Shown here: one piece after another, positions 1-64,000 of the stretch | Position numbering within the stretch: position 1 is the stretch's first letter | Layout of the letters: each line of letters opens with the position of its first letter | Assembly: GCF_001006305.1 (NCBI RefSeq) | Contig: NZ_LBHJ01000003.1 | Location: 62,001-126,000 of the forward strand | Reading direction: 5' to 3' | From: Silvibacterium bohemicum | GTDB lineage: Bacteria; Acidobacteriota; Terriglobia; Terriglobales; Acidobacteriaceae | Length of the DNA stretch: 64,000 nt | Program-made: the position numbers and the translations under genes | The notes under the pieces: model-generated | Database searches by the model: none | The model's input: only the letters and a program-made list of their open reading frames with translations | Told to the model about the DNA's origin: nothing

Positions 1-1686
1 CAGCGGCGAGGGGCGCAGCTCTCCGTCTTTATTGCGCGCGGCGTGGCTGATGACCACGACAGGCGCGCTGGCTGCGAGGCTGGCGGTGACGGCGCGCGAC
101 AGCTCGAAGTCGGCCTCGGGGGTGGCGTGCGGCATCTTCGTCTTTTGCTGCACGTCATAGGGAAGCAAGGCATGCATGCGGCCGCGCAACGGCCAGCTCT
201 GATCGTCCGCGCCGAGAAACCAGAGCGCGTCGAAGCGCTGACCGGAGGCCTCGAGGGCTCCCATGATCTGCACCGGAGCACCCTGCGACTCGACGGCGAA
301 GAGGGTCTCTTCGGCATGCGAGGTGAGGATATGTAGGAAATCGGAAAACGAGATCAGCCGACCGTCGAAGTCGAGCAGGGCGACATCTTCGAGCGCGCGC
401 TCCCACTTAGCCATGGCTTGAAACTGCGCAGTATCGGCGCGGCGGCCGCCGGGCCATCCGGCCTCTTTCAGAACGCTCTGGGCGAGATCGACCCATCGGC
501 TGGGCTCGCGTCTTTCATTCTGGAAATCGTTGGCGTCGACGATTTTTTCTATCTGTAACAGATGCTCGTACAAATCGCTCAACATCGGCCAGCGCGCTGG
601 ATGAAGCTGCTGACGCAAGCTGGCCAGGGAGATCTCCATCGAGAGCGAGCGAGCTTCGCGCAGCGCGGCATCGAAACGCGCCGCGGCCAGAGTTTCGGCG
701 CTGGAGCGGGTGAGGAAGCCGGAGAGCAGGAGCCACGATATCTCTTCTTCGCGCAGCGGTGCCGCGATCCAGCGCAGCAGCAGCAGCGCTGCTTTCATCA
801 CCGGGACGTCAGCGAGCGGTTGCCCTAGCGAAAATTCGAAGGGCATCCTCGCCGTGGAAGCGGAGATGTCGTCGGTCTCCGGCATCAGCACGCGGCGGAA
901 GATGCGCTCCATCTCTCCGCGCACTGCGGCGGCATCGGGAGCGACAATGCCGATGCGCATGTTTTCCCCGTTCTCGAGAAGCTGCCGCGTCCACCAGGCG
1001 CAGACGGCGATCTCGTCGCGAAGATCGTCGGCGCGCAGCAGGCGCATCGGCGAATTGTTCTGCGATTGAATCGTCGTCAAGACCGCTCCCCGACCTCGCA
1101 ATGCGCCGACCAGTGTCTCCTGGGCAGGTGTCAGGCGGTCGAAGCCGAGAAGCAGGATGTTTTCGGGGATGAGGAGCGATTCATCTGCTTTTGCTCCAAG
1201 CGCGGAGGCGATCTTGTCTTCGAGGCGGCTGTTGCTCATCCAACCTTGCCGCTGGCATTCACGGTCGAAGGCGTTTGCCCACTGCTGGAAGCGCTCGGCG
1301 TCGGTCTGGTCCCACGAACGGTTGCGCTCCGCGTGCGCTTCGTAGCCGCAGAGCAGGGCGTAAGCGCCGGCCGCGAGTTTGGCCATCCCGCGCGGCGAAA
1401 CCAGCAGGTTGGCGTCGTCGCGCTGCATGCGCAGCCAGATCTGTTGTTCCTGCAGGTCGGTAAGCAGCAGCGGAGCGTCTTCTTCGAGCAGGCTCGCATT
1501 CTGCCACAGGCGGCGAACCCAGCTGTCCCAGTCTTCAATAGGAGGTGTGGCCCAGGCCTGGCGGTCATTGGCGCGCATGTGCAGCGCGTACTCCTGTCGG
1601 AGCCAGCGGGCGGCGCGCGGGTTGGCGGTCAGAATCAGCGCTCCGCTGCGAAGGGCGCTCTCGATTTCAGCAGACAGGCGGCTCAT
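1..1686 (-). CDS. DNA repair protein of the RecB/AddB-like PD-(D/E)XK family (3' end outside window)
   Basis: The minus-strand frame stays open from an ATG at 1686 to position 1, giving 562 codons with no stop, so this is the N-terminal part of a longer protein. The start reads MSRLSAEIESALRSG and is followed by LILTANPRAARWL and IEDWDSWVRRLW. Later come LLGFDRLTPAQ, DEIAVCAWWTRQLL, and near the window edge FDALWFLGADDQSWP, KMPHATPEADFELSRA and GELRPSPL. These match my memory of the 'probable DNA repair protein' family (TIGR03623), helicase-like N-termini with a PD-(D/E)XK nuclease at the C-terminus. That nuclease would lie outside the window, so nuclease activity is inferred. Partners in this family are often AddA/UvrD-like helicases; none is visible here. 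The start lies only 30 bp from the divergent Sco gene. Family assignment is fairly secure; exact function is not. Confidence 0.85.
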   Translation of the reverse strand, partial: MSRLSAEIESALRSGALILTANPRAARWLRQEYALHMRANDRQAWATPPIEDWDSWVRRLWQNASLLEEDAPLLLTDLQEQQIWLRMQRDDANLLVSPRGMAKLAAGAYALLCGYEAHAERNRSWDQTDAERFQQWANAFDRECQRQGWMSNSRLEDKIASALGAKADESLLIPENILLLGFDRLTPAQETLVGALRGRGAVLTTIQSQNNSPMRLLRADDLRDEIAVCAWWTRQLLENGENMRIGIVAPDAAAVRGEMERIFRRVLMPETDDISASTARMPFEFSLGQPLADVPVMKAALLLLRWIAAPLREEEISWLLLSGFLTRSSAETLAAARFDAALREARSLSMEISLASLRQQLHPARWPMLSDLYEHLLQIEKIVDANDFQNERREPSRWVDLAQSVLKEAGWPGGRRADTAQFQAMAKWERALEDVALLDFDGRLISFSDFLHILTSHAEETLFAVESQGAPVQIMGALEASGQRFDALWFLGADDQSWPLRGRMHALLPYDVQQKTKMPHATPEADFELSRAVTASLAASAPVVVISHAARNKDGELRPSPL

Positions 1687-1716
1687 GGGGGCGATATGCC
1701 AAGTGTAAACTGAGGA

Positions 1717-2616
1717 GTGAAACGCGCTCCGGTTCTGCTGTTCCTACTCTGCCTCTTGGGAAGTGCCGCCGATGTCACTGGCTGCCGCAAGAGCGCGCCC
1801 GCTAAAACTGAATCCAGCAGCAGCTTGAAGCAATACAAGGTTCGCGGGGTGATCGTTTCCACCGACGCGGCCAAGGGGCAGGTGACGGTCGATTCCGAGG
1901 CTATTCCGGGCTTCATGGATGCGATGATCATGCCCTACGCGCTCAAGCAGCCGAACATCCTCACTGAGCTGCACCCGGGCGACACCGTCACGGCTACGCT
2001 GCTGGTGTCTGGCGATGGCAGCCAACTCGATGAGATCGATGTCCTTGCGCAGGCCAAGGCCGACTACAAGCCGCCGGTGGAGTATCGCCCGCTCAATCCG
2101 GGTGACCCGGTGCCTGATTTCAAGCTGCTGAACCAGAGCGGCAAGGTGATCCGCATCAGCCAATTCCATGGCAAGGTCCTGCTCATGACGTTTATCTACA
2201 CGCGCTGTCCGCTGTCCGATTTTTGCCCGCGCATGAGCCGGAACTTCGCCAAGCTGGACAAGATGCTGGAGGCCGATCCTGTTCTCTACAGCAAGACCCA
2301 CCTGCTGAGCGTGAGCTTCGATCCGAAGTACGATACTCCGGCGGTGCTGCGCAGCTATGGCGGAGCCTACACCGGCAACTTCACCAATGAGACCTTTCAC
2401 CACTGGGATTTTGCGGCTCCTCCGCAGGCGGAGCTGGATAAGATGCTGAACTTCTTTCTGGTGGGAGTGACGCCGGAAAACGATAAGACGCTTACCCATT
2501 CGCTTTCTACCGTCGCCATCACGCCGGATGGGAAAATCTACAAGTGGTATCCCACCAATGACTGGACGCCAGAGGAACTCTTCGCCGACGTGAAACAATT
2601 GGTGGCGGCCAGGTAA
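1717..2616 (+). CDS. Copper-binding Sco1/SenC-type lipoprotein with N-terminal CusF-like domain
   Basis: The protein is a predicted lipoprotein: a hydrophobic leader ends in VTGC, with Cys23 as the lipidated residue. Residues ~40-110 resemble a CusF-type copper-binding fold, including a Met-rich GFMDAMIMPY. Residues ~120-299 are a Sco/thioredoxin-like domain with FIYTRCPLSDFCP (Cys164, Cys170) and a downstream His261 in TLTHSL, the usual copper ligands of Sco proteins. The Cys pair is spaced CX5C rather than the classical CX3C. Known Sco proteins deliver copper to the CuA centre of cytochrome oxidase or act as thiol reductases; no oxidase gene is adjacent. The GTG at 1717 is the first possible start after an in-frame TGA, and the GAGGA just before it is too close for ideal spacing. 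The gene may be transcribed with gntK, 23 bp downstream. Confidence 0.88.
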   Translation: MKRAPVLLFLLCLLGSAADVTGCRKSAPAKTESSSSLKQYKVRGVIVSTDAAKGQVTVDSEAIPGFMDAMIMPYALKQPNILTELHPGDTVTATLLVSGDGSQLDEIDVLAQAKADYKPPVEYRPLNPGDPVPDFKLLNQSGKVIRISQFHGKVLLMTFIYTRCPLSDFCPRMSRNFAKLDKMLEADPVLYSKTHLLSVSFDPKYDTPAVLRSYGGAYTGNFTNETFHHWDFAAPPQAELDKMLNFFLVGVTPENDKTLTHSLSTVAITPDGKIYKWYPTNDWTPEELFADVKQLVAAR

Positions 2617-2639
2617 ATCCGCGCAAGGAACTTCAAGGC

Positions 2640-3134
2640 ATGATCGCAATACTAATGGGGGTCACGGCTTCGGGGAAGACTACGATTGCCCTGGAGCTGA
2701 AGAAGCTTACCGGATGGGAATACGCTGAGGGCGACGACTACCACAGCGAGGCCAACCGCGCGAAGATGCACGCGGGCATTCCGCTGACCGATGAAGATCG
2801 CGCGCCGTGGCTGGCCAGCCTGCATGAGGTGCTGGAGGGATGGCACAAGGCAGGAAAGAGCGGCGTCCTCACCTGCTCGGCGTTAAAGCAGGCGTACCGG
2901 GATGCCTTGGTAGGCGGTTTGCTTCCAGATGTGTGGCGCTTTGTGCTGTTGCAGGTGCCTGTGGAGGAGTTGAAGCGGCGGCTGGAGCATCGGGCCGGGC
3001 ATTACATGAATCCCAACCTGCTGCAGAGCCAGATTCAGACGCTGGAGGAGCCGCGGGATGCGATCCGGGTGGATGCGACCGGCGAGCCGCAGGAGATTGC
3101 GGAGAGAGTTTTGCAGCAGCTTCAAGGAGTCTGA
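2640..3134 (+). CDS. gntK: Gluconokinase
   Basis: This enzyme phosphorylates D-gluconate with ATP to 6-phosphogluconate, feeding the pentose phosphate or Entner-Doudoroff routes in the cytoplasm. The 164-residue length is that of GntK/IdnK. The P-loop is GVTASGKT at residues 7-14. Other family marks are EGDDYHSEANRAKM, a PLTDEDRAPWL segment, the CSALKQAYRD motif around residue 80, and HYMNPNLLQSQ near residue 120. An AAGG lies just upstream of the ATG. It follows the Sco gene by 23 bp, but no gluconate transporter or dehydratase is nearby, so the position gives little functional context. Confidence 0.93.
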   Translation: MIAILMGVTASGKTTIALELKKLTGWEYAEGDDYHSEANRAKMHAGIPLTDEDRAPWLASLHEVLEGWHKAGKSGVLTCSALKQAYRDALVGGLLPDVWRFVLLQVPVEELKRRLEHRAGHYMNPNLLQSQIQTLEEPRDAIRVDATGEPQEIAERVLQQLQGV

Positions 3135-3152
3135 TTATCGCCGGGGGAAATG

Positions 3153-3188
3153 CAGGTCCTTCGGCTAGCGGTACTCGCTCGGGATGAC
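3153..3188 (+). repeat. Degenerate REP-like element
   Basis: The stretch contains GGTCCTTCGGCT and GCTCGGGATGACA, which I recall as common intergenic palindromic debris in Acidobacteriota genomes (a TCCTTCG...CGGGATGAC type). The two halves can pair in part. It sits between gntK and the membrane-protein gene. No function can be read from it. Confidence 0.4.
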
Positions 3189-3230
3189 AATCGATTTTTA
3201 TTTACTTCGTGGTTGAAAGGTTTCGTTAGC

Positions 3231-3605
3231 ATGGCAAAACTTACCATCATGTTTGGCGTGGTTCTTATTCTTTTGGGTCTGCTGGGCTTTGTTGCCACCG
3301 GGCATCATGCGCCCACTTCGCTGATTCCGGCGATTGTCGGTGTCATCCTGGCTGCTCTTGGAGCACTGGCGAATACGGAGGACGCGAAGAAGCGCATGCT
3401 CTATATGCACATCGCCGTCACACTCGGCCTGCTTGGATTTCTGGGCACGGCCAAGAGCATTGTGGATTACATTCAGATGCTGAACGGGCGGCAGTTCCCG
3501 CACCCCATCGCCGTCGAGGAAAAGGCGGCGATGGCGGGAGTGCTGCTGGTATTTGTCGTGCTCTGCGTGCGCTCGTTTATCGCTGCGCGCCGCGCGCGAG
3601 CGTAA
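3231..3605 (+). CDS. Small integral membrane protein, function unknown
   Basis: A 124-residue protein starting MAKLTIMFG. I chose the ATG at 3231 because AAAGG sits about 10 nt upstream and the leader sequence before it is REP-like intergenic DNA, not protein-like. Four hydrophobic stretches (about residues 3-22, 28-45, 58-78 and 98-118) suggest a four-helix membrane protein, with a basic C-terminus (AARRARA). I recognise no family motif; similar short 'hypothetical membrane protein' genes are common in Acidobacteriota. Its neighbours (gluconokinase upstream, ABC exporter 26 bp downstream) do not define a role. It may share a transcript with the ABC gene. Confidence 0.7.
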   Translation: MAKLTIMFGVVLILLGLLGFVATGHHAPTSLIPAIVGVILAALGALANTEDAKKRMLYMHIAVTLGLLGFLGTAKSIVDYIQMLNGRQFPHPIAVEEKAAMAGVLLVFVVLCVRSFIAARRARA

Positions 3606-3631
3606 GTCGAATCGGATATTAGGGAGCCAGC

Positions 3632-5527
3632 ATGCGGGCAGGATCGATGGGAAATCCGGTGGCGGGCAAAGCAGAGCGATCGGGCTCCGGTCGCGGTGCT
3701 ATCCGCGCAGCAGCTGGCGACCAGCCCAAGCGCAAGACGGAGCTGCGCAAGGTGATGCCGGAGATCTGGCGGCTGGTAAGCCCGCGCCGCGGGCTGCTGG
3801 TCTTCGGGCTGGTGCTGGTAGCCATCAATCGCATCTCCGGACTGATCCTGCCGCTGTCGACGAAGTATCTGATCGACGGCGTGCTCAGTCCGCGCAATCC
3901 CCATGCCGGAAAGCTGCTGCCGCTGGTGGGGGTGGTCTTCGCCGCCACGGCGATTCAGGCAGCGACATCCTTCTCGCTTACGCAGCTGATGTCCAAGGCT
4001 GCGCAGCGCATGATCGCCGACCTGCGCAAGCAGGTGCAGCAGCACATCGGCCGGCTGTCGGTGAGTTTTTACGACAGCAACCGCACCGGCGTGCTGGTCT
4101 CGCGCATCATGAATGACGTCGAGGGCGTCCGCAACCTGATCGGCACGGGCCTGGTGGAGTTTGTCGGCGGCATGCTCACCGCGGTCATCGTTTTCTGCTA
4201 TCTGGTGTACAACTACGCACGGATGACGCTGATCGTCTTCGTGGTGATCCTGGCCTTTGTGCTGGTGCTGCAGAAGGCGCTCAAGGTGATCCGTCCTATT
4301 TTCCGGGAGCGCAACAAGATCAGCGCGGAGGTCTCAGGGCGGCTCACCGAATCGCTGGGCGGCGTCCGCGTGATCAAGGGCTATCACGCCGAGGAGCGCG
4401 AGGCATCGGTCTTCGGCGTGGGCGTGCAGCGGCTGCTGGACAACGTGATGCGCTCGCTTACGGCGACCAGCGCACTGTCCTTCGCGGCGACCACGGTGCT
4501 CGGCGTGGTCGGCGGCATGGTGATGCTAATCGGCGGGCACAGCGTGCTCAATCATCACATGACGGTCGGCGGATACTTTCAGTTCACCGCGCTGCTGGCG
4601 TTCATGATCGCGCCCGTCTTCCAGATCGTGAATATCGGCACCCAGCTCACCGAAGCGATGGCCGGGCTGGATCGCACCGTCGAAATCCTGAATGAGCGCG
4701 ATGAGTTCAGCGATCCGGCACGCACCCACAAGCTCGGGCCCATTCGCGGCGATGTGACCTTCGACAACGTGGTCTTCGCCTATGAGCCGGATAAGCCGGT
4801 GCTGCACGGCGTCTCCTTCGAATCGAAGCCAGGAACCATGACGGCGCTGGTTGGCTCCTCGGGGTCGGGCAAGTCGACGATCATCAGTCTGGTCTGCGCC
4901 TTCCACAATCCGGATTCGGGCGCCGTGCTGATCGACGGCATCGATCTCTCCACGGTGCGGCTCGACGACTATCGCTCGCAGCTCGGCGTGGTGCTGCAGG
5001 AGTCATTCCTCTTCGACGGAAGCATTCGCGACAACGTGCTCTTCTCCTATCCCGATGCGACCGAGGAGCAGTTTCTCAATGCCTGCCGCATCGCCCGCGT
5101 CGATGAATTTGCGGAGCGCTTTCCTGACGGGTATGAAACCATCGTGGGCGAGCGCGGCGTGAAGCTTTCGGGAGGCCAGCGACAGCGGCTGTCGATTGCG
5201 CGGGCAATTCTCGCGAATCCGCGCATCCTGATCCTGGACGAAGCAACTTCGTCCCTCGATTCCGAGTCCGAGGCGATGATCCAGCAGGGGCTAGGCTTCC
5301 TGATGCAGGGGCGGACGACCTTCGTCATCGCGCACCGGCTCTCGACCATCCGCAAAGCCGATCAGATCCTGGTGGTCGAGGCGGGCAACATCGTCGAACG
5401 CGGAACGCACGACAGCCTCTACGCGCTGGGCGGCCGATACTACGACCTCTACACCCGCCAGCATGGCCTGGAGACCAACTTGTTCCTGGCACCCGGCGAG
5501 GGTGACGTTGTGGAAGAAGCCCAGTAG
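3632..5527 (+). CDS. ABC exporter, half-transporter with fused ATPase (MsbA-like)
   Basis: A 631-residue exporter half-transporter that presumably dimerises. Residues ~45-340 form the six-helix membrane domain; residues ~375-610 form the nucleotide-binding domain. ATPase motifs are complete: Walker A GSSGSGKST, Q-loop LGVVLQESFLF, signature LSGGQRQR, Walker B ILILDEATSSLDSE and H-loop AHRLSTI. The general layout matches MsbA/LmrA-type lipid, drug or peptide exporters. The substrate cannot be read from sequence, and no partner gene or membrane-fusion gene is adjacent. The N-terminal ~35 residues are basic and Gly/Ala-rich. The next possible starts lie inside that tail, so the true start could be somewhat later. 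Confidence 0.92.
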   Translation: MRAGSMGNPVAGKAERSGSGRGAIRAAAGDQPKRKTELRKVMPEIWRLVSPRRGLLVFGLVLVAINRISGLILPLSTKYLIDGVLSPRNPHAGKLLPLVGVVFAATAIQAATSFSLTQLMSKAAQRMIADLRKQVQQHIGRLSVSFYDSNRTGVLVSRIMNDVEGVRNLIGTGLVEFVGGMLTAVIVFCYLVYNYARMTLIVFVVILAFVLVLQKALKVIRPIFRERNKISAEVSGRLTESLGGVRVIKGYHAEEREASVFGVGVQRLLDNVMRSLTATSALSFAATTVLGVVGGMVMLIGGHSVLNHHMTVGGYFQFTALLAFMIAPVFQIVNIGTQLTEAMAGLDRTVEILNERDEFSDPARTHKLGPIRGDVTFDNVVFAYEPDKPVLHGVSFESKPGTMTALVGSSGSGKSTIISLVCAFHNPDSGAVLIDGIDLSTVRLDDYRSQLGVVLQESFLFDGSIRDNVLFSYPDATEEQFLNACRIARVDEFAERFPDGYETIVGERGVKLSGGQRQRLSIARAILANPRILILDEATSSLDSESEAMIQQGLGFLMQGRTTFVIAHRLSTIRKADQILVVEAGNIVERGTHDSLYALGGRYYDLYTRQHGLETNLFLAPGEGDVVEEAQ

Positions 5528-5734
5528 CATCTCGCAGAGCCACATATTCGTGAGCGGAGATGCAAGTGAATGTGTCCGCTCCTTCATCATCGGTAACCGG
5601 CGTTTCAACGCAATCCTGTTCTTTCGGATGTACGAGGCCAAATTATTTTAGATTTTTGATATTTGCACGATAGCTACTTTGCCGACCTCATCCGTCTCCG
5701 GTAGCATTCGTCTTCTGCGCTTGAGGTAAGACGC

Positions 5735-7468
5735 ATGGTCCGTTCCGTGGCTGGATGCCTGCTCTCCCTGGCGGTATGGCCGCTACTGTGCCTAGCACAA
5801 ACTTCCACGTCTGATACCGCTTTCCGGATTACTTCTCGCATCGTTTATGTAAACGTGGTGGTCCGTGACCGGCAGGGACACGTAGTCCACGGGCTTGCGC
5901 AGCGCGATTTCCGGCTGACGGAGGATGGCGCGTTACAGTCCATCGACTACTTCGATGAGCGGCGATATCCGCCAGGGGAGGAGCATGGCTCGGGCAGTGC
6001 CGGGTCTCCTGTGAGCGAGCCAGGCTTGCGACCATCCCCGACTTCGGAGTTCACCAACGTTCCTGCTGCAGGTGCGGCTTCCGACTCAGTTAGCATCATC
6101 CTCTTCGATCTCTTAAATACGGTTGCGACAGATCAGGAATCTGCGCGCAGACATCTGCTCAACTTTCTCGGGAGCCTTCCGCGTGAGCAGAAGGTTGCGC
6201 TCTTTGTCCTGACCAACCGACTGCAGATGGTGCAAAGCTTTACAGGCAGTTCAGATCGCCTGATCGAGGCTGCGCGCCACATCGACCCGCGAAACTTCGG
6301 TCTGATCAAATCGGACGGTGAGTCGATGCAGGATGTGGATATGTTTGCAGGATTCGCCAAGGCCGTCGGCGCTGGCGCGCTATTGACGCAGGTGGAACAG
6401 GCGGAGCGCGACGAGAAGGCAGGCGACGAGGCTATCCGGGCGCGAATCACGATTGCCGCTCTGAGCGAGTTGGCGCGGGCGACGAGCGGCTATCCTGGAA
6501 GAAAAAACCTGCTCTGGCTGGCGGAGAGCTTTCCTTTAGCAGCCGGTGCGCAATTGGAGCGGAGCAAAGTTGAGAGCAGGAGCAACTTGCTGGAGGCACG
6601 GGAGACGGCCAATCTGATTGCCGACGCCCAGATTGCGGTGTATCCGATTAACCTGCTGGGGCTGGATACAGGCGCTGTGGGAAGTAATGTGAGTGGGGCG
6701 TCGAGCGTATCCGCTATGGGAGCACCGCAGGGATCACTTCTGAAGCCGCAGAAGGGGGATACGTTGCGGACGCAGTTCACCGCTCGCGCCATTCTACGAG
6801 ACCAGATGGAAGAACTGGCCGGCCAGACAGGCGGCGAGCCATTTACGAACACGAATGACTTCACAAGGGCGTTACAGCTAAGCATGGAGGATGGATCGAA
6901 CTATTACACGCTGGTTTATCGTCCGCAGAACCAGAAGTGGGATGGGCGCTTCAGGAGAATTCACCTGGAGGTGGTGCGGAAGGGCTGTTCGCTTTCTTAC
7001 CGGCGCGGGTATTTTGCCTTGGACAACACGGATTCGGCCAGCAGTGTCGAGGAGTTGAATGCGGCGCTCCAACCGGAGACGCATGAGTGGACAATGCTGC
7101 TGTTGCATTCCAAGGTGGAGATAACGGGGCGCATGGTGAGTGTAAAATCGGCCCTTGATGCAGCGAGTCTGGGGCTGAATTCCGCGGATGATGGACACCG
7201 GCGCGGGCGATTGCTGGTGCGGCTGGTAGTGTTTCCGGATAGTCAGGCTGCGGCTGACCATGCAAATCGAGTGGTCGTTTCACAGGGCTCAGCGGTCCTC
7301 GATCTGGACTTCGACGCGGCGCGGTATCAGGAAGCGCTGAGTAACGGCGTGTCATTCACGCAACAGCTGAAGCTGGTTCCGGGGCACTACCGACTGCGGC
7401 TGGGAGTTGCAGACCCGGGGAGTCATCGACTGGGCACCCTGGATATGCCCGTGGTGGTAAATCCTTAG
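5735..7468 (+). CDS. Secreted VWFA-related acidobacterial-type protein
   Basis: A 577-residue protein with a Sec signal peptide ending near LCLAQ (residue ~22). The segment VNVVVRDRQGHVVHGLAQRDFRLTEDG is the hallmark opening of the VWFA-related Acidobacterial domain (TIGR03436). It is followed by the von Willebrand A-like core with SIILFDLLNT, VALFVLTNRLQMVQSFT and YTLVYRP near the end of the domain. The metal-adhesion DxSxS motif is not intact, as is usual in this family. These proteins are exported and of unknown role; they are multicopy in Terriglobales, which supports the taxonomic inference. The C-terminal ~150 residues form a separate beta-rich region. The gene stands alone, 207 bp after the ABC exporter. 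Confidence 0.88.
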   Translation: MVRSVAGCLLSLAVWPLLCLAQTSTSDTAFRITSRIVYVNVVVRDRQGHVVHGLAQRDFRLTEDGALQSIDYFDERRYPPGEEHGSGSAGSPVSEPGLRPSPTSEFTNVPAAGAASDSVSIILFDLLNTVATDQESARRHLLNFLGSLPREQKVALFVLTNRLQMVQSFTGSSDRLIEAARHIDPRNFGLIKSDGESMQDVDMFAGFAKAVGAGALLTQVEQAERDEKAGDEAIRARITIAALSELARATSGYPGRKNLLWLAESFPLAAGAQLERSKVESRSNLLEARETANLIADAQIAVYPINLLGLDTGAVGSNVSGASSVSAMGAPQGSLLKPQKGDTLRTQFTARAILRDQMEELAGQTGGEPFTNTNDFTRALQLSMEDGSNYYTLVYRPQNQKWDGRFRRIHLEVVRKGCSLSYRRGYFALDNTDSASSVEELNAALQPETHEWTMLLLHSKVEITGRMVSVKSALDAASLGLNSADDGHRRGRLLVRLVVFPDSQAAADHANRVVVSQGSAVLDLDFDAARYQEALSNGVSFTQQLKLVPGHYRLRLGVADPGSHRLGTLDMPVVVNP

Positions 7469-7790
7469 AAAACGCATACGCATTACATCGAGACGATTGT
7501 TTCCAGTTGCTACGAGCGTTTAGAGAATCAGGTGGTCGTAGCCGGAGGAATTTGTCTAACGCGTCCAGCCTGCTGTAACACTCCTTTCACGAACTTCGGG
7601 ATGCGTTGATCTCGATGGCTACATGCCGTGTTGAGATCCGCACTTTCGTAATAATTTATTTCTCCCGCGGCGCGACTTCCTGGTGCGGCCGGGGTTTCCC
7701 GCTCTAATTCGTACCCGCTCCGCAATACAGCAATTACCAGATACAAGTCGTCGGCCCTCCCCCCAAGAGCCCACTTTCGTTGGAGGAACC
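7469..7790. other. Intergenic region, nothing recognisable
   Basis: About 320 bp between the VWFA-related gene and the next secreted-protein gene. I see no gene, tandem repeat or convincing terminator. The reading frame upstream of 7791 is open but does not look like protein. The last bases hold the strong Shine-Dalgarno GGAGGAA at 7782-7788. Confidence 0.5.
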
Positions 7791-8531
7791 ATGAAGCGCA
7801 TTGTGCCTGCTTTGCTCGTCCTGATGTGTGCCGCGTCGGCTTATAGTCAGTCCGGCGAGCACATCATTCCAGCCGGATCTCTGATCTCTTGCACGGTCTC
7901 AGAGCCGAAACTCTCTTCAAAAACCACAGCGATCGGCGATCCGGTTCTGTGCCAGATCGGCCATTCGGAACGGTACGGACGCTCGGTTCTCCCCTACAAC
8001 AGCTACCTGGTGGGACGCTTCGAGGACTATAAGGATCCAGGTCACTTCGTCGGGAAAGGCTGGATGGAGCTGCGCTTCGATCGCATGGTGATCGAGCCCG
8101 ACACCACGATTCCCATCGACGCCAAGGTGGTGGCTGTACCCGGCTACAACGTCGACCGGGATGGACGGATCGTCGGAAAAGGCCACGAGACGCGCGATAT
8201 CGTGACCTGGTCGATTCCAGTGCTCTGGCCGATCGACTTGATCATGCTGCCCATGCGCGGTCCCCGGCCTACATTGAAGGAAGAGACGCGACTCACGCTG
8301 AAGGTGATGGACGACCTTGCGGTTCCCACCACCGAAGCTCCGCAGCAGGAGCCGTCCGGCCTTCTGCGGCGTCAGCCGACCTCGTACACGCCTCCTCCAC
8401 CGCCGGAGCCGGCGCCTAGCCCTGTCGCCATGTCCTACATTCCAGCGCCGCCGGTGTATTACTATCCGGCTCCTGCCCGGACTGTATGGATGTATCGGAA
8501 CGGATACGCGTATCGCGTCACCATTCCGTAG
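7791..8531 (+). CDS. Conserved secreted protein, function unknown
   Basis: A 246-residue protein. I chose the ATG at 7791 over upstream in-frame starts because GGAGGAA lies 2 bp before it and a signal peptide (KRIVPALLVLMCAASAYSQ) starts there. The mature N-terminus reads IIPAGSLISCTVSEPKLSSKT, followed by GDPVLCQ and a segment of alternating hydrophobic residues. This resembles the beta-barrel entry of VirB10/TrbI-like proteins or generic periplasmic beta domains, but the likeness is weak. The C-terminal third is rich in Pro and Tyr (PPPPPEPAPSPV, APPVYYYPAPA), suggesting an extended cell-envelope tail. No function is assigned. Confidence 0.75.
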   Translation: MKRIVPALLVLMCAASAYSQSGEHIIPAGSLISCTVSEPKLSSKTTAIGDPVLCQIGHSERYGRSVLPYNSYLVGRFEDYKDPGHFVGKGWMELRFDRMVIEPDTTIPIDAKVVAVPGYNVDRDGRIVGKGHETRDIVTWSIPVLWPIDLIMLPMRGPRPTLKEETRLTLKVMDDLAVPTTEAPQQEPSGLLRRQPTSYTPPPPPEPAPSPVAMSYIPAPPVYYYPAPARTVWMYRNGYAYRVTIP

Positions 8532-8732
8532 ATGAGTTTGCTGTAGTTGGTCGCAATCCAGGCTTCTTTGCGCGGCGCGGGATGCACCTCCCGCGCGTCT
8601 GAGCTCTCCCGCGTCTTCGAACGAGGACGCGGGATGCTCTCGATTGCAAGCTGGCCTCGTCCTCAAGCGCCTCAACAAATGTCTGACCTTCTTTTGCCGC
8701 CCTGTGCAAGAATGGCGGCGAGGGAACGAGGC

Positions 8733-9083
8733 ATGTCCGACCCATCGGCTGCAAGTGTTTTGACGTTTGAGATCGAGCGCATCGGCACTACCGCCGTGGT
8801 GCGATGCCATGGCCAGCTGATCGCAGGCGCGATCGCCGCTTTCTCCGACCGCATCAAGCAACTGATTCCGGACAACAAGAGAATCATCCTAGATCTGACC
8901 GACGTTGCCCGCATGGACAGCACCGGCCTGGGCGGGGTGGTTCGCCTCTACGTTTCCGCCCGGTCAGCCGGCTGCAGCCTGGAACTCATCAACATGGGGA
9001 AGCAGGTGCGAGAGCTGCTGGGGCTTACGAATCTGATGTCGGTATTGGCTCTGATTGGGGAGCACAATATTCGATTTGGCTGA
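8733..9083 (+). CDS. STAS-domain protein, anti-sigma factor antagonist type
   Basis: A 116-residue protein made of a single STAS domain, as in SpoIIAA/RsbV. The conserved segment RIILDLTDVARMDSTGLGGV carries Ser63 in the position normally phosphorylated by an anti-sigma kinase. The start at 8733 (MSDPSAASVLTFEIE) has AGGGA about 8 nt upstream; an ATG at 8712 is an alternative. The open frame extends further back, but that part lacks domain character. In known systems, the unphosphorylated form releases a sigma factor from its RsbW/SpoIIAB-like kinase; no kinase or sigma gene is nearby, so partners must be elsewhere. It is convergent with the orphan membrane-protein gene. Confidence 0.85.
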   Translation: MSDPSAASVLTFEIERIGTTAVVRCHGQLIAGAIAAFSDRIKQLIPDNKRIILDLTDVARMDSTGLGGVVRLYVSARSAGCSLELINMGKQVRELLGLTNLMSVLALIGEHNIRFG

Positions 9084-9178
9084 GTAGCGGAACGGCTAGC
9101 GGAATCGTCAGCGGCGATAGCCAAAAAGAGGACTTTCTTGTTCTGCATATACCTAGTCCGGCAAGGTCGGCAATCCGC

Positions 9179-10828
9179 TTAAGGCTGGGAAACACCCGAG
9201 TAGAGTAAAGGAGTCATCCTGATACAGCGGGATTCTTCCTCGTCGGGGTCTAACTTGACGTGAAAGAGCATTTGAAATTCATCGGGAAGGCTATCAGGAA
9301 AATTGCAATCTTTGAATTCACGTGCCCACGCATCCCAGCGATACGTCTCGTTGGTGAGGCACTTCGACATGACGCATTGAATCCCTCGTCCCTGGTTTGC
9401 GAGGATGAGGGTCATTGTTCTAGATGAGTCAATAAATTTTCCGCGCGTTACCAGGACGAGCGATTCGGTGCTCCAGTCTTCCGACAGAAGAGTTCGCCCG
9501 AGGGGCGTAATAGTTTTCTTGCGACGGAGAAGTCGCTCATTTTCAGCAGGTGTCGGGTCCAAGATACTCACGCCATTCGGTTCATGCCAATACCGAAATC
9601 GATCTCCATATCCTGCATCCTCTCGTAAATGCATGACGGCAGAGTTTGTGCGGACGCTGCCCATCACGATGAGATTGCTATTCGTGACAGGCCCGTTGGG
9701 GTCCCAATGGATATTCCGTGAAACCATCGTGAAGCAAAGGGGAAGCCCGTTTTTTTGCAGCCATTCCTGTAAGTCATCTTTGGCGAAAGACTCCCCGCCG
9801 GGTATATATGCCCGCGATGGCTTTAAGTCGTGATTTGCAAGCCACGGGATTTTATCTTTGAGGTCTTTTGGTGTGGCGCTGCCGTTCAGATCTACGTCGC
9901 GAATGAATATTCTTGTGTCTCCATCGAAAAGCCGGAAACAGAGCGGTTCTGTATAAACGATAGTGTTCTTGTACGTGTTGCTGGTATGCCGATGCCAGAA
10001 GTGTTTGGGGACGAAGAGGCTGGTCGTAGATGCCGCCGATAGTACTTCTGCGACGGCTACTCTATCTGATGTATTTTCGAGAACCTGATAGTAGCTTTTG
10101 AATTGGGCCACTAGATCCTTGTGGCTGGAACGAAATACGGACTCTTTGTCTCCGTCCATCCGATTCCCCCATCCAAACAGCACCTCTTCTGTTTTGTCTT
10201 TGTACTCCAAGATCAGAGCGCTCATCATCGGTACATTGCCGCGAAGCTTCCGAAGGCACAACTTCCTCTCATTCATTTCTTTATCTTTGGCCAGAGATGC
10301 GAGTACCTTCATGAATTCCAAGTCGAAGGAAGAACCGACAATCAAAAAAAGGTGTGCATCGGGATCTCTACTCAGGAACGCCCGCAACCCCCGTTCTAGT
10401 TCTTCATAAGTCTTATCCTGATATGGATCCGGTCTATCTCCGTGCCGGGCATGGGTGTCGCGAATGGATTTAATCTTGTTGGTATTGCAGAGGTCTAGAA
10501 CGTAACGAACTGCATCTTCGTTGCTTCCGACAGGAAAGCATTTCACACCGTCAGTGAACTGATGTACTTCATCCGATAACTGCTTGACTTCATCTTTGAG
10601 CTGCTCCCCGGACTCTTTGGTGTCGTCGATGGTGCTGTGAAGCACATATAAGAACGACGCTATGCTCAAAAATGTTGTCAAAATGGAGGCGACAGTGAAG
10701 CCGAGGAATACTGACCTGGGAAGGCCGATCAGAGCGGCGATGATGCTCAAGGCGCAGGCTACCGATCCAAAAATATAACTGAACAGACGGGAGCGAAAGA
10801 ACTTTTCCAGGTCCTGTTTCGTAAGCAT
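9179..10828 (-). CDS. Orphan membrane-anchored multidomain protein, unknown
   Basis: A 549-residue protein. Two hydrophobic helices (residues ~14-36 and ~39-63) form a hairpin anchor. A charged, probably coiled segment follows (~64-95). Residues ~97-250 contain LFLIVGSSFDLEFM, RGNVPMMSALILEYKDKTEEVLFGWG and a closing VFRSSHKDLVAQFKSYYQVL, reminiscent of degenerate phospholipase-D-like sensor domains but lacking an HKD motif. Residues ~380-549 form another domain with NLIVMGSVRTN (385-395) and LVLVTRGKF. I know of no named family. Base composition is visibly more AT-rich than both flanks, and codon use differs, suggesting acquisition by transfer. It is flanked by a STAS gene (convergent) and an M28 peptidase gene with its own terminator, so it is probably monocistronic. 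A sensor/effector role is only a guess. Confidence 0.85.
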   Translation of the reverse strand: MLTKQDLEKFFRSRLFSYIFGSVACALSIIAALIGLPRSVFLGFTVASILTTFLSIASFLYVLHSTIDDTKESGEQLKDEVKQLSDEVHQFTDGVKCFPVGSNEDAVRYVLDLCNTNKIKSIRDTHARHGDRPDPYQDKTYEELERGLRAFLSRDPDAHLFLIVGSSFDLEFMKVLASLAKDKEMNERKLCLRKLRGNVPMMSALILEYKDKTEEVLFGWGNRMDGDKESVFRSSHKDLVAQFKSYYQVLENTSDRVAVAEVLSAASTTSLFVPKHFWHRHTSNTYKNTIVYTEPLCFRLFDGDTRIFIRDVDLNGSATPKDLKDKIPWLANHDLKPSRAYIPGGESFAKDDLQEWLQKNGLPLCFTMVSRNIHWDPNGPVTNSNLIVMGSVRTNSAVMHLREDAGYGDRFRYWHEPNGVSILDPTPAENERLLRRKKTITPLGRTLLSEDWSTESLVLVTRGKFIDSSRTMTLILANQGRGIQCVMSKCLTNETYRWDAWAREFKDCNFPDSLPDEFQMLFHVKLDPDEEESRCIRMTPLLYSGVSQP

Positions 10829-10945
10829 GGGTCGAGAATCCTTCAGCTTCAGGCTGAGATACTTTTTGCCATTGAGTATTTATGGGGAGGGAACCCGGAG
10901 AAACGAACCGCGGGGTGAAGTATAGCAATAAACCGATTTTGCGCA

Positions 10946-10982
10946 ATGAAAAATATGGCGCACTCAGTCAATGAGTGCGCCA
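10946..10982 (-). terminator. Rho-independent terminator of the M28 peptidase gene
   Basis: A perfect 10-bp stem, TGGCGCACTC (10956-10965) against GAGTGCGCCA (10973-10982), with a 7-nt loop. Read on the minus strand, it is followed by TATTTTT. It lies 24 bp after the peptidase stop codon and separates that gene from the orphan membrane-protein gene. Confidence 0.85.
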
Positions 10983-11006
10983 GGACTTGCGGCAGTCAGA
11001 CCTTCG

Positions 11007-13202
11007 CTACTTCGCAGCTTTTTCCAGCGTCTCCGCCGCGCGATTGATAGCTTCGGTGAGCGTGGCGAGCTGGGATTGCGCTTGTGCTGCGTTCTTGGCG
11101 TCGATGGCCTCGTTCACTCCCGGAATCACCACTGCTGCGTAGCCGGTGTATTCTCCGGGCGCATAGACGGTGTGCTTGAACCAGGAGCGGCCGGGCAGGC
11201 CGGCGGCGGAGAGGAAATCTCCCTCGGTGGCGCGAAGCTGGTTGTTGAGCTGCACCTCGTTGCCTTCCGGGCGATCCTGTTTCTGCTTCACGGCGGCGGC
11301 TGCGTCGGCGAAGCGTTTGGCGGCGGTCTCGGCAGCGTTCACGTCCAGGGTTACGCCATCGGTTTGAGCCTTCTTCTGCGCGGCTTCCAGATACTCCGAG
11401 ATCTCTTTACCGTAGTTCACATAGTCGTAGGGAAGCACATCAGTGTCGGCCATGTGCAGTACTTCGAGCCCGAAGACGCGCGCCTGCTGCTGTTCGTAGA
11501 CGAAGGTGGGATCGGCATTCATCACGAACCATTTGTAGTTGTCGAAGACGGAGTGATAGACGCCGTAGGGGCCGCTCGATCCGATATCGGTGGATGGCAC
11601 GCCGAGGTGCTGAATGAAAGGCGTGTAGTCCGATCCGCTGCCCAGGTCTCCGACCATTACATCGTCATTGACGTGCGCATTGGCGCGTCCATGTTCGTTG
11701 AAGCCGTTGTTGACGTGGCGCTGGCTGTCGGAATCAGCCTGTGCTTTCTTCCACTGCTGATAGACTGTCCCGCCCTTGGGGCTGGGAACTTCCTTGGTTA
11801 CGTCGCGCACGAACTCTTTGAGCGAGGGCACGGCGCTGGCCTCGAAGCTGGGACCACCTACGCCGACATCGGTATTGAAGTAGGCCACGGCATGTTCGAG
11901 CGGCTGCGCGTTGTCCTCAGCCCACTCGGTCGATCCGATGAGGCCTTCTTCTTCCGCATCCCAGCTGCCGAAGACGATGGTCCGCTTCGGCTTCCATCCC
12001 TGCTGTAGAAGCGCGCCGATACCGTGCACCGCTTCCAGCATGGCCGCGGTGCCGCTGTTGGGATCGACGGCTCCATAGACCCAGGCGTCGCGATGATTGC
12101 CGGCAACCACCCACTCATCGGGAAAATCCGTGCCTTTGATCCTGCCGATCACATCCCAGATCACGCGGTACTGGTAATCCTGCTTGGCGACCAGGTGGAC
12201 CTTCACCGCGCCGTCGCCGCCCATGTGATAGGTGAAGGGAAGCGCGCCCTGCCATTCGCGCGGCACCTGCGCTCCCTTCAGGTTTTCGAGGATGGGCGCG
12301 GCGTCGTGATAAGAGATGGGAATCGACGGGATGGTTGGCTGGCTGGCGGCCTGTTCCGGCGGGGTGCGCTTGGACATGGGCAGGTCCAGCGTTGAGGCGA
12401 TGCCCGGCGTGGTTGCGTCTCCCGGATACTTGAACAGATACTGCACCGCGCCGCGCTGCACTCCCGTCTCCGGACGATAGGGGCCGTTGGGATACTTATC
12501 GCCGCGATAGTAGCCGTCATCCCAGGGATCGGAGTAGATGATGACGCCGGCCGCGCCCTTCTGCTGTGCGATGTACACCTTCACGCCGCGGAAGTTTCCG
12601 CCGTAGCGGACCAGCACGATCTTGCCACTGACGTTGACGCCTTGCTGGGAGAGCTTCTGGAAATCTTCGGGACGTCCGTAGTTGGCATAGACTACGTCCC
12701 CAGTAACATCGCCCGACGGCGACGACCCGTTGAAAGGCATGACCACACGCGGATCATCCTGATAGGGATCGCCTTCGACATGCTCGCGGGTCGGCCCGCT
12801 CATCAGCTGCGTGCCGTTCGCGGAAGTGGCGACGATCTTCATCTCGACGGGCAGGTTAATCCACACCTTGTAGGGGACGATGGATGTCTCGAGCCCCGCG
12901 GCCTTGAACTTCGCCGCCACATACTCTGCCGTGTCGTGATCTTCCTTGGACCCAGCGATGTGGGGCGCGGCCGTCAACATCTTCAGCTCGTCGCCGGCCA
13001 GCTTGGCGTCGGGAACCGCCAGGAATGTCTGATCGATCTTGGCCTGGGCGGAAAAATCCTTGTAGCCGAAGACATTCTGCGGGGTGGGCGCTGTCTGGGC
13101 GGCTAAAGCAAAGGGAAGGAGGGACGCGGCGCAATAAAGAGAAATCGAACGGTGGCGGGCCAGGAGATCAACCAGGGGACGAACCAAGTGGCGTTTCCTC
13201 AT
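11007..13202 (-). CDS. M28 family metallopeptidase, glutamate carboxypeptidase II-like
   Basis: A 731-residue exported peptidase with a signal-like N-terminus ending near FALAAQ. A PA domain insert (VSGKIVLVRYGGNFRG) lies around residues 160-300. The M28 catalytic domain follows, with zinc-ligand and catalytic motifs GNHRDAWVYGAVDPNSGTA, FGSWDAEEEGLIGS, YFNTDVGV and VYHSVFDNYKWF. The C-terminal ~120 residues match the transferrin-receptor-like dimerisation domain. This order is that of PSMA/GCPII-type carboxypeptidases, which remove C-terminal acidic residues from peptides. A nutritional role in the periplasm is inferred. The ATG at 13202 has no clear Shine-Dalgarno. The upstream region holds a short 15-bp tandem repeat array. 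Confidence 0.93.
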   Translation of the reverse strand: MRKRHLVRPLVDLLARHRSISLYCAASLLPFALAAQTAPTPQNVFGYKDFSAQAKIDQTFLAVPDAKLAGDELKMLTAAPHIAGSKEDHDTAEYVAAKFKAAGLETSIVPYKVWINLPVEMKIVATSANGTQLMSGPTREHVEGDPYQDDPRVVMPFNGSSPSGDVTGDVVYANYGRPEDFQKLSQQGVNVSGKIVLVRYGGNFRGVKVYIAQQKGAAGVIIYSDPWDDGYYRGDKYPNGPYRPETGVQRGAVQYLFKYPGDATTPGIASTLDLPMSKRTPPEQAASQPTIPSIPISYHDAAPILENLKGAQVPREWQGALPFTYHMGGDGAVKVHLVAKQDYQYRVIWDVIGRIKGTDFPDEWVVAGNHRDAWVYGAVDPNSGTAAMLEAVHGIGALLQQGWKPKRTIVFGSWDAEEEGLIGSTEWAEDNAQPLEHAVAYFNTDVGVGGPSFEASAVPSLKEFVRDVTKEVPSPKGGTVYQQWKKAQADSDSQRHVNNGFNEHGRANAHVNDDVMVGDLGSGSDYTPFIQHLGVPSTDIGSSGPYGVYHSVFDNYKWFVMNADPTFVYEQQQARVFGLEVLHMADTDVLPYDYVNYGKEISEYLEAAQKKAQTDGVTLDVNAAETAAKRFADAAAAVKQKQDRPEGNEVQLNNQLRATEGDFLSAAGLPGRSWFKHTVYAPGEYTGYAAVVIPGVNEAIDAKNAAQAQSQLATLTEAINRAAETLEKAAK

Positions 13203-13253
13203 GCAGTCGGGATGGAATTCGAGATAACCCAGATTACACGAGGCTCTTTCGCT

Positions 13254-13314
13254 AAGAAGCGGGTCGCTAAAATCCGGTCGGCTGGTAAGGCGGGTTGCTG
13301 AAATGCGGTTGGCT
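13254..13314 (+). repeat. 15-bp degenerate tandem repeat array (4 units)
   Basis: Four head-to-tail units lie at 13254-13268 (AAGAAGCGGGTCGCT), 13269-13283 (AAAATCCGGTCGGCT), 13284-13299 (GGTAAGGCGGGTTGCT, one base longer) and 13300-13314 (GAAATGCGGTTGGCT). They share the core CGGKYBGCT. The array fills the space between the divergent M28 and GH78 genes and belongs to the same family as the arrays upstream of ruvC. Confidence 0.85.
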
Positions 13315-13367
13315 CAATTCTGCCTCCTGATTCCCGGACTCGCCTGCCGTATTAGCATTAGCGGGTC

Positions 13368-15788
13368 ATGCATTCTTTTCGAGCACGTCTGATTCTCCCG
13401 GGATTTTTATTGGCATCGCTGATTTCTCTCTCTGTCTGCGCGGCAGGCGCGCAAACGTCCCGTCCGCTCGATGCGCGGCTTGAGGCGACTCATTGGCCGG
13501 CGGCGTGGATCGCCTGTCCCGGTGCGGCGGAACGCGATCCCGGTGTTTTTTATTTCCGCAAGGAGCTGACGCTGGCGGCGGTGCCCGAGCATTTCTGGGT
13601 TCATGTGAGCGCGGACAATCGCTTTCTGCTGCATGTGAACGGAGCCTATGCCGGCGAGGGTCCGGCACGGGGCGATCTCTTCCACTGGCGCTTCGAGACC
13701 ATCGATCTCGCTCCGCTGCTGCATTCCGGCAAGAATGTTCTGGCCGCGGTGGTGTGGAACTTCGGCTATCACGCTCCGGTTGCGCAGATGAGTAGCCGCA
13801 GCGGCTTTATGCTGCAAGGGAATTCCGCCGCCGAAGATATTGCGGACACCAACGACAGCTGGCAGGCGCGGCTGGAGCGCGGCCGCGAGGCTACCGGCCA
13901 TGAAGGCTTGCGCGACTACTATGCGGCCGGTCCATCGGAGCGTATCGACGGGCGCGCGATGGATTGGAGCTGGGATCAGGCTGCCGCATCGGAAGGTTGG
14001 GAGCAGGCAAAGATAATCGCGCATGCCGCGGCTCGCGACGCCTCGGATGCGGACAATGCCTGGGAGCTGACACAGGATCAATTGCCGCCGATGGAACATC
14101 GGTTAGTGGAAGCGGGCCAGCCGGTGCGCGCCTCGGGCATCGCCGGCTTGCCGCCGTTTCCTCTGCAGCCGCTGGAGGTTGCGGCGAACTCTCACGTCAC
14201 GCTGCTGCTCGATAACCGCGTTCTGCAGACGGCTTATCCCGCGTTGACTTTGAGCGGCGGGCGCAATGCGACGATCCGCGTAACGTATGCGGAGGCTCTT
14301 TACGACGCGCAGGGCAACAAAGGCAATCGCAATGAGATTGCCGGACGGCACATCGAGGGCATCACCGACGAATTCATCGCCGATGGCGGCCAGCAGAGGA
14401 CCTTTCAGCCGCTCTGGTGGCGCACCTGGCGCTATCTGCAGATCGATGTGGCGACCAAGGACGAGCCGCTGCATCTTGAGAATCTGAAGGCGTGGTTCAG
14501 CGCCTATCCCTTTGAAGAGCGGGCAAAGATCGGCGGCGATATTCCCGATCTCGATGGCCTGTGGAGCACCGGCTGGCGCACGGCGCGGCTCTGCGCCCAT
14601 GAGACCTACATGGACGCGCCTTACTGGGAGCAAATGCAGTATGTCGGCGACACGCGCATCCAGGCACTTATTTCGTATGTGATGAGCGGGGATAGCCGGC
14701 TGGGGCGGCAGGCGATCACCAACATCGATGCCTCGCGCAGCATCGAGGGCATTACGCAGAGCCGGTTTCCATCGAGCCTGCCGCAGTTCATTCCTCCGTT
14801 TTCGCTGCTGTGGGTGGGGATGGTTCACGACTACTGGATGTATGTGGACGATGAGCCGCTGGTGCGCGAGACGCTGCCGCATACTCGCACCGCGATCGAT
14901 TGGTTTGCCGCGCGGCTGCGTCCCGATGGGCTGCTGGGCAAGATGCCGTGGTGGGAGTTCGGCGATTGGACGACGGGATATGCGGGCGGTGCGCCTCCGC
15001 AGGATGCCGACGGCGGATCGACGTTTCTGACGCTGCAATTCGTCGACGCGCTCCACGATGCTGCGGAGTTGGAGACAAGGTTCGGCAGCGCGGAGCGGGC
15101 GGCGCATTATCGGCAGATGATCCAGGCAGCATCGGCTGCACTGAATCGATCAAACTGGGATGAGCATTCTCATCTGTACGCGGACACACCTGCCAAGAAG
15201 GCCTACAGCACGGAGGCGAATGTGCTTGCCGTGCTGACGGACGTGGCTCCAAAGGAAGAACAGGCCGCGATCCTACGCAAGGTGCTGGCGTCTTCGGAGA
15301 CCCATGCGACGACAGTAGGGGATGAGTCGATTCCGCCCCTGTCCCAGATGAGCTTTTACTTTCGCTTCTATCTCAGCCGCGCGTTGGACCATGCTGGAGT
15401 GGCCGATCTGTATCTCGATCAGCTTGGTCCGTGGCGTCAGATGCTAGGTATGGGATTGAGCACCTGGGCGGAGACGCCCGAGCCCACACGCTCCGATTGC
15501 CATGCGTGGAGCGCGAGCCCCAACTACGACCTGCTGACGCTGGTGGCGGGCATTGCGCCGGATGCTGTGGGATTCAAACACGTCCGCATCGCGCCGCACC
15601 TCGGCAACCTCAAGCATCTCGATGCCAGCATGCCGCATGGCGCGGAGGAGATTCACGTTCACTATGAGCTGCGCGGGACAAAGTGGATCGCGACGGTCAC
15701 ACTGCCGTCCGGGCTCGATGGCGATTTCGTATGGCGGGGGCAGGTTTACTCTCTGCACGCGGGCAATCAGGTGTTTGCGCTGCCGTAG
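13368..15788 (+). CDS. Exported GH78-like alpha-L-rhamnosidase
   Basis: An 806-residue protein with a signal peptide ending near CAAGAQ. The N-terminal half carries beta-sandwich modules of rhamnosidases, including FYFRKELTL and VHVSADNRFLLHVNG. The C-terminal half is the (alpha/alpha)6 catalytic domain with PYWEQMQYVGDTRIQAL, WEFGDWT and a late DCHAWSASP, which correspond to acidic catalytic segments of GH78. The reaction would be removal of terminal alpha-L-rhamnose from plant or microbial polysaccharides in the periplasm or outside. No other glycan genes are adjacent. A related GH106 or unsaturated-rhamnogalacturonan activity is less likely on these motifs. The ATG at 13368 has only a weak ribosome site. 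Confidence 0.88.
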   Translation: MHSFRARLILPGFLLASLISLSVCAAGAQTSRPLDARLEATHWPAAWIACPGAAERDPGVFYFRKELTLAAVPEHFWVHVSADNRFLLHVNGAYAGEGPARGDLFHWRFETIDLAPLLHSGKNVLAAVVWNFGYHAPVAQMSSRSGFMLQGNSAAEDIADTNDSWQARLERGREATGHEGLRDYYAAGPSERIDGRAMDWSWDQAAASEGWEQAKIIAHAAARDASDADNAWELTQDQLPPMEHRLVEAGQPVRASGIAGLPPFPLQPLEVAANSHVTLLLDNRVLQTAYPALTLSGGRNATIRVTYAEALYDAQGNKGNRNEIAGRHIEGITDEFIADGGQQRTFQPLWWRTWRYLQIDVATKDEPLHLENLKAWFSAYPFEERAKIGGDIPDLDGLWSTGWRTARLCAHETYMDAPYWEQMQYVGDTRIQALISYVMSGDSRLGRQAITNIDASRSIEGITQSRFPSSLPQFIPPFSLLWVGMVHDYWMYVDDEPLVRETLPHTRTAIDWFAARLRPDGLLGKMPWWEFGDWTTGYAGGAPPQDADGGSTFLTLQFVDALHDAAELETRFGSAERAAHYRQMIQAASAALNRSNWDEHSHLYADTPAKKAYSTEANVLAVLTDVAPKEEQAAILRKVLASSETHATTVGDESIPPLSQMSFYFRFYLSRALDHAGVADLYLDQLGPWRQMLGMGLSTWAETPEPTRSDCHAWSASPNYDLLTLVAGIAPDAVGFKHVRIAPHLGNLKHLDASMPHGAEEIHVHYELRGTKWIATVTLPSGLDGDFVWRGQVYSLHAGNQVFALP

Positions 15789-15857
15789 GGCGAGATGTAT
15801 CGCAAATGCCGTACAATCGAAGCAGTCGTATTTTACTGGCTGGAGGAAACCCACCGA

Positions 15858-16283
15858 ATGTATCCAGAAATAATGGTCATTCCCATGCGCGAAGAATTGA
15901 CCCGCGTAGGCATCAAGGAAGCCCGCACCGCGGCGGAAGTCGATGCGGCGCTGGCTCAACCCGGCACCACCATGCTGGTGGTGAACTCCATTTGTGGATG
16001 CGCTGCCGGCAAGATGCGTCCTGGCGTTCGCCTGGCCCTGCAGAACGGCGTGGTTCCCGATCAATCGATCGCCGTCTTTGCCGGTCAGGACCGCGAAGCT
16101 ACGGAGCGCGCCCGCTCCTATTTCGACGGCAATCCGCCGACTTCGCCCGCGATTGCGATTTTGCGCGACGGCAAGCTGGTCTATCTCATGCAGCGCTTCG
16201 TGATTGAGTCGAATCCAGCTCAGGCGATTGCCGGAGAACTGGCTCGCGCTTTTAACGAGTATTGCGCCAAAGCCAGTGTTTGA
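15858..16283 (+). CDS. BrxA/BrxB family bacilliredoxin
   Basis: A 141-residue protein starting MYPEIMVIPM, the family's standard N-terminus, with GGAGG about 11 nt upstream of the ATG. The redox motif is NSICGCAAGKMRP, giving the CGC active site typical of bacilliredoxins (YphP/YqiW type). Known members remove bacillithiol from S-bacillithiolated proteins; whether this organism makes bacillithiol cannot be judged from the window. Other conserved parts are VFAGQDREAT and PPTSPAIAILRDGKLVYL. The gene follows the rhamnosidase by 69 bp and precedes a HAD gene by 110 bp. Confidence 0.92.
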   Translation: MYPEIMVIPMREELTRVGIKEARTAAEVDAALAQPGTTMLVVNSICGCAAGKMRPGVRLALQNGVVPDQSIAVFAGQDREATERARSYFDGNPPTSPAIAILRDGKLVYLMQRFVIESNPAQAIAGELARAFNEYCAKASV

Positions 16284-16393
16284 TACCTCAACGAAAGCTA
16301 ATGTCCCCATATTTCTATCGTGCGTTGCGGTGACGGCGGTAGAATCCTCCGGTCCGTTTCGAAGGCTAGCGCCTTTGATAGGCTCAGAGCACT

Positions 16394-17110
16394 ATGTCGA
16401 TCGAAGTTCAGACTTACGCCCCGGGACAGACGCTGTTGATCGATGCGGACGACACGCTTTGGGAAAACAACATCTATTTCGAGCGGGCGATCGCAGCGTT
16501 CATCTCCTATGTAAACCATCGTGAATACACGCGCGAGGAGGTTCGCGAGAAGCTCAATGAGGTGGAGCGCGAAAACACCCGCCTGCATGGCTATGGGCTC
16601 TCCAGCTTTCGCAATTCACTCGTCATCTGCTTTGAGCGTTTGTCGGGGGAAAAAGTTTCACCTGAGAAGCATGAGCGCATCGTGAGCTTCGCCGAATCGG
16701 TTGCCGATCAGGATATCGAGCTGTTGCCAGGAGTGGCGGAGACGCTGGCCGAGCTGGCTTCGCGCCACCGGCTGATTTTGATGACCAAGGGCAATCAGGC
16801 GGAGCAGGCGGACAAGCTGGCGCGCTCGGGACTGGCCAGCTATTTCGCGGCTGTCGAGATTCCCAAGGAGAAAAACTGCGAAGCCTATTGTGACGTATGC
16901 GTCCGGCACGAGCTGGCTCCGCATACGACGTGGATGATTGGCAACAGCCCGCGCTCGGACATTAATCCAGCGCTGGCTGCCGGGCTGCACGCCATCTACA
17001 TTCACCACCCCAGTACATGGGTGCTGGAGCACGATGCCATCGGCCAGCCCTCGAATGAACAGAAGCTGCTCGAACTGGAAGCGTTTTCCACGCTGGTCCG
17101 GTATTTCTGA
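16394..17110 (+). CDS. HAD-superfamily hydrolase
   Basis: A 238-residue cytoplasmic hydrolase. HAD motif I is LLIDADDTLWE (Asp18 as nucleophile, Asp20 as acid/base), motif II ILMTKG, and motif III/IV a Lys in PKEKNCEAY and MIGNSPRSDINPA. A cap domain occupies roughly residues 25-95. This pattern is like YjjG/FMN-phosphatase or phosphoglycolate phosphatase relatives, but the substrate cannot be assigned. The ATG at 16394 gives the expected short lead to motif I. Downstream lies tRNA-Leu. Confidence 0.87.
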   Translation: MSIEVQTYAPGQTLLIDADDTLWENNIYFERAIAAFISYVNHREYTREEVREKLNEVERENTRLHGYGLSSFRNSLVICFERLSGEKVSPEKHERIVSFAESVADQDIELLPGVAETLAELASRHRLILMTKGNQAEQADKLARSGLASYFAAVEIPKEKNCEAYCDVCVRHELAPHTTWMIGNSPRSDINPALAAGLHAIYIHHPSTWVLEHDAIGQPSNEQKLLELEAFSTLVRYF

Positions 17111-17133
17111 GGGGTGGTTTGACCCTCCACTTT

Positions 17134-17142
17134 TGCTATACT
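17134..17142 (+). promoter_or_regulatory. Extended -10 promoter for tRNA-Leu
   Basis: TGCTATACT is an extended -10 element about 27 nt before the tRNA 5' end. A TTGACC lies only 12 bp upstream, too close for a standard -35, so the extended -10 is the more likely driver. It probably also serves secG. Confidence 0.45.
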
Positions 17143-17168
17143 CTTCAGAGGACAACAGTTCACCGAGT

Positions 17169-17252
17169 GCGGAAGTGGTGAAATGGCAGACACACCATCT
17201 TGAGGGGGTGGCGCCGAGAGGCATAGGGGTTCAAGTCCCCTCTTCCGCACCA
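17169..17252 (+). tRNA. tRNA-Leu (anticodon GAG), CCA encoded
   Basis: Acceptor stem GCGGAAG pairs with CTTCCGC (17242-17248), followed by discriminator A and an encoded CCA (17250-17252). The anticodon stem is CCATC/GGTGG with loop TTGAGGG, anticodon GAG at 17202-17204. A short class II variable arm follows, then the T-arm with GGTTCAAGTCC. The length and variable arm are those of leucine tRNAs. It lies 61 bp upstream of secG, with no terminator between them. Confidence 0.96.
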
Positions 17253-17313
17253 ATGAATGTCCGACAATTCACGTGAGCGGCGTTTTTTTGACCCCGCTCA
17301 GAAACGCGACGCA

Positions 17314-17616
17314 ATGACTTTTCTGTTCTATCTCTTTATCGTGATTCACGTTCTGGTTTGTCTCTTCCTGATTGGTGTCATCCTGCTGCAGCAGGGCAAG
17401 AGCGCCGATCTGGCTGGTGCTTTCGGCGGACAGGGATCGCAGACCGCCTTTGGCCCGCGCTCGGCGGCCAACCTGCTCTCCCGCACCACCACCTGGGCGG
17501 CGGTGGTCTTTATGATCACCTCGATCGGGCTCACCATCCTGATGCAGAAGCACGTCGGCCATCAGCGCTCGGTGCTCGAAGGCACGCAGACGGAGAGCGT
17601 TCCCGCCAAGAAGTAA
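17314..17616 (+). CDS. secG: Preprotein translocase subunit SecG
   Basis: A 100-residue membrane protein that aids SecYE-mediated export. The start at 17314 (MTFLFYLFIVIHVLVCLFLI) opens directly with the first transmembrane helix; the longer frame from 17257 adds non-conserved sequence. Conserved SecG motifs are VILLQQGKSADLAGAFGG and FGPRSAANLLSRTT, followed by a second helix (AAVVFMITSIGLTILM). A strong terminator follows the stop. It sits right after tRNA-Leu(GAG), and the pair may be cotranscribed. Confidence 0.95.
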   Translation: MTFLFYLFIVIHVLVCLFLIGVILLQQGKSADLAGAFGGQGSQTAFGPRSAANLLSRTTTWAAVVFMITSIGLTILMQKHVGHQRSVLEGTQTESVPAKK

Positions 17617-17636
17617 CGTGCGCGCGACGATTTATG

Positions 17637-17670
17637 AAAAGGCAGGCCTTCGGGCCTGCCTTTTCTTTTT
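17637..17670 (+). terminator. Strong Rho-independent terminator after secG
   Basis: A 12-bp stem, AAAAGGCAGGCC (17637-17648) against GGCCTGCCTTTT (17653-17664), with a TTCG tetraloop and CTTTTT after it. Confidence 0.95.
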
Positions 17671-17689
17671 GTGGGCGCAATCTTTCGCC

Positions 17690-17717
17690 TTGCGACGCGA
17701 AGAATCGGGGGTATGAT
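17690..17717 (+). promoter_or_regulatory. Putative promoter for the carbonic anhydrase gene
   Basis: TTGCGA at 17690-17695, a 16-bp spacer, and TATGAT at 17712-17717, about 60 bp upstream of the GTG start. The position right after the secG terminator fits. Confidence 0.5.
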
Positions 17718-17779
17718 GGTTCGATTTTCCGACTCCTCCTCTCTTCGAGTCATCTTTCATCTCTCCAAGGAGCTCATCC

Positions 17780-18493
17780 GTGATCGATCCAAGCGGCAGC
17801 AGGGAAAATGTGGGGAACGGCGGCGTCTCGCGCCGGAGATTTCTGACCTCGAGCCTTGCCTCCGGTGCGGCGATGCTGCTGGCGGCTGGCGCGGCGGAAG
17901 AGCTGTTGTCTCCTGTTCTGCTGGCGCAGAGCAGCCTTACTCCCGATGAGGCTTTGAAGGAGCTGATGGACGGCAATGCGCGGTATGTCGATGGCCGCCT
18001 CACCTACACGGACCTGAAGGAGCTGAGGGAGCATACCGTCGACAAGCAGGAGCCGTTTGCCGCCGTGCTCGCCTGCGCCGACTCGCGCGTTCCGGTGGAG
18101 TTGGTTTTCGACAAGAGCATCGGACAGATCTTCGTGACCCGCGTGGCCGGCAACGTTGCGACTTCGGAGATTATCGGCAGCCTGGAGTACGGGGCAGCGG
18201 TGCTGGGAACCAAGGTCATCCTGGTGCTCGGCCACGCCAACTGCGGCGCGGTGAAGGCGGCGATGTACGGCAACCTGGTGCCGGGCCAGATCAGCTCGCT
18301 GTTTCCACACATACAACCGGCAGTCGACCAGTCTCACCACGATCTCGACGCAGCCATCCGGATCAACGCCAGGATTCAGGCCGACCTGCTGAGCAAGGCA
18401 TCGCCAGTGCTGTCGGAGATGCTGAAAGATGGCAAGCTCAAGATCGTTGCTGGATACTACGATCTGGCTTCGGGGAAGGTTACGCTGCTTTGA
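17780..18493 (+). CDS. Tat-exported beta-class carbonic anhydrase
   Basis: A 237-residue protein that interconverts CO2 and bicarbonate. The N-terminus contains SRRRFLTSSLASGAAMLL, a twin-arginine signal, so the enzyme is probably periplasmic. The beta-CA zinc site is present: Cys, Asp and Arg in LACADSRVPVE and His...Cys in LGHANCGAV. The ending IVAGYYDLASGKVTLL is also typical. The GTG at 17780 is preceded by AAGGAG with ~7 nt spacing. Most beta-CAs are cytoplasmic; the Tat-exported form is known in several Proteobacteria and Acidobacteriota. It is monocistronic. Confidence 0.93.
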   Translation: MIDPSGSRENVGNGGVSRRRFLTSSLASGAAMLLAAGAAEELLSPVLLAQSSLTPDEALKELMDGNARYVDGRLTYTDLKELREHTVDKQEPFAAVLACADSRVPVELVFDKSIGQIFVTRVAGNVATSEIIGSLEYGAAVLGTKVILVLGHANCGAVKAAMYGNLVPGQISSLFPHIQPAVDQSHHDLDAAIRINARIQADLLSKASPVLSEMLKDGKLKIVAGYYDLASGKVTLL

Positions 18494-18544
18494 TAATGCC
18501 GAGCCTTGTGGAGATGGATAATACGTAATGCGGATCGCCTCCCC

Positions 18545-18573
18545 TTGACGAGCTTCCGCCTCTGTCTTAATCT
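18545..18573 (+). promoter_or_regulatory. Promoter of the structured RNA gene
   Basis: TTGACG at 18545-18550, exactly 17 bp, then TAATCT at 18568-18573. This is the best sigma-70-type promoter in this part of the window and points into a stretch without any protein-like frame. Start of transcription is expected near 18580. Confidence 0.7.
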
Positions 18574-18579
18574 GCGGGT

Positions 18580-18918
18580 ACACGGGAAAGGAGGATGATC
18601 CAGCCTATGACAAGTTTTGAAGGTAGTAGTTGCACCCATCAACGTGAGGTGACTGAGGCTTAGAGCGCGCCCTTAGCTCTAGAGCGTGTTTCATCGCTGG
18701 GATTGAGGCTTCGGGAGGCTTCCCGAGCCCCGCTTTAACGGCGGGTCTCGCATGCGGCCCGGTCAATTTCCGGTGTAGATGAAACACTCTCGTAGTCCTG
18801 ACGTCCGCAGCATAGTCGTCGAGGCCCATCCGGAAAGCGAGGGTGCCTCAGGTCAAACTCCACAGCTCACCGGTGATCAAGGCCCGCTTTGCCCTATGTG
18901 GCAGCGGGCCTTTCACAT
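18580..18918 (+). ncRNA. Candidate structured noncoding RNA, ~335 nt, unassigned
   Basis: The unit has a promoter upstream, no credible reading frame, and a terminator at its end. Paired segments visible by eye include a perfect 10-bp long-range helix (GTGTTTCATC at 18686-18695 with GATGAAACAC at 18778-18787), enclosing three hairpins (18707-18729, 18730-18744, 18759-18773). Outside it are a hairpin at 18661-18681 and a closing helix CTGAGGC (18653-18659) with GCCTCAG (18845-18851). A GTTG/CAAC hairpin lies at 18629-18643. It lacks the conserved cores I would expect of RNase P RNA, tmRNA or SRP RNA, and is long for 6S RNA. It could also be a leader of the YdeI-like gene, but the terminator argues for an independent RNA. 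Confidence 0.6.
18879..18914 (+). terminator. Terminator of the structured RNA gene
   Basis: AAGGCCCGCT (18879-18888) pairs with AGCGGGCCTT (18903-18912); an inner GCC/GGC pairing continues the stem. The trailing bases are TTTCACATTT, a weak U-tract. Confidence 0.65.
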
Positions 18919-18923
18919 TTGAG

Positions 18924-19043
18924 AACAGCTTTTAGCTTCCAGCCATTTGCTCTTTGACTTTGCGCTTCGATGGGCGCGGAGAAATCTCTGGCTTGCGCTC
19001 AGAAAACCAGCTAAAAGCTAGGAGCTAGAGGCTAAGAGCTGTT
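18924..19043. repeat. Imperfect inverted repeat with a 7-bp tandem array
   Basis: A 20-bp arm at 18924-18943 (AACAGCTTTTAGC...) matches the inverse of 19024-19043 at about 17 of 20 positions. The right part, 19009-19041, reads as consecutive heptamers AGCTAAA, AGCTAGG, AGCTAGA, GGCTAAG, AGCTG. The element ends 3 bp before the ATG of the next gene, which therefore lacks a normal Shine-Dalgarno. Confidence 0.65.
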
Positions 19044-19046
19044 TTT

Positions 19047-19748
19047 ATGGCCAAATCCGCCAAAACCTTCAAGGCCACGCTGAAACCCGACGGCACGCCT
19101 CTGAACTGGACCGTAGTTTCGGTGCCGCGCTCCGTCATAGACGGCCTGGGAGAGGGGAAACGGCCACGAGTCAGAGGCGAAATCAACGGCTTTTCTTTTC
19201 GAACCTCTCTTTTCTCAAACGGGAAGGGCGATTTCACTCTGCTGGTGAATAAGAAAATGCAGAAGGCAGTGGGAGTGACGCTGGGTAGCGTGGCGGAATT
19301 TCGGCTGGAGCCGGATGTGGAGGCGCGGGCCGTGGCCATGCCTCCAGAGCTGAAGAGGGCGATGGCCGCTTCTGCGGCGCTGCGCAAGTATTACGACAAG
19401 CAGTCGTACAGCTTCCATAAGTATTCGTCCGGCATGATTACGCAGCTGAAAAGCGCCGAAGCGCGCACCCGGCAGGCCGAGCGGCTGGCGGAGATATTTC
19501 TGGCCATGTTGGAGGGCGAGAAGGAACCGCCGCCAATTCTGCAGGCGCCTTTCGTTCGCAATCCCCTGGCTGCGCAGGGATGGAAGCAGATGACCGAGGT
19601 CCAGCGGCGCGGGCATCTGTGGGGAATCTTCTATTACCTCTCTCCGGAGAGCCGCCAGAAGCGGGCGGACAAGGCGGTTGCAGAGGCAGTTCGGATTGCC
19701 AAGACCAAGAGACAGGCTGGCGGCTTTAAAGAAGATCCTGAATTATGA
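19047..19748 (+). CDS. DUF1905 / YdeI-OmdA family protein
   Basis: A 233-residue cytoplasmic protein. Residues 5-90 form a DUF1905 beta-domain (FKATLKPDGTPLNWTVVSVP, GFSFRTSLF, LLVNKKMQKAVGV). Residues ~100-220 match the YdeI/OmpD-associated helical domain with ELKRAMAAS, a WGIFYYLSPESRQKRADKAV segment and a basic C-terminus. YdeI-like proteins have been linked to resistance to cationic peptides and bacteriocins, but the mechanism is unclear. No Shine-Dalgarno precedes the ATG; the bases there are TTTTT after the inverted repeat. Its last codons overlap the first half-operator of the toxin-antitoxin pair. Confidence 0.85.
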   Translation: MAKSAKTFKATLKPDGTPLNWTVVSVPRSVIDGLGEGKRPRVRGEINGFSFRTSLFSNGKGDFTLLVNKKMQKAVGVTLGSVAEFRLEPDVEARAVAMPPELKRAMAASAALRKYYDKQSYSFHKYSSGMITQLKSAEARTRQAERLAEIFLAMLEGEKEPPPILQAPFVRNPLAAQGWKQMTEVQRRGHLWGIFYYLSPESRQKRADKAVAEAVRIAKTKRQAGGFKEDPEL

Positions 19749-19773
19749 CCATGGTATTATGACCATAGTCATA
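19744..19773 (+). promoter_or_regulatory. Toxin-antitoxin operator (duplicated palindrome)
   Basis: TATGAC-N4-GTCATA at 19758-19773 is a perfect inverted repeat. A decayed copy, TATGACCATGGTATTA, precedes it at 19744-19759. The pair lies directly before the antitoxin start, where Phd/YefM-type antitoxins usually bind to repress their own operon. Confidence 0.7.
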
Positions 19774-19787
19774 TTGGAGCTGATTCC

Positions 19788-20060
19788 GTGAAAACCATGC
19801 CGGCAGGGAAGTTCAAGGCGCAGTGTTTGGCCGTGATCGATGAGGTTCACGAGCGGGGTGAAGAAGTTGTGATCACCAAGCATGGGAAACCTATGGCTCG
19901 GCTGGTGCCGCTGACGGAAAATCAGGAAAAGCCCGACGACATCTTCGGTTTTATGCTTGGCAAGGGGAGGATTACAGGAGATATCGTTTCCCCCATCTTC
20001 AAGGAAGAAGAGTGGGATGAAGATGTATTTCCTCCGGGCTTTCGAGATGAATCGAAGTGA
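19788..20060 (+). CDS. Phd/YefM-type antitoxin
   Basis: A 90-residue antitoxin. The N-terminal ~55 residues are a Phd/YefM DNA-binding fold: MPAGKFKAQCLAVIDEVHERG, EVVITKHGKPMARLVPL. The C-terminal part (DDIFGFMLGKGRITGDI, then an acidic EEEWDEDVF) would wrap the toxin. The GTG start at 19788 has TTGGAG 8 nt upstream. The stop overlaps the toxin start as GTGA, giving translational coupling. It should neutralise the PIN toxin and repress the operon through the palindromes upstream. Confidence 0.93.
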   Translation: MKTMPAGKFKAQCLAVIDEVHERGEEVVITKHGKPMARLVPLTENQEKPDDIFGFMLGKGRITGDIVSPIFKEEEWDEDVFPPGFRDESK

Positions 20061-20449
20061 TTTTGATCGATACGCACGTCGTTCTTTGGCTTGCGCTCCA
20101 TCCTGATCGAGTTTCTACTCGGGCGGCGGAAACTATCGCACAAACACGCGAGCTGAAGGCGGAGATTCTTGTTTCGACCGTTTCTCTCTACGAGATCGCG
20201 GTGGCATCGACTCGAAATCGGATAGAACTCGACGTCACCCTCCCGGCTTTTCTTCAGCGAGTGAGGGAGTTCTTCCGCATCAGGGAGATCGACCACAGAA
20301 TCGCAATTGCGGCCGCAGGGTTCATGCCGCCCTTCCCTGGAGACCCGATGGATCGCATCATCGCCGCTACCGCTCTTACGGAAGGCATTCCGCTGGTCAC
20401 GGCTGATGAGCGTATCCGGCGCAGTGGCGTTGTGAACACCATCTGGTAG
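20057..20449 (+). CDS. PIN-domain (VapC-like) toxin
   Basis: A 130-residue PIN ribonuclease. Acidic catalytic residues are visible: Asp5 in LIDTHVVLW, a Glu in VSLYEIAVA, Asp in [12 protein letters not shown], and Asp in VTADERI. This set binds Mg2+/Mn2+ in VapC enzymes, which cleave tRNA or rRNA. The start is a GTG overlapping the antitoxin stop. Pairing of a Phd/YefM antitoxin with a PIN toxin is a known combination. The downstream thiG is only 22 bp away but functionally unrelated. Confidence 0.93.
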
Positions 20450-20471
20450 CGAACCGCCTTACAATAGAGCT

Positions 20472-21242
20472 ATGGAACCCCTCGTCATTGCAGGCAAAGC
20501 CTTTCAATCGCGTCTCATCGTCGGCACCGGCAAGTACAAGGATGGCAAAGAAACTCAGGCCGCCATCGAAGCCTCGGGCGCGGAGATGGTCACTGTAGCG
20601 GTGCGCCGCGTCAACCTCGACCGCTCGAAGGAATCCCTGCTGGACTTTATCGATCCCCAGCGCTACTTCCTGCTTCCGAACACCGCCGGCTGTTACACGG
20701 CCGAAGAGGCGATCCGCGCCGCGCGGCTAGGCAGGGAAGTCGGCATCTCGGATTGGGTGAAGATTGAGGTGATCGGCGACCAGGCTACCCTCTACCCCGA
20801 TGTGCAAGGGACGCTTGAAGCCACGCGCGTTCTGGTGAAAGAGGGATTCACAGTGTTGCCCTACACTTCGGACGATGTTGTTTTTGCACGGCGGCTGATC
20901 GATGTGGGTGCAGCGGCGGTGATGCCTCTGGCCGCGCCGATCGGTAGCGGACTTGGCATCCAGAACACCGCTACTTTGCGCATCTTGCGCGAAAGAATCA
21001 CGGAAGTTCCGCTGATCGTGGATGCCGGCGTGGGTACGGCGTCCGATGCAGCGCTGGCTATGGAGATGGGCGCGGACGGCGTGCTTATGAACACTGCTAT
21101 CGCCGGGGCCTCGAATCCCATCCTGATGGCGGAGGCCATGCAGCATGCGGTTCTCGCCGGACGCCAGGCGTTCATTGCCGGACGCATGCCACGCAAGCTG
21201 TATGCGACGGCTAGCTCGCCGCTTGAGGGGATATCCAAGTAG
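20472..21242 (+). CDS. thiG: Thiazole synthase
   Basis: A 256-residue ThiG, which makes the thiazole phosphate of thiamine from deoxyxylulose 5-phosphate, dehydroglycine/iminoacetate and ThiS-thiocarboxylate. Motifs are [44 protein letters not shown], a Lys in that segment as the Schiff-base residue, [17 protein letters not shown] and [20 protein letters not shown]. Length matches the family. No other thiamine gene or TPP riboswitch is nearby. The stop lies within the first degenerate unit of the following 15-bp repeat array. Confidence 0.96.
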
Positions 21243-21247
21243 CGGCT

Positions 21248-21322
21248 GTGAAGCGGGTTGCTTGAAAGCGGGTGGCTCAAGTTCGGTTGGCTAAGAAGCG
21301 GTTGGCGGTAATACTGGTTTGC
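21248..21322 (+). repeat. 15-bp tandem repeat array, left arm (5 units)
   Basis: Units at 21248-21262 (GTGAAGCGGGTTGCT), 21263-21277 (TGAAAGCGGGTGGCT), 21278-21292 (CAAGTTCGGTTGGCT), 21293-21307 (AAGAAGCGGTTGGCG) and 21308-21322 (GTAATACTGGTTTGC). A further worn unit overlaps the thiG stop (21233-21247). Same family and orientation as the 13254-13314 array. Confidence 0.9.
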
Positions 21323-21409
21323 GGGCCACAATTGGCGCTCGCCAATTCCTTTGAGCTATTTTCTTAGCTGCGTTGATTTCTCTATAAGTCTTTTCGCGAA
21401 CCGTTCCAT

Positions 21410-21560
21410 AGCTAACGGGGCTTCAGCCAACCGCTTTTCAGCGACCAGCCTTCTCCGCCATCCGGTTTTCAGCAATCCGCCTTTAAGCTAACCGGACTTT
21501 AGCCGACCGCTTCTTAGCTACCGGCTTTTTAGCGACCCGCCTTTCAGCTAAACTCCATCC
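21410..21560 (-). repeat. 15-bp tandem repeat array, right arm (9-10 units, inverted)
   Basis: Units begin at 21410, 21425 (AGCCAACCGCTTTTC), 21440 (16 bp), 21456, 21471 (AGCAATCCGCCTTTA), 21486 (AGCTAACCGGACTTT), 21501, 21516, 21531 (AGCGACCCGCCTTTC) and a partial one at 21546. Consensus is AGCNAMCCGSYTTTY, the reverse complement of the left-arm unit. An 87-bp spacer separates the arms. The last unit touches the ruvC ATG, which has no clear Shine-Dalgarno. Confidence 0.9.
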
Positions 21561-22070
21561 ATGCGTGTCTTCGGTATCGATTGCGGCACGGAGTGCACCG
21601 GCTTCGGCGTTGTCGAGTCGGATGAGACTTCGCGCAATCCGGAGCTTTGCTGGCTGGGGGCGGGTGGTATCCGGTTGGTCAAGAAAGACTCGACCGCCCA
21701 GCGTCTGGCTATGGTCTATGCGCAGCTCACCGCGCTCATCGAGCTGCATCGTCCCGATATCGTCGCCATTGAAGAGGTCTTTTACTCGGTCAACGCCAAG
21801 TCGGCGCTCAAGCTGGGCCAGGTGCGCGGAGTGGCGCTGTTAGCGGCTGCGAACGCCGGACTTCCCGTTGCCGAATATGCGCCGCTAAAGATCAAATCCA
21901 CGGTCACCGGCTATGGGTTGGCGCAAAAGGAGCAGGTCCAGTTCATGGTGGCTCGCCTGCTGAATCTTGCCTCCCCTCCCCAGCCTGCCGATGCTGCCGA
22001 CGCGCTGGCCATCGCCATCTGCCACATTCACCACGCCCAGACTTCCGCACTGCAGGCGGTCAATCGATAG
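21561..22070 (+). CDS. ruvC: Crossover junction endodeoxyribonuclease RuvC
   Basis: A 169-residue Holliday junction resolvase that acts with RuvAB in homologous recombination. Catalytic acids are visible: Asp7 in VFGIDCGTECTGFG, Glu in VAIEEVFYSVNAKSALKLGQ, and the Asp pair in PADAADALAIAICHIHH. Length is standard. ruvA and ruvB are not adjacent. The start codon directly abuts the repeat array. The next gene begins one base after the ruvC stop, so the two are almost surely cotranscribed. Confidence 0.96.
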   Translation: MRVFGIDCGTECTGFGVVESDETSRNPELCWLGAGGIRLVKKDSTAQRLAMVYAQLTALIELHRPDIVAIEEVFYSVNAKSALKLGQVRGVALLAAANAGLPVAEYAPLKIKSTVTGYGLAQKEQVQFMVARLLNLASPPQPADAADALAIAICHIHHAQTSALQAVNR

Positions 22071-22754
22071 ATGATGCTCAATACCTTGGCAATGCTCGCG
22101 CTGGCTTTCCTGCAGACACCGGCGAATGCTCCGGCTTCTGCAACGATTTCCTTCCAATTTGAGAACGCGCAGCTTCAACCGGCCTCCTACTCGCTTGAAA
22201 TCCACGAAGACGGCACGGGGCATTACAAGTCGACGCCGGGTAATCCAACTCCCGGAACAGGCGTCGATGCTGGTCCTGCCGACTACATTACTCCGCAAGC
22301 GCTGAATCGCGAGATCAAGCTGAGCGAGCCGTTGCGCTCGCAGCTGTTTGCCGCGGCCCGCTCCCATCGTTTCTTTGCCATGGAGTGCGAGGCGACGAAG
22401 CTCCATGTTGCCTTCACCGGCAAGAAGACGCTGACCTATTCCGGGACAGACGGTCGCGGCTCCTGCACTTACAACTACTCCAAAGACGATCAGCTCAATC
22501 GGCTTGCCGAGCAGATGGAGGCCATCGCCTTCACCCTCGAAGAGGGGCAGCGAATGGTGCTGCAGCACGAGCACAGCCGCCTGGCGCTGGATGCCGAGCT
22601 GGAGACGCTGCAGGATGCGGCCAAGAACGGCCGTGCTCTGGAGATCGAGAACATCGCGCCTCAGCTCCAATCGATTGCAGACGACGAGGAAGTCCTGCTG
22701 CGGGCTCGCAGGCGGGCGAAGCTGCTGCTCGGCGGCGGCGCGGACGGCCGGTAA
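22071..22754 (+). CDS. Conserved hypothetical exported protein
   Basis: A 227-residue protein whose ATG follows the ruvC stop without a gap. A weak signal sequence (LNTLAMLALAFLQTPANA) begins it. Residues ~25-140 look like a beta domain (SFQFENAQLQPASYSLEIHEDGTGHYKS, KKTLTYSGTDGRGSCTYNY). Residues ~145-227 are helical and charged. I recognise no family; ruvC-linked copies of this type would fit Acidobacteriota. Despite the tight spacing, export and lack of DNA-binding marks argue against a recombination role. Confidence 0.7.
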   Translation: MMLNTLAMLALAFLQTPANAPASATISFQFENAQLQPASYSLEIHEDGTGHYKSTPGNPTPGTGVDAGPADYITPQALNREIKLSEPLRSQLFAAARSHRFFAMECEATKLHVAFTGKKTLTYSGTDGRGSCTYNYSKDDQLNRLAEQMEAIAFTLEEGQRMVLQHEHSRLALDAELETLQDAAKNGRALEIENIAPQLQSIADDEEVLLRARRRAKLLLGGGADGR

Positions 22755-22856
22755 AACAGGCTCATCAAAACGCAAAATTGTGCTTACGAATCGCTCAGGG
22801 CCTGGCTGCGTCCAATAAACGGAAGGTAACGCCCCGGCGAAACTTTCCCTTGCCTT

Positions 22857-22875
22857 TACACGTTGTTAACGTGTA
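22857..22875. promoter_or_regulatory. Perfect 8-bp inverted repeat upstream of the FecR-domain gene
   Basis: TACACGTT-GTT-AACGTGTA, 58 bp before the start codon. The symmetry and position suggest an operator for a dimeric regulator, but no regulator gene is adjacent. Confidence 0.5.
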
Positions 22876-22932
22876 GGGCTTGATTCAGCGGTTTTCGATC
22901 AGCGAAAGCCGGCAGGGCTAAAGGAGGTGTCC

Positions 22933-24501
22933 ATGGGGCACCCACAGTGCAATTTTTTCGATAGCCGGAAGCAAAGCGGCGTTTCTCTCTCCGTTGTGAT
23001 CGCGGGACTGGTTCTGGCGGGCGCAGTATTTTTTGCGGGCCGGGCTATCGCGCAGGACACCGCGCCACCGCCTCCTCCCGACGCTCAACAGCCGGCTGCC
23101 GCGACCAACAATGTCCGCGCCGTGCGGCTCAGCGATGTCGAGGGCAAAGTACAGGTTTTGAACGGCAGCGAACAGGCCTTCGACCAGGCACAGACGAATA
23201 TGCCGGTCATGGAAGGCATGCGCCTGGTGACCGGCGGCGACGGCCGCGTCGAAGTTCAGTTTGAAGACGGCTCGGTGGCGCGCGTCACCCCCAACAGCTC
23301 GATCACGCTGAGCCAGCTTCATCGCACCGCCGACGGCAGCACGGTTACCGCCATCGATGCGAACGGCGGCCTCAGCTATTACGAGCTCAACGGTCGCGCC
23401 GGGCAATATTCTGTCCGCTTTGGATCGGACATCATCACGCCCACTGACAGCAGCATCTTCCGCGTAAACCTCGATCAGAATCCGGAGCTTGCGGTGACTC
23501 ACGGGACTATCCACGTGAGCGATGGCCAGAATCTGGCGCTCGACATCCACACCAACCAATCGCTTCGCTTCGACGCACAGAATCCCGGACAGTATGACGT
23601 GGCGCAGAGCGTAAATGCGGATAGCTGGGATCAGTGGAACTCCGATCGCGACCAGGCGCTGGCGCAGCTCGAAGAAAACGCCACAGCAGGCCGGGCAAGC
23701 TCGGGCAATCCTGACGATCCGGCGTGGAACGATCTCGATTATTACGGCGACTGGTACAACGTGCCGGGGTATGGCGAGGCCTGGGCGCCGTCCGGCGTAG
23801 GCGCAGGGTGGGACCCCTTCGCCTCCGGCTCCTGGGGCTACTACTCCGGCGTCGGCTACTCGTGGATCTCGGGCAACTCCTGGGGCTGGTGGCCTTATCA
23901 CTGCGGCGCGTGGAACTACTTCGACAGCTTTGGATGGATGTGGTTTCCCGGAAATTGCGGCTGGGGCAGCGTCGGCGCGGGATGGTATCCCTACGCGACG
24001 GTCTGGCGGATACCACCGGGATACCGGCTTCCCATCCGTCCGATTGGTCCGGTACATGGACTACCACCGCATGGACCGATCCAGCATCCGCAGGCTCTGG
24101 TTGCTGTGAATAGAAATTCGCTCGACGGGCAGCAGTTCCGCGCGGTGGGACAGCCGAGACCGGCGGCGCGCGCCTTCGACTACGAAGGGCAGACGATTCA
24201 TCCGGAGCAGGCGATCGTTCATGTCAAGGACGGCGGCCCGGTGGGCGAGAGCTTTACCGCCTCGGCCGCGCGCAGCAATCCGGAGATCTTCGGAAGCAGC
24301 GTGGGTGCGGGCTTCGGCAATACCGTCCGCAACGCCTACCAGCCGGGGAGTCGCAGCTACTCGCCGCCCGCCTATACCAGCAGACCGGCCTGGAGCGGCG
24401 CGTCACGGCCCAGCGAGAGCCCGCACTATTCAGCTCCCGCAGCGCCCGCGTATCACGCATCGACGCCGAGCGGCGGCAGTGGTGGTGGGCATCCGCACTG
24501 A
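22933..24501 (+). CDS. FecR-domain protein with Trp/Tyr/Gly-rich region
   Basis: A 522-residue envelope protein. I chose the ATG at 22933 because AAGGAGG ends 5 nt before it. A signal-anchor helix (residues ~17-40) leads to a FecR-like domain (VRLSDVEGKVQVLNG, GDGRVEVQFEDGSVARVTPNS). Residues ~250-360 are very rich in Trp, Tyr and Gly (DYYGDWYNVPGYGEAW, GSWGYYSG), matching what I recall as DUF6600-type segments. The C-terminal ~150 residues are Pro/Ser/His-rich and end in GGGHPH. FecR domains here are probably envelope beta-modules, since no FecI sigma or TonB gene adjoins. Function is unknown. Confidence 0.83.
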   Translation: MGHPQCNFFDSRKQSGVSLSVVIAGLVLAGAVFFAGRAIAQDTAPPPPPDAQQPAAATNNVRAVRLSDVEGKVQVLNGSEQAFDQAQTNMPVMEGMRLVTGGDGRVEVQFEDGSVARVTPNSSITLSQLHRTADGSTVTAIDANGGLSYYELNGRAGQYSVRFGSDIITPTDSSIFRVNLDQNPELAVTHGTIHVSDGQNLALDIHTNQSLRFDAQNPGQYDVAQSVNADSWDQWNSDRDQALAQLEENATAGRASSGNPDDPAWNDLDYYGDWYNVPGYGEAWAPSGVGAGWDPFASGSWGYYSGVGYSWISGNSWGWWPYHCGAWNYFDSFGWMWFPGNCGWGSVGAGWYPYATVWRIPPGYRLPIRPIGPVHGLPPHGPIQHPQALVAVNRNSLDGQQFRAVGQPRPAARAFDYEGQTIHPEQAIVHVKDGGPVGESFTASAARSNPEIFGSSVGAGFGNTVRNAYQPGSRSYSPPAYTSRPAWSGASRPSESPHYSAPAAPAYHASTPSGGSGGGHPH

Positions 24502-24533
24502 GGTGGTCTCTCCTCTGCGGAGGACGGCGAGTT

Positions 24534-24612
24534 CGTCATTCTGAGCAAAGCGAAGAACCCTGGCGACGTTGGTAGGAGAACGTCGCCGGATTCTTCCTCC
24601 CTTTGGTCGTCA
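24534..24612 (+). repeat. REP-like palindromic element, copy 1
   Basis: Begins CGTCATTCTGAGCAAAGC and ends with GATTCTTCCTCCCTTTGG. An inner GGCGACGTT pairs with AACGTCGCC. Related to the copies at 24643, 30039, 31619 and 63953. Confidence 0.75.
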
Positions 24613-24642
24613 GCGAGATCTGAGATACCGGTCTTCCAACGA

Positions 24643-24733
24643 CCGTCATTCTGAACGTAGTGAAGAATCTCAGCGTCACTTGTGCGCAGATATTCCTGAG
24701 ATTCTTCCTCCCTTTGGTCGTCGGAATTACGGG
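24643..24733 (+). repeat. REP-like palindromic element, copy 2
   Basis: Begins CCGTCATTCTGAACGTAG and continues GAAGAATCTCAGCG; the right half has TGAGATTCTTCC and ends GTCGGAATTACGG, so the two arms fold together. No gene lies in 24502-24807 apart from these elements. Confidence 0.75.
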
Positions 24734-24807
24734 AAAGTGTGACTTGCCGTGAGTAATGACCGGCTGTTCTGATGTTGCTTGTTTGGACTGCCGCTTACGC
24801 CCGGCAT

Positions 24808-25599
24808 TTATCTGCGAAGCTGCTGCCAGATTTGCGCCATGGACTCCAGTCCCAGCTCCTCGGCGCGCGCCATGGGAGAAACTCCTGCCGATGCGATGGC
24901 CTGCGTGATTCTGCCGGCTTCAAATCCCGCCGCGCGCAGATTCTTGGCCAGCGTCTTTCTTTTCTGCGCGAAGGACTGCTTGAGAAATGCGAAGAAGGGT
25001 TCGGCCTCGACGCCCAGCTCTTCGAAGCGCGGATGCATCTCCAGCCGAAGAACCGTAGAGTGCACCTCGGGCGGCGGCATGAAGGCCGTGGGAGGCAGCG
25101 TCAGCACGCGTTCGACGCGCGCGTAGAGCTGTGCGGTCGCGGAGAGCAGCCCATAATCGCGGGTTCCCGGCACTGCGGCGATGCGGTCGGCGACCTCGCG
25201 CTGCACCATGAGGACGGCGCGTGCGATTGCTGCGTGAAAGCGAAAGAGCCGCAGCAGAATATCCGACGTGATGTAGTAGGGCAGGTTGCCGATGACCATC
25301 AGCGGGTCATTTGTGCTTTCACGGAGCGAGTCGAAATCGACGGTCAGCACATCGGCCTGGAGAATCTCGACCGATGGCTGCGCCGAGAATTGCTCACGCA
25401 GGCGTGGGGCGAGATCGCGATCCAGCTCGATGGCGATGAGGCGCCGGGCGCGAGGCGCCAGAATTTCGGTGATGGCTCCAGCGCCCGGTCCGATCTCGAC
25501 CACGGTGTGTTGCGACAGGTCGCCCAGGGCTTGCGCAATGGCCATGCAGGCAGCGGGATCGACCAGAAAATTCTGTCCGAGTTTGGGCTTGTGCTTCAG
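24808..25599 (-). CDS. rsmA: 16S rRNA dimethyladenosine transferase RsmA (KsgA)
   Basis: The enzyme dimethylates two adjacent adenosines in the 3' hairpin of 16S rRNA using S-adenosylmethionine. Motifs are KPKLGQNFLVDPAA, VVEIGPGAGAITEIL, LIAIELDRDLAP, MVIGNLPYYITSDIL and SFAQKRKTLAKNL. The first ATG in frame is at 25545, but that would remove the conserved KLGQNFL segment. Upstream to the in-frame TAA there is no ATG, GTG or TTG; the best start is a CTG at 25599 with GAGG 8 nt upstream, giving 263 residues, near the family norm. An ATT at 25641 is a less likely alternative. The gene is divergent from glgA. Confidence 0.9.
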   Translation of the reverse strand: MKHKPKLGQNFLVDPAACMAIAQALGDLSQHTVVEIGPGAGAITEILAPRARRLIAIELDRDLAPRLREQFSAQPSVEILQADVLTVDFDSLRESTNDPLMVIGNLPYYITSDILLRLFRFHAAIARAVLMVQREVADRIAAVPGTRDYGLLSATAQLYARVERVLTLPPTAFMPPPEVHSTVLRLEMHPRFEELGVEAEPFFAFLKQSFAQKRKTLAKNLRAAGFEAGRITQAIASAGVSPMARAEELGLESMAQIWQQLRR

Positions 25600-25720
25600 C
25601 GGGGTTGCCTCGTACCGTACTTGCCGCGAGAAGTGTGAAATGCGTATAGACTTTGGTTGGACGAATGCGACTTAACTGCCATCCTTGCATCATAAAGACG
25701 AATACTGGAGTTAGCGCGAA

Positions 25721-27178
25721 ATGCACATAGTTTTTGCTGCGTCGGAATGCGTTCCTTACGTGAAGACAGGAGGCCTGGCCGACGTTGTCGGAGCGGTGCC
25801 TCGGGAGATTGCCCGTCTCGGCCATCAGGCCACCGTGTATCTGCCCTATTATCGGCAGGTCCGTGAGCGCGCGCCCGCGAAGAAGCCGGTGATTCGTAGC
25901 CTGACCATTCCTTTCGCGTACTACAATCGCTTCGCAACGATTCTAGATGGCGGCAAACACGCGGGTGTGCAGTTCTATTTCGTCGATTGCCCCGAACTCT
26001 TCGACCGCGAGTCGCTCTACGCCACGCCCACGGGCGACTACCTCGACAACTGGGAGCGTTTTGCGCTCTTCTGCCGCGCCACGCTCGAGGCGACCAAGCA
26101 GCTGGGCGTACCGGATATCTTTCATGTACATGACTGGCAAGCGTCGATGTTGTCCGTCTACCTGCGCACGGTCTATTACTTCGATCCGGTTCTGCGCAAC
26201 GCCGGAACCGTGCTGACCATCCACAACGCCGGGTACCAGGGATGGTTTCCGCCGCAGACCACGGAGCGGCTGCTGCTTCCGTGGGACGTCTTCACCATGG
26301 ACAAGGTCGAGCACTATGACTCCTTCAACTATCTGAAGGGCGGCATTGTCTACTCCGACGCCATCACCACGGTCAGCAAGAAATATGCCGAGGAGATCAA
26401 GACTCCGGCCTATGGCAATGGCATGGAGAGCGTGCTGACCAAACGTGCCGCCGATCTGCACGGAATTCTGAACGGCGTCGATTACGAGGAATGGGATCCG
26501 GCGACCGACCACAATATTGCCGCGCACTACACGCCGGAAAACCTGGCGGGCAAGGCCGAGTGCCGCAAGGATCTGCTGTATGCCTTCGGCGCCTCGCATA
26601 TTTCGCCGGAGACGCCGGTGCTGGGCATCGTGTCGCGCTTCGCATCGCAGAAGGGCTTCGACCTGATCGCGCAGATTGCCAACCGTCTGCTGAACGAAGA
26701 TGTCTATCTGGTGGCGCTGGGAACCGGCGAGCCTTACTACGAGGGGCTCTTCCGCAGCCTCAACGATCAGTTCGCGGGCAAGATTTCGGTGCGCATCGCC
26801 TACGATGACGCTCTCGCACACAAGGTCGAGGCAGGCTCCGACATCTTCCTCATGCCTTCGCGCTACGAGCCTTGCGGGCTGAACCAGATCTACAGCCTGA
26901 AGTACGGGACGGTGCCGGTGGTGCATGCCACGGGCGGACTCGACGACACGGTCCAGGAATGGAATCCGGAAACAAAAGAGGGAACCGGCTTCAAGTTCCC
27001 GAACTACGATGCGGAGCAGTTTTACTCTGCGATCCACCGCGCCATCGCACTCTTCCGCACGGACAAAGCAGCCTGGACCGCACTCATGCGCAACGGCATG
27101 AAGCAGAACTACTCCTGGGCAGGGCCGGCGAAGGAATACGCCGCGCTTTACGAAGAGGTCGCACGGCGGCGTAGCTGA
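25721..27178 (+). CDS. glgA: Glycogen synthase (ADP-glucose, GT5)
   Basis: A 485-residue GT-B enzyme that extends alpha-1,4-glucan from ADP-glucose. The N-terminal MHIVFAASECVPYVKTGGLADVVG holds the ADP-glucose-binding KTGGL motif. Later motifs are HVHDWQASMLSVYL, TIHNAGYQGWF, LNGVDYEEWDP, GIVSRFASQKGFDLI and the C-terminal PSRYEPCGLNQIYSLKYGTVPVV with the catalytic Glu. Length matches bacterial GlgA. No glgB, glgC or glgP is adjacent. A terminator follows. Confidence 0.95.
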   Translation: MHIVFAASECVPYVKTGGLADVVGAVPREIARLGHQATVYLPYYRQVRERAPAKKPVIRSLTIPFAYYNRFATILDGGKHAGVQFYFVDCPELFDRESLYATPTGDYLDNWERFALFCRATLEATKQLGVPDIFHVHDWQASMLSVYLRTVYYFDPVLRNAGTVLTIHNAGYQGWFPPQTTERLLLPWDVFTMDKVEHYDSFNYLKGGIVYSDAITTVSKKYAEEIKTPAYGNGMESVLTKRAADLHGILNGVDYEEWDPATDHNIAAHYTPENLAGKAECRKDLLYAFGASHISPETPVLGIVSRFASQKGFDLIAQIANRLLNEDVYLVALGTGEPYYEGLFRSLNDQFAGKISVRIAYDDALAHKVEAGSDIFLMPSRYEPCGLNQIYSLKYGTVPVVHATGGLDDTVQEWNPETKEGTGFKFPNYDAEQFYSAIHRAIALFRTDKAAWTALMRNGMKQNYSWAGPAKEYAALYEEVARRRS

Positions 27179-27196
27179 TTGGGTTTGGAATCGTCT

Positions 27197-27236
27197 AAAG
27201 AGCCGAGGGCAGCGTTGGTCTCGGCTCTTTAATTCT
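27197..27236 (+). terminator. Rho-independent terminator after glgA
   Basis: AAAGAGCCGAG (27197-27207) pairs with CTCGGCTCTTT (27220-27230) around a 12-nt loop; AATTCT follows. Confidence 0.8.
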
Positions 27237-27535
27237 CACGAAACAAACCGCAAGGCTGGAGTTCAGTAAGCAACCGTGACCTGGCCGAATCATGCCCGCC
27301 ATCGCATGGTTAAGCCCCGAAGGCGCGGGTCACTCGAGATAAAGTTCAGTGTCGAGTGTTCGAGAACGGACATGCAAGGGGAGGAGTGATCACCGGTAAG
27401 CCTGACCTGGGAGCTTTCGCACAAGCTATATCACTGATGAGCGATATCTTAGGCTTTGACGCGGTTTGGCACACTGCATGCTTGCGTACCAAACAGTGTT
27501 CTCGTTCCCTGAGGCACTGTCCCTGAGAGGCGGCT
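27237..27535. other. Intergenic leader of the ADOP permease gene
   Basis: About 300 bp without a protein-like frame. TTTGG near 27461 and CCAAA near 27488 form a weak inverted repeat. A GAGAGG ribosome site lies at 27525-27530. I see no clear promoter. Confidence 0.4.
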
Positions 27536-29968
27536 ATGGCAGGAATGCTTCAGGATACGCGCTTTGCCTTGAGGCAACTGCGCAGGAATCCCGGATTCAC
27601 GATTGCGGTTATGGTGATGCTGGCTGTTGCCATCTGCGCGAACAGCACGGTCTTCAGCTGGATCAACGGAACCATGCTGCATCCGATTCAGGGAGCGCGG
27701 CAAACCGGTGAACTGGTGAGCGTGATGCGAGGAGCGTGGAGCATCTCGCCGCCGCCGCCCCTCTCTTATCTCGACTATCGCGATCTGAGAGAGCAGAATC
27801 AGAGCCTGACTGGGCTTCTTGCCTATCACGCTGACTGGATCACGTTGACCGGTGCGGGAGCTGCGCCGGAACGCATTTATATCGGGAATGTGTCAGCGAA
27901 CTTCTTCGACGTGCTCGGAGTGAAGCCTCTGCTGGGGCGGTTCTTTTTGCCTGAGGAAGAGACGCGGCCCGACGCCCAGCCGTATGTCGTTCTCGGCTAT
28001 TCAATATGGAAGACGCGCTATGCGTCAGACCCGCAGATTGTGGGTAAGACGATCGAGATCGCCCGGCATCCTGTGACGGTGATCGGCGTAGCGCCGGAGG
28101 GGTTTATCGGGGCGGCGCCGGGGCTTCGGGACGATGCGTGGCTGACTCTGAACCCGCTTGGGACGAACGAGTATCGGCTCACGCATCGCAGCATCGACTT
28201 TCTGATTGTGTTGGGAAGGCTGCGGCCGGGAATGAGCCGCGAGCAGGCGACGAAGGACCTTGAAACGATCATGCGGCGCATCGTGGCCGCCTATCCGAAC
28301 GATCACCTGGGAACGAACACCATCACGCTGGACCCGATGTGGCGATCGCCGTTTGGCGCGAATGGCTACATGGCCGCCACGCTGCCCATCCTGCTGGCTA
28401 TCGGTGGAGTGGTGCTGCTGCTGACGTGCGCCAACGTAGCTACGCTCACGCTGGTTCGGTTCGTCTCGCGGCGGAGGGAGATTGCGATTCGCCAGTCGCT
28501 GGGGGCGCAACGCTTGCAGCTGGTGCGGCAGATGGTGCTGGAAGGCGTGATTCTCTCAGCTGGTGCGGGAGCGCTGGCTCTGTTGCTGACGTCGTTGACG
28601 GCGAAGACATTCGCTCGATTTTTTCCTGCAAGCTCGATTCCCATTGTGCTGAACGGAAGCGTGGATCAAAACGTGGTGCTGGGCATCGTGGTATTGGCGG
28701 CTCTGGCCAGCGTGCTATCCAGCGTGTTTCCGGCGTGGCGGTCTTCGCACGTCCCTGCGTCTGAGGCGCTCAAGGATGAGTCGTCAAGCATCTCAGGAGG
28801 TTCGCATAACCGGCGGCTGCTCAGCGGCCTGGTGGTGGCGCAGATCGCACTTTCGCTGGCGCTGCTGGTGATTTCCGGCTTGTTTCTGCAGACGCTGCGC
28901 CATCTCGCAGCGGGCGACCCCGGGTTCGAGCAGGACCATGTGTTGACGGCGTCTGTGGGACTGTATACCGCCGGCTACTCCAGCGACGAAGTGGATGCGA
29001 TCGGCCACAAGATTCTCGACCGAGTAGCGGCATTGCCGACCGTAACAGTTGCGTCGCTTACCGACTGGATGCCGATGAGCCTCACGCGGAAGACGGATGA
29101 TATGTATCCAGAGGGCTATGCGCCACGCCCGCATGAATCGCTCGAGGTGCAACATGCCGAGGTGACGCCTCGATACTTCGAGACGCTGGGCGTGCCTATC
29201 CTCGAAGGGCGCGACTTCGCACAGTATGACAACAGAGAGGCTCCACTGGTTGCGATCGTGGACGAGACAGCCGCGAAACGCTTTTGGCCCGGGCAGGACC
29301 CGGTCGGGAAGAGGCTCCATATTGGGGACGGCATTGCCGCGGTCGTTGGCGTGGTGAAGAACACGAAGCATGAGTTTATGAACGAACGCCCTGCGCCGAT
29401 GGTCTACATGAGCTACTTCCAGCGAGGTTCTGAGACCATTGTGCAGGTGAGGACGCAAGGCAATCCGAACGACATAGCTCCGGCGGTGGAGCGCGCAATC
29501 CACGAGATCAATGGGCAGGCACCGGTGTTCGACGTGCGCACCATGCGCGTGACCACGCAGATGGCGACGCTCTTCGCCGTCATGCAGAGCACGTTTGCAG
29601 GCATCTTCGGTGCGATCGCGCTGCTCCTCGCAACGACCGGCATCTATGGTGTGGTGGCGTATCGCACCGCATTTCGCACGCACGAGATCGGCATCCGCGT
29701 CGCACTCGGCGCTTCACCCGGCAACGTCCAGAGGCTTGTTTTGTGGCAAGGGCTTTCGCTCACAGCTATCGGACTTAGTTTAGGTTTGGCGCTCTCGCTC
29801 AGCGTCACGCACTTCATTGCCGCGTATCTCTACGGGGTGGGAGCCAACGATCCTCTGACGGTCATCGTGGTAGTGGTATTGCTTGGGGCGATGTCGGTTC
29901 TCGCATGCTACTTTCCCGCGCGACGCGCGTCGCGCGTCGATCCCATTGCTGCAATACGGGCGTCGTAA
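27536..29968 (+). CDS. ADOP-type duplicated FtsX/MacB permease
   Basis: An 810-residue membrane protein with two MacB-like halves. Each half has a transmembrane helix, a periplasmic MacB-PCD-like domain and a C-terminal FtsX three-helix bundle. The first opens with DTRFALRQLRRNPGFTIAVMVMLAVAICANSTVFSWINGTML (quoted here only to its first part: DTRFALRQLRRNPGF) and closes around residues 280-400; the second spans ~430-810 with a matching FtsX end. This is the acidobacterial duplicated orphan permease layout (TIGR03434). No ATPase partner gene is adjacent, as the name implies. The substrate is unknown. GAGAGG lies 5 nt before the ATG. Confidence 0.92.
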   Translation: MAGMLQDTRFALRQLRRNPGFTIAVMVMLAVAICANSTVFSWINGTMLHPIQGARQTGELVSVMRGAWSISPPPPLSYLDYRDLREQNQSLTGLLAYHADWITLTGAGAAPERIYIGNVSANFFDVLGVKPLLGRFFLPEEETRPDAQPYVVLGYSIWKTRYASDPQIVGKTIEIARHPVTVIGVAPEGFIGAAPGLRDDAWLTLNPLGTNEYRLTHRSIDFLIVLGRLRPGMSREQATKDLETIMRRIVAAYPNDHLGTNTITLDPMWRSPFGANGYMAATLPILLAIGGVVLLLTCANVATLTLVRFVSRRREIAIRQSLGAQRLQLVRQMVLEGVILSAGAGALALLLTSLTAKTFARFFPASSIPIVLNGSVDQNVVLGIVVLAALASVLSSVFPAWRSSHVPASEALKDESSSISGGSHNRRLLSGLVVAQIALSLALLVISGLFLQTLRHLAAGDPGFEQDHVLTASVGLYTAGYSSDEVDAIGHKILDRVAALPTVTVASLTDWMPMSLTRKTDDMYPEGYAPRPHESLEVQHAEVTPRYFETLGVPILEGRDFAQYDNREAPLVAIVDETAAKRFWPGQDPVGKRLHIGDGIAAVVGVVKNTKHEFMNERPAPMVYMSYFQRGSETIVQVRTQGNPNDIAPAVERAIHEINGQAPVFDVRTMRVTTQMATLFAVMQSTFAGIFGAIALLLATTGIYGVVAYRTAFRTHEIGIRVALGASPGNVQRLVLWQGLSLTAIGLSLGLALSLSVTHFIAAYLYGVGANDPLTVIVVVVLLGAMSVLACYFPARRASRVDPIAAIRAS

Positions 29969-30038
29969 ACGAAAGCGGCTTCGCGCCGAAGTTGAGCAGT
30001 AGCCGTAGGTGTGGGGTTGCCCTAGTCTGACGGTATAA

Positions 30039-30087
30039 GCGATGCCGAATGCATCGCCAAGATTCTTCGCTTTGTTCAGAATGACGA
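30039..30087 (-). repeat. REP-like element, copy 3 (inverted orientation)
   Basis: Read on the minus strand it begins CGTCATTCTGAACAAAGC and GAAGAATCTTGGCGATGC, the same family as the 24534 and 31619 elements. It lies between the convergent ADOP and phosphoesterase genes, where it may end transcription. Confidence 0.6.
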
Positions 30088-30114
30088 GCAAATTCGACCG
30101 TCGTTGTGATTGCC

Positions 30115-31434
30115 TTAGAGCGTCTGCCAACCTTCCATCAGATCCGAGATCAGCATCCTGTAGAAGTCGTAGCTCTCGTTGTCGATCTCGCTGGCCAGTT
30201 CGAATAGTCCGCAGGGCGTAGGGATGGGCGGCGTGATGACGGGCAGCGCCGGCACCGAGGTGTCGGGCTTGCTGAAGTTGAGCACCTGCGCCAGGTTGCC
30301 GATTTCGTTCGACGCATCGCGCGGGGTGAGCGGCGGCAGGTTGTAGCGCCACTCGATCAGCTTCAACACCGAGGTGTGATCGTAGACAGTAGAATCGATT
30401 CGCGGCGTGGCCGTGTTTCCGCGCGTGAAGGGCGATACGACAATGGTGGGCACGCGGCAGCCGAGCAGCGTCTTGCCGTTCACGATGTCGGTATCGACGT
30501 CGTTGGCGGCGACCACGCGCGGCGGCGTGACCGTGTCGTAGAATCCGCCCCATTCATCGCGATTGAAGATCAGGACTGTATTGGCCCACTTCGGTCCGCC
30601 CGTTACTGCGCGGTAGATCTGTCCCATGAAAGCTTCGCCGGCGCGCAGGTCGGCGTGAGGATGATCGTCATTGCCGCCGCCGTCATCGAGGATGGTGTAG
30701 CGGGGATCGACAAAGGAGACCGCAGGCAGTGTACCGGCCGCGGCATCGGTCAAAAACTGCGCGAAGGGAGCGGAGATGCCCAGGTACTTCACTCCCCAGA
30801 GCGCCAGGAACGGCACATTGGAGTAGTAATACCTGCCGCTTACGCCGGCCGCTGCAAGGTTGTCCCAGATCGTAGGTAGGGTTGAGATGTCGAGGGTGTT
30901 GGTGAGGCGGTCTGTCTGCGCAGCGTGCTGGAAGACGCGATTCGGAAAGGTCGACGAGAGGATCGAGGCGAAGTAGTTATCGCAGGTGGTGAAGTTGCGG
31001 GCCAGAGCGCTGAAGAAGGGAAGCTGGTCTTCGACGTAATAGCCAATGGAGAAGGTGTCGTTGGTGGTGGTGCGCAGCCATCCATCCATCTTGCCGTTGT
31101 CGTATTCGCTTCTGCCGCCGGCGTAGGAGTGGTCGGGATCGGGGTGCGCGCAGCCGACGTAAGTGGTGAGCTGCTGGGTGGGATGGGCCACGCCCTCACT
31201 ATCGAGATAGCTGAGCCCGGCCTGGCGGCCGTTGGCTCCGGGCAGCCAGCCGAGCAGATGATCGAAGCTGCGGTTTTCCATCATCACTACGATGATGTGG
31301 TCGATCTGCGAGGCGGAGGGCGACGGCAGCTCCTGAGCTTCACTGGTGGTGGCGCCGGTAACGGCTCCGGCGAGGGCTGCCGCGGATGCGGCCCCGGCTA
31401 CATTGCGCAAAAAATCCCTGCGGTTCACGCTCAT
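30115..31434 (-). CDS. Tat-exported phospholipase C-type phosphoesterase
   Basis: A 439-residue enzyme of the phosphoesterase family (PF04185: phospholipase C / acid phosphatase). NRRDFLRNVAGAASAAALAG is a Tat signal. The metal site is seen in HIIVVMMENRSFDHLLGWLPG, with Glu and Asn as ligands, then DPDHSYAGG, SFVDPRYTILDDGGGNDDHPH, IFNRDEWGGFYDTVTPP and YDHTSVLKLIEWRY. It would hydrolyse phospholipid or phosphomonoester substrates outside the cytoplasm. The choice between phospholipase C and phosphatase cannot be made from sequence. It is monocistronic, with REP-like DNA on both sides. Confidence 0.9.
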   Translation of the reverse strand: MSVNRRDFLRNVAGAASAAALAGAVTGATTSEAQELPSPSASQIDHIIVVMMENRSFDHLLGWLPGANGRQAGLSYLDSEGVAHPTQQLTTYVGCAHPDPDHSYAGGRSEYDNGKMDGWLRTTTNDTFSIGYYVEDQLPFFSALARNFTTCDNYFASILSSTFPNRVFQHAAQTDRLTNTLDISTLPTIWDNLAAAGVSGRYYYSNVPFLALWGVKYLGISAPFAQFLTDAAAGTLPAVSFVDPRYTILDDGGGNDDHPHADLRAGEAFMGQIYRAVTGGPKWANTVLIFNRDEWGGFYDTVTPPRVVAANDVDTDIVNGKTLLGCRVPTIVVSPFTRGNTATPRIDSTVYDHTSVLKLIEWRYNLPPLTPRDASNEIGNLAQVLNFSKPDTSVPALPVITPPIPTPCGLFELASEIDNESYDFYRMLISDLMEGWQTL

Positions 31435-31618
31435 CTCGTCTCCTCCTCTGCAATCGGACGCTGAGCGAAGGGCGGAAGGCCGAGTCTCCGCGCCTGCTCC
31501 CGTGAAGAGATGCGAACGCGTGTGAATGTCAGGTCAATGCCGGGTAAAAAGCGGGCGGGGTGAAAATGGGCGGAGGCGGCGCGGATGCTATTCCGCTATT
31601 CCAATGAGCCCCTTATAG

Positions 31619-31708
31619 CCGTCATTTTGAGCGTAGCGAAGAATCTCAGCGCTGCTAGTACGCAGACTGCGCTGAGATTCTTCCTCCCGTTGGTCTTCAG
31701 AATGACGG
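31619..31708 (+). repeat. REP-like palindromic element, copy 4
   Basis: The left arm CCGTCATTTTGAGCGTAGC plus GAAGAATCTCAGCG pairs with a right arm CGCTGAGATTCTTCC and TTCAGAATGACGG, making a near-complete 90-nt hairpin. The best-preserved copy in the window. Confidence 0.8.
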
Positions 31709-31738
31709 GGTTGGTTTATGGGCGGGATCTGTTGGTCT

Positions 31739-31764
31739 CCCACATCTCAAAGGCGAGATGTGGG
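31739..31764. repeat. Palindromic element, second family
   Basis: A perfect 10-bp stem, CCCACATCTC (31739-31748) with GAGATGTGGG (31755-31764), loop AAAGGC, followed by GCACCCG. I recall this sequence type as another dispersed intergenic element in Terriglobales. It lies downstream of the secretin gene and could act as its terminator, although no T-run follows on the minus strand. Confidence 0.6.
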
Positions 31765-31815
31765 GCACCCGTCAATATGGTGCTTAACACGAAGAGAACT
31801 CCAAATCGACCCGAC

Positions 31816-33777
31816 TTATTCATGAACCGGCAGGATCATCATGCGGCCTGCCTCTTCCCGGTGCGTGTGGCGGATGACGTGTGGCGTGATGACGACGATC
31901 AGCTCCGAGACGTCATTTTCGGTGTTCTTGTTGGTCGTCGATTGGAAGCCGGGAAGCTCGCTGAGTCCGGGCAGGCCGGCGATCGCAGCAGACTGCGTCT
32001 TTGAGACGCTGCTGACCACCACGGCGCTGGAGTCTTCCTTGAGGGTGATGATTGCCTTGTACTCCTGATTTTCAAGCACCGGGATGCCGTTGAGCGAGGC
32101 GCCCTCGAGCGAGGTGATTGTGAAGTCGAGGTTGAGGGTAACGTCGCGATCTTTTTGAATATACGGCTTGACCTTGAAGGTGAGGCCGAGGTCCTGGTAC
32201 TGCACCTGCGGAATGACCTGATTGCTGGCCGAGCTCAACGCCGCAGAGCTTATGCCGAGACCGGACAGGGTGCTGGACAGGCCGGCCGAGGAGAGCCCTG
32301 GGATGTTGACCGGCGAGGCAGCCAGGCTCGAATACGTCGAGGTGACGATAGGGAAACGGGTGCCGCTCTTGATGGTCGACTCTTCCTGGTCGAGCACACG
32401 CAGGTTCACCTGGTCGAGAGCGCGCGAGTCGGAGGAATTCAGCATCAGGTTACCGCTCACCGAGCCCGGCGAGATACCGGTCAGAGAGAGACCGTTACCA
32501 AAGGTGGCGAAGGGCTGGCTCAGTACAGTGCTGCCGACTTGTCCTGAGGCGATGAGAATCGCCGCGATCGCCTCAAAGTCGCCAGCGCTGGCCAGACCGC
32601 TGGAGACGATCTGCTGCACCAGGCTCTGATTGCCCGCCAGCACGCTGTTGAGCTCAGTAGGAATGTTGAAGAGCGAAGTCTGCGTTGGCAATTGCACACC
32701 GACATTGACAGTGCGCATCTTGGCGATGCTGTAGAGGCGTATATCCAATGCGACTTCGCTGTGTCCCTCCAGCAGCTCGGAGAGCGTGGCATTGAGAGCC
32801 GCCAGCTTGACTGCGGGGGCGCGCAGCGTGACCGTGCCTCTGGCAGGAGCTGCGATGGCTTGCTGGGCCTCGAAGATGTTCTTGGCCACGTTCACCATTT
32901 CCGTCGTCTCGGCGGAGGTGAGGCCGGGGAAATAGACGGTTTCGACCGACAGCCGTTCGAACTCGGCGCGCTTCTCCTTGGTGTCGGCGGCAACCAGCGC
33001 CCGTTTGGGATCGAGAGGCACGAAGAAGGTGTTGGTGACCAGGTTGAGCATGTGCCGCGCCTGGTTGAAGTCGATGTCATCGGCGTCCAGGCGCGTCTGC
33101 TGGTTTTTCACCGAGCTGTCGAAGCTGGGCGTGATGCCATAAGCCGTCAGCACCTGGCGGATCAAGTCATTCGAATTGGTGTGGAGATGAAAGCTGAGGC
33201 GCTTCTGCTGCGGCGCAAATTCGATGGGCGGAGCCGCGGCCTCTTCTTTTTCTTCTTCCTGGGGATAAGGCTGCGCAGTCTGGGGCACGGATTCACGCGC
33301 GATCTCATCGAGGTGCTGCGCCAGCATGGGATTTTTGGGATCCAGGCGAAAGGCCTCGATCAGATCGGCGCGCGCCTCATCGGGATGGTTGAGGATCTTC
33401 GCCTTGTCGGCGGCCTGAATCATCTCCGTGGCTTCATGCTGCAGGACGATCTCGTGGGATTCCTGAAATTGCTGGTTGCCGGGATCGAGTGCGACGGCCC
33501 GCGCGAATTCGGCCTCCGCCGCCTTGAGATTGCCGCGCTCCAGCTCCTTCGCGCCGTCAAGATAATGTTTCTCGGCCTGCTGCCGGGTGCGTGCCGAGGG
33601 GGGCTTTTGCGGAGCGGTCCTGTCTGTATCCGCAGCCGCCGTTCCTGAAGTTGCCGCAGGAGTTGTTACAGGAATCGTCGCAGGCTGCGGCCTGTCTTGC
33701 GGAATGTTCTGGGCGCTGGCGAGACCGCAGCCCGCGGAGAGCGCGATCGCGAGGACGACCTGGCGGCGGTGCTTCAT
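31816..33777 (-). CDS. Secretin (type II/III secretion or PilQ-type domain) protein
   Basis: A 653-residue outer-membrane pore protein. I chose the ATG at 33777 (MKHRRQVVLAIALSAGCGLASAQ), which opens a signal peptide and overlaps the HAD stop by 4 bp. Residues ~60-190 contain TPR-like helices (AEAEFARAVALDPGNQQF, ADLIEAFRLDPKNPML). Residues ~230-300 resemble an STN/N0 domain (LIRQVLTAYGITPSFDSSVKN). The C-terminal ~300 residues are the secretin barrel, with VQYQDLGLTFKVKPYI and DVSELIVVITPHVIR. No other secretion gene is adjacent, so it is an orphan secretin here. The machine it serves is unknown. Confidence 0.88.
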   Translation of the reverse strand: MKHRRQVVLAIALSAGCGLASAQNIPQDRPQPATIPVTTPAATSGTAAADTDRTAPQKPPSARTRQQAEKHYLDGAKELERGNLKAAEAEFARAVALDPGNQQFQESHEIVLQHEATEMIQAADKAKILNHPDEARADLIEAFRLDPKNPMLAQHLDEIARESVPQTAQPYPQEEEKEEAAAPPIEFAPQQKRLSFHLHTNSNDLIRQVLTAYGITPSFDSSVKNQQTRLDADDIDFNQARHMLNLVTNTFFVPLDPKRALVAADTKEKRAEFERLSVETVYFPGLTSAETTEMVNVAKNIFEAQQAIAAPARGTVTLRAPAVKLAALNATLSELLEGHSEVALDIRLYSIAKMRTVNVGVQLPTQTSLFNIPTELNSVLAGNQSLVQQIVSSGLASAGDFEAIAAILIASGQVGSTVLSQPFATFGNGLSLTGISPGSVSGNLMLNSSDSRALDQVNLRVLDQEESTIKSGTRFPIVTSTYSSLAASPVNIPGLSSAGLSSTLSGLGISSAALSSASNQVIPQVQYQDLGLTFKVKPYIQKDRDVTLNLDFTITSLEGASLNGIPVLENQEYKAIITLKEDSSAVVVSSVSKTQSAAIAGLPGLSELPGFQSTTNKNTENDVSELIVVITPHVIRHTHREEAGRMMILPVHE

Positions 33778-34550
33778 TCGGGATTTGTTTCGACGGCGGC
33801 CAGCAGCGCTTTCAGCGTGGTGCAGCAGACTTCCGGCTCGTGCTCCATGAGCTGATCGAAGCTGTAGTTGCCGGTCGCGACGGCGATGGTGGGCAGGCCG
33901 TTGGCGCGCGCAGCGGAGATATCGGCCGGGGTGTCGCCGATGACGCAAACCGTGGCCTCGGGACCGGCATGCTCGCGCGCCACTTCCATGGCATGAGCGA
34001 TCATGTGCGAGCGGACATCGTAGCGGTCGCTAAAGCCGCCGAAGGTGAACCAGTGGCGCAGGCCCAGGACTTCGATCTTAAGCCAGCCGATGGATTCGAG
34101 GTTGCCGGTGGCGACGCCGAGCGCGCCGCCCTGGCGTTGGAGATAGGCGAGCGTCTCTTCGACGGCCGGCATCATCACCAGTTTCATCTCGGCGCGGCGG
34201 GCCGCTACATCGATGCGCATCTGCTCGAGGATCGACTCCAGGTGCGGCTGCCAGTGCTGGTCTTCGAGCTTGGCCAGGCGGAAGGCATCGCGCAGGATGC
34301 CGGGATCGGTATTGCCGCTGACGATGACCCCGTCGAGCACCAGATCATGACCCAGCACCGAGCGCACGCTCGAATAAAACGAGTTGAAGTGGATGCGGTC
34401 GCGGCTGCGCAGGAGCGTGCCGTCGATGTCGAAAAGATAAGCGCCCTGCCGGTCCCAGGCAAAGCCGTCCTGGATGAAGACACGGTCTTCCGCGGTTTCA
34501 TACGCGAAAGCGGGAGGCGGAACAATTTGCTGCGTCGATGAAGAGGTCAC
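33774..34550 (-). CDS. HAD-superfamily hydrolase (phosphoglycolate phosphatase-like)
   Basis: A 258-residue hydrolase. HAD motif I is GAYLFDIDGTLLRSRD, motif II VATGNLESIGWLK, and motif IV CVIGDTPADISAARANG. A cap domain lies between. Two GTG starts are possible; I prefer 34550 because AAGGA lies 10 nt upstream, while 34571 has no ribosome site. Its stop overlaps the secretin start (ATGA), so the two genes are translationally coupled, an odd pairing of a metabolic phosphatase and an outer-membrane pore. Substrate unknown. Confidence 0.86.
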   Translation of the reverse strand: MTSSSTQQIVPPPAFAYETAEDRVFIQDGFAWDRQGAYLFDIDGTLLRSRDRIHFNSFYSSVRSVLGHDLVLDGVIVSGNTDPGILRDAFRLAKLEDQHWQPHLESILEQMRIDVAARRAEMKLVMMPAVEETLAYLQRQGGALGVATGNLESIGWLKIEVLGLRHWFTFGGFSDRYDVRSHMIAHAMEVAREHAGPEATVCVIGDTPADISAARANGLPTIAVATGNYSFDQLMEHEPEVCCTTLKALLAAVETNPE

Positions 34551-34672
34551 TCTGCGTTCGTCCTTACTCACTAGACTAAAGCAGATTGGCCGCCCCCGAG
34601 GGTTTTCGCATCAACTCCGTACCGGCGCCGGGCTGGATTGAAGCAACGCGAATTCCGGGACGGCCCGGGTCC

Positions 34673-34951
34673 CTAGCGGACCATCTGCTTGGTCTCGAAT
34701 ACAGGACGTTCGCTGCGCGGCGGACGCTTGAGCCCGCTGCGAATTTGTGCCGGATCGATTTCCAGCTCGGCGATGGTGCGGCTCAGTGTGTTGCGGTGCA
34801 TGCCCAGTTCCTTGGCGGCCTTGCACTGGTTTCCCCTGTGATGCGCCAGCACTTCCATCAGAAAGCGCCGTTTGAACTCGCGCACACCGTCGGCGTAGGT
34901 TACGCCGTTGGCGTGCATCTGGGTCACAAGGTTATCCAATTCACGCTTCAC
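34673..34951 (-). CDS. Fis-type helix-turn-helix protein
   Basis: A 92-residue protein. FKRRFLMEVLAHHRGNQCKAAKELGMHRNTLSRTI is a Fis-type HTH (the DNA-binding end of NtrC-like activators); only short parts are quoted in support: KAAKELGMHRNTLSR. It lacks an AAA+ domain, so it is a stand-alone Fis-like factor. The GTG at 34951 has GAGG 5 nt upstream. It follows cvpA by 70 bp on the same strand. It could act as a nucleoid or transcription factor; targets are unknown. Confidence 0.88.
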   Translation of the reverse strand: MKRELDNLVTQMHANGVTYADGVREFKRRFLMEVLAHHRGNQCKAAKELGMHRNTLSRTIAELEIDPAQIRSGLKRPPRSERPVFETKQMVR

Positions 34952-35021
34952 ACATACCTCTTTCTGGCGTCAGTTTTCATTCAGAGTGTTACCGTGACAC
35001 AAACCATCTTGCCCCGGGCTG

Positions 35022-35645
35022 TTATGAAACTGGCGGCGCACTGGCTTCGGCCAGCTCTTTTTTGTCTAAATACAACCGTGGAGCGTAGAGCGGGGGCCCA
35101 GGGAGCGCTTCCGCCGATGGCCGAAGCCATGGCGGTTGTGCATTACGAATGATGGTGACGCCCTGGCGAATACGCGCTCCAAATTCGCTCGGCGTCACTA
35201 TCGAAGCCTGATGCGCGGCCGTCAAAAAATAAGGCGCCAGCCGCGACTGCCGAAACCATGTGGCCTGAGGAAGGAAGGCGGCGACGATCAGCACCGCGAC
35301 CGTAATCAGGACACATCCCTTCACGAATCCAAAAACTGCGCCGACTATGCGGTCGGCCCAACCCAATCCCACCGAATGCACCGACCAGCGGACCAAGCGT
35401 CCCAGCAGGCCGGCCAAAATCATTACGGCCATCGCGATGGCGATAAAACTGATCGCCTCAGATGCCGGCGTGTTGTGAATCCAACGCGCCACCCAGGGTA
35501 AAAGCTTCTGGTAATTCCAGCTTGCCAGCAACAACCCCAGCACCACGCCGGCCAGCGAAAATACTTCGAGAAAAAACCCCTTCTTTGCCGCCGACAGCAC
35601 TGAAACCAGAAGAATAATTACGATCAACCAGTCGATCAGCGACAT
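35022..35645 (-). CDS. cvpA: CvpA family membrane protein
   Basis: A 207-residue membrane protein with four or five helices in the first ~125 residues (LIDWLIVIILLVSVLSAAKKGF, then FLEVFSLAGVVLGLLLAS). This opening and the GW-DRIVGAVFGFVKG segment mark the CvpA family, linked to colicin V production and envelope stress in Enterobacteria. I prefer the second ATG (35645), which has AAGGA 5 nt upstream. It begins 13 bp after purC; cvpA-purine gene linkage is also known in E. coli (cvpA-purF). The C-terminal ~60 residues are Pro-rich. Confidence 0.88.
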   Translation of the reverse strand: MSLIDWLIVIILLVSVLSAAKKGFFLEVFSLAGVVLGLLLASWNYQKLLPWVARWIHNTPASEAISFIAIAMAVMILAGLLGRLVRWSVHSVGLGWADRIVGAVFGFVKGCVLITVAVLIVAAFLPQATWFRQSRLAPYFLTAAHQASIVTPSEFGARIRQGVTIIRNAQPPWLRPSAEALPGPPLYAPRLYLDKKELAEASAPPVS

Positions 35646-35658
35646 CCCCATCCTTGAA

Positions 35659-36552
35659 CTAAATCGAGAGAGACTTGCCGGTCAGCAACCGGTAGGCCTC
35701 GAGATACTTCTGCTGCGTGCGCGCGACGACTTCGGACGGCAGTGCAGGCGCGGGGGCCTGCTTGTTCCAACGGATGCTTTCGAGATAGTCGCGGACGAAC
35801 TGCTTGTCGAAGGAAGGCTGCTGTTGGCCAGGCCGGTGCTGGTCGCGAGGCCAGAACCGCGAGGAGTCTGGCGTCAGCACTTCATCTGCAAGGATAATCC
35901 CTTCGGCGGTGGTGCCGAACTCGAATTTTGTGTCGGCGAGAATCAATCCGCGCTCTTCGGCGTAGGCCGAGGCCTTGCTGTAGATGGCCAGACTCAGGCT
36001 GCGCAGCCGCTCCGCGCTCTGCGCGCCGACCCGCGTCACCATCTCATTGAAACCGATGTTGATGTCATGCTCGCCGTCCAGGCTCTTGGTGGCCGGCGTG
36101 AAGATGGGCTCGGGGAGGCGGTCGCCTTCACTGAGGCCGGCGGCCAGCGGAATGCCGCACACCGCGCCGGTAGCCTGGTAGTCCTTCCATCCTGAACCCG
36201 AAAGATAGCCGCGCACCACGCATTCGACGGGGAACATCTGCGCCCGCTTCACCAGCATGGAGCGGCCGGCGAGCTCATCCTTGTACTCGCGCAGCTCGGC
36301 GGGGTATTGATTCACATCCGCCGTCACCAGATGGTTTGGAACCATGTCTTTGAGGAAGTCGAACCAGAAGAGCGAGAGCTGGGTGAGCACCTTGCCTTTG
36401 CCGGGGATGCCGCTGCCCAGTACGTGATCGAAGGCCGAGATGCGATCGGTCGCAACCAGCAGAAGATATTCGCCGACAGAATAGAGATCGCGGACTTTAC
36501 CGCGTGCGTGCAGCACCAAATCGGCAAATTCGGTTTCGATGAGAGCGGACAA
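35659..36552 (-). CDS. purC: SAICAR synthetase
   Basis: The enzyme joins CAIR and aspartate with ATP to make SAICAR in purine synthesis. Motifs are HARGKVRDLYSVGEYLLLVATD, RISAFDHVLGSGIPGKG, VECVVRGYLSGSGWKDYQ and a C-terminal DEVLTPDSSRFWP. I chose a TTG start at 36552 because AGGAAGG lies 8 nt upstream and the protein then has 297 residues; the frame runs back to another TTG at 36615 without family resemblance. It is followed closely by cvpA and preceded 215 bp by smc on the same strand. Confidence 0.94.
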   Translation of the reverse strand: MSALIETEFADLVLHARGKVRDLYSVGEYLLLVATDRISAFDHVLGSGIPGKGKVLTQLSLFWFDFLKDMVPNHLVTADVNQYPAELREYKDELAGRSMLVKRAQMFPVECVVRGYLSGSGWKDYQATGAVCGIPLAAGLSEGDRLPEPIFTPATKSLDGEHDINIGFNEMVTRVGAQSAERLRSLSLAIYSKASAYAEERGLILADTKFEFGTTAEGIILADEVLTPDSSRFWPRDQHRPGQQQPSFDKQFVRDYLESIRWNKQAPAPALPSEVVARTQQKYLEAYRLLTGKSLSI

Positions 36553-36767
36553 CGTGGGGGCCTTCCTGAGATGAGACTGAGTTTCGATTCTGAATCGGGA
36601 GGCGCGCTTTGTCAACGCAACATAAATGCGCGATTGACGCGGTGTTTCGGCGTCCTGTCACGCGGACTTATGGGCTGTCAAGAGCGAAGCAGGCGCTTCG
36701 CCCTGAAAGACGAAAATTCCACAGGTTACCGAAACGCACTTGCCAAAACGGGCCTGGGAGGTGGCGG

Positions 36768-39700
36768 CTACGCGGTAGCGCGGCGCTCCTGCTCCCGATT
36801 CTGATCGCGGCTCTGGCCGCCCAGGCGCACGCTGACCAGCTTCGAAACACCCGGCTCCTGCATGGTGACGCCGTAGATCAGGTCCGCGGCGGTCATCATG
36901 CGCTTGGAGTGGGTCACGATGAGGAACTGCGTATCGCCGGACATGCTGTGCAGAAGATCGGCAAGACGGCCCACGTTGGTTTCGTCGAGCGGCGCATCCA
37001 CTTCGTCCAGCACGCAGAAGGGGCTGGGCTGGTATTGGAAGATGCCGACCAGCAGCGACAGCGCAGTCAACGCTTTCTCTCCGCCGGAGAGCAGCAGCAC
37101 GTTCTGCAGCTTCTTGCCAGGCGGCTGCGAGACGATATCGATGCCGCTGTCGATGGAGTTCTCCTCGTCGGTCAGCCGCATGAAGGCCTGGCCGCCGCCG
37201 AAGAGGCGCGAGAAGGTGACGCTGAAGTTTTCGTTGATGCGGACGAAGGCTTCATCGAACTTGGTGCGCGAGATCTGGTCGATCTCCTTGATGGTGGCGT
37301 GCGTGTTCTCGATGGAGTCGAGCAGATCCTTGCGCTGCGTCTCCAGGAATTCGTGGCGCTGCGCCGTCTCCTTGTACTCCTCAAGGGCCATCATGTTGAC
37401 CGGTCCCATGGCTTCGAGCTTTTGCTTGAGGCCGCGGCAGGCCTCGTCTTCCGTCGATAATGCTTCGCCTTCGATGCGCACCAGCTCGGTCTCCTGGCGG
37501 AGGATCGCTGCCTCGGCTCCGAGATCGTTGATGCAGGTCTCTTCGAGGTGGGTGAGCTCGGCGGCCAGGGTAGCAGCGCGCGAGCTGCGAGCACTGCGCG
37601 TCTCACGCAGCGTGTCGGTCTCGGCGCGCAGCGTCTTGAGCTGCTGATCGATCTTAGAGACGCTCTCACGCAACGTCTTTGCTGCTTCGCTGATGCGGGC
37701 GATCTCTGCCAGCGCCTGCTCGCGAACCGCCGTCAGCTGCTCGCGATTGGCAGCCAGCTGCTCGTTCTCGCGCGTGCGCTGTTCGTTTTCGGCGAGGGCC
37801 GAGGCCAGCTGCTGCTCGGTCTGCTTGACGCGGTTGGCGAGGTCGACATACATCCGGTCGATGCGGGCGAAGGCCGCCTCTGCACCGCGGCGGCGTTCTT
37901 CGAGACCGGCCAGTTCCGCCGAGACCTGTGCTGCCTGTTGCTGCGCGGCCTCGCGCGCCTGGCGAAATCCTTCGACCGCGCGCTGCAGCTCTTCGAGGCT
38001 GGCCTCAGCGGCCAGGTGCTGGGCCTCGATCTTCTGCGCCTCTTCCTGCTTCTGCTCGATGAAGGACTGCTTCTGCCCGCGTGCGTCCTTGTTGCGCTCG
38101 TTCTGCAGCGTCCAGTCCTGCAGGCGGCGTTCGAGGCGCTGAACTTCGGAGTCCATCTGGCGCAGGGCAGCGGATTGGTTCGCGCTTTCGCGCTCGGTAT
38201 TGCGGCGCTCTTCGCTCTGCACATCGAGCTGGCGCGTGAGGTCGGTGAGTTCCTTGGTCAGCGTGGCCGCGGTGATCTCCGCCTGCCCGAGCTCCTGCTC
38301 GACTTTCTCCAGCTTCTGCTGCGTCTCGCGAAGTTCGCGCTTGATCGCCAGCGGACCTCCGGCGCGCGGTTTGCCTCCGGTGACGGTGACGTTGTGGAAG
38401 CACTCGCCGGAGGGCGCGAGGAAGAAGGCATTCGGATTTTCCAGGGCCAGTGTCCGGGCCGTATCCGAATCGGGTGTCACGTAGCCATCGCGCAGTTTGG
38501 GCAGGATCACTTCGAGCGAACGGCCGAAGCCGTCGAGCACGCGGATGCACTCTTTCAGGCGAACCACGCCCTGCTGCTGGTCGTAACTCTGAATGGTGTT
38601 GTCGCCGGCGAACGAGAACTTGGCCTGCGAGTCTTCGGGATGAACGAGGAAGGTGGCGCGGCCATCGACATCGGTTTTGAGCAGGCGCATGCCTTCGTGG
38701 GCAGCATCCCAGCTCTTCACCACGATGTAATTCAGCTCTTCGCGCAAAAATTCGTCGACGACGTTTTCGTACTGACCGTTCACTTCGAGGAAGTCGGCGA
38801 GCGTGCCCACCGGGGCGAGGCCGCCGCCGAGCGAGTTCGAGCGGAAGAGCTTGCGGACGGTGTCGGTCGAATAGCTGTGCTCGCGGATCAAGGCATCGAG
38901 CGAGTTGCGCCGCCCGGTGAGGGTGGCTTGTTCGGCGCGCAGCTGATCGCCGCGGCGCTTGGCCTCGGTCTCCTCTCCACGCTTGACGTTGATCTGGTTG
39001 CGCAGCGCCGCAATCTCGGCTTCGAGGCTCTTCAGCTGCTCGGTGACCGATTCGAAGGTGAGCGAAGCCTGTCCGCGCTCCGCACCCAGCGCTTCGAGAT
39101 CGCGCCGGGCCGCGTTCATCTCAGTCGAGAGGCGATCGGCGTCGCGCTCCAGCGCAGCCAGCGATTCCTCGGCCTGCGTGGCCTGGTTGCGGATCATGCC
39201 CATCTGCGAGAGCAGCTGCATGGCCTGGCGGCGCGAGCCCTCGGCGCGCTGTTCGGCGCCGGAGACCGCTGCTACCGCTTCGCGAGCCTGTTGGTGGCGG
39301 ACCTGCGCCTGTTCGCGGAAGCCCGCTGCTTCTGAGGCCGCGGTTTCGAGGAAGCTGCGGTGCGAATCGCGCTCGGCGGTGAGGCTGGCCAGGTGCTGCC
39401 GCGCCTGCTCCAGCTCTGCGCTGCCCGCGGCGGTGCGTGCTTCGAGTTCGGCGATGCGCTCCTGGTTGGCTTGCTGGCGCGAGGCTGCGCGCTCCAGCTC
39501 GACCGCGGATTGGCTGGCGCCGGCCTGCGCTGCTTTGGCTGCTGTATCGAGCTCATAGCCCTGCGCAACCTGCGTCGCATGCTCGCCGTCGAGCTGTTCG
39601 ATGTTCGCCCCGTGCTCGTCGATCTGCGCGGTCAGCGTGGTAATTGCTTCGGTGACTGCGGATTGCTCGGTATCCAGCTGCGTGATCTTGCTGGCCAGCA

Positions 39701-40700
39701 CCACACGCAATCGCGCGCGCATCTCGTCGCGCAGTGCGGCGTAGCGCTCGGCCTTCGCGGCCTGGCGCTTCAGCGATCCCATCTGCCGCGTTACTTCTTC
39801 GAAGATGTCGTTGACGCGAGCGAGGTTCTGCTTCGATTGCTCAAGGCGCAGCTCGGCGAGGCGTTTCTTGGTCTTGAAGCGGGTGATGCCCGCGGCCTCT
39901 TCGATGATGGAGCGGCGGTCGTGCGGCTTGGAGCTGAGCAGCTGGCCGATGCGCTCCTGGCCGATGATGGCGTAGGACTCCGGCCCAAGGCCCGTGCCCA
40001 TGAAGATGTCCTGAATGTCGCGGAGGCGGCAGAGCTTGCCGTTGAGCAGGTATTCGCTGTCGCCGGTGCGGAAGAGCCGGCGCGTGACGACGATCTCACC
40101 GTGCTGCGGCGTCTTCTGGAACTTGCGGCGGCGAATCTTGAGCACCACACCGCTGCCGGCTTCGGGAGAAGCAGAGGCCTCGGCTTGCGGAGCGGCTTCG
40201 CCGTTCGCAGCGGCTGCTAGGCCGGGATGGACATCGCCCTCGGTTCTAGAATGAACTTCGCCTTCGGCCTTCGCCTCGCCCTCGATGACTTGCCCGGGCT
40301 GCGATTCGGCGATGATCTCTTCGACTTCGGCGGCGCGCTCGGCGCGGAATTTCTCCTCGTCCCAGTCGGCGTCCATCTCGTTCTCGATGACGATCTCGGG
40401 CTCTTCGAGCAGCGGGCCGCCGGCATAAGCTTCGGGATCGATCAGCGTGATGGTGACCTCGGCCATGCCGAGTTGCTTGCGGTCGCGGGTTCCGGCAAAG
40501 ATGACGTCTTCCATCTTGCCGCCGCGCAGGCTCTTGGCGCTCTGTTCGCCCAGCACCCAGCTCACGCCGTCGAGGATGTTCGATTTGCCGCAACCGTTGG
40601 GACCAACCACCACGGCGATGCCCTGGCCGGGAAGCGACACTTCGGTGCGATCGCAAAAGGATTTGAAGCCCAGAATCTGGATTTTTTTCAGCTTCAGCAT
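36768..40700 (-). CDS. smc: Chromosome segregation protein SMC
   Basis: A 1310-residue condensin ATPase. Walker A is GPNGCGKSN at residues 33-41. The head continues after a long insert with RIGQLLSSKPHDRRSIIEEAAGITRFKTKK (short form: IIEEAAGITRFK). Coiled coils flank a hinge near residues 620-760 (GGLAPVGTLADFLEVNGQYENV begins it). The C-terminal head has LLLSGGEKALTALSLL (~1203) and VLDEVDAPLDETN. Residues ~91-198 form an acidic, Ala/Glu-rich insert in the N-terminal head where most SMCs have a 15-20 residue loop; this accounts for much of the extra length over ~1180. scpA/scpB are not nearby. Confidence 0.96.
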   Translation of the reverse strand: MLKLKKIQILGFKSFCDRTEVSLPGQGIAVVVGPNGCGKSNILDGVSWVLGEQSAKSLRGGKMEDVIFAGTRDRKQLGMAEVTITLIDPEAYAGGPLLEEPEIVIENEMDADWDEEKFRAERAAEVEEIIAESQPGQVIEGEAKAEGEVHSRTEGDVHPGLAAAANGEAAPQAEASASPEAGSGVVLKIRRRKFQKTPQHGEIVVTRRLFRTGDSEYLLNGKLCRLRDIQDIFMGTGLGPESYAIIGQERIGQLLSSKPHDRRSIIEEAAGITRFKTKKRLAELRLEQSKQNLARVNDIFEEVTRQMGSLKRQAAKAERYAALRDEMRARLRVVLASKITQLDTEQSAVTEAITTLTAQIDEHGANIEQLDGEHATQVAQGYELDTAAKAAQAGASQSAVELERAASRQQANQERIAELEARTAAGSAELEQARQHLASLTAERDSHRSFLETAASEAAGFREQAQVRHQQAREAVAAVSGAEQRAEGSRRQAMQLLSQMGMIRNQATQAEESLAALERDADRLSTEMNAARRDLEALGAERGQASLTFESVTEQLKSLEAEIAALRNQINVKRGEETEAKRRGDQLRAEQATLTGRRNSLDALIREHSYSTDTVRKLFRSNSLGGGLAPVGTLADFLEVNGQYENVVDEFLREELNYIVVKSWDAAHEGMRLLKTDVDGRATFLVHPEDSQAKFSFAGDNTIQSYDQQQGVVRLKECIRVLDGFGRSLEVILPKLRDGYVTPDSDTARTLALENPNAFFLAPSGECFHNVTVTGGKPRAGGPLAIKRELRETQQKLEKVEQELGQAEITAATLTKELTDLTRQLDVQSEERRNTERESANQSAALRQMDSEVQRLERRLQDWTLQNERNKDARGQKQSFIEQKQEEAQKIEAQHLAAEASLEELQRAVEGFRQAREAAQQQAAQVSAELAGLEERRRGAEAAFARIDRMYVDLANRVKQTEQQLASALAENEQRTRENEQLAANREQLTAVREQALAEIARISEAAKTLRESVSKIDQQLKTLRAETDTLRETRSARSSRAATLAAELTHLEETCINDLGAEAAILRQETELVRIEGEALSTEDEACRGLKQKLEAMGPVNMMALEEYKETAQRHEFLETQRKDLLDSIENTHATIKEIDQISRTKFDEAFVRINENFSVTFSRLFGGGQAFMRLTDEENSIDSGIDIVSQPPGKKLQNVLLLSGGEKALTALSLLVGIFQYQPSPFCVLDEVDAPLDETNVGRLADLLHSMSGDTQFLIVTHSKRMMTAADLIYGVTMQEPGVSKLVSVRLGGQSRDQNREQERRATA

Positions 40701-41034
40701 ACGGATTTGACTCCTTCCTTCCGCAGTGGAGGTCTGCCTGGATGGCCAAAATTCAGGCCGTCAATGAAGAAACTCTAGCCGCCACACCCTAAGGGGTCAA
40801 CATGGACACCCCAACATCTTGTGGATAAGCCGTCCCTAACTCAACCATTAGTTCCGCTTTGCGGATTCAGGCCCGATTTGCACACAAACAGGTGCATTTA
40901 CGCCGCACGCAAACGCCATTCTGCACTTCGGTTGTCGTAGGAAATCACCAGAGACTTTCAGCCTAGTCCTCGAAAAGGGGAACGGCAAGGGGACGGCGAG
41001 AGGGAATCCGGGGAGTTTCTGGCCGGGAACGGCG
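40701..41034. other. Intergenic region upstream of smc
   Basis: About 330 bp with no protein-like frame. TGTGGATAA at 40820-40828 is a perfect DnaA-box sequence on the minus strand (TTATCCACA), but it is single. The smc ribosome site, GGAG, is about 11 nt before the ATG. I see no clear smc promoter. Confidence 0.4.
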
Positions 41035-41178
41035 CTACAGCACGATCAGGATGACGGCGAAGATCGTTACTTTGGCGACCCAGGGGAAGACGGTTTTGGG
41101 AGACAGGCTCAGGCGTCCAGAGCTAAGGGAGGTTCGAGAAGGCCGATTCCGATAAATGGTTGGGGAAAGCCGTTTCAT
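41035..41178 (-). CDS. Possible 47-residue membrane miniprotein
   Basis: A short frame from ATG (41176-41178) to TAG encodes a basic, Ser/Arg-rich N-terminus (MKRLSPTIYRNRPSRTS) and a hydrophobic C-terminal helix (WVAKVTIFAVILIVL), the layout of a small C-tail-anchored protein. There is no Shine-Dalgarno, and I know of no homologue, so it may be chance. It is the only protein-like signal in the 612-bp gap between smc and the SDR gene. Confidence 0.3.
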   Translation of the reverse strand: MKRLSPTIYRNRPSRTSLSSGRLSLSPKTVFPWVAKVTIFAVILIVL

Positions 41179-41312
41179 ATAAAAATGGTGTCGTTCTGCG
41201 CCGAAACGTTACGAACGAACGCCATGCGACCAAGATGCTCCTAGCTAGTAGACGCTGGCTGATAGACGTTTGGATCAACGCTTCCGTTTCGGGCTGCTGG
41301 TCGGGCTGTTAA

Positions 41313-42032
41313 TCAGGGCTTTCGGAGCGGTCTCACCTTGACTTCGCTTACAAATGATTGCGGAGATTGAGTGACGATCATGGCGACGACATGGGCCACA
41401 TCCTCCGGTTGGACCTTCCAGCTTCCATCCTTGCTGCCTCCGCCAAACTCGGTGTTAACGGAACCGGGAGCGACCGCCGAGACGCGGATTCCGTACTCGC
41501 GCAGCTCTTCGGCGACGGAATAGGTGAGGCCGTTCAGTCCCCACTTCGAAGCGGAGTAGGCGGCTCCGTTCTTGAGCGGGTTATGACCCGCCAGCGAGGA
41601 GATGTTGACGATGTGGCCGGCGCGCGCCTCGATCATCAGCGGCGCGAAAGCGCGGATCATGAGGTAGGGGCCGCGGAGGTTGGTAGATATCATCTCGTCC
41701 CAGGCCGCGGGCGAGGTCTCGTGCAGGGGCTGGCCGGTAATGCCGATGCCGGCGTTGTTGACCAGGATGTCGCAGCGGCCGAAGCGCTCCTTTACCGATT
41801 GTGCCAGGGCGGCGACGGAGGATTCCTCGCGCAGATCGAGCGGCGCAGGCTCGGCGCGGCCACCGGCGGAGGCGATCTCCTGCTGCACAGCGGCCAGCTG
41901 CTCGCGGTCGCGCGCTGCCAGCAATATCATGGCGCCCATCGATGCGAGGCGCTTGCTGACTGCGGCTCCAATGCCTTTTCCTGCTCCCGTAACCAGGGCG
42001 ATTTGCCCGTCAAGCGTGTTCCTATGGCTCAT
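41313..42032 (-). CDS. SDR-family oxidoreductase
   Basis: A 239-residue short-chain dehydrogenase. The Rossmann motif is ALVTGAGKGIGAAV, then NNAGIGITG, and the catalytic Ser-Tyr-Lys set is NISSLAGHNPLKNGAAYSASK. The fold is close to 3-oxoacyl-ACP reductases (FabG-like), but no fatty-acid gene is near, so the substrate is open. The glycine-rich motif and a following AARDRE suggest NADPH preference. GAGGAG lies 7 nt before the ATG. Confidence 0.9.
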   Translation of the reverse strand: MSHRNTLDGQIALVTGAGKGIGAAVSKRLASMGAMILLAARDREQLAAVQQEIASAGGRAEPAPLDLREESSVAALAQSVKERFGRCDILVNNAGIGITGQPLHETSPAAWDEMISTNLRGPYLMIRAFAPLMIEARAGHIVNISSLAGHNPLKNGAAYSASKWGLNGLTYSVAEELREYGIRVSAVAPGSVNTEFGGGSKDGSWKVQPEDVAHVVAMIVTQSPQSFVSEVKVRPLRKP

Positions 42033-42290
42033 TCGTTACTCCTCTTCAAAACTATTGTTCTATAGTGGGGAAGCGTGAAGCGGGATAGGATGTGCGGCAG
42101 AGCTTCTAGAAGACTTTTAACCGGCGCAGTCAACAGTTCGGTTTCACATCGCATCCCATGCTTCGTGATTCCTGGCAGGTTGCTTCCGGCCTGGGGCAAA
42201 TTTGGGAGCGCGTGAATCCGGAAGGAAAGTTTCATAGCAAGAGAGCTGCTGCACATTCCAAGACGTTTGAAGTCACCAATAAACTGTTAC

Positions 42291-42320
42291 TTGTCATAGG
42301 AAGCCGCTGGTTTCTATAAT
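42291..42320 (+). promoter_or_regulatory. Strong sigma-70-like promoter for the TPR-like gene
   Basis: TTGTCA at 42291-42296, an 18-bp spacer and a perfect TATAAT at 42315-42320. The leader to the ATG at 42455 would be about 128 nt. The preceding 42033-42290 shows no feature. Confidence 0.65.
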
Positions 42321-42454
42321 CCAGCAAATATCGCTTTGGTGAAGTATCACTCCATAGTCGGAATATGATTGGCCTCCGCCGATAGAGAATTTTTCCGCAC
42401 GTGGCTCGCACTCGCGAATGCAATATTTTTTAGGAATCTCCTTAGGAGCGTTGA

Positions 42455-43738
42455 ATGAAGAAGGTCGTTTTTGCGTCGCTGCTGGCGTTTGCGTCCAGCA
42501 CCCTTGCCTCGTTGCCAGTCGCTATGGCGCAAGATTCGGGTTCTCAATCCGGTCAGATCACCATCAAAGACCCGGCGGAATACAACGCCTACACCAATGC
42601 GATCGGGCAGTCCGCCCCAGCAGCCAAGGCCGCGGCCATCGAGAGTTTTCTCCAGCAGTATCCCAATAGCGTGGTGAAGGCCGAGATGCTGGAGCAGCTG
42701 GTGGGCGCCTACCAGGCCACCGGCGATGCCGCAAAGACCTTCGACGCTGCCAAGCGTCTCCTGCAGGTCGACCCCACCAATCTGCGCGCCCTGACCTTCG
42801 TGGTCTATGTCGGCAAAGCTCAGGCGAGCGGCGATCAGGCCAAGCTGGATGATGCCGCGGCCAATGCGCAGAAGGGTCTGACCTCGACGAAGCCGGCCAG
42901 CATGAGCGACGCCGACTACCAGAAGCTCAAAGATCTGGCCACCCCGATTTTCTACGACGCTATCGGCGCCGACGATGTCGCCAAGAAGGATTACAAGGAC
43001 GCGATCACCGCATATACCTCGGAGCTGGGTGCCTATAAGGATCCGGCCCAGACCACGCAGAACCCGGCGCTCGCCGACACCTATTATCTCGGCAACGCCT
43101 ATGTCCAGGAAGATCCGAAGGATCTTGTCAACGGTATCTGGTACCTTACCCGCGCGGCGCAGTATCTGCCTGAGCCCTACAAGACCACGGCCGAGAAGGC
43201 AGCCGAATATTGGTACACCAAGTACACCGGCAAGATGGACGGATTCGACCAGGTCAAGCAGCTGGCGCATGACAACGTCACCCCGCCTGCCTCCTACAAG
43301 CCGGTACCCGCGCCGCCCCCGCCGTCTCCGCAGGAGCTGGCTCACCAGGCCATCGTCGGCACGCCTGATCCTTCCAAGCTCGCGCTGGGCGATCAGGAGT
43401 ACATCCTGTCGAACGGCAGCACGGACGATGCCCAGAAGGTCTGGGGCGTTCTGCAGGGCAAGACCACGCAGATCCCTGGCGTTGTGATCTCGGCGACGGC
43501 CGATTCCGTACAGCTTGCTGTTTCGGACGATGCCAAGCAGTCGCAGAAGGCGGACTTCACCGTCAACATGAAGGCTTCGCTGAAGGACGTTCCGGCGACA
43601 GGCTCGACGGTGACCTTAATCGGCACCTTCGACTCTTACACGCAGAATCCTCCGATGATCATCATGAAGGACGGCGAGGCGAAGCCCGCTGCGAAGCCAC
43701 CGGCACGTCGGCCCGCGCACCGTCCCAGCAGCAACTAA
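42455..43738 (+). CDS. Secreted TPR-like protein
   Basis: A 427-residue exported protein with a signal peptide ending near LPVAMAQ. Residues ~35-280 are helical and TPR-like (AAAIESFLQQYPNSVVKAEML, AAKRLLQVDPTNLRAL, ADTYYLGNAYVQEDP). Then comes a Pro-rich linker (VPAPPPPSPQ), a small beta domain (~330-410) and a basic Pro-rich tail (PPARRPAHRPSSN). The family is a common acidobacterial hypothetical. A scaffolding role in the envelope is only inferred. GGAG lies before the ATG, and a strong terminator follows. Confidence 0.8.
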   Translation: MKKVVFASLLAFASSTLASLPVAMAQDSGSQSGQITIKDPAEYNAYTNAIGQSAPAAKAAAIESFLQQYPNSVVKAEMLEQLVGAYQATGDAAKTFDAAKRLLQVDPTNLRALTFVVYVGKAQASGDQAKLDDAAANAQKGLTSTKPASMSDADYQKLKDLATPIFYDAIGADDVAKKDYKDAITAYTSELGAYKDPAQTTQNPALADTYYLGNAYVQEDPKDLVNGIWYLTRAAQYLPEPYKTTAEKAAEYWYTKYTGKMDGFDQVKQLAHDNVTPPASYKPVPAPPPPSPQELAHQAIVGTPDPSKLALGDQEYILSNGSTDDAQKVWGVLQGKTTQIPGVVISATADSVQLAVSDDAKQSQKADFTVNMKASLKDVPATGSTVTLIGTFDSYTQNPPMIIMKDGEAKPAAKPPARRPAHRPSSN

Positions 43739-43758
43739 GACGGTCTCAACTCAACCCG

Positions 43759-43793
43759 CGAGAGGCAGCCATAACGGCTGCCTCTCGTTTTTT
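43759..43793 (+). terminator. Strong Rho-independent terminator
   Basis: CGAGAGGCAGCC (43759-43770) pairs with GGCTGCCTCTCG (43776-43787), loop ATAAC, followed by TTTTTT. Confidence 0.95.
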
Positions 43794-43868
43794 GCGTATG
43801 GCTTCTAAGGTACATATTTGTTTGCGCTCCGCGCGCGGGTTGCATCCTAACCGCGCAGGAGCTGTGAA

Positions 43869-44564
43869 ATGCCTGTTACGCTTTCCTGGCAACAAATTGC
43901 ACTTCGCATGGCGTGTGCATTTTTCGCAGGAGGTCTCATCGGCGTTAACCGGGACGGGAAGGGCCGTCCGGCGGGCATGCGTACTACGGTGCTGGTCTGC
44001 CTGGCCGCATGCGTGGCCATGCTGCAGGCCAATCTGCTGATGAACAGCACGGGGAAGACGCCAAACTCCTTCGTGGTTCTCGATCTCATGCGCCTGCCAC
44101 TTGGCATCCTCACTGGAATCGGCTTCATCGGCGCGGGCGCGATCCTTCGCCGCGGAGATACAGTGCTAGGAGTCACCACCGCCGCCACGCTCTGGATGGC
44201 TACGGTGATGGGCCTCTGCTTCGGCGGAGGACAGCTGTTGCTGGGGGGCGCCGCCGCGGCTCTGACCCTGGTGACCCTGTCGGGTCTCAAGTGGCTCGAG
44301 CACCGGATGGATCAGCAGCATCGGGGCAAGCTGACGGTGACCTTCAACGGATACATCTTTTCGGAAGACCGCCTGCGCCACCAGTTGCGAGCCGGCGCAC
44401 TGCACATTCATTCCTGGTCGGTCCTGGCCGCGCCCGAAGCGCAGGAAACCACGGTCGAGTGTGAACTGCGCTGGCAGCATCCGTCGCGCGATCCCTTCCC
44501 GCCGGATATCGTTCCCGAGCTGCAGCGCTCTTCGGGAGTGACGCAGGTCAACTGGCAGGGCTGA
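43869..44564 (+). CDS. MgtC/SapB family membrane protein
   Basis: A 231-residue membrane protein. The N-terminal ~135 residues hold four or five helices with the family marks FFAGGLIGVNRD, PAGMRTTVLVCLAACVAML, GILTGIGFIGAGAIL and GVTTAATLWMATVMGL. The C-terminal ~80 residues form a soluble ACT-like domain. MgtC in pathogens aids growth at low Mg2+ and modulates the F-type ATPase. The gene converges with the acetate-kinase homologue and overlaps its stop by 17 bp. Confidence 0.9.
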   Translation: MPVTLSWQQIALRMACAFFAGGLIGVNRDGKGRPAGMRTTVLVCLAACVAMLQANLLMNSTGKTPNSFVVLDLMRLPLGILTGIGFIGAGAILRRGDTVLGVTTAATLWMATVMGLCFGGGQLLLGGAAAALTLVTLSGLKWLEHRMDQQHRGKLTVTFNGYIFSEDRLRHQLRAGALHIHSWSVLAAPEAQETTVECELRWQHPSRDPFPPDIVPELQRSSGVTQVNWQG

Positions 44565-45798
44565 TTTCAGCCAGCCTCGCGCCACAGCACTCGTGCGCGA
44601 TCTGCAATCCCTCTTCGACCGGAATCACCCATGCCTGCAGCGGCGAGTTCTCCGTCGACAACCGGCCTTCGATATCGATGAGCGTGCGATTGGCCTCGGC
44701 ATCGACTTCCAGGCCGCACCAGCGCAGGCTGTCCCCCACGCGGTCGCGGAGCAGCGTGGTATTTTCCGCGATGCCGCCGCCGAAGATCACAGCATCCGCG
44801 CCGCCCAGCGCTGCGAGATATCCGCCCACCGCCTTGCAGACGCGATAGGAAAACATGTCGAGCGCGAGCTTGACCCTGGGATCGGTGTCGTAGTGCTTGA
44901 TCAGCACGCGGGTATCGAGCGATTTGCCGGAGACACCGAGCAGTCCGGATTTTTTGTTGAGCAGCGTCATGACTTCATCGAGTTCGAGATGCTCTTCGCG
45001 GATCAGCAACGGAATGACGGAGGGATCGATGTCGCCGGAGCGCGTGCCCATCATCAGTCCCTCCAGCGGAGTCAGCCCCATGGTGTTGTCCACCGATTTT
45101 CCGTCGCGGATCGCAGTCACCGAACAGCCGCTCTCGAGATGCATGGTCACCAGCGTGCATTGCTCCTGTGGCTTATGGACCAGCTCTGCATAGCGCCCCA
45201 GCATGTAGCGGTGCGAGATACCGTGAAAGCCGTAGCGGCGGATGGCATGCTTCCCGGCGAGGTCGAGAGGAATCGCATAATGTGAGGCATGGTCGGGGAT
45301 GGTGCGGTGAAAGGCCGTATCGAAGACCGCGTAGATGGGTTTGTTGCCAAGCTTCTTCCGGATTGGATCGAGAATTTCGACTGAGCTTTTGTTGTGCAGG
45401 GGAGCGAGCTTTTCGAGATCGACGATGCGGCGCTCGACTTCTGCGTCGACCAACGCTGGCGCAGTGAAATGAAGGCCGCCGTGAACCACCCGGATGCCCA
45501 CGCAATCGATCTCGTCGAGCCTGGGCAGGTCTTCCGTTAGAGGGCCTTCGAGCGGCAACAGGCCTTCGAGCCATCGGAAAAGGCTGGTGACCGCGTCGCC
45601 GTAGTCCGCGGCTTCGATGGACTCGGTGTGCACGATCTTCTTCCCCTGATACTTCGAGAGCTTCGGGCTCTTGCCGATGCCCTCGATGATCACGCTGATC
45701 AGCTTGGTTCCGGCAAAGGCATGCTGTTGCTGCGGCTGGCAGACGATGATCTCCGCCTTGAGGGAGTTGCCACCGGGATTCATGACCAGGATGTTCAT
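44548..45798 (-). CDS. Divergent acetate/propionate kinase homologue
   Basis: A 416-residue protein of the acetate kinase fold. Conserved blocks are RVVHGG, APLHNKSSVE, VFDTAFHRTIP, RRYGFHGISHRY, SVDNTMGLTPLEGLMMGTRSGDIDPS and KKSGLLGVSG. The usual N-terminal NxGSSSLK is NPGGNSLK, and HLGNG is HLESG with Ser223 in place of the Asn. So two substrate/phosphate-binding positions differ from the Methanosarcina enzyme as I remember it, while Arg103, Asp160, His192 and Arg253 are kept. The start at 45798 (MNILVMNPGGNSLK) has GAGGA 5-6 nt upstream. No pta gene is adjacent. It may be an acyl kinase with altered specificity. Confidence 0.85.
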   Translation of the reverse strand: MNILVMNPGGNSLKAEIIVCQPQQQHAFAGTKLISVIIEGIGKSPKLSKYQGKKIVHTESIEAADYGDAVTSLFRWLEGLLPLEGPLTEDLPRLDEIDCVGIRVVHGGLHFTAPALVDAEVERRIVDLEKLAPLHNKSSVEILDPIRKKLGNKPIYAVFDTAFHRTIPDHASHYAIPLDLAGKHAIRRYGFHGISHRYMLGRYAELVHKPQEQCTLVTMHLESGCSVTAIRDGKSVDNTMGLTPLEGLMMGTRSGDIDPSVIPLLIREEHLELDEVMTLLNKKSGLLGVSGKSLDTRVLIKHYDTDPRVKLALDMFSYRVCKAVGGYLAALGGADAVIFGGGIAENTTLLRDRVGDSLRWCGLEVDAEANRTLIDIEGRLSTENSPLQAWVIPVEEGLQIAHECCGARLAEISPAS

Positions 45799-45866
45799 TA
45801 TGTTCCTCGTGCCTACTCGCACCTGACTGATGGGATGCTTCATGATCGGGAGCCGAAGCTGATTGG

Positions 45867-46580
45867 ATGGCACGACTCACGATCACTTCAGAGCAGTCTC
45901 ACGCATCCAAGCGCGATATGTGTCCAGCGAAGCCTCCGGCTCGATCGGCCCGGCAATACCTGCCGGAAAAGATCACGCTCCACGCGCTGCAAGAAACGGC
46001 GAAGGGTTGCCGTGGATGCGATCTCTATCGCGATGCCACGCAGACGGTCTTCGGCGAGGGCCAACGCGGCGCGGAGATCATCTTTATCGGCGAGCAGCCC
46101 GGCGATCAGGAGGATATTGCCGGCAAGCCCTTCGTCGGACCGGCGGGAAGGCTTCTGGATACTTGTATGGAGGCCGCGGGCATCGACCGCAAAGCGGCGT
46201 ATGTGACCAATGCCGTGAAGCATTTCAAATGGGAGCCGCGCGGCAAGCGGCGCATTCACAAGAAGCCGAGCATGCGGGAGATTGCGGCCTGCCGTCCGTG
46301 GCTGGATGCCGAGGTGGAGGCGGTTTCTCCGAAGCTCATTGTCTGCCTGGGGGCGACTGCGGCGCAGGCTCTGCTCGGCAGTAGCTTTCGGGTTACGCAG
46401 GAGCGCGGCACGATCAAAAAGGTGGAGGGATATCCTCCTATCCTGGCGACCGTTCATCCCTCTTCGATTCTTCGCGCTCCCGATGACGAGACGCGGAAGA
46501 AGGAGACGGAGTTATTTATCGCCGATCTGAAAATCGTAGCCGGTCATGTTGCGGGAGCGCAGAGCAAACGTGCCGGCTGA
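45867..46580 (+). CDS. udgX: UdgX-type uracil-DNA glycosylase
   Basis: A 237-residue 4Fe-4S glycosylase that removes uracil from DNA. Cysteines at 48, 51, 142 and 160 are the cluster-ligand candidates. The acid motif is GEQPGDQED (in place of GEQPG of family 4). Residues 127-134 read KRRIHKKP, the R-loop of UdgX, with His131 matching the His that bonds covalently with uracil in mycobacterial UdgX. The late motif is VHPSSILRAP. The first ~30 residues are not conserved, so the start may be Met18. It is divergent from the acetate-kinase homologue. Confidence 0.92.
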   Translation: MARLTITSEQSHASKRDMCPAKPPARSARQYLPEKITLHALQETAKGCRGCDLYRDATQTVFGEGQRGAEIIFIGEQPGDQEDIAGKPFVGPAGRLLDTCMEAAGIDRKAAYVTNAVKHFKWEPRGKRRIHKKPSMREIAACRPWLDAEVEAVSPKLIVCLGATAAQALLGSSFRVTQERGTIKKVEGYPPILATVHPSSILRAPDDETRKKETELFIADLKIVAGHVAGAQSKRAG

Positions 46581-46649
46581 AGAGGGAAGCGCGACTTGCC
46601 GAGCGGTGCTCAAGCTGCGATGATTTCTTCGAATCCCAAAGGAATCTGA

Positions 46650-47588
46650 ATGCGAAAGCTTTTGCTGCTCACTGCTGTCACTCTGGTTTCAATCTCTCTC
46701 TTCGCACAAAAGCCCGCATGGGAGCCGGCTCCGGGCCACCTCACCATTGCCCTCTGGCCGCACGGCGCGCCGGGTGCGCCGTCCAGTGCGGCGTCCGGCA
46801 ACGGTCCGGAGGTCGATACTACGACGGCGAAAGACCGGCTGATCGCAGGGCAGCCGATCGTTCGCCTGGGCAACGTTTCCACGCCGACCCTGACTCTTTA
46901 TGAGCCCAAGGGCAAGAGAACCGGCGCGGCCGTCATTGTCTTTCCGGGAGGCGGATATCAGATTTTAGCCATCGGTCTCGAAGGTACCGAGGTGTGCGAC
47001 TGGCTCAACTCGGTGGGGATCGCCTGTATTCTGATTAAGTACCGGGTGCCGAACACCGGGCCGTATCCGAAATCTCCCGCCGCTCTTCAGGATGCGCAGC
47101 GAGCCATGAGTATCGTTCGTGCTCATGCCGACGAGTGGCATATCGACGCGAATCGCATCGGCGTGCTGGGTTTCTCGGCCGGCGCGCACCTGGCCGCTGC
47201 TCTGAGCACGCATTTTGAGAAGCGGCTCTATGATGCCATTGACGCGTCCGATGAAGTCAGCTGCCGGCCGAACTTCGCGGTCATCATCTATCCCGGTTAC
47301 CTGGCGCTTGCCGAGAAGGACTTCGAGCCTAATCCGGAGATCCACGTCACTGCTGACACGCCGCCGGCGTTCATCTTGCAGGCCGAGGACGATCCGGTTC
47401 ACGTGGAGAACGCGATTACGTATTTCATGGAGCTGAAGAAGGCGAAGGTTCCTGCCGAGCTGCATATTTACGCCGAGGGCGGCCACGGATACGGGCTGCG
47501 GCGCACCGAGCTTCCGGTGACCGCGTGGCCGCAGAGCGCGGAGGTCTGGCTGCATACAATTCACGTGTTACCGGGCCCGGTACAGTAG
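46650..47588 (+). CDS. Exported alpha/beta-hydrolase (esterase/acetylesterase type)
   Basis: A 312-residue protein with a signal peptide (LLLLTAVTLVSISLFAQ). The fold is an alpha/beta-hydrolase: oxyanion segment VFPGGGYQ, nucleophile elbow GVLGFSAGAH (Ser ~181), acid in LQAEDDPVHVENA and His in EGGHGYGLRR. The set resembles the BD-FAE/Axe2-like and Aes-type esterases used in polysaccharide deacetylation. A xylan or carbohydrate esterase role is plausible. The following NIPSNAP gene is 30 bp downstream and probably cotranscribed. Confidence 0.88.
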   Translation: MRKLLLLTAVTLVSISLFAQKPAWEPAPGHLTIALWPHGAPGAPSSAASGNGPEVDTTTAKDRLIAGQPIVRLGNVSTPTLTLYEPKGKRTGAAVIVFPGGGYQILAIGLEGTEVCDWLNSVGIACILIKYRVPNTGPYPKSPAALQDAQRAMSIVRAHADEWHIDANRIGVLGFSAGAHLAAALSTHFEKRLYDAIDASDEVSCRPNFAVIIYPGYLALAEKDFEPNPEIHVTADTPPAFILQAEDDPVHVENAITYFMELKKAKVPAELHIYAEGGHGYGLRRTELPVTAWPQSAEVWLHTIHVLPGPVQ

Positions 47589-47618
47589 ACTCGCGGTTGG
47601 ACGCCTTCAGGAGGGCCA

Positions 47619-48413
47619 GTGCAAAGACGGGAATTCGTTACCTCATCGTTGGCCGCCGTTGCTGCGGCCGGAGGCACCATGCTCAAGGCTGAGAGCGGGG
47701 ACTCGCCCTCGCGCGAATATTACGAGCTGCGCAAATACCGGCTGTCTTCCGGTCCGCAGATGAAGCTCGCCGAAGACTACATTGCGAATGCGCTGATACC
47801 GGCGCTGAACCGGCTGGGCCTCGCTCCGGTAGGCGCGTTCTATCTCACCATCGGTCCGGAGACGCCGACTCTGTACCTGCTCATTCCCGGCAGCAATCTC
47901 CAGACGCTGGTCACGGCCGAGCTGCAGCTGGCGAACGACGCCGCATTCATGAAGGCCGCCGAGCCCTTCTGGAGTGCTCCTGCTGCGCAGCCGGCGTTCG
48001 ATCGCGTGGAAAGCTCGCTGATGGCCGCCTTTTCGGGATGGCCCAAGCCCACGCCTCCGGCTGCAGCAGCACGGCAGGGGAAGAGAATCTTTCAACTGCG
48101 CACCTACGAGAGCCCCAGCAACCGGGATCACGTGCGCAAGGTGGAGATGTTTCATCACGGTGAGTTCGAGATCTTTGCGCGAGCCGGCTTCGGCCAGGTG
48201 TTTTATGGCGACACCCTGATCGGGCCGCGCCTGCCCAACCTCACCTACATGCTGACCTTCAACGATCTTGCCGATCTGGATGCCAAGTGGGAGAAGTTCG
48301 GCGCCGATCCGGAGTGGCAAAAGCTGAAATCGCTGCCGCAGTACGCCTTCGAGCCCATCGTCAGCAACATCACCAATCTCATCCTGACGCCCACCCCGTT
48401 TTCCCAGATTTAG
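47619..48413 (+). CDS. NIPSNAP family protein with a Tat-like signal
   Basis: A 264-residue protein. The N-terminus QRREFVTSSLAAVAAAGG resembles a twin-arginine signal. Two NIPSNAP ferredoxin-like domains follow: YYELRKYRLSSGPQMKL in the first and IFQLRTYESPSNRDHVRKVEM in the second, each with a His/Asp-rich turn. NIPSNAP proteins have no firmly known biochemical activity; exported copies are frequent in Acidobacteriota and Planctomycetes. GTG at 47619 has a GGAGG upstream. A short hairpin (GCACCCGG/CCGGGTGC, 48438-48462) follows the stop. Confidence 0.87.
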   Translation: MQRREFVTSSLAAVAAAGGTMLKAESGDSPSREYYELRKYRLSSGPQMKLAEDYIANALIPALNRLGLAPVGAFYLTIGPETPTLYLLIPGSNLQTLVTAELQLANDAAFMKAAEPFWSAPAAQPAFDRVESSLMAAFSGWPKPTPPAAAARQGKRIFQLRTYESPSNRDHVRKVEMFHHGEFEIFARAGFGQVFYGDTLIGPRLPNLTYMLTFNDLADLDAKWEKFGADPEWQKLKSLPQYAFEPIVSNITNLILTPTPFSQI

Positions 48414-48462
48414 TTCCCGCAAGATAGCTTTCGTCCTGCACCCGGTGATTCATCCCGGGTGC

Positions 48463-48795
48463 GGCCTTCGCGCCAGCGAATGTGCTGAGAGAGCCTCGCA
48501 GAGCCAAATTTCAGTAATGCCAATGTCAAGTACCCAAACTTTGGTAACAAAAGTAATCTATTTGGCTTGTATTGATGTTACTTTGAGACAGAAATCCCCC
48601 AGAAGTTACAAGATTGTCCAGAACTGACGATAAGTGTGTCGGGGTGGCACACTTTCGGTCCCAGACCGCGTCGGGCCATGCAGCAGTTCGCAACGCGATT
48701 GCTGTGCCGGTCCGCGGCTCGTAAGAGATTCGAAGAAGGCAATCGCCGACCTTACTGCGAACGAGAGCAAAAAATCTTTTTACGGGAACACTGCA
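48463..48795. other. Leader region of the giant Ig-repeat gene
   Basis: The stretch 48510-48620 is clearly AT-richer than its surroundings and probably holds the promoter; I cannot fix a -35/-10 pair with confidence. GTAACAAAAGTAATC and a later GATGTTACTTTGAG form a weak inverted similarity. An open frame runs back from the gene to 48634, but it lacks a signal peptide and is not protein-like. Confidence 0.4.
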
Positions 48796-51700
48796 ATGAG
48801 CCGTACTTGGTTGAGGGGCCCCGGGGAGAATCTTCGCCTCCGTTTCTCTCGTTCGTGCGCGACGGACGGTCGTCTATCCGGTGTTGCCGATGCCGGGACT
48901 GACGGGTATCGTCCGGAGCCTCTTGGTCTTCGCAGGGCCTTCCGTTTGCTCGGACTCGCCGTACTCGGCTGCATCGGCGCATTTCATGCGGCTCATGGGC
49001 AGACGACGTTTCTGGAAACTGCCGTGGGTGCGTCCTCGAATCCCCAGACCATCACTGTAACCGCGCAGGCGACAGGCGCGGTGAGCGCGGTCAGCGTGTT
49101 GACTCTCGGTCAATCCGGCCTCGACTTCAACCCGACGGTTTCCGGTACGAACAGCTGCACGAATGCCAGTTTCAGCACCGCAGGCACGAGCAGCTGTCAG
49201 ATCGAGATCACCTTCACTCCGAAATATCCTGGCGTGCGCAACGGCGCGATTGTCCTGACAGGCTCAGGCGGAAACGTGCTGGCCACGCAATATCTAACGG
49301 GAACAGGGCAGGGCTCGCTGGGGGTGATGGTACCCGGCACGATGCAAACTGCGGTTGGAACCGGGCAGTGGACGGAGGTGAACGATGGCGGATCGCCGCT
49401 TGCAGCCGACCTCGATCTTCCCTCCAGCGTAGCGGTGGACGGAGCCGGCAACCTGTACATCGCGGATTCCGCGCACAACCGCATCCGCGAGGTTTCCGCT
49501 GCCGACAATGTCATCTCGACCATCTGCGGAACCGGAGCTCCCGGTTCCACCGGCGACGGTCAATCAGCTGTCAACGCGACGCTCAACACTCCGCGCAGCG
49601 TGGCCATCGACGGTGCGGGCAATCTCTACATCGCGGACAGCGGCAACAATGCGATCCGCGAGATCAACAAGGCGACTGGCGACATTGCCACGATTGCCGG
49701 CAATGGAGTTCCGGCCAATCTGGATGGAAATGCCGCTACGGTCGAGCTTAATAATCCACTGGGAGTCACGGTCGATGCTGCCGGGGATGTTTACATCGCC
49801 GACACGAGCGATCAGCGCATCCTCACAGTCGCGCCATCCAGCAATAACGCCGTCACCATCGCCGGAGATGGAGTCGCCGGATTCGCCGGTGACGGCGGCG
49901 CTGCAAAGTTGGCTGAGCTGAATCTTCCTTACGCCGTCGCATTCGACTCGCTTGAGAACATTTACATCCCGGATTCAGGCAACAATTGCGTCCGCGTGGA
50001 TTATGTCACCGGCGCGGAGGCGGGCAAGATTGAAACCTTCGCCGGCAGCTGCCACACCGGCACGGGAAGCTTCAGCGGCGATGGCGGAGCTCCGGCCAAT
50101 GCCAACCTCTTTGCGCCCTCGGCCGTGGCGATCGATGCGGCGGGCAATCTCTATATCGGCGACACCCAGAACAATCGCATCCGTAAGGTGACCACGGTCA
50201 ACAGCCAACTGGTGATCAACACTGTCGCCGGAACAGGAATCGGGATCTACGGCGGCGATGGGGGAAGCGCGACCGCGGCGGAGATCTTCGGTCCCTATGG
50301 AGTCACTCTGGATGGGCAGGGCGACCTCTTCATCGCGGACTACTTCGATCACCGCATTCGCGAGGTGCAGAGCGGCACGGTCACGCTCACATTTGATTCG
50401 CTCCGCGAAGACCAGGTGAGCCCGGCGCAGATCCAGGCGATCGAAAACGACGGCAACGCAGCGATGACTCTCACCGCCATCACGCCCGACTCAAATGCGC
50501 AGATTGGCACCACGACAAATGCCTGTTCCACCACGGCGTCGGTCATCATCGACGGAACTTGCAATGTGGCTGCGGAGTTTGCTCCGACGGAGGTGGGAAG
50601 TCCGATCACCGGCAACATCGATCTGGGCGTCACGGGCAATCCCGCTAACGGTCCGCTCGATATCCAGGTGTCGGGCGATGCGCTGGCTCTGAATTCCACG
50701 ACCACCGCGCTCATGGCGGAGCCCAATCCGGCGAACTTCGGCGCGCAGGTGACGCTGAGCGCCACGGTAACCACGGGCACCGGCACGCTGGGCGGCAGCG
50801 TGAACTTCAAGGACGGGACGGCGATTCTGGGCACGGTCAACCTGACTGTCCCGTCCAGTCCCGGAACTACGGGGACGGCCAGCTTCACGACTTCGGCGCT
50901 GACGGTTGGAACCCATAGCCTCACCGCTGTCTACAACGGCGACGACGGCGTGCATAGCGCCAGCACTTCGCCCGCAGTGAGCGAAGACATTCAGGAGCAG
51001 ACCTCGGTCGCCGTCACGTCGGGCGAAAATCCCTCGGTCTCGGGCGATTCGGTGACCTTCACGGCTACGGTGTCAGCGACTCCGGATGGCGGCGCGGCAC
51101 CCACCGGCACGGTGAATTTCTTGAGCGGCGGCGCGATGATCGGCACCGGCACCCTCAGCGGAAACGCCGCGTCATTCACCTACTCCGGGCTGACGACCGG
51201 CACGCATTCGATCACGGCTGCGTATGTGGGCGACTCGGACAACGCCGGAAGCACCTCTCCGCAGCTCTCGCAGGTGGTGAAGGCGATCACATCGACTTCG
51301 GTGCAGAGCAGCGAGAATCCGGCGTCGTTCGGGGATTCGGTCAGGTTTACCGCGACTGTGAGCAATGGGAGCGCCACTCCCACGGGAATCGTCACCTTCA
51401 CCGATGCCGCGAATGGAAACGCGCTGCTGGGCTCCAGCAGCTTGATCAATGTGGGCAGTAGCTTTACCGCCTCCCTTTCCAGCTCGGCTCTGTCTGTCGC
51501 CTCGCATTCGATCGTGGCCACTTACAGCGGGGATGCGAACGACGTGGCTAGCGCCAGCACTGGCCTCGCCGAAACCGTGCAGAAGGCTTCGACGACCACC
51601 AGTCTCAGCTCCTCGCTCACCCCCTCGGCCTCCGGGCAAAGCGTTTCCTTCACCGTGACGGTGCACGGCGGCACAACTGCGCCCACTGGAACAGTGAGCC

Positions 51701-54672
51701 TGTTGGATGGAACCGCCACCGTCTCGACCATGAATGTTGGCGCAAATGGAACGGTGGTCATTCCTGTCTCCGCCTTATCTGTGGGCACGCATTCCCTCAC
51801 AGCGGTTTATAGCGGCGATGGCAACTATCTCACCTCTACGTCTCTGGTGATCAGCCAGAAGGTTCTCCCCAACACCACGGCGATTCTCTCGTCGAGCGCC
51901 AATCCCTCGATTGCCGGAACAAACGTATCCATCACAGTTACAGTTAGCGGAGCATCGGGGACGCCGACCGGCAACGTCAATCTGAGCGATGGCGCGACGC
52001 CGCTGGCAACGTTAACGCTGGTTGGAGGTGTGGCGAATTACCAGACCACCTCTCTGGTGGTGGGCCCGCATTCGCTGACCGCCGCGTATGCGGGCGATCC
52101 CAACAATGCGGGCACCACGTCGGCCGCGTATGTGCAGACGGTCAATCAGGCAACTACGAGCACAACGGTCGGCGCGAGCGCCAATCCCGCTACCGCCGGC
52201 AGGACTATCTCGCTGATTGCCACCGTGACCGGCAATGGCGCCACGCCTGGCGGCCAGGTCAGATTTTTCAGCCAGGGAACTCAGGTGGGCACGGCGACAT
52301 TGAGCGGCGGCACGGCCAGCCTGCCCATCTCCAGCCTGGCGGTGGGATCGGACTCGATTTATGCGACCTACGTAGGAGACCCGAACGACGCGGGCAGCAC
52401 TTCGTCGACCTACGCGCTGAGCGTGGTCCAGGCTACATCGTCTGTGAACCTCACGTCGAGTCAGAACCCGAGTGTTGCCGTGCGAGCGGTTGGTTTCACA
52501 GCGACCGTGACCGGATCGGGCGTGACGCCTACCGGCAACGTGATCTTCAGCGATGGCGGAATTTCGCTGGCGACGGTCGCGTTGACTCCGGCCGGAGTGG
52601 CCAACTACGTTACATCGGGCCTTGCGCCGGGAGTGCATACGATCACCGCCGCTTACCAGGGCGATGGGAACAACACCGCATCATCGACGAGCCTGGTCCA
52701 GACTGTGACTCAGGCGGCTCCGACACTTGGCCTGACTTCCAATCTCAATCCCAGCTCGGCCGGCGCTTCGGTAACCTTCACGGCCACGCCGACGGGAGCG
52801 GCGGGAACGCCCAGCGGAAGTGTTTTGTTTAGCGATGGCAGCGCGCCCATCGGCACGGCGAGCCTGTCGCCGCAGGGAGCAGCGACCTTCAGCACTTCGA
52901 GCCTCAGCGTGGGGCAGCACACCATCACGGCCAGCTATGGCGGCGATGCCAACAATACCGGGGCAATTTCCGCACCGCTGACGCAAACCGTCCAGGAAAT
53001 GACGACCACTTCACTTGCGTCGAGCAAGAATCCCTCCATCGGAGGAACGCCGGTTACTCTCACCGCGACGGTGCTCGGAGCAAGTTCGGGCGCAATCAGC
53101 GGTTCCGTGACTTACAAGAGCGGCAACTCGGTCGTCGGTGCGGCGACGTTGAGCGCTGCCGGAGTCGCGAGCCTTACTACCTCCGCGCTTGCAGTGGGTT
53201 CAGATGCGCTCACGGCCGTCTATAGCGGGGACACCCTTCATATCGCCAGCACCTCCGCGGAATTGACCCAGACAGTTCAATCGGCCGGCACAACCACGAC
53301 GCTCGCGTCGAATCAGAATCCTTCGCTCTTCGGGCAGAACGTGACCTTTACCGCAACGGTGAGCGGCAACGGGATCGTTCCGACCGGGGCTATCACCTTT
53401 ACCGATGGCTCGACTCCGCTGGCCACCGTGAACGTCAACACCGCGGGTGTGGCCAGCTATTCGACCACTACTCTCTCGATCGGCGTTCACCAGATCGTCG
53501 CCAGCTACAGCGGCGATAGCGACGATCAGAAGAGTACATCCGCGGTGGTGAACCAGTCGGTGCAGTCGCAGACCTCTGTCGCATTGGCATCGAGCTTGAA
53601 TCCGGCGCTGGCCGCGGTTCCGGTCACCTTTACCGCGACAGTGACGAATGGGAACGGCACTGTGCCGACGGGGACGGTCACCATCAACGATGGCTCGAGC
53701 GTTCTGGCGGAGCTTACGCTGCCGGCCAACGGAACGGTATCTTTCACGACCTCGACATTGCCGGTGGGTACGCATTCCATCACCGCTGCCTATGGCGGCG
53801 ACACGGACGATGCTGCGGCTAAGTCCGGCACACTGGCGCAGGTTATCCAGGCGATTCCGACCAAGACGACGCTGGGCGCCTCGGCTGCGGCCGTGACTAC
53901 CCAGCAGCCGCTTACGCTGGTGGCCTCGGTCTTCTCCGCCGGATCGGCGCCTCTCACCGGCACGGTCACCTTCGAAAACGGGACGACGGCGATTGGCTCG
54001 GCGACGCTGACCAGCGCCGGCACTGCGACTCTCACGCCGACTCTGACGACCGGGACATATAGCATCGTTGCCGTCTACAGCGGCGATGCGAACAACGCCG
54101 TCTCGACCTCCGTTCCGGTATCTGTAACCGTCACGGAGCCGATTGACTTTCAGATGTCGCTGAACCCTCCGGCAGTGACGGTGGTGACCAAGCAATACAC
54201 GACGGTGACGCTCACCATTACCTCGACCGATGGCTTCACCGATCAGCTGGGACTGGGCTGCGGATCGTTGCCGGCCTCGATCACCTGCAATTTTTCGCAG
54301 CAGATGGTCACGCTTCCGGCCAACGGCTCGGTCACCGCGCAAGTGACCATCGACACCGCTTCTCCGCTGACTTCAGGCGGCTCGGCGAAGAACGAGATGC
54401 CGGGAGGGCCTTCGTCCACCCAGCTGGCCTGGATATTTCCCGGCGGCGCTCTCTTCGGGCTGATCTGGTGGCGAGCGCGCAAAAAATATAGCGGAATCTT
54501 CTGCACCTTGCTGCTGATTTTGCTCTCCGCTGCAGCCTTTACCGTCACCGGCTGCGGCGGATTGAACGAGAGCAGCGCGCAGCCGGGAACCTACAAGATC
54601 GAGGTGACCGCCAACGGAGTGAAAACCGGGATGGATCATGCCGTTGATGTAACGGTGACGGTCAATCAATAA
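48796..54672 (+). CDS. Giant secreted NHL-repeat and Ig-like repeat protein
   Basis: A 1958-residue surface protein. I start it at ATG 48796 because a signal sequence follows (LLGLAVLGCIGAFHAAHGQ); earlier in-frame starts give no export signal. Residues ~65-190 form a beta domain with paired Cys. About five NHL repeats come next, each with GNLYIADSxNNRIRxV-like text (a beta-propeller). Twelve Ig-like repeats of ~95 residues (Big_3_5 type) follow, each with SSxNPSxxGxxVTFTATV, PTGTV and a closing HSITAxYxGDxxNxxSTS. The end has a hydrophobic helix and a Cys in TVTGCGG, perhaps a membrane or lipid anchor. A role in adhesion or cell-surface structure is likely. It is followed directly by a beta-barrel gene. 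Confidence 0.88.
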   Translation: MSRTWLRGPGENLRLRFSRSCATDGRLSGVADAGTDGYRPEPLGLRRAFRLLGLAVLGCIGAFHAAHGQTTFLETAVGASSNPQTITVTAQATGAVSAVSVLTLGQSGLDFNPTVSGTNSCTNASFSTAGTSSCQIEITFTPKYPGVRNGAIVLTGSGGNVLATQYLTGTGQGSLGVMVPGTMQTAVGTGQWTEVNDGGSPLAADLDLPSSVAVDGAGNLYIADSAHNRIREVSAADNVISTICGTGAPGSTGDGQSAVNATLNTPRSVAIDGAGNLYIADSGNNAIREINKATGDIATIAGNGVPANLDGNAATVELNNPLGVTVDAAGDVYIADTSDQRILTVAPSSNNAVTIAGDGVAGFAGDGGAAKLAELNLPYAVAFDSLENIYIPDSGNNCVRVDYVTGAEAGKIETFAGSCHTGTGSFSGDGGAPANANLFAPSAVAIDAAGNLYIGDTQNNRIRKVTTVNSQLVINTVAGTGIGIYGGDGGSATAAEIFGPYGVTLDGQGDLFIADYFDHRIREVQSGTVTLTFDSLREDQVSPAQIQAIENDGNAAMTLTAITPDSNAQIGTTTNACSTTASVIIDGTCNVAAEFAPTEVGSPITGNIDLGVTGNPANGPLDIQVSGDALALNSTTTALMAEPNPANFGAQVTLSATVTTGTGTLGGSVNFKDGTAILGTVNLTVPSSPGTTGTASFTTSALTVGTHSLTAVYNGDDGVHSASTSPAVSEDIQEQTSVAVTSGENPSVSGDSVTFTATVSATPDGGAAPTGTVNFLSGGAMIGTGTLSGNAASFTYSGLTTGTHSITAAYVGDSDNAGSTSPQLSQVVKAITSTSVQSSENPASFGDSVRFTATVSNGSATPTGIVTFTDAANGNALLGSSSLINVGSSFTASLSSSALSVASHSIVATYSGDANDVASASTGLAETVQKASTTTSLSSSLTPSASGQSVSFTVTVHGGTTAPTGTVSLLDGTATVSTMNVGANGTVVIPVSALSVGTHSLTAVYSGDGNYLTSTSLVISQKVLPNTTAILSSSANPSIAGTNVSITVTVSGASGTPTGNVNLSDGATPLATLTLVGGVANYQTTSLVVGPHSLTAAYAGDPNNAGTTSAAYVQTVNQATTSTTVGASANPATAGRTISLIATVTGNGATPGGQVRFFSQGTQVGTATLSGGTASLPISSLAVGSDSIYATYVGDPNDAGSTSSTYALSVVQATSSVNLTSSQNPSVAVRAVGFTATVTGSGVTPTGNVIFSDGGISLATVALTPAGVANYVTSGLAPGVHTITAAYQGDGNNTASSTSLVQTVTQAAPTLGLTSNLNPSSAGASVTFTATPTGAAGTPSGSVLFSDGSAPIGTASLSPQGAATFSTSSLSVGQHTITASYGGDANNTGAISAPLTQTVQEMTTTSLASSKNPSIGGTPVTLTATVLGASSGAISGSVTYKSGNSVVGAATLSAAGVASLTTSALAVGSDALTAVYSGDTLHIASTSAELTQTVQSAGTTTTLASNQNPSLFGQNVTFTATVSGNGIVPTGAITFTDGSTPLATVNVNTAGVASYSTTTLSIGVHQIVASYSGDSDDQKSTSAVVNQSVQSQTSVALASSLNPALAAVPVTFTATVTNGNGTVPTGTVTINDGSSVLAELTLPANGTVSFTTSTLPVGTHSITAAYGGDTDDAAAKSGTLAQVIQAIPTKTTLGASAAAVTTQQPLTLVASVFSAGSAPLTGTVTFENGTTAIGSATLTSAGTATLTPTLTTGTYSIVAVYSGDANNAVSTSVPVSVTVTEPIDFQMSLNPPAVTVVTKQYTTVTLTITSTDGFTDQLGLGCGSLPASITCNFSQQMVTLPANGSVTAQVTIDTASPLTSGGSAKNEMPGGPSSTQLAWIFPGGALFGLIWWRARKKYSGIFCTLLLILLSAAAFTVTGCGGLNESSAQPGTYKIEVTANGVKTGMDHAVDVTVTVNQ

Positions 54673-54678
54673 GTGCAG

Positions 54679-55275
54679 ATGAAATTCCTCAAGTTATTCG
54701 CTCCAGTTCGCCGTGCAATTCTGTTTGCCTGCTTGACTGCGGGGCTGGCCACGGCCGGCTTCGCGCAAGTGGCGCCTTCCAGCTATGGCGGAAATCAGAC
54801 CTTCGCCGTGGGCGGAATGGTCTCCGGCTTTCATCTCGACTACGGCAAACGCTACCTTGGCGGTGCCGGGGTCTATGTCGATGGCGATCTCAACGATCAT
54901 TGGGGCCTGGAGGGCGAGGCCAACTGGATCTGGCTGCATCAGTTCGCCGACACGCATTTCTCCACCTACCTGGGCGGGCCGCGCCGAAACTTCAATGTCA
55001 ACGGCAACCTGCGGCCATACGTCAAAGGACTTGGCGGCGGAGGACTCTTCAATTTCCCCTACAACTACGCGCGCGGCAGCTACTTCGTCCTCGCCGCCGG
55101 CGGGGGATTGGATTATCACGCGGCCCGGCGCATTCGCCTGCGTCTGGTCGACTTCGAATACGAATACTGGCCGCAATTCAGCTTCGGAGCCATCAAGCCC
55201 TACGGCGTGACCTTCGGCGTGGAGTATCAGCTCTTCGGATGCGCCAGCTGCGAGCCCCGGCGCCTGGGCAAATAA
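54679..55275 (+). CDS. Outer-membrane beta-barrel protein
   Basis: A 198-residue protein with a signal peptide (RAILFACLTAGLATAGFAQ). The mature part alternates hydrophobic and polar residues and is rich in Gly and aromatic residues (FAVGGMVSGFHLDYG, YVKGLGGGGLFNFPY, FSFGAIKPYGVTFGVEYQLF), as in small eight-stranded OmpA/OmpX-type barrels. The end has two Cys (CASCEPRR). Its start lies within 7 bp of the giant Ig gene stop (a GTG at 54673 is the alternative), so the two are probably one operon, and the barrel may help anchor or export the giant protein. Confidence 0.78.
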   Translation: MKFLKLFAPVRRAILFACLTAGLATAGFAQVAPSSYGGNQTFAVGGMVSGFHLDYGKRYLGGAGVYVDGDLNDHWGLEGEANWIWLHQFADTHFSTYLGGPRRNFNVNGNLRPYVKGLGGGGLFNFPYNYARGSYFVLAAGGGLDYHAARRIRLRLVDFEYEYWPQFSFGAIKPYGVTFGVEYQLFGCASCEPRRLGK

Positions 55276-55431
55276 CAGACCCGGACAGGTAGACCCAATC
55301 CTCTCGAAATTCCTGGAGAACACGCGCTCGCACGCCACGAGCGGCTGGGGAATATCTTCGCGCGGCGTCGTGTTCTACCTGCAACGGCTATGAGTGTGGG
55401 CGCTCTGCAGCAGAGCGGAACTGAGGTTCTG

Positions 55432-55458
55432 GTGGCTGGGCGAGACTCGAATCTCCCA
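55432..55458 (-). other. Possible tRNA 3'-end remnant
   Basis: On the minus strand the bases read GATTCGAGTCTCGCCC followed by AGCCACCA, which looks like the T-arm, acceptor end and CCA of a tRNA. The matching 5' acceptor strand (GGCTGGG) and the other arms are absent upstream. It could be an attachment-site trace or a chance likeness. It sits in the spacer before the glycosyltransferase gene. Confidence 0.25.
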
Positions 55459-55483
55459 TAGCTCATACCGCGCAGGAGAGATT

Positions 55484-56797
55484 TTGAGCCATATTCTTAT
55501 TTGTGCGCACTCGAACCCCGGTCATGTCACTCCAACATTGGCGGTCGGGGCCTATCTGGCGAAACAGGGTCACAAGGTCACATTTCATGCCGGGGAGCTA
55601 TTTCGGCAAAAGGTGGAGAAGGCAGGCCTTCTGTTTGTGCCGACCATCGGAAAGGCCGATTTCGACTACCAAAGCTCATTCATCCCTGAAGGGCAGGAAA
55701 ATCTGACGACTTTGGAGCTGACCAACTACGCTCTGAAGAAGACCATCATCGAAGCTCTTCCCGATCTGGATCGCGGTCTGCAGCAGATTCTCGAAGAGAG
55801 TTCAGTGGATGTGATCCTGACCTCCTCGATGTATTTTGGAACCTTTCCCTTGCTGTTGCGATCAGGCGAAAAGCGGCCTCCGGTCATATGTTGCGGCGTC
55901 AATCCGCTCATGTTGGGGAGTGTGGATTGCGCTCCCCTTTCCCCTCCGGACAATACGCCGGGAGGACGCGAACGGATCCGCGAGATAAATCTGCAGACGC
56001 AAAAAGCATTCTGGCCGATGCAGGAGGGCCTCAACGACTCTCTCAGTGATTGTGGCGTACCGACGCTCTCGGACTTCTGGATCGACGCAATCTATAAGCT
56101 GCCTGACATGGTTCTGCAATTCAGCGGAGAAGCGTTCGAATTTCCGCGCAGCGATATGCCCTCTCATCTCCATTTTGTGGGGCCGGTGTTGCCGGAGGCG
56201 TCCGGCGATTTTAAGAAGCCTTCGTGGTGGAGTGAGTTAGACGGCTCAAAACCGGTGATCCTGGTGACTCAGGGCACTTTGGCGAATCGGAACTTGAACG
56301 ACCTGATTCAGCCGACCCTGAATGCCCTGGCGAACGACGATGTTCTGGTTATCGCCGCTACTGGCCGCCCCGACCATGACGACCTCGTTGTTCCTGCGAA
56401 TGCGAGAGTGGAATCGTTTGTGCCTTTCACCCATCTGCTGCCGAAAGTCGATCTCATGGTCACCAATGGAGGGTTCGGCGCGGTCCAGCAGTGCCTCAGC
56501 TTCGGAATTCCGATCGTCATTTCCGGGGAGACCGAAGATAAGGCATTCACCGCGGCGCGTCTGCAGTGGAGCGGAGCCGGAGTCAATCTGAAGACAGGAT
56601 TTCCAACGGTAGATCAGCTTCACACCGCGGTTCACGCCGTCCTGGCGAATAAGGGCTACCGCCAACAGGCTCGGCGACTCCAGAAGGACATTGCCCAACA
56701 CCACGCGCTGAAGGAGATTTCCCGTCATATTGACGCTGTGCTGGCCCGTGCAAGCGAAACGGCGGATGCCGCGGAAGTCCTGCAGCCCGCCTCCTGA
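55484..56797 (+). CDS. GT1-family glycosyltransferase (UGT/MGT-like)
   Basis: A 437-residue GT-B glycosyltransferase. The N-terminal half has SHILICAHSNPGHVTPTLAVG and the C-terminal half the sugar-nucleotide site: PVILVTQGTLANRN, FVPFTHLLPKVDLMVTNGGFGAVQQCLSFGIPIV (short form: DLMVTNGGFGAVQQ) and SGETEDKAFTA. This pattern resembles macrolide or zeaxanthin glucosyltransferases, which decorate lipophilic small molecules. I chose a TTG start at 55484 because AGGAG lies 6 nt before it and the upstream frame (from 55394) crosses the tRNA-like remnant. The acceptor is unknown; no biosynthetic cluster adjoins. Confidence 0.87.
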   Translation: MSHILICAHSNPGHVTPTLAVGAYLAKQGHKVTFHAGELFRQKVEKAGLLFVPTIGKADFDYQSSFIPEGQENLTTLELTNYALKKTIIEALPDLDRGLQQILEESSVDVILTSSMYFGTFPLLLRSGEKRPPVICCGVNPLMLGSVDCAPLSPPDNTPGGRERIREINLQTQKAFWPMQEGLNDSLSDCGVPTLSDFWIDAIYKLPDMVLQFSGEAFEFPRSDMPSHLHFVGPVLPEASGDFKKPSWWSELDGSKPVILVTQGTLANRNLNDLIQPTLNALANDDVLVIAATGRPDHDDLVVPANARVESFVPFTHLLPKVDLMVTNGGFGAVQQCLSFGIPIVISGETEDKAFTAARLQWSGAGVNLKTGFPTVDQLHTAVHAVLANKGYRQQARRLQKDIAQHHALKEISRHIDAVLARASETADAAEVLQPAS

Positions 56798-57022
56798 AAA
56801 AGCAATGGCCGGGGATGGTGTTCCAAACGCTTACCCGGCCGTTGATCCCGCCTGATCGACCCCTTTTCCTACGCTCTTCTCTTGGAATTCATGGATCGCC
56901 CTCCCTGTCGCAGGAGTCTTTTTCCATACAGGTTTGGCTGCTTGCGCGACAGACCCAATCATGAACACTCATCAGATTGGCTTATACGGTGCATAATTAT
57001 TCACAATTCTGCAAAAAACTGA
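56798..57022. other. Intergenic spacer after the glycosyltransferase gene
   Basis: GGCCGGG and CCCGGCC around 56810-56845 form a weak stem that may end transcription. Otherwise no feature is seen. The short open frame at 56977-57177 overlaps the promoters below and is not protein-like. Confidence 0.4.
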
Positions 57023-57052
57023 TTGACAGCCGTAGTGCAGGATACTTATGCT
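57023..57052 (+). promoter_or_regulatory. Promoter of the TonB receptor gene
   Basis: A perfect TTGACA at 57023-57028, 18-bp spacer, TATGCT at 57047-57052. A second candidate follows, TTGACG at 57061-57066 with TTAACA at 57085-57090 (18 bp). The leader would be 90-125 nt. Confidence 0.6.
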
Positions 57053-57184
57053 CCCTCCTATTGACGCTAGATTCACATCTCGCCTTAACATTTCCCGTTC
57101 CCCGCACCTCGACTCGGGAAGTCCGACAAATTTTAGAGAGAGCCCGTTCAACTCGGCCCACGCAGCCGGAGCTGTAAAAGAAAA

Positions 57185-60100
57185 ATGAAAAAGATATTCG
57201 AGTGTTTCTGTATTGCCATCCTCCCCGTTCTTCTAGGCGCGGGCGTTGCCTACTCCCAAACAGTCACAGGATCGATCAACGGTGAGGTCACCGATAACAC
57301 CGGTGCGGTCATTTCCGGCGCACAGGTCGTCGCTCACAATATCGCGACCAGCGTGGATACCCCAGCGACTTCCAACAGCAGCGGCGACTACAGCATCCGC
57401 TTCCTGCCCATCGGCCGGTATGAACTGACGGTTTCGGCAAACGGATTTGCGACGACGAAATTTCCCAGCTTCGCGCTGGAAGTCGATCAGACGGTGAAAT
57501 TGGACGCCAAGCTGCAAGTGGGACAGGCGACGACGACCACGGTTGTCGAGGGTTCGGTGGCTCCAATTCTGAACACCAATGACGCCAGCCTGGGTGTTTC
57601 GCTGACCAGCAACGAGGTCAACAACATCCCGCTGAATGGGCGCAATTTTTCGACGGTGACGCTGCTCATCCCGGGTTCGGTCACCACCAGCCCGCAGGGC
57701 CTCGTCGGCAATAACGCCATCGAGCGCAGCACGAACAATGACGATATTCCGAACATCAACGGCAACCGTGCGCAGGCCAACAACTACACCCTCGACGGCA
57801 TCGACCTGAACGAGAACGAAAACAACCTGATCGCCTACAACCCGGCTCCCGACGCGATCCAGGAGATCAAGGTCATCACTTCGAACGCCCCGGCCGAATA
57901 CGGCAACGTCAATGGCGGCGACGTGGTCAGCGTTCTAAAGAGCGGCACCAACCAGTTCCATGGTTCAGCCTACGCGTACCTGCAAAACGAGAATCTCAAC
58001 GCCAATTCCTGGCAAAACAATCACGCCGATCCGGCCATTGCCATCAATCCGTATACGCAAACGCAGTTTGGTGGCACCTTCGGCGGACCGATCAAGCGCG
58101 ACAAGCTATTTTTCTTTGCGGATTACGAGGGTGCCCGAGAGCACACGGGCGGAACGAAAACGGCCAGCGTCTTTACGCCCGCCATGCGCACCGGCGATTT
58201 TTCTCAGCTCTTGAATCCTCCTTCAGTCAACGGCACTCAGAACGCCGCGATCCAGCTCTACGATACGCAGAACAATTCTGCTCCCTACGCCAACAACCAG
58301 ATTCCGATCGTGAACCCGGTCGCGAAGTTCCTGTTCAGCAATCCCGCCCTTTATCCCCTCCCCAATGCAGCCCCTACGGATGGAGTCGCGGCTAACAACT
58401 TCCAGGGACCGAATCGTACGTTTACCGTCAACAATCAGGGCGACCTCAAGATTGAATGGGACCCGCGGCAGGCGGATAAGATCACCGGCTTCTACAGCCA
58501 GTCCGACGCCTTCGACGGCAACCAGCCGGTGCTGGATATCACCTTCCCGTCGCAGAATGTCTTCCCGACCAAGCTGGGCGGCGCAACCTGGGTGCATGTC
58601 TTCTCGCCGAGCATTGTCAACTCGGCACGGGTGGGCTTTACCCGCGTGGTCTGGAACCAGAACGTTCCCACGGACCCCAGCGGCCAGTTCGGTCTTAGCG
58701 GCAATGCCAAAGTCGGCATCGGCTTAACCACGCAGCAGTATGTGGGCTTTTCCAATCAAGGACTGGGGAACTTCAGCAACGTTGGTACGACCGCCCTTAT
58801 CGCGTCGCTCACCGACAATACCTATAGCTACGGCGACAACCTGACATGGCAGCGTGGCAAGCACCTGCTCAGCATGGGTATCGAGGCCATTCGTTACGAG
58901 AACAACTACATCACCAGTAACAACGACGGATTTCTCGGCACGTTCAACTACACCGGGGCATTCACCAGCAACCCAAACTCCGGGGCGGTAAATAACGCTG
59001 GCTATGCAGGCGCGGACTTCGTGCTCGATCGCGTATCGAGCGCTAATGTACAAGAGGCAGGAGTATTGGTGGGGCAGCGCCAGTGGCGTACGGCGGGCTT
59101 CTTCCAGGACGACTGGAAGGTACTTCCTAACCTGACCCTAAACCTCGGCATCCGTTACGAAGTGGATCAGCCTTGGTACGAGGTCAACAACAAGACCGGC
59201 AATATAGACCTGACCACCGGGACCTTCCTTTACGCGGACCGCATTCCTGCAGGCGCTCCCGCAGGCTCGCAGCTTTGCAGCAACCGCGCCTGCTATGACG
59301 CCGACTATAACCAGTGGATGCCGCGCTTCGGCTTCGCTTACCAGGCCACAGACCGCTTCGTTGTCCGTGGCGGCTATGGTGCTACCAGCTTCTTCGAAGG
59401 CAGTGCCTCCAACCAGCGTCTGACCTCGCTGCCACCATTCATCCAATCCAGTACGCGGCAGCCAGTCTCTCCCGCTGCGGCCACCCCCACGACCCCCTAC
59501 AGCCCTGGATTGCCGTACACGGTAGAAGAGGGTTTCAGCGTCAATCCCGGAGATATCAACTCAGGTGGCAGCTTCGGCGCATGGCCGAAGAATCAACGCC
59601 CCGCTTATATCCAGGAGTGGAACCTGACCACGGAGTACGCGATCAATGCCTTCACGTCCATGCAGGTCGGATACATCGGCGAGGTCGGACAGCACTTGCT
59701 CGATCCACGCAATGCCAACCAATTTCTCATTAATGGCAATCAGGCATCTGCTCCTCTTGCCGCCAATCCGCTAATTGGCAACGGGACCGTTCTGGTTACC
59801 GAGCCCGAGGCGAAGATGAATTACAACGCCTTGCAGGCGGTTGTGCGTGGCCGCGCTCATCACGGTCTCGAATACACGGTGAACTACACTTATGGCCGCT
59901 CCTTCACCAACAGCCTGGGCAACTATAACCTCAACACTCCGGGTTACAGCTATGGCGCGGAAGGCTTCCAGAACGGCTACGACAGCGCTGCCGATTATGG
60001 TCCGTCAGGCTACGACATTAAGCACAACCTGACTGCTCTTGGCGTCTATGCGCTGCCCTTCGGCCGCGGTCAGAAATTCGGTTCGAACGTAAACCGTGGT

Positions 60101-60616
60101 GTGGATGAGGTACTGGGTGGCTGGTCGCTTTCGAGCTCGCTAATTGCCTATTCTGGATTCCCGATTACTGTGACCGATCCGCAGGGAGGAAGCAACAGCA
60201 ACAGCCTGGGGCAGGAGCGTGCCAACCAATATCGTAAGCTGAAGATCGTGAACCGGAGCATCAACAACTGGTTCGGTACTGACCCATCGGCGACTCCCTG
60301 CACCACGCCGGGTGTTGACAACGGAGTCTGCGCCTACGGCGTTCCTGCCACCAACAGCTTCGGCTCGGCACGCGTCGGCACGGAGCGGACCCCGACCTTC
60401 ACCCAGGTCGACAGCTCGATCTTCAAAGACTTCCACATCGTCGAGGGACACACGATCGGTTTCCGTGCGGATGCCTTCAATGTCTTCAACATTGCCAGCT
60501 ATGGCAATCCGGACAGTGGTGTGACCGATTCGCAATTCGGCAACATCTCCAATCAAAATGGGCCTACGCGCTCGCTGGAGCGTAGACTTCAGCTTTCGCT
60601 CCATTACACTTTCTAA
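57185..60616 (+). CDS. Oar-like TonB-dependent receptor with carboxypeptidase-regulatory domain
   Basis: A 1143-residue outer-membrane protein. A signal peptide ends near AGVAYSQ. Residues ~28-110 are a carboxypeptidase-regulatory-like beta-sandwich (GSINGEVTDNTGAVISGAQV, YELTVSANGF). Residues ~130-250 form a plug (LNGRNFSTVTLLIPG, NNYTLDGIDLNENENN, GDVVSVLKSGTNQFHGSAY). The rest is the beta-barrel, ending in LQLSLHYTF with the terminal Phe needed for BAM insertion. Proteins of this type abound in Acidobacteriota; ligands are probably oligosaccharides or peptides. No TonB or ExbBD gene is adjacent. A hairpin follows the stop. Confidence 0.93.
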   Translation: MKKIFECFCIAILPVLLGAGVAYSQTVTGSINGEVTDNTGAVISGAQVVAHNIATSVDTPATSNSSGDYSIRFLPIGRYELTVSANGFATTKFPSFALEVDQTVKLDAKLQVGQATTTTVVEGSVAPILNTNDASLGVSLTSNEVNNIPLNGRNFSTVTLLIPGSVTTSPQGLVGNNAIERSTNNDDIPNINGNRAQANNYTLDGIDLNENENNLIAYNPAPDAIQEIKVITSNAPAEYGNVNGGDVVSVLKSGTNQFHGSAYAYLQNENLNANSWQNNHADPAIAINPYTQTQFGGTFGGPIKRDKLFFFADYEGAREHTGGTKTASVFTPAMRTGDFSQLLNPPSVNGTQNAAIQLYDTQNNSAPYANNQIPIVNPVAKFLFSNPALYPLPNAAPTDGVAANNFQGPNRTFTVNNQGDLKIEWDPRQADKITGFYSQSDAFDGNQPVLDITFPSQNVFPTKLGGATWVHVFSPSIVNSARVGFTRVVWNQNVPTDPSGQFGLSGNAKVGIGLTTQQYVGFSNQGLGNFSNVGTTALIASLTDNTYSYGDNLTWQRGKHLLSMGIEAIRYENNYITSNNDGFLGTFNYTGAFTSNPNSGAVNNAGYAGADFVLDRVSSANVQEAGVLVGQRQWRTAGFFQDDWKVLPNLTLNLGIRYEVDQPWYEVNNKTGNIDLTTGTFLYADRIPAGAPAGSQLCSNRACYDADYNQWMPRFGFAYQATDRFVVRGGYGATSFFEGSASNQRLTSLPPFIQSSTRQPVSPAAATPTTPYSPGLPYTVEEGFSVNPGDINSGGSFGAWPKNQRPAYIQEWNLTTEYAINAFTSMQVGYIGEVGQHLLDPRNANQFLINGNQASAPLAANPLIGNGTVLVTEPEAKMNYNALQAVVRGRAHHGLEYTVNYTYGRSFTNSLGNYNLNTPGYSYGAEGFQNGYDSAADYGPSGYDIKHNLTALGVYALPFGRGQKFGSNVNRGVDEVLGGWSLSSSLIAYSGFPITVTDPQGGSNSNSLGQERANQYRKLKIVNRSINNWFGTDPSATPCTTPGVDNGVCAYGVPATNSFGSARVGTERTPTFTQVDSSIFKDFHIVEGHTIGFRADAFNVFNIASYGNPDSGVTDSQFGNISNQNGPTRSLERRLQLSLHYTF

Positions 60617-60635
60617 CCCAACACGCAACGATTGC

Positions 60636-60662
60636 GGCGAGCCGAGACCCTCGGCTCGCCTT
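60636..60662 (+). terminator. Terminator hairpin after the TonB receptor gene
   Basis: A perfect 11-bp stem, GGCGAGCCGAG (60636-60646) with CTCGGCTCGCC (60650-60660). The T-tract is poor (TTGCGTC), so it may rely on stem strength. Confidence 0.65.
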
Positions 60663-60725
60663 GCGTCTTGATAAGTACACCCTGTTTTTCTAAAAGAGGG
60701 TTTTACCGATTGCTTTGAGGATTGT

Positions 60726-61475
60726 GTGGCTGGAACACGTGAAATTGTTTTTGAGCTTTGCGCGGAAAGCGTAGAAGCCTGCGTCGCAGGGCAGCGGGGC
60801 GGTGCCGACCGCATCGAGCTGTGCACGGCGCTGATCGAAGACGGCCTGACACCAAGCCATGGTCTGGTGCAGGTTGCATTGAATAGCTGCTCTCTGCCCA
60901 TTCATATTTTGTTGCGTCCGCGAGCGGGTGATTTCGAATATTCCGACGCCGAGTTCTCGGTGATGAAAGAGGATCTGGTTCATCTCAAAAAACTGGGCGT
61001 GAGCGGTTTTGTGATCGGCATTCTTCACGCCGATGCGACTGTCGATATCGAGCGGACCCGCGAGCTGGTCGAGCTCGCAGCGCCGCTGGAAGTCACCTTC
61101 AACCGGGCCTTCGATTACACCGCCTCGCTGTGGCAGGCATTGGAAGACGTGATTGCCGCAGGCTGCCGGCGGGTGCTCACCGCAGGCGGTGAGCCGGATG
61201 TGGTGTCCGGCGCGGTGGCCTTGGCGAGTCTGGTGGAACAGGCAGCCGGCCGCGCGCAGATTGCCGTCGGCGGGGGATTGCGGATCGACCAGGCTGCCGA
61301 CATCGCCCGCGTCACTCATGCCACTCACTTCCACGGCTCTCTGCGCCAGATGGAAGCCAACGCATCCACGTCGATCACTGGGGCCGCATCGGAAGTGACT
61401 TCTATCCTGCGCGCCAGGGGCGTCATTGATAGCGAAGATGTTCGCGCGCTGGTTACGGAGCTGCGTTTTTCCTGA
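60726..61475 (+). CDS. cutC: CutC family protein
   Basis: A 249-residue TIM-barrel protein. Family motifs are FELCAESVEACVAGQRGGADRIELC, then LVQVALNSCSLPIHILLRPRAGDF (short form: IHILLRPRAGDF), and EVTFNRAFDY and RRVLTAGGEPDV. CutC was named for copper tolerance in E. coli, but later work questions a direct copper role, so function is open. The GTG at 60726 is the start that keeps the conserved N-terminus. No copper gene is adjacent. Confidence 0.92.
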   Translation: MAGTREIVFELCAESVEACVAGQRGGADRIELCTALIEDGLTPSHGLVQVALNSCSLPIHILLRPRAGDFEYSDAEFSVMKEDLVHLKKLGVSGFVIGILHADATVDIERTRELVELAAPLEVTFNRAFDYTASLWQALEDVIAAGCRRVLTAGGEPDVVSGAVALASLVEQAAGRAQIAVGGGLRIDQAADIARVTHATHFHGSLRQMEANASTSITGAASEVTSILRARGVIDSEDVRALVTELRFS

Positions 61476-61518
61476 AGGCGGGCACACCGGCCGTATACTT
61501 AGGGAAAATTAAAAACTG

Positions 61519-61551
61519 GGATGCGCGGACTTCCTCTGAAGGTCCGCGTGC
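61519..61551 (+). promoter_or_regulatory. Leader hairpin before the S9 peptidase gene
   Basis: GCGGACTTC pairs with GAAGGTCCGC (one bulge) just before the ribosome site GGAGG of the next gene. TATACT near 61494 may be the -10 of its promoter. The stem could hide or expose the ribosome site, but this is only inferred from position. Confidence 0.35.
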
Positions 61552-61562
61552 CCGGAGGTTGA

Positions 61563-63908
61563 ATGCGCAGGCTCTGCCTTTCTCTTCTCCTTTCTCTGAG
61601 TTTCGCCATCTCGTTTGCTAAGACCGCACCGCCCACGCCGGTCACCCGCGATGACTACGACCGCGCCGCGAAGCTAAAAGATCGATACAAAGGGTTGGCG
61701 CTGAACGTCGCCGAAACGCCCGCGTGGCTCGATGGAACGGATACGTTCTGGTATCGCCGCAGCGTCGAAGGCGGCTACGAGTTCGTCGTGGTGAATGCTG
61801 AGACGCAGGAGAAGAAGCCGGCCTTCGATCAGGCAAAGCTGGCTGCATCTCTCTCTGTGGTTGCCGGGAAGCCGTATACGGCGGTGACGCTGCCGTTTGA
61901 GCGCTTTCGCTACACCGACAAACAGGCTGCGATTCGATTCCTGCTCGATGACAACTTGTGGAATTGCAACTTAAATAGTTACGAATGCGCGAATCTTGGC
62001 GCGCCCCATCCTGGCGATCCCGAATACGATGACGATGGCTACGACGACACACCCAAAGCCATCAATGGAGACAAGGTTACCAAGCCATCTCCCGATGGCA
62101 AATGGGAGGCCTTCGTCGAGAACTACAACGTCTGCATCCGCGCCAAGGGGCAGCCGGACAAAGTCTTCCTGAGTCAGGACGGCTCGGAAGGGAACTACTA
62201 TGCCTTCGACACGCTCACCTGGTCCCCCGATTCTTCGCATCTGGTGGCGTATCGCATTCGCCCCGGCTATAAACGCGAGATTCACTACGTGGAGTCGTCG
62301 CCGGCCGACCAGTTGCAGCCGAAGTCGTCATCCATGGTCTATCCCAAGCCGGGAGATGTTCTTGCGTTGCCCCAGCCGGTGTTGTTCGGCATCGCGCCGA
62401 ATCGGCAGTTTTCAATCGCTAACGACCTGTTTCCCAATCCGTATGAAATGACCACCCCGGTGTGGTGGAAGGACAGCCGCGGATTCACCTTCGAATACAA
62501 CCAGCGCGGCCACCAGGTCTATCGCGTGATCGAGGTGGATGCTACGAACGGGCGAGTACGCACGCTGGTTGAGGAGTTGAGTGGAACCTTCATCAACTAT
62601 GAGCCTCTGGTTCCGGACCAGTTCGATACCGGCAAGAAGGTTCGCGTGGATATAGCCGATGGCAAGGAGATAGTCTGGGCGTCGGAGCGCGATGGATGGG
62701 AGCACCTCTATCTCTATGACGCCGCCACCGGCAAGGTGAAGAATCAGATCACCAAGGGCGCCTGGGTGGTTCGCGCCGTCGATCATGTCGATCCTGAGAA
62801 GCGGCAGATATGGTTCGAGGCCAGCGGTGTGGATGCGGGGAAAGATCCGTATTACACGCATCCCTACCGCATTAACTTCGACGGCACCGGTCTTACGTCT
62901 CTATCGGCACAGGATGCCGACCATCGCGTGGTCTTCTCGTCCGATGGCAAGTATTCTCTCGATCTTTATTCCACGCTGGAGAACCCTCCGGTTTTGGAGC
63001 TGTATAAGACGGACTCGCACAACGCCGCTGCGGACAAGCCTGTGGCAACGATTGAGCAGGCCGATGTGCGCCGGCTTCTCGAAGCAGGATGGAGACCGCC
63101 GGAGGTCTTCACTGCCAAAGGGCGCGACGGCAAGACGGATATCTGGGGAGTGATCTACAAGCCGGCGAACTTTGATCCGCATAAGAAGTATCCGGTGATC
63201 GAATCGATCTACGCCGGACCGCAAGGGTCGTTTGTTCCTAAGGAATTCGGAGTGTACGCGCAGCCGCTGACCGAGCTGGGATTCGTGGTGGTGCAGATCG
63301 ACGGCATGGGCACAAACAACCGCTCCCGCGCCTTTCACGATGTCACGTACCAAAATCTGAAAGACGCGGGATTCGCCGATCGCATCCTGTGGCACCAGGC
63401 AGCCGCGAAAAAATATCCGTGGTATGACATCTCGAATGTCGGCATCTTCGGCACCTCATCCGGTGGGCAAAGCTCGATGGGCGCGCTGCTCTTCCATCCC
63501 GAGTTCTACAAGGTTGCTGTCTCCAACAGCGGTTGCCACGACAATCGCATGGACAAGATCTGGTGGAACGAGCAGTGGATGGGCTGGCCGGTAGGACCGC
63601 AGTACGCGGCGTCTTCCAATGTCGACAATGCGCACCTGTTGCAAGGCAAGCTCATGCTGGTGGTCGGCGAGATGGATAAGAATGTCGACCCCTCCAGCAC
63701 CTTTCAGGTCGTGAATGCATTGATCAAAGCTAACAAGACCTTTAGCCTGCTGGTCGTTCCAGGCGGTGGACATGGCGCAGGCGGCGACTACGGCCAGCGC
63801 ATGCTTGAAGATTTCTTCGTGCAGAACGTGCTGGGGCAGGCGCCTCCCGATTGGAATAATCCCGATGACGGCAGGGTAAGCGATACGAAGGCGGCTGACA
63901 CGAAGTAG
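61563..63908 (+). CDS. S9 family peptidase (DPP-IV-like prolyl oligopeptidase)
   Basis: A 781-residue exported peptidase with a signal peptide ending near ISFAK. The N-terminal ~500 residues form a DPP-IV-type beta-propeller ([29 protein letters not shown]). The C-terminal alpha/beta-hydrolase domain has the serine motif [12 protein letters not shown], Asp in [12 protein letters not shown] and His in [10 protein letters not shown], the S9 triad. It would remove N-terminal dipeptides or cut prolyl bonds in the periplasm. GGAGG lies before the ATG. A REP-like element begins after the stop. Confidence 0.93.
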
Positions 63909-63952
63909 GCTTACCTTCAGCGGCTCATTGAAACTTTTTCCAAATTTAGATC

Positions 63953-64000
63953 CCGTCATTCTGAACGTAGTGAAGAATCTCAGCGATGTTTATCATGAAG
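63953..64000 (+). repeat. REP-like element, copy 5 (cut by the window end)
   Basis: Begins CCGTCATTCTGAACGTAG and continues GAAGAATCTCAGCGATG, near-identical to the left arm of the copy at 24643. The right arm lies outside the window. Confidence 0.7.

Follow-up and report, generated by a model that had tools for sequence, protein, structure and literature searches.

A probable stand-alone structured RNA gene with a conserved mini-frame, a diverged relative of Ms_IGR-5

The window (the whole stretch of DNA analysed, 64,000 nucleotides) was found to hold a promoter, a structured RNA and a terminator at positions 18545-18913, where Rfam gives no match. Judged from sequence comparison, the RNA most likely has a stand-alone gene of its own and belongs to a diverged branch of a class resembling Ms_IGR-5, to which it is distantly related. 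It contains a short reading frame with conserved start, phase and stop. We lean slightly towards the reading that translation of this mini-frame gates the fold of the RNA, which would act in trans as a regulator responding to translation status.

Promoter, transcript and terminator

The features of the gene are collected in Table 1. The predicted promoter was found in place, and the form TTG[AC]NN-16..19-[TC]AnnnT occurs upstream of 64 of the 65 distinct homologues in the window's family (100 shuffles: mean 1.3, maximum 4). A stock consensus scan listed neither a promoter nor a terminator for the locus and therefore the support for the promoter is comparative. Transcription probably starts near 18580. 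The terminator was likewise borne out, as its GC-rich stem GGCCCGC/GCGGGCC is present in the window and aligned in 16 relatives. The proposal of a structured RNA also stood: the fold of 18580-18918, insert included, has a z-score of -2.47, with 2 of 100 shuffles equally stable. The gene is flanked upstream by SecG and carbonic anhydrase and downstream by DUF1905/OmdA, a Phd/PIN pair, ThiG and RuvC (Pfam).

Table 1. Positions of the features of the RNA gene in the window
Feature	Position	Strand	Basis or remark
Promoter: -35 TTGACG (18545), 17-nt spacer, -10 TAATCT (18568)	18545..18573	+	Positions and conservation
P0 5' strand, CACG; pairs with 18643-18646 (CGUG)	18581..18584	+	RNAalifold on 16 relatives without the window
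Extended Shine-Dalgarno, GAAAGGAGG-a-TGATCCAGCC	18586..18605	+	19 nt complementary to the 3' end of the genome's own 16S rRNA, one bulged A
Mini-frame, ATG + 17 codons + TAG (MTSFEGSSCTHQREVTEA)	18607..18663	+	Start, frame and stop conserved across homologues
P1 5' strand, GGUGACUG, within the last mini-frame codons	18648..18655	+	Pairs with 18863-18871, one bulged C; covariation
Stop-codon hairpin, UAGAGC-loop-GCUCUA	18661..18681	+	Seen directly, by eye
Insert, 113 nt, TAG..TAG flanks, containing the 10-bp terminal helix 18686-18695/18778-18787	18683..18795	+	Absent in 16 aligned relatives; single copy in the genome
3' core: GCCU, conserved bulge, CAG-c-UCACC (P1 3' strand 18863-18871)	18845..18871	+	Alignments, R2 aligned to the window, covariation
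Terminator hairpin, AGGCCCGC...GCGGGCCUUU	18880..18913	+	Positions; stem aligned in 16 relatives

The extended Shine-Dalgarno and the mini-frame

The 3' end of the 16S rRNA in the same genome reads ...GGCTGGATCACCTCCTTTCT, its mature end being assumed, and the complementarity to it presumably extends to the strand beside helix 45. The 16-letter core of the element has no other match in the window at up to 2 mismatches, and 13 of 100 shuffled windows contain one. Its longest unbroken complementary run is 10 nt and is equalled at 22920, upstream of a frame at 22927. What is unusual is the whole stretch and not its 10-nt run. Extended Shine-Dalgarno pairing is reported to be productive in S. aureus (PMC13009471).

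The original prediction described the transcript as frame-free, a view that the conserved 18-codon frame does not sustain. Conservation of the frame was assessed in 201 RNAs, namely the fetched loci that match the motif [AG]A[AG]GGAGG ... G[TC]GAGGTG, with one taken per distinct core and no frame required. The Shine-Dalgarno is part of this selection motif and the features of the class are those defined here, not by Rfam. The window's family supplied 65 of these RNAs and the rest of its phylum 17, while 119 came from among the pattern-scan matches listed. Homologues with other letters, for example that of G232 (TTGAGGTG), fall outside the count and four RNAs with an earlier inner GCGAGGTG were anchored on the last GTGAGGTG. 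An in-frame start 6-14 nt past the Shine-Dalgarno, open as far as GAGGTG, was observed in 200 of the 201 RNAs, many of which are close relatives and not independent, against a mean of 19.9 and a maximum of 33 with shuffled spacers; the second frame gave 3 and the third none. The frame was kept group by group (family 65/65, rest of the phylum 17/17, pattern scan 118/119). The stop was located exactly five codons past the GAG in all 200 testable RNAs (TAG 182, TGA 9, TAA 9), L210 being excluded as it runs off its stretch. Frame length ranges from 11 to 22 codons. The window RNA itself has the Shine-Dalgarno, the in-frame start and the fixed stop that define the class here. In G016, where the stop is TGA, the pairing of the stop-codon hairpin is retained.

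The open frame could in principle be a side effect of structural constraints on a purely non-coding RNA. The last codons are indeed fixed by the pairing of P0 and P1, and one homologue of the 201 (L201) has no ATG, GTG or TTG start. However, the start varies between these three codons and yet keeps its distance and phase far beyond the roughly 20 RNAs expected from shuffling, which makes this explanation very improbable.

Synonymous changes form 268 of the 1055 codon changes in the variable part of the frame in the window's family and 1345 of 4853 among the named loci. A share of about a quarter is roughly what chance would give. By codon position, the changes number 319/512/562 in the family and 2680/1911/1658 in the named loci, and it is only in the family that third-position changes are somewhat raised. 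The peptide letters were observed to be widely variable except in P0/P1 and, in other clades, in the pseudoknot. The reading frame is maintained, with no clear selection on the peptide. The RNA might instead be a very short mRNA whose product is a peptide of 11-22 residues, with the 3' structure merely stabilising the message. The conserved start, frame and stop, the strong Shine-Dalgarno and the somewhat raised third-position changes in the family would suit such a message, but the variability of the peptide, the low synonymous share and the conservation of the 3' core across phyla would not, and we consider this explanation improbable.

Conserved helices, the 3' core and a pseudoknot in other clades

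RNAalifold, applied to the 16 relatives without the window, returned P0, P1 and the terminator stem. In 5 of the 24 pairs both partners have changed in at least one place; the covariation term (R1) is small, at -0.38 of -18.4 kcal/mol. P0 surrounds the Shine-Dalgarno element together with most of the mini-frame. Its closing pair was observed as GC in 10 of the 16 relatives, UA in 3, CG in 2 and unpaired in 1. Among 87 sequences the corresponding counts are GC 58, UA 10, AU 7, GU 6 and CG 4, with 2 unpaired, and 3 of the 65 family RNAs have it unpaired. When the 87 sequences were placed on R2, an alignment fitted to the structure and therefore biased in its favour, 81.5% of the P0 and P1 cells were paired and 63 cells were doubly changed compared to 12.9 after shuffling. 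The covariation score of this alignment was 0.225 against 0.124 in the shuffles, none of 500 of which reached it, and slid controls gave 0.021-0.071. A MAFFT alignment of 40 sequences gave similar values (83.9% paired; 26 doubly changed cells against 8.8; score 0.219 against 0.127), with 33 of 500 shuffles attaining its number of doubly changed pairs. The inner pairs of P1 are unpaired in 45-58 of the 87 rows, partly from a one-base shift in register between clades. Covariation supports both P0 and P1, with the inner pairs of P1 in a common register in a minority of rows. In addition, the GCCU of the 3' core may pair with AGGC at 18656-18659.

Outside the window's family, the 5-mer that immediately precedes the P0 3' strand is followed within 110 nt by its reverse complement in 79 of 128 RNAs (of 136, 128 were used), compared to 19% with mismatched partners, and the signal is confined to that register. 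The 5-mers include GGACT, GGACG, GGACA, GGATG and GGACC, among others. A pseudoknot between the frame codons (GGACN) and a 3' hairpin loop is therefore likely in these clades, where it would form the clearest tie between the frame and the 3' end. Within the window's family it was not detectable (7 of 63 against a control of 8%, the ends being set by the conserved bulge motif in 63 of 65 RNAs), and at the terminator hairpin of this family the pseudoknot hairpin of the other clades is not recognisable as such.

Relation to Ms_IGR-5 and to other known RNAs

No Rfam family reaches its gathering score in the window, and none is found at E<=5 in 18490-19050. The Ms_IGR-5 model (RF02471) has no match at E<=0.01 in the genome carrying the window and none at E<=5 in 18490-19050. 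As the window stays below the gathering cut-off by which Rfam defines membership, its RNA is not filed in RF02471. Among 15 chosen scan loci, Rfam identified eight as Ms_IGR-5 (seven actinobacterial and one from Zixibacteria) and seven had no Ms_IGR-5 match. Across 297 genomes of the window's phylum, RF02471 matched in 17 at E<=0.01, two of them above the cut-off, and in none of 14 controls. In 14 of these 17 genomes its match coincides with that of our covariance model R1, three of the 14 belonging to the window's family; the RF02471 matches in G505 were set aside for want of confirmation by R2. For the second model, R2, 40 sequences were chosen, all outside the window's family; it finds the window RNA with 41.1 bits (E 4.9e-9) and nothing else in the 64 kb up to E 10. 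In the whole genome the same locus alone was found (36.6 bits, E 6.5e-6). Because RF02471 and R1 coincide in this way and R2 finds the window without the help of its family, we place the RNA on a diverged Ms_IGR-5-like branch; on the sequence evidence it shares descent with actinobacterial Ms_IGR-5. The suggestion of a new or poorly known Acidobacteriota RNA class hence holds in that the RNA is structured, conserved and poorly known, but it is not limited to Acidobacteriota, being a relative of RF02471 with matches in other phyla.

Both RNAs have P0 around the Shine-Dalgarno and mini-frame, P1, a conserved bulge before CAG..CACC and a fixed stop. They differ in that the frame has 12 codons in 100 of 118 named loci but 18 in the window RNA, and in that TGGTCC follows GGAGG where the window RNA has ATGATCC. 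Furthermore, the window RNA has no detectable pseudoknot, carries a 113-nt insert and lacks an RF02471 score.

Expression and ribosome association are reported for actinobacterial homologues only. The transcript was validated by RNA-seq in S. lividans (PMC8079986) and coincides with a transcription unit in S. avermitilis (PMC8780764). Ribosome-protected reads on homologues in M. abscessus and M. smegmatis are reported in passages of PMC4974804, which also caution that ribosome footprints occur on many non-coding RNAs. This protection, together with the 19-nt complementarity to the 16S 3' end, would fit a decoy or hibernation RNA, one that ties up 30S subunits through its long pairing with the 16S tail and uses the frame solely to hold them at a start or stop. 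Such a role is rather unlikely, since it would have no need of a complete frame with an exactly placed stop and since conservation extends to P1 and the 3' core.

The frame, the 16S complement and the pseudoknot are not described in the passages on Ms_IGR-5 that were examined, including those of PMC4974804. Literature searches with the core DNA string and with actinobacterial peptide ends found no relevant paper, and those for an anti-SD with a short ORF in a structured RNA, or for small RNAs of Acidobacteria, found nothing fitting among the matches listed. No intergenic small RNA linked to Rv0812 was found in the literature search. A term search of PMC11077062 gave no mention of IGR, Rfam or pabC.

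The claim that the cores of RNase P RNA, tmRNA and SRP RNA are absent was confirmed, as no Rfam model for them matches in the window or at the locus. For tmRNA, neither Rfam nor ARAGORN recognised anything at the locus and tmRNA genes are located elsewhere in the genome. As in tmRNA, a short frame lies inside a structured RNA, but the window RNA has its own Shine-Dalgarno and start codon. Like 6S RNA and Ms1, the RNA has a gene of its own, is structured and measures a few hundred nucleotides; no 6S model matches at the locus and the 6S gene is found at C4:111256-111444. The likeness to Ms1 is drawn from its published description (PMC9130861). In G000, two full-length tmRNA matches lie above the Rfam cut-off, at C12:894218-894570 (180.7 bits) and C12:695697-696051 (157.6 bits).

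Distribution

The original prediction looked to covariance for homologues, and these were found. Of 300 genomes sampled from the window's family, R1 has a match in 262 (two matches in 7 of these), and of the 207 good ones in 188; the RNA is near-universal in this family. In the phylum sample, R1 matched in 47 of 297 genomes, 31 within the family and 16 outside it; one of the 16 (G450) lacked the motifs on reading and was counted false. R2 matched in 67 of the 297 (31 family, 36 outside), in 118 of 296 genomes from the phylum of a Nocardioides genome and in 46 of 132 from that of a Zixibacteria genome, and from these counts the distribution outside the window's family is patchy. R2 also gave one match in each of 11 chosen genomes.

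R2 recovers all of the 87 loci given, 48 of them outside its build, although its score is partly built in for loci selected by pattern. For L138, L147, L212, L223, L228 and L238 it gives only 31-37 bits, which derive from the pattern-selected 5' half, the 3' core of these loci not being established. In L138 (2284-2685, minus strand), from an Acidobacteria MAG, the homologue is followed directly by a bacterial RNase P RNA gene on the opposite strand. A pattern scan of contigs gave at least 120 stretches, mostly from Actinomycetota among the matches listed; these matches also include a few from Acidobacteria or Terriglobia, Rokuibacteriota, Zixibacteria, Nitrospirae, Myxococcales, Eisenbacteria, GN15, Binatota and 'Proteobacteria'. 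Because the RNA is kept, mostly as a single copy, in most sampled genomes of the family and is common to distant phyla, it likely serves something basic.

The downstream gene thiG

Of 21 loci in the window's family, 16 have thiG downstream on the strand of the RNA (15 of the 20 searched by tblastn, and the window), and in 14 of the 16 it lies within about 15-400 nt. Outside the family 15 loci were examined and none has it; the downstream genes vary there and may be on the opposite strand. Leader-peptide attenuators likewise combine a short frame that overlaps helices with a terminator behind it. A similar attenuator in cis, in which translation of the frame decides whether the terminator forms and thereby controls the downstream gene, is suggested by the frequent presence of thiG close by in the family. 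This arrangement is nonetheless rather unlikely: the class has no constant downstream gene across clades, and in the window thiG is separated from the RNA by a DUF1905/OmdA gene and a Phd/PIN pair. These genes, with the pair identified as Phd/YefM antitoxin and PIN toxin, occupy 19047-20449; RNA and thiG are close neighbours in most relatives examined.

Proposed mechanism

The favoured reading, that of a stand-alone RNA acting in trans, builds on what the comparisons give: the conserved promoter and terminator, the 16S-complementary element, the fixed phase and stop, P0/P1 and the homology to Ms_IGR-5. In this scheme 30S subunits would load on the extended Shine-Dalgarno, and translation of the 11-22 codons would open P0 and P1, along with the pseudoknot where other clades have it. 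The stop codon is located a few nucleotides past the P1 5' strand. A ribosome at this invariant stop would cover that strand and so free the conserved 3' segment with its bulge and CAG..CACC. The fold, the stability or the availability of the 3' segment could then report that a ribosome has started and finished, with the peptide as a by-product, and the RNA may act on an mRNA, the ribosome or a protein. Since the start, phase and stop are kept while the peptide is under no clear selection, the act of translation itself would be the signal.

We also suggest, more tentatively, a so far unrecognised multi-phylum class of translated structured RNAs of which Ms_IGR-5 is only the actinobacterial branch. 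In all its members the long complement to the 16S tail would load a ribosome, the peptide would be irrelevant and the ribosome terminating at the fixed stop would switch the fold, which would make the RNA a general sensor for the availability of ribosomes or for termination. Through this relationship the little-studied actinobacterial sRNA Ms_IGR-5 would acquire a reading frame and a conserved structure as well as a broader distribution, and the idea is testable because relatives occur in Streptomyces and M. smegmatis.

The insert in the window RNA

The 10-bp helix 18686-18695/18778-18787, on which the original prediction had centred the structure, does pair perfectly but is not part of the conserved core. 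It lies inside the lineage-specific insert and was dropped from the conserved RNA, of which P0 and P1 are the helices, as the insert is missing in the aligned relatives. The conserved parts correspond to 18572-18682 and 18793-18920 of the window and are near each other in the relatives. A BLAST search over 61 genomes, that of the window included, gave matches in 18; the match in one of these (G040) falls only on the insert and is probably due to chance. No second copy of the insert was found in the genome carrying the window.

The ends of the insert are inverted (GTGTTTCATC/GATGAAACAC) and it may be a small mobile element or an expanded hairpin. Some other members were observed to have different extra sequence in the same region. 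In G114, the 5' and 3' cores of the homologue at L098:3039-3410 (G114:C54:168038-168409) are separated by a middle part of unusual length, and R1 finds this homologue as two overlapping matches.
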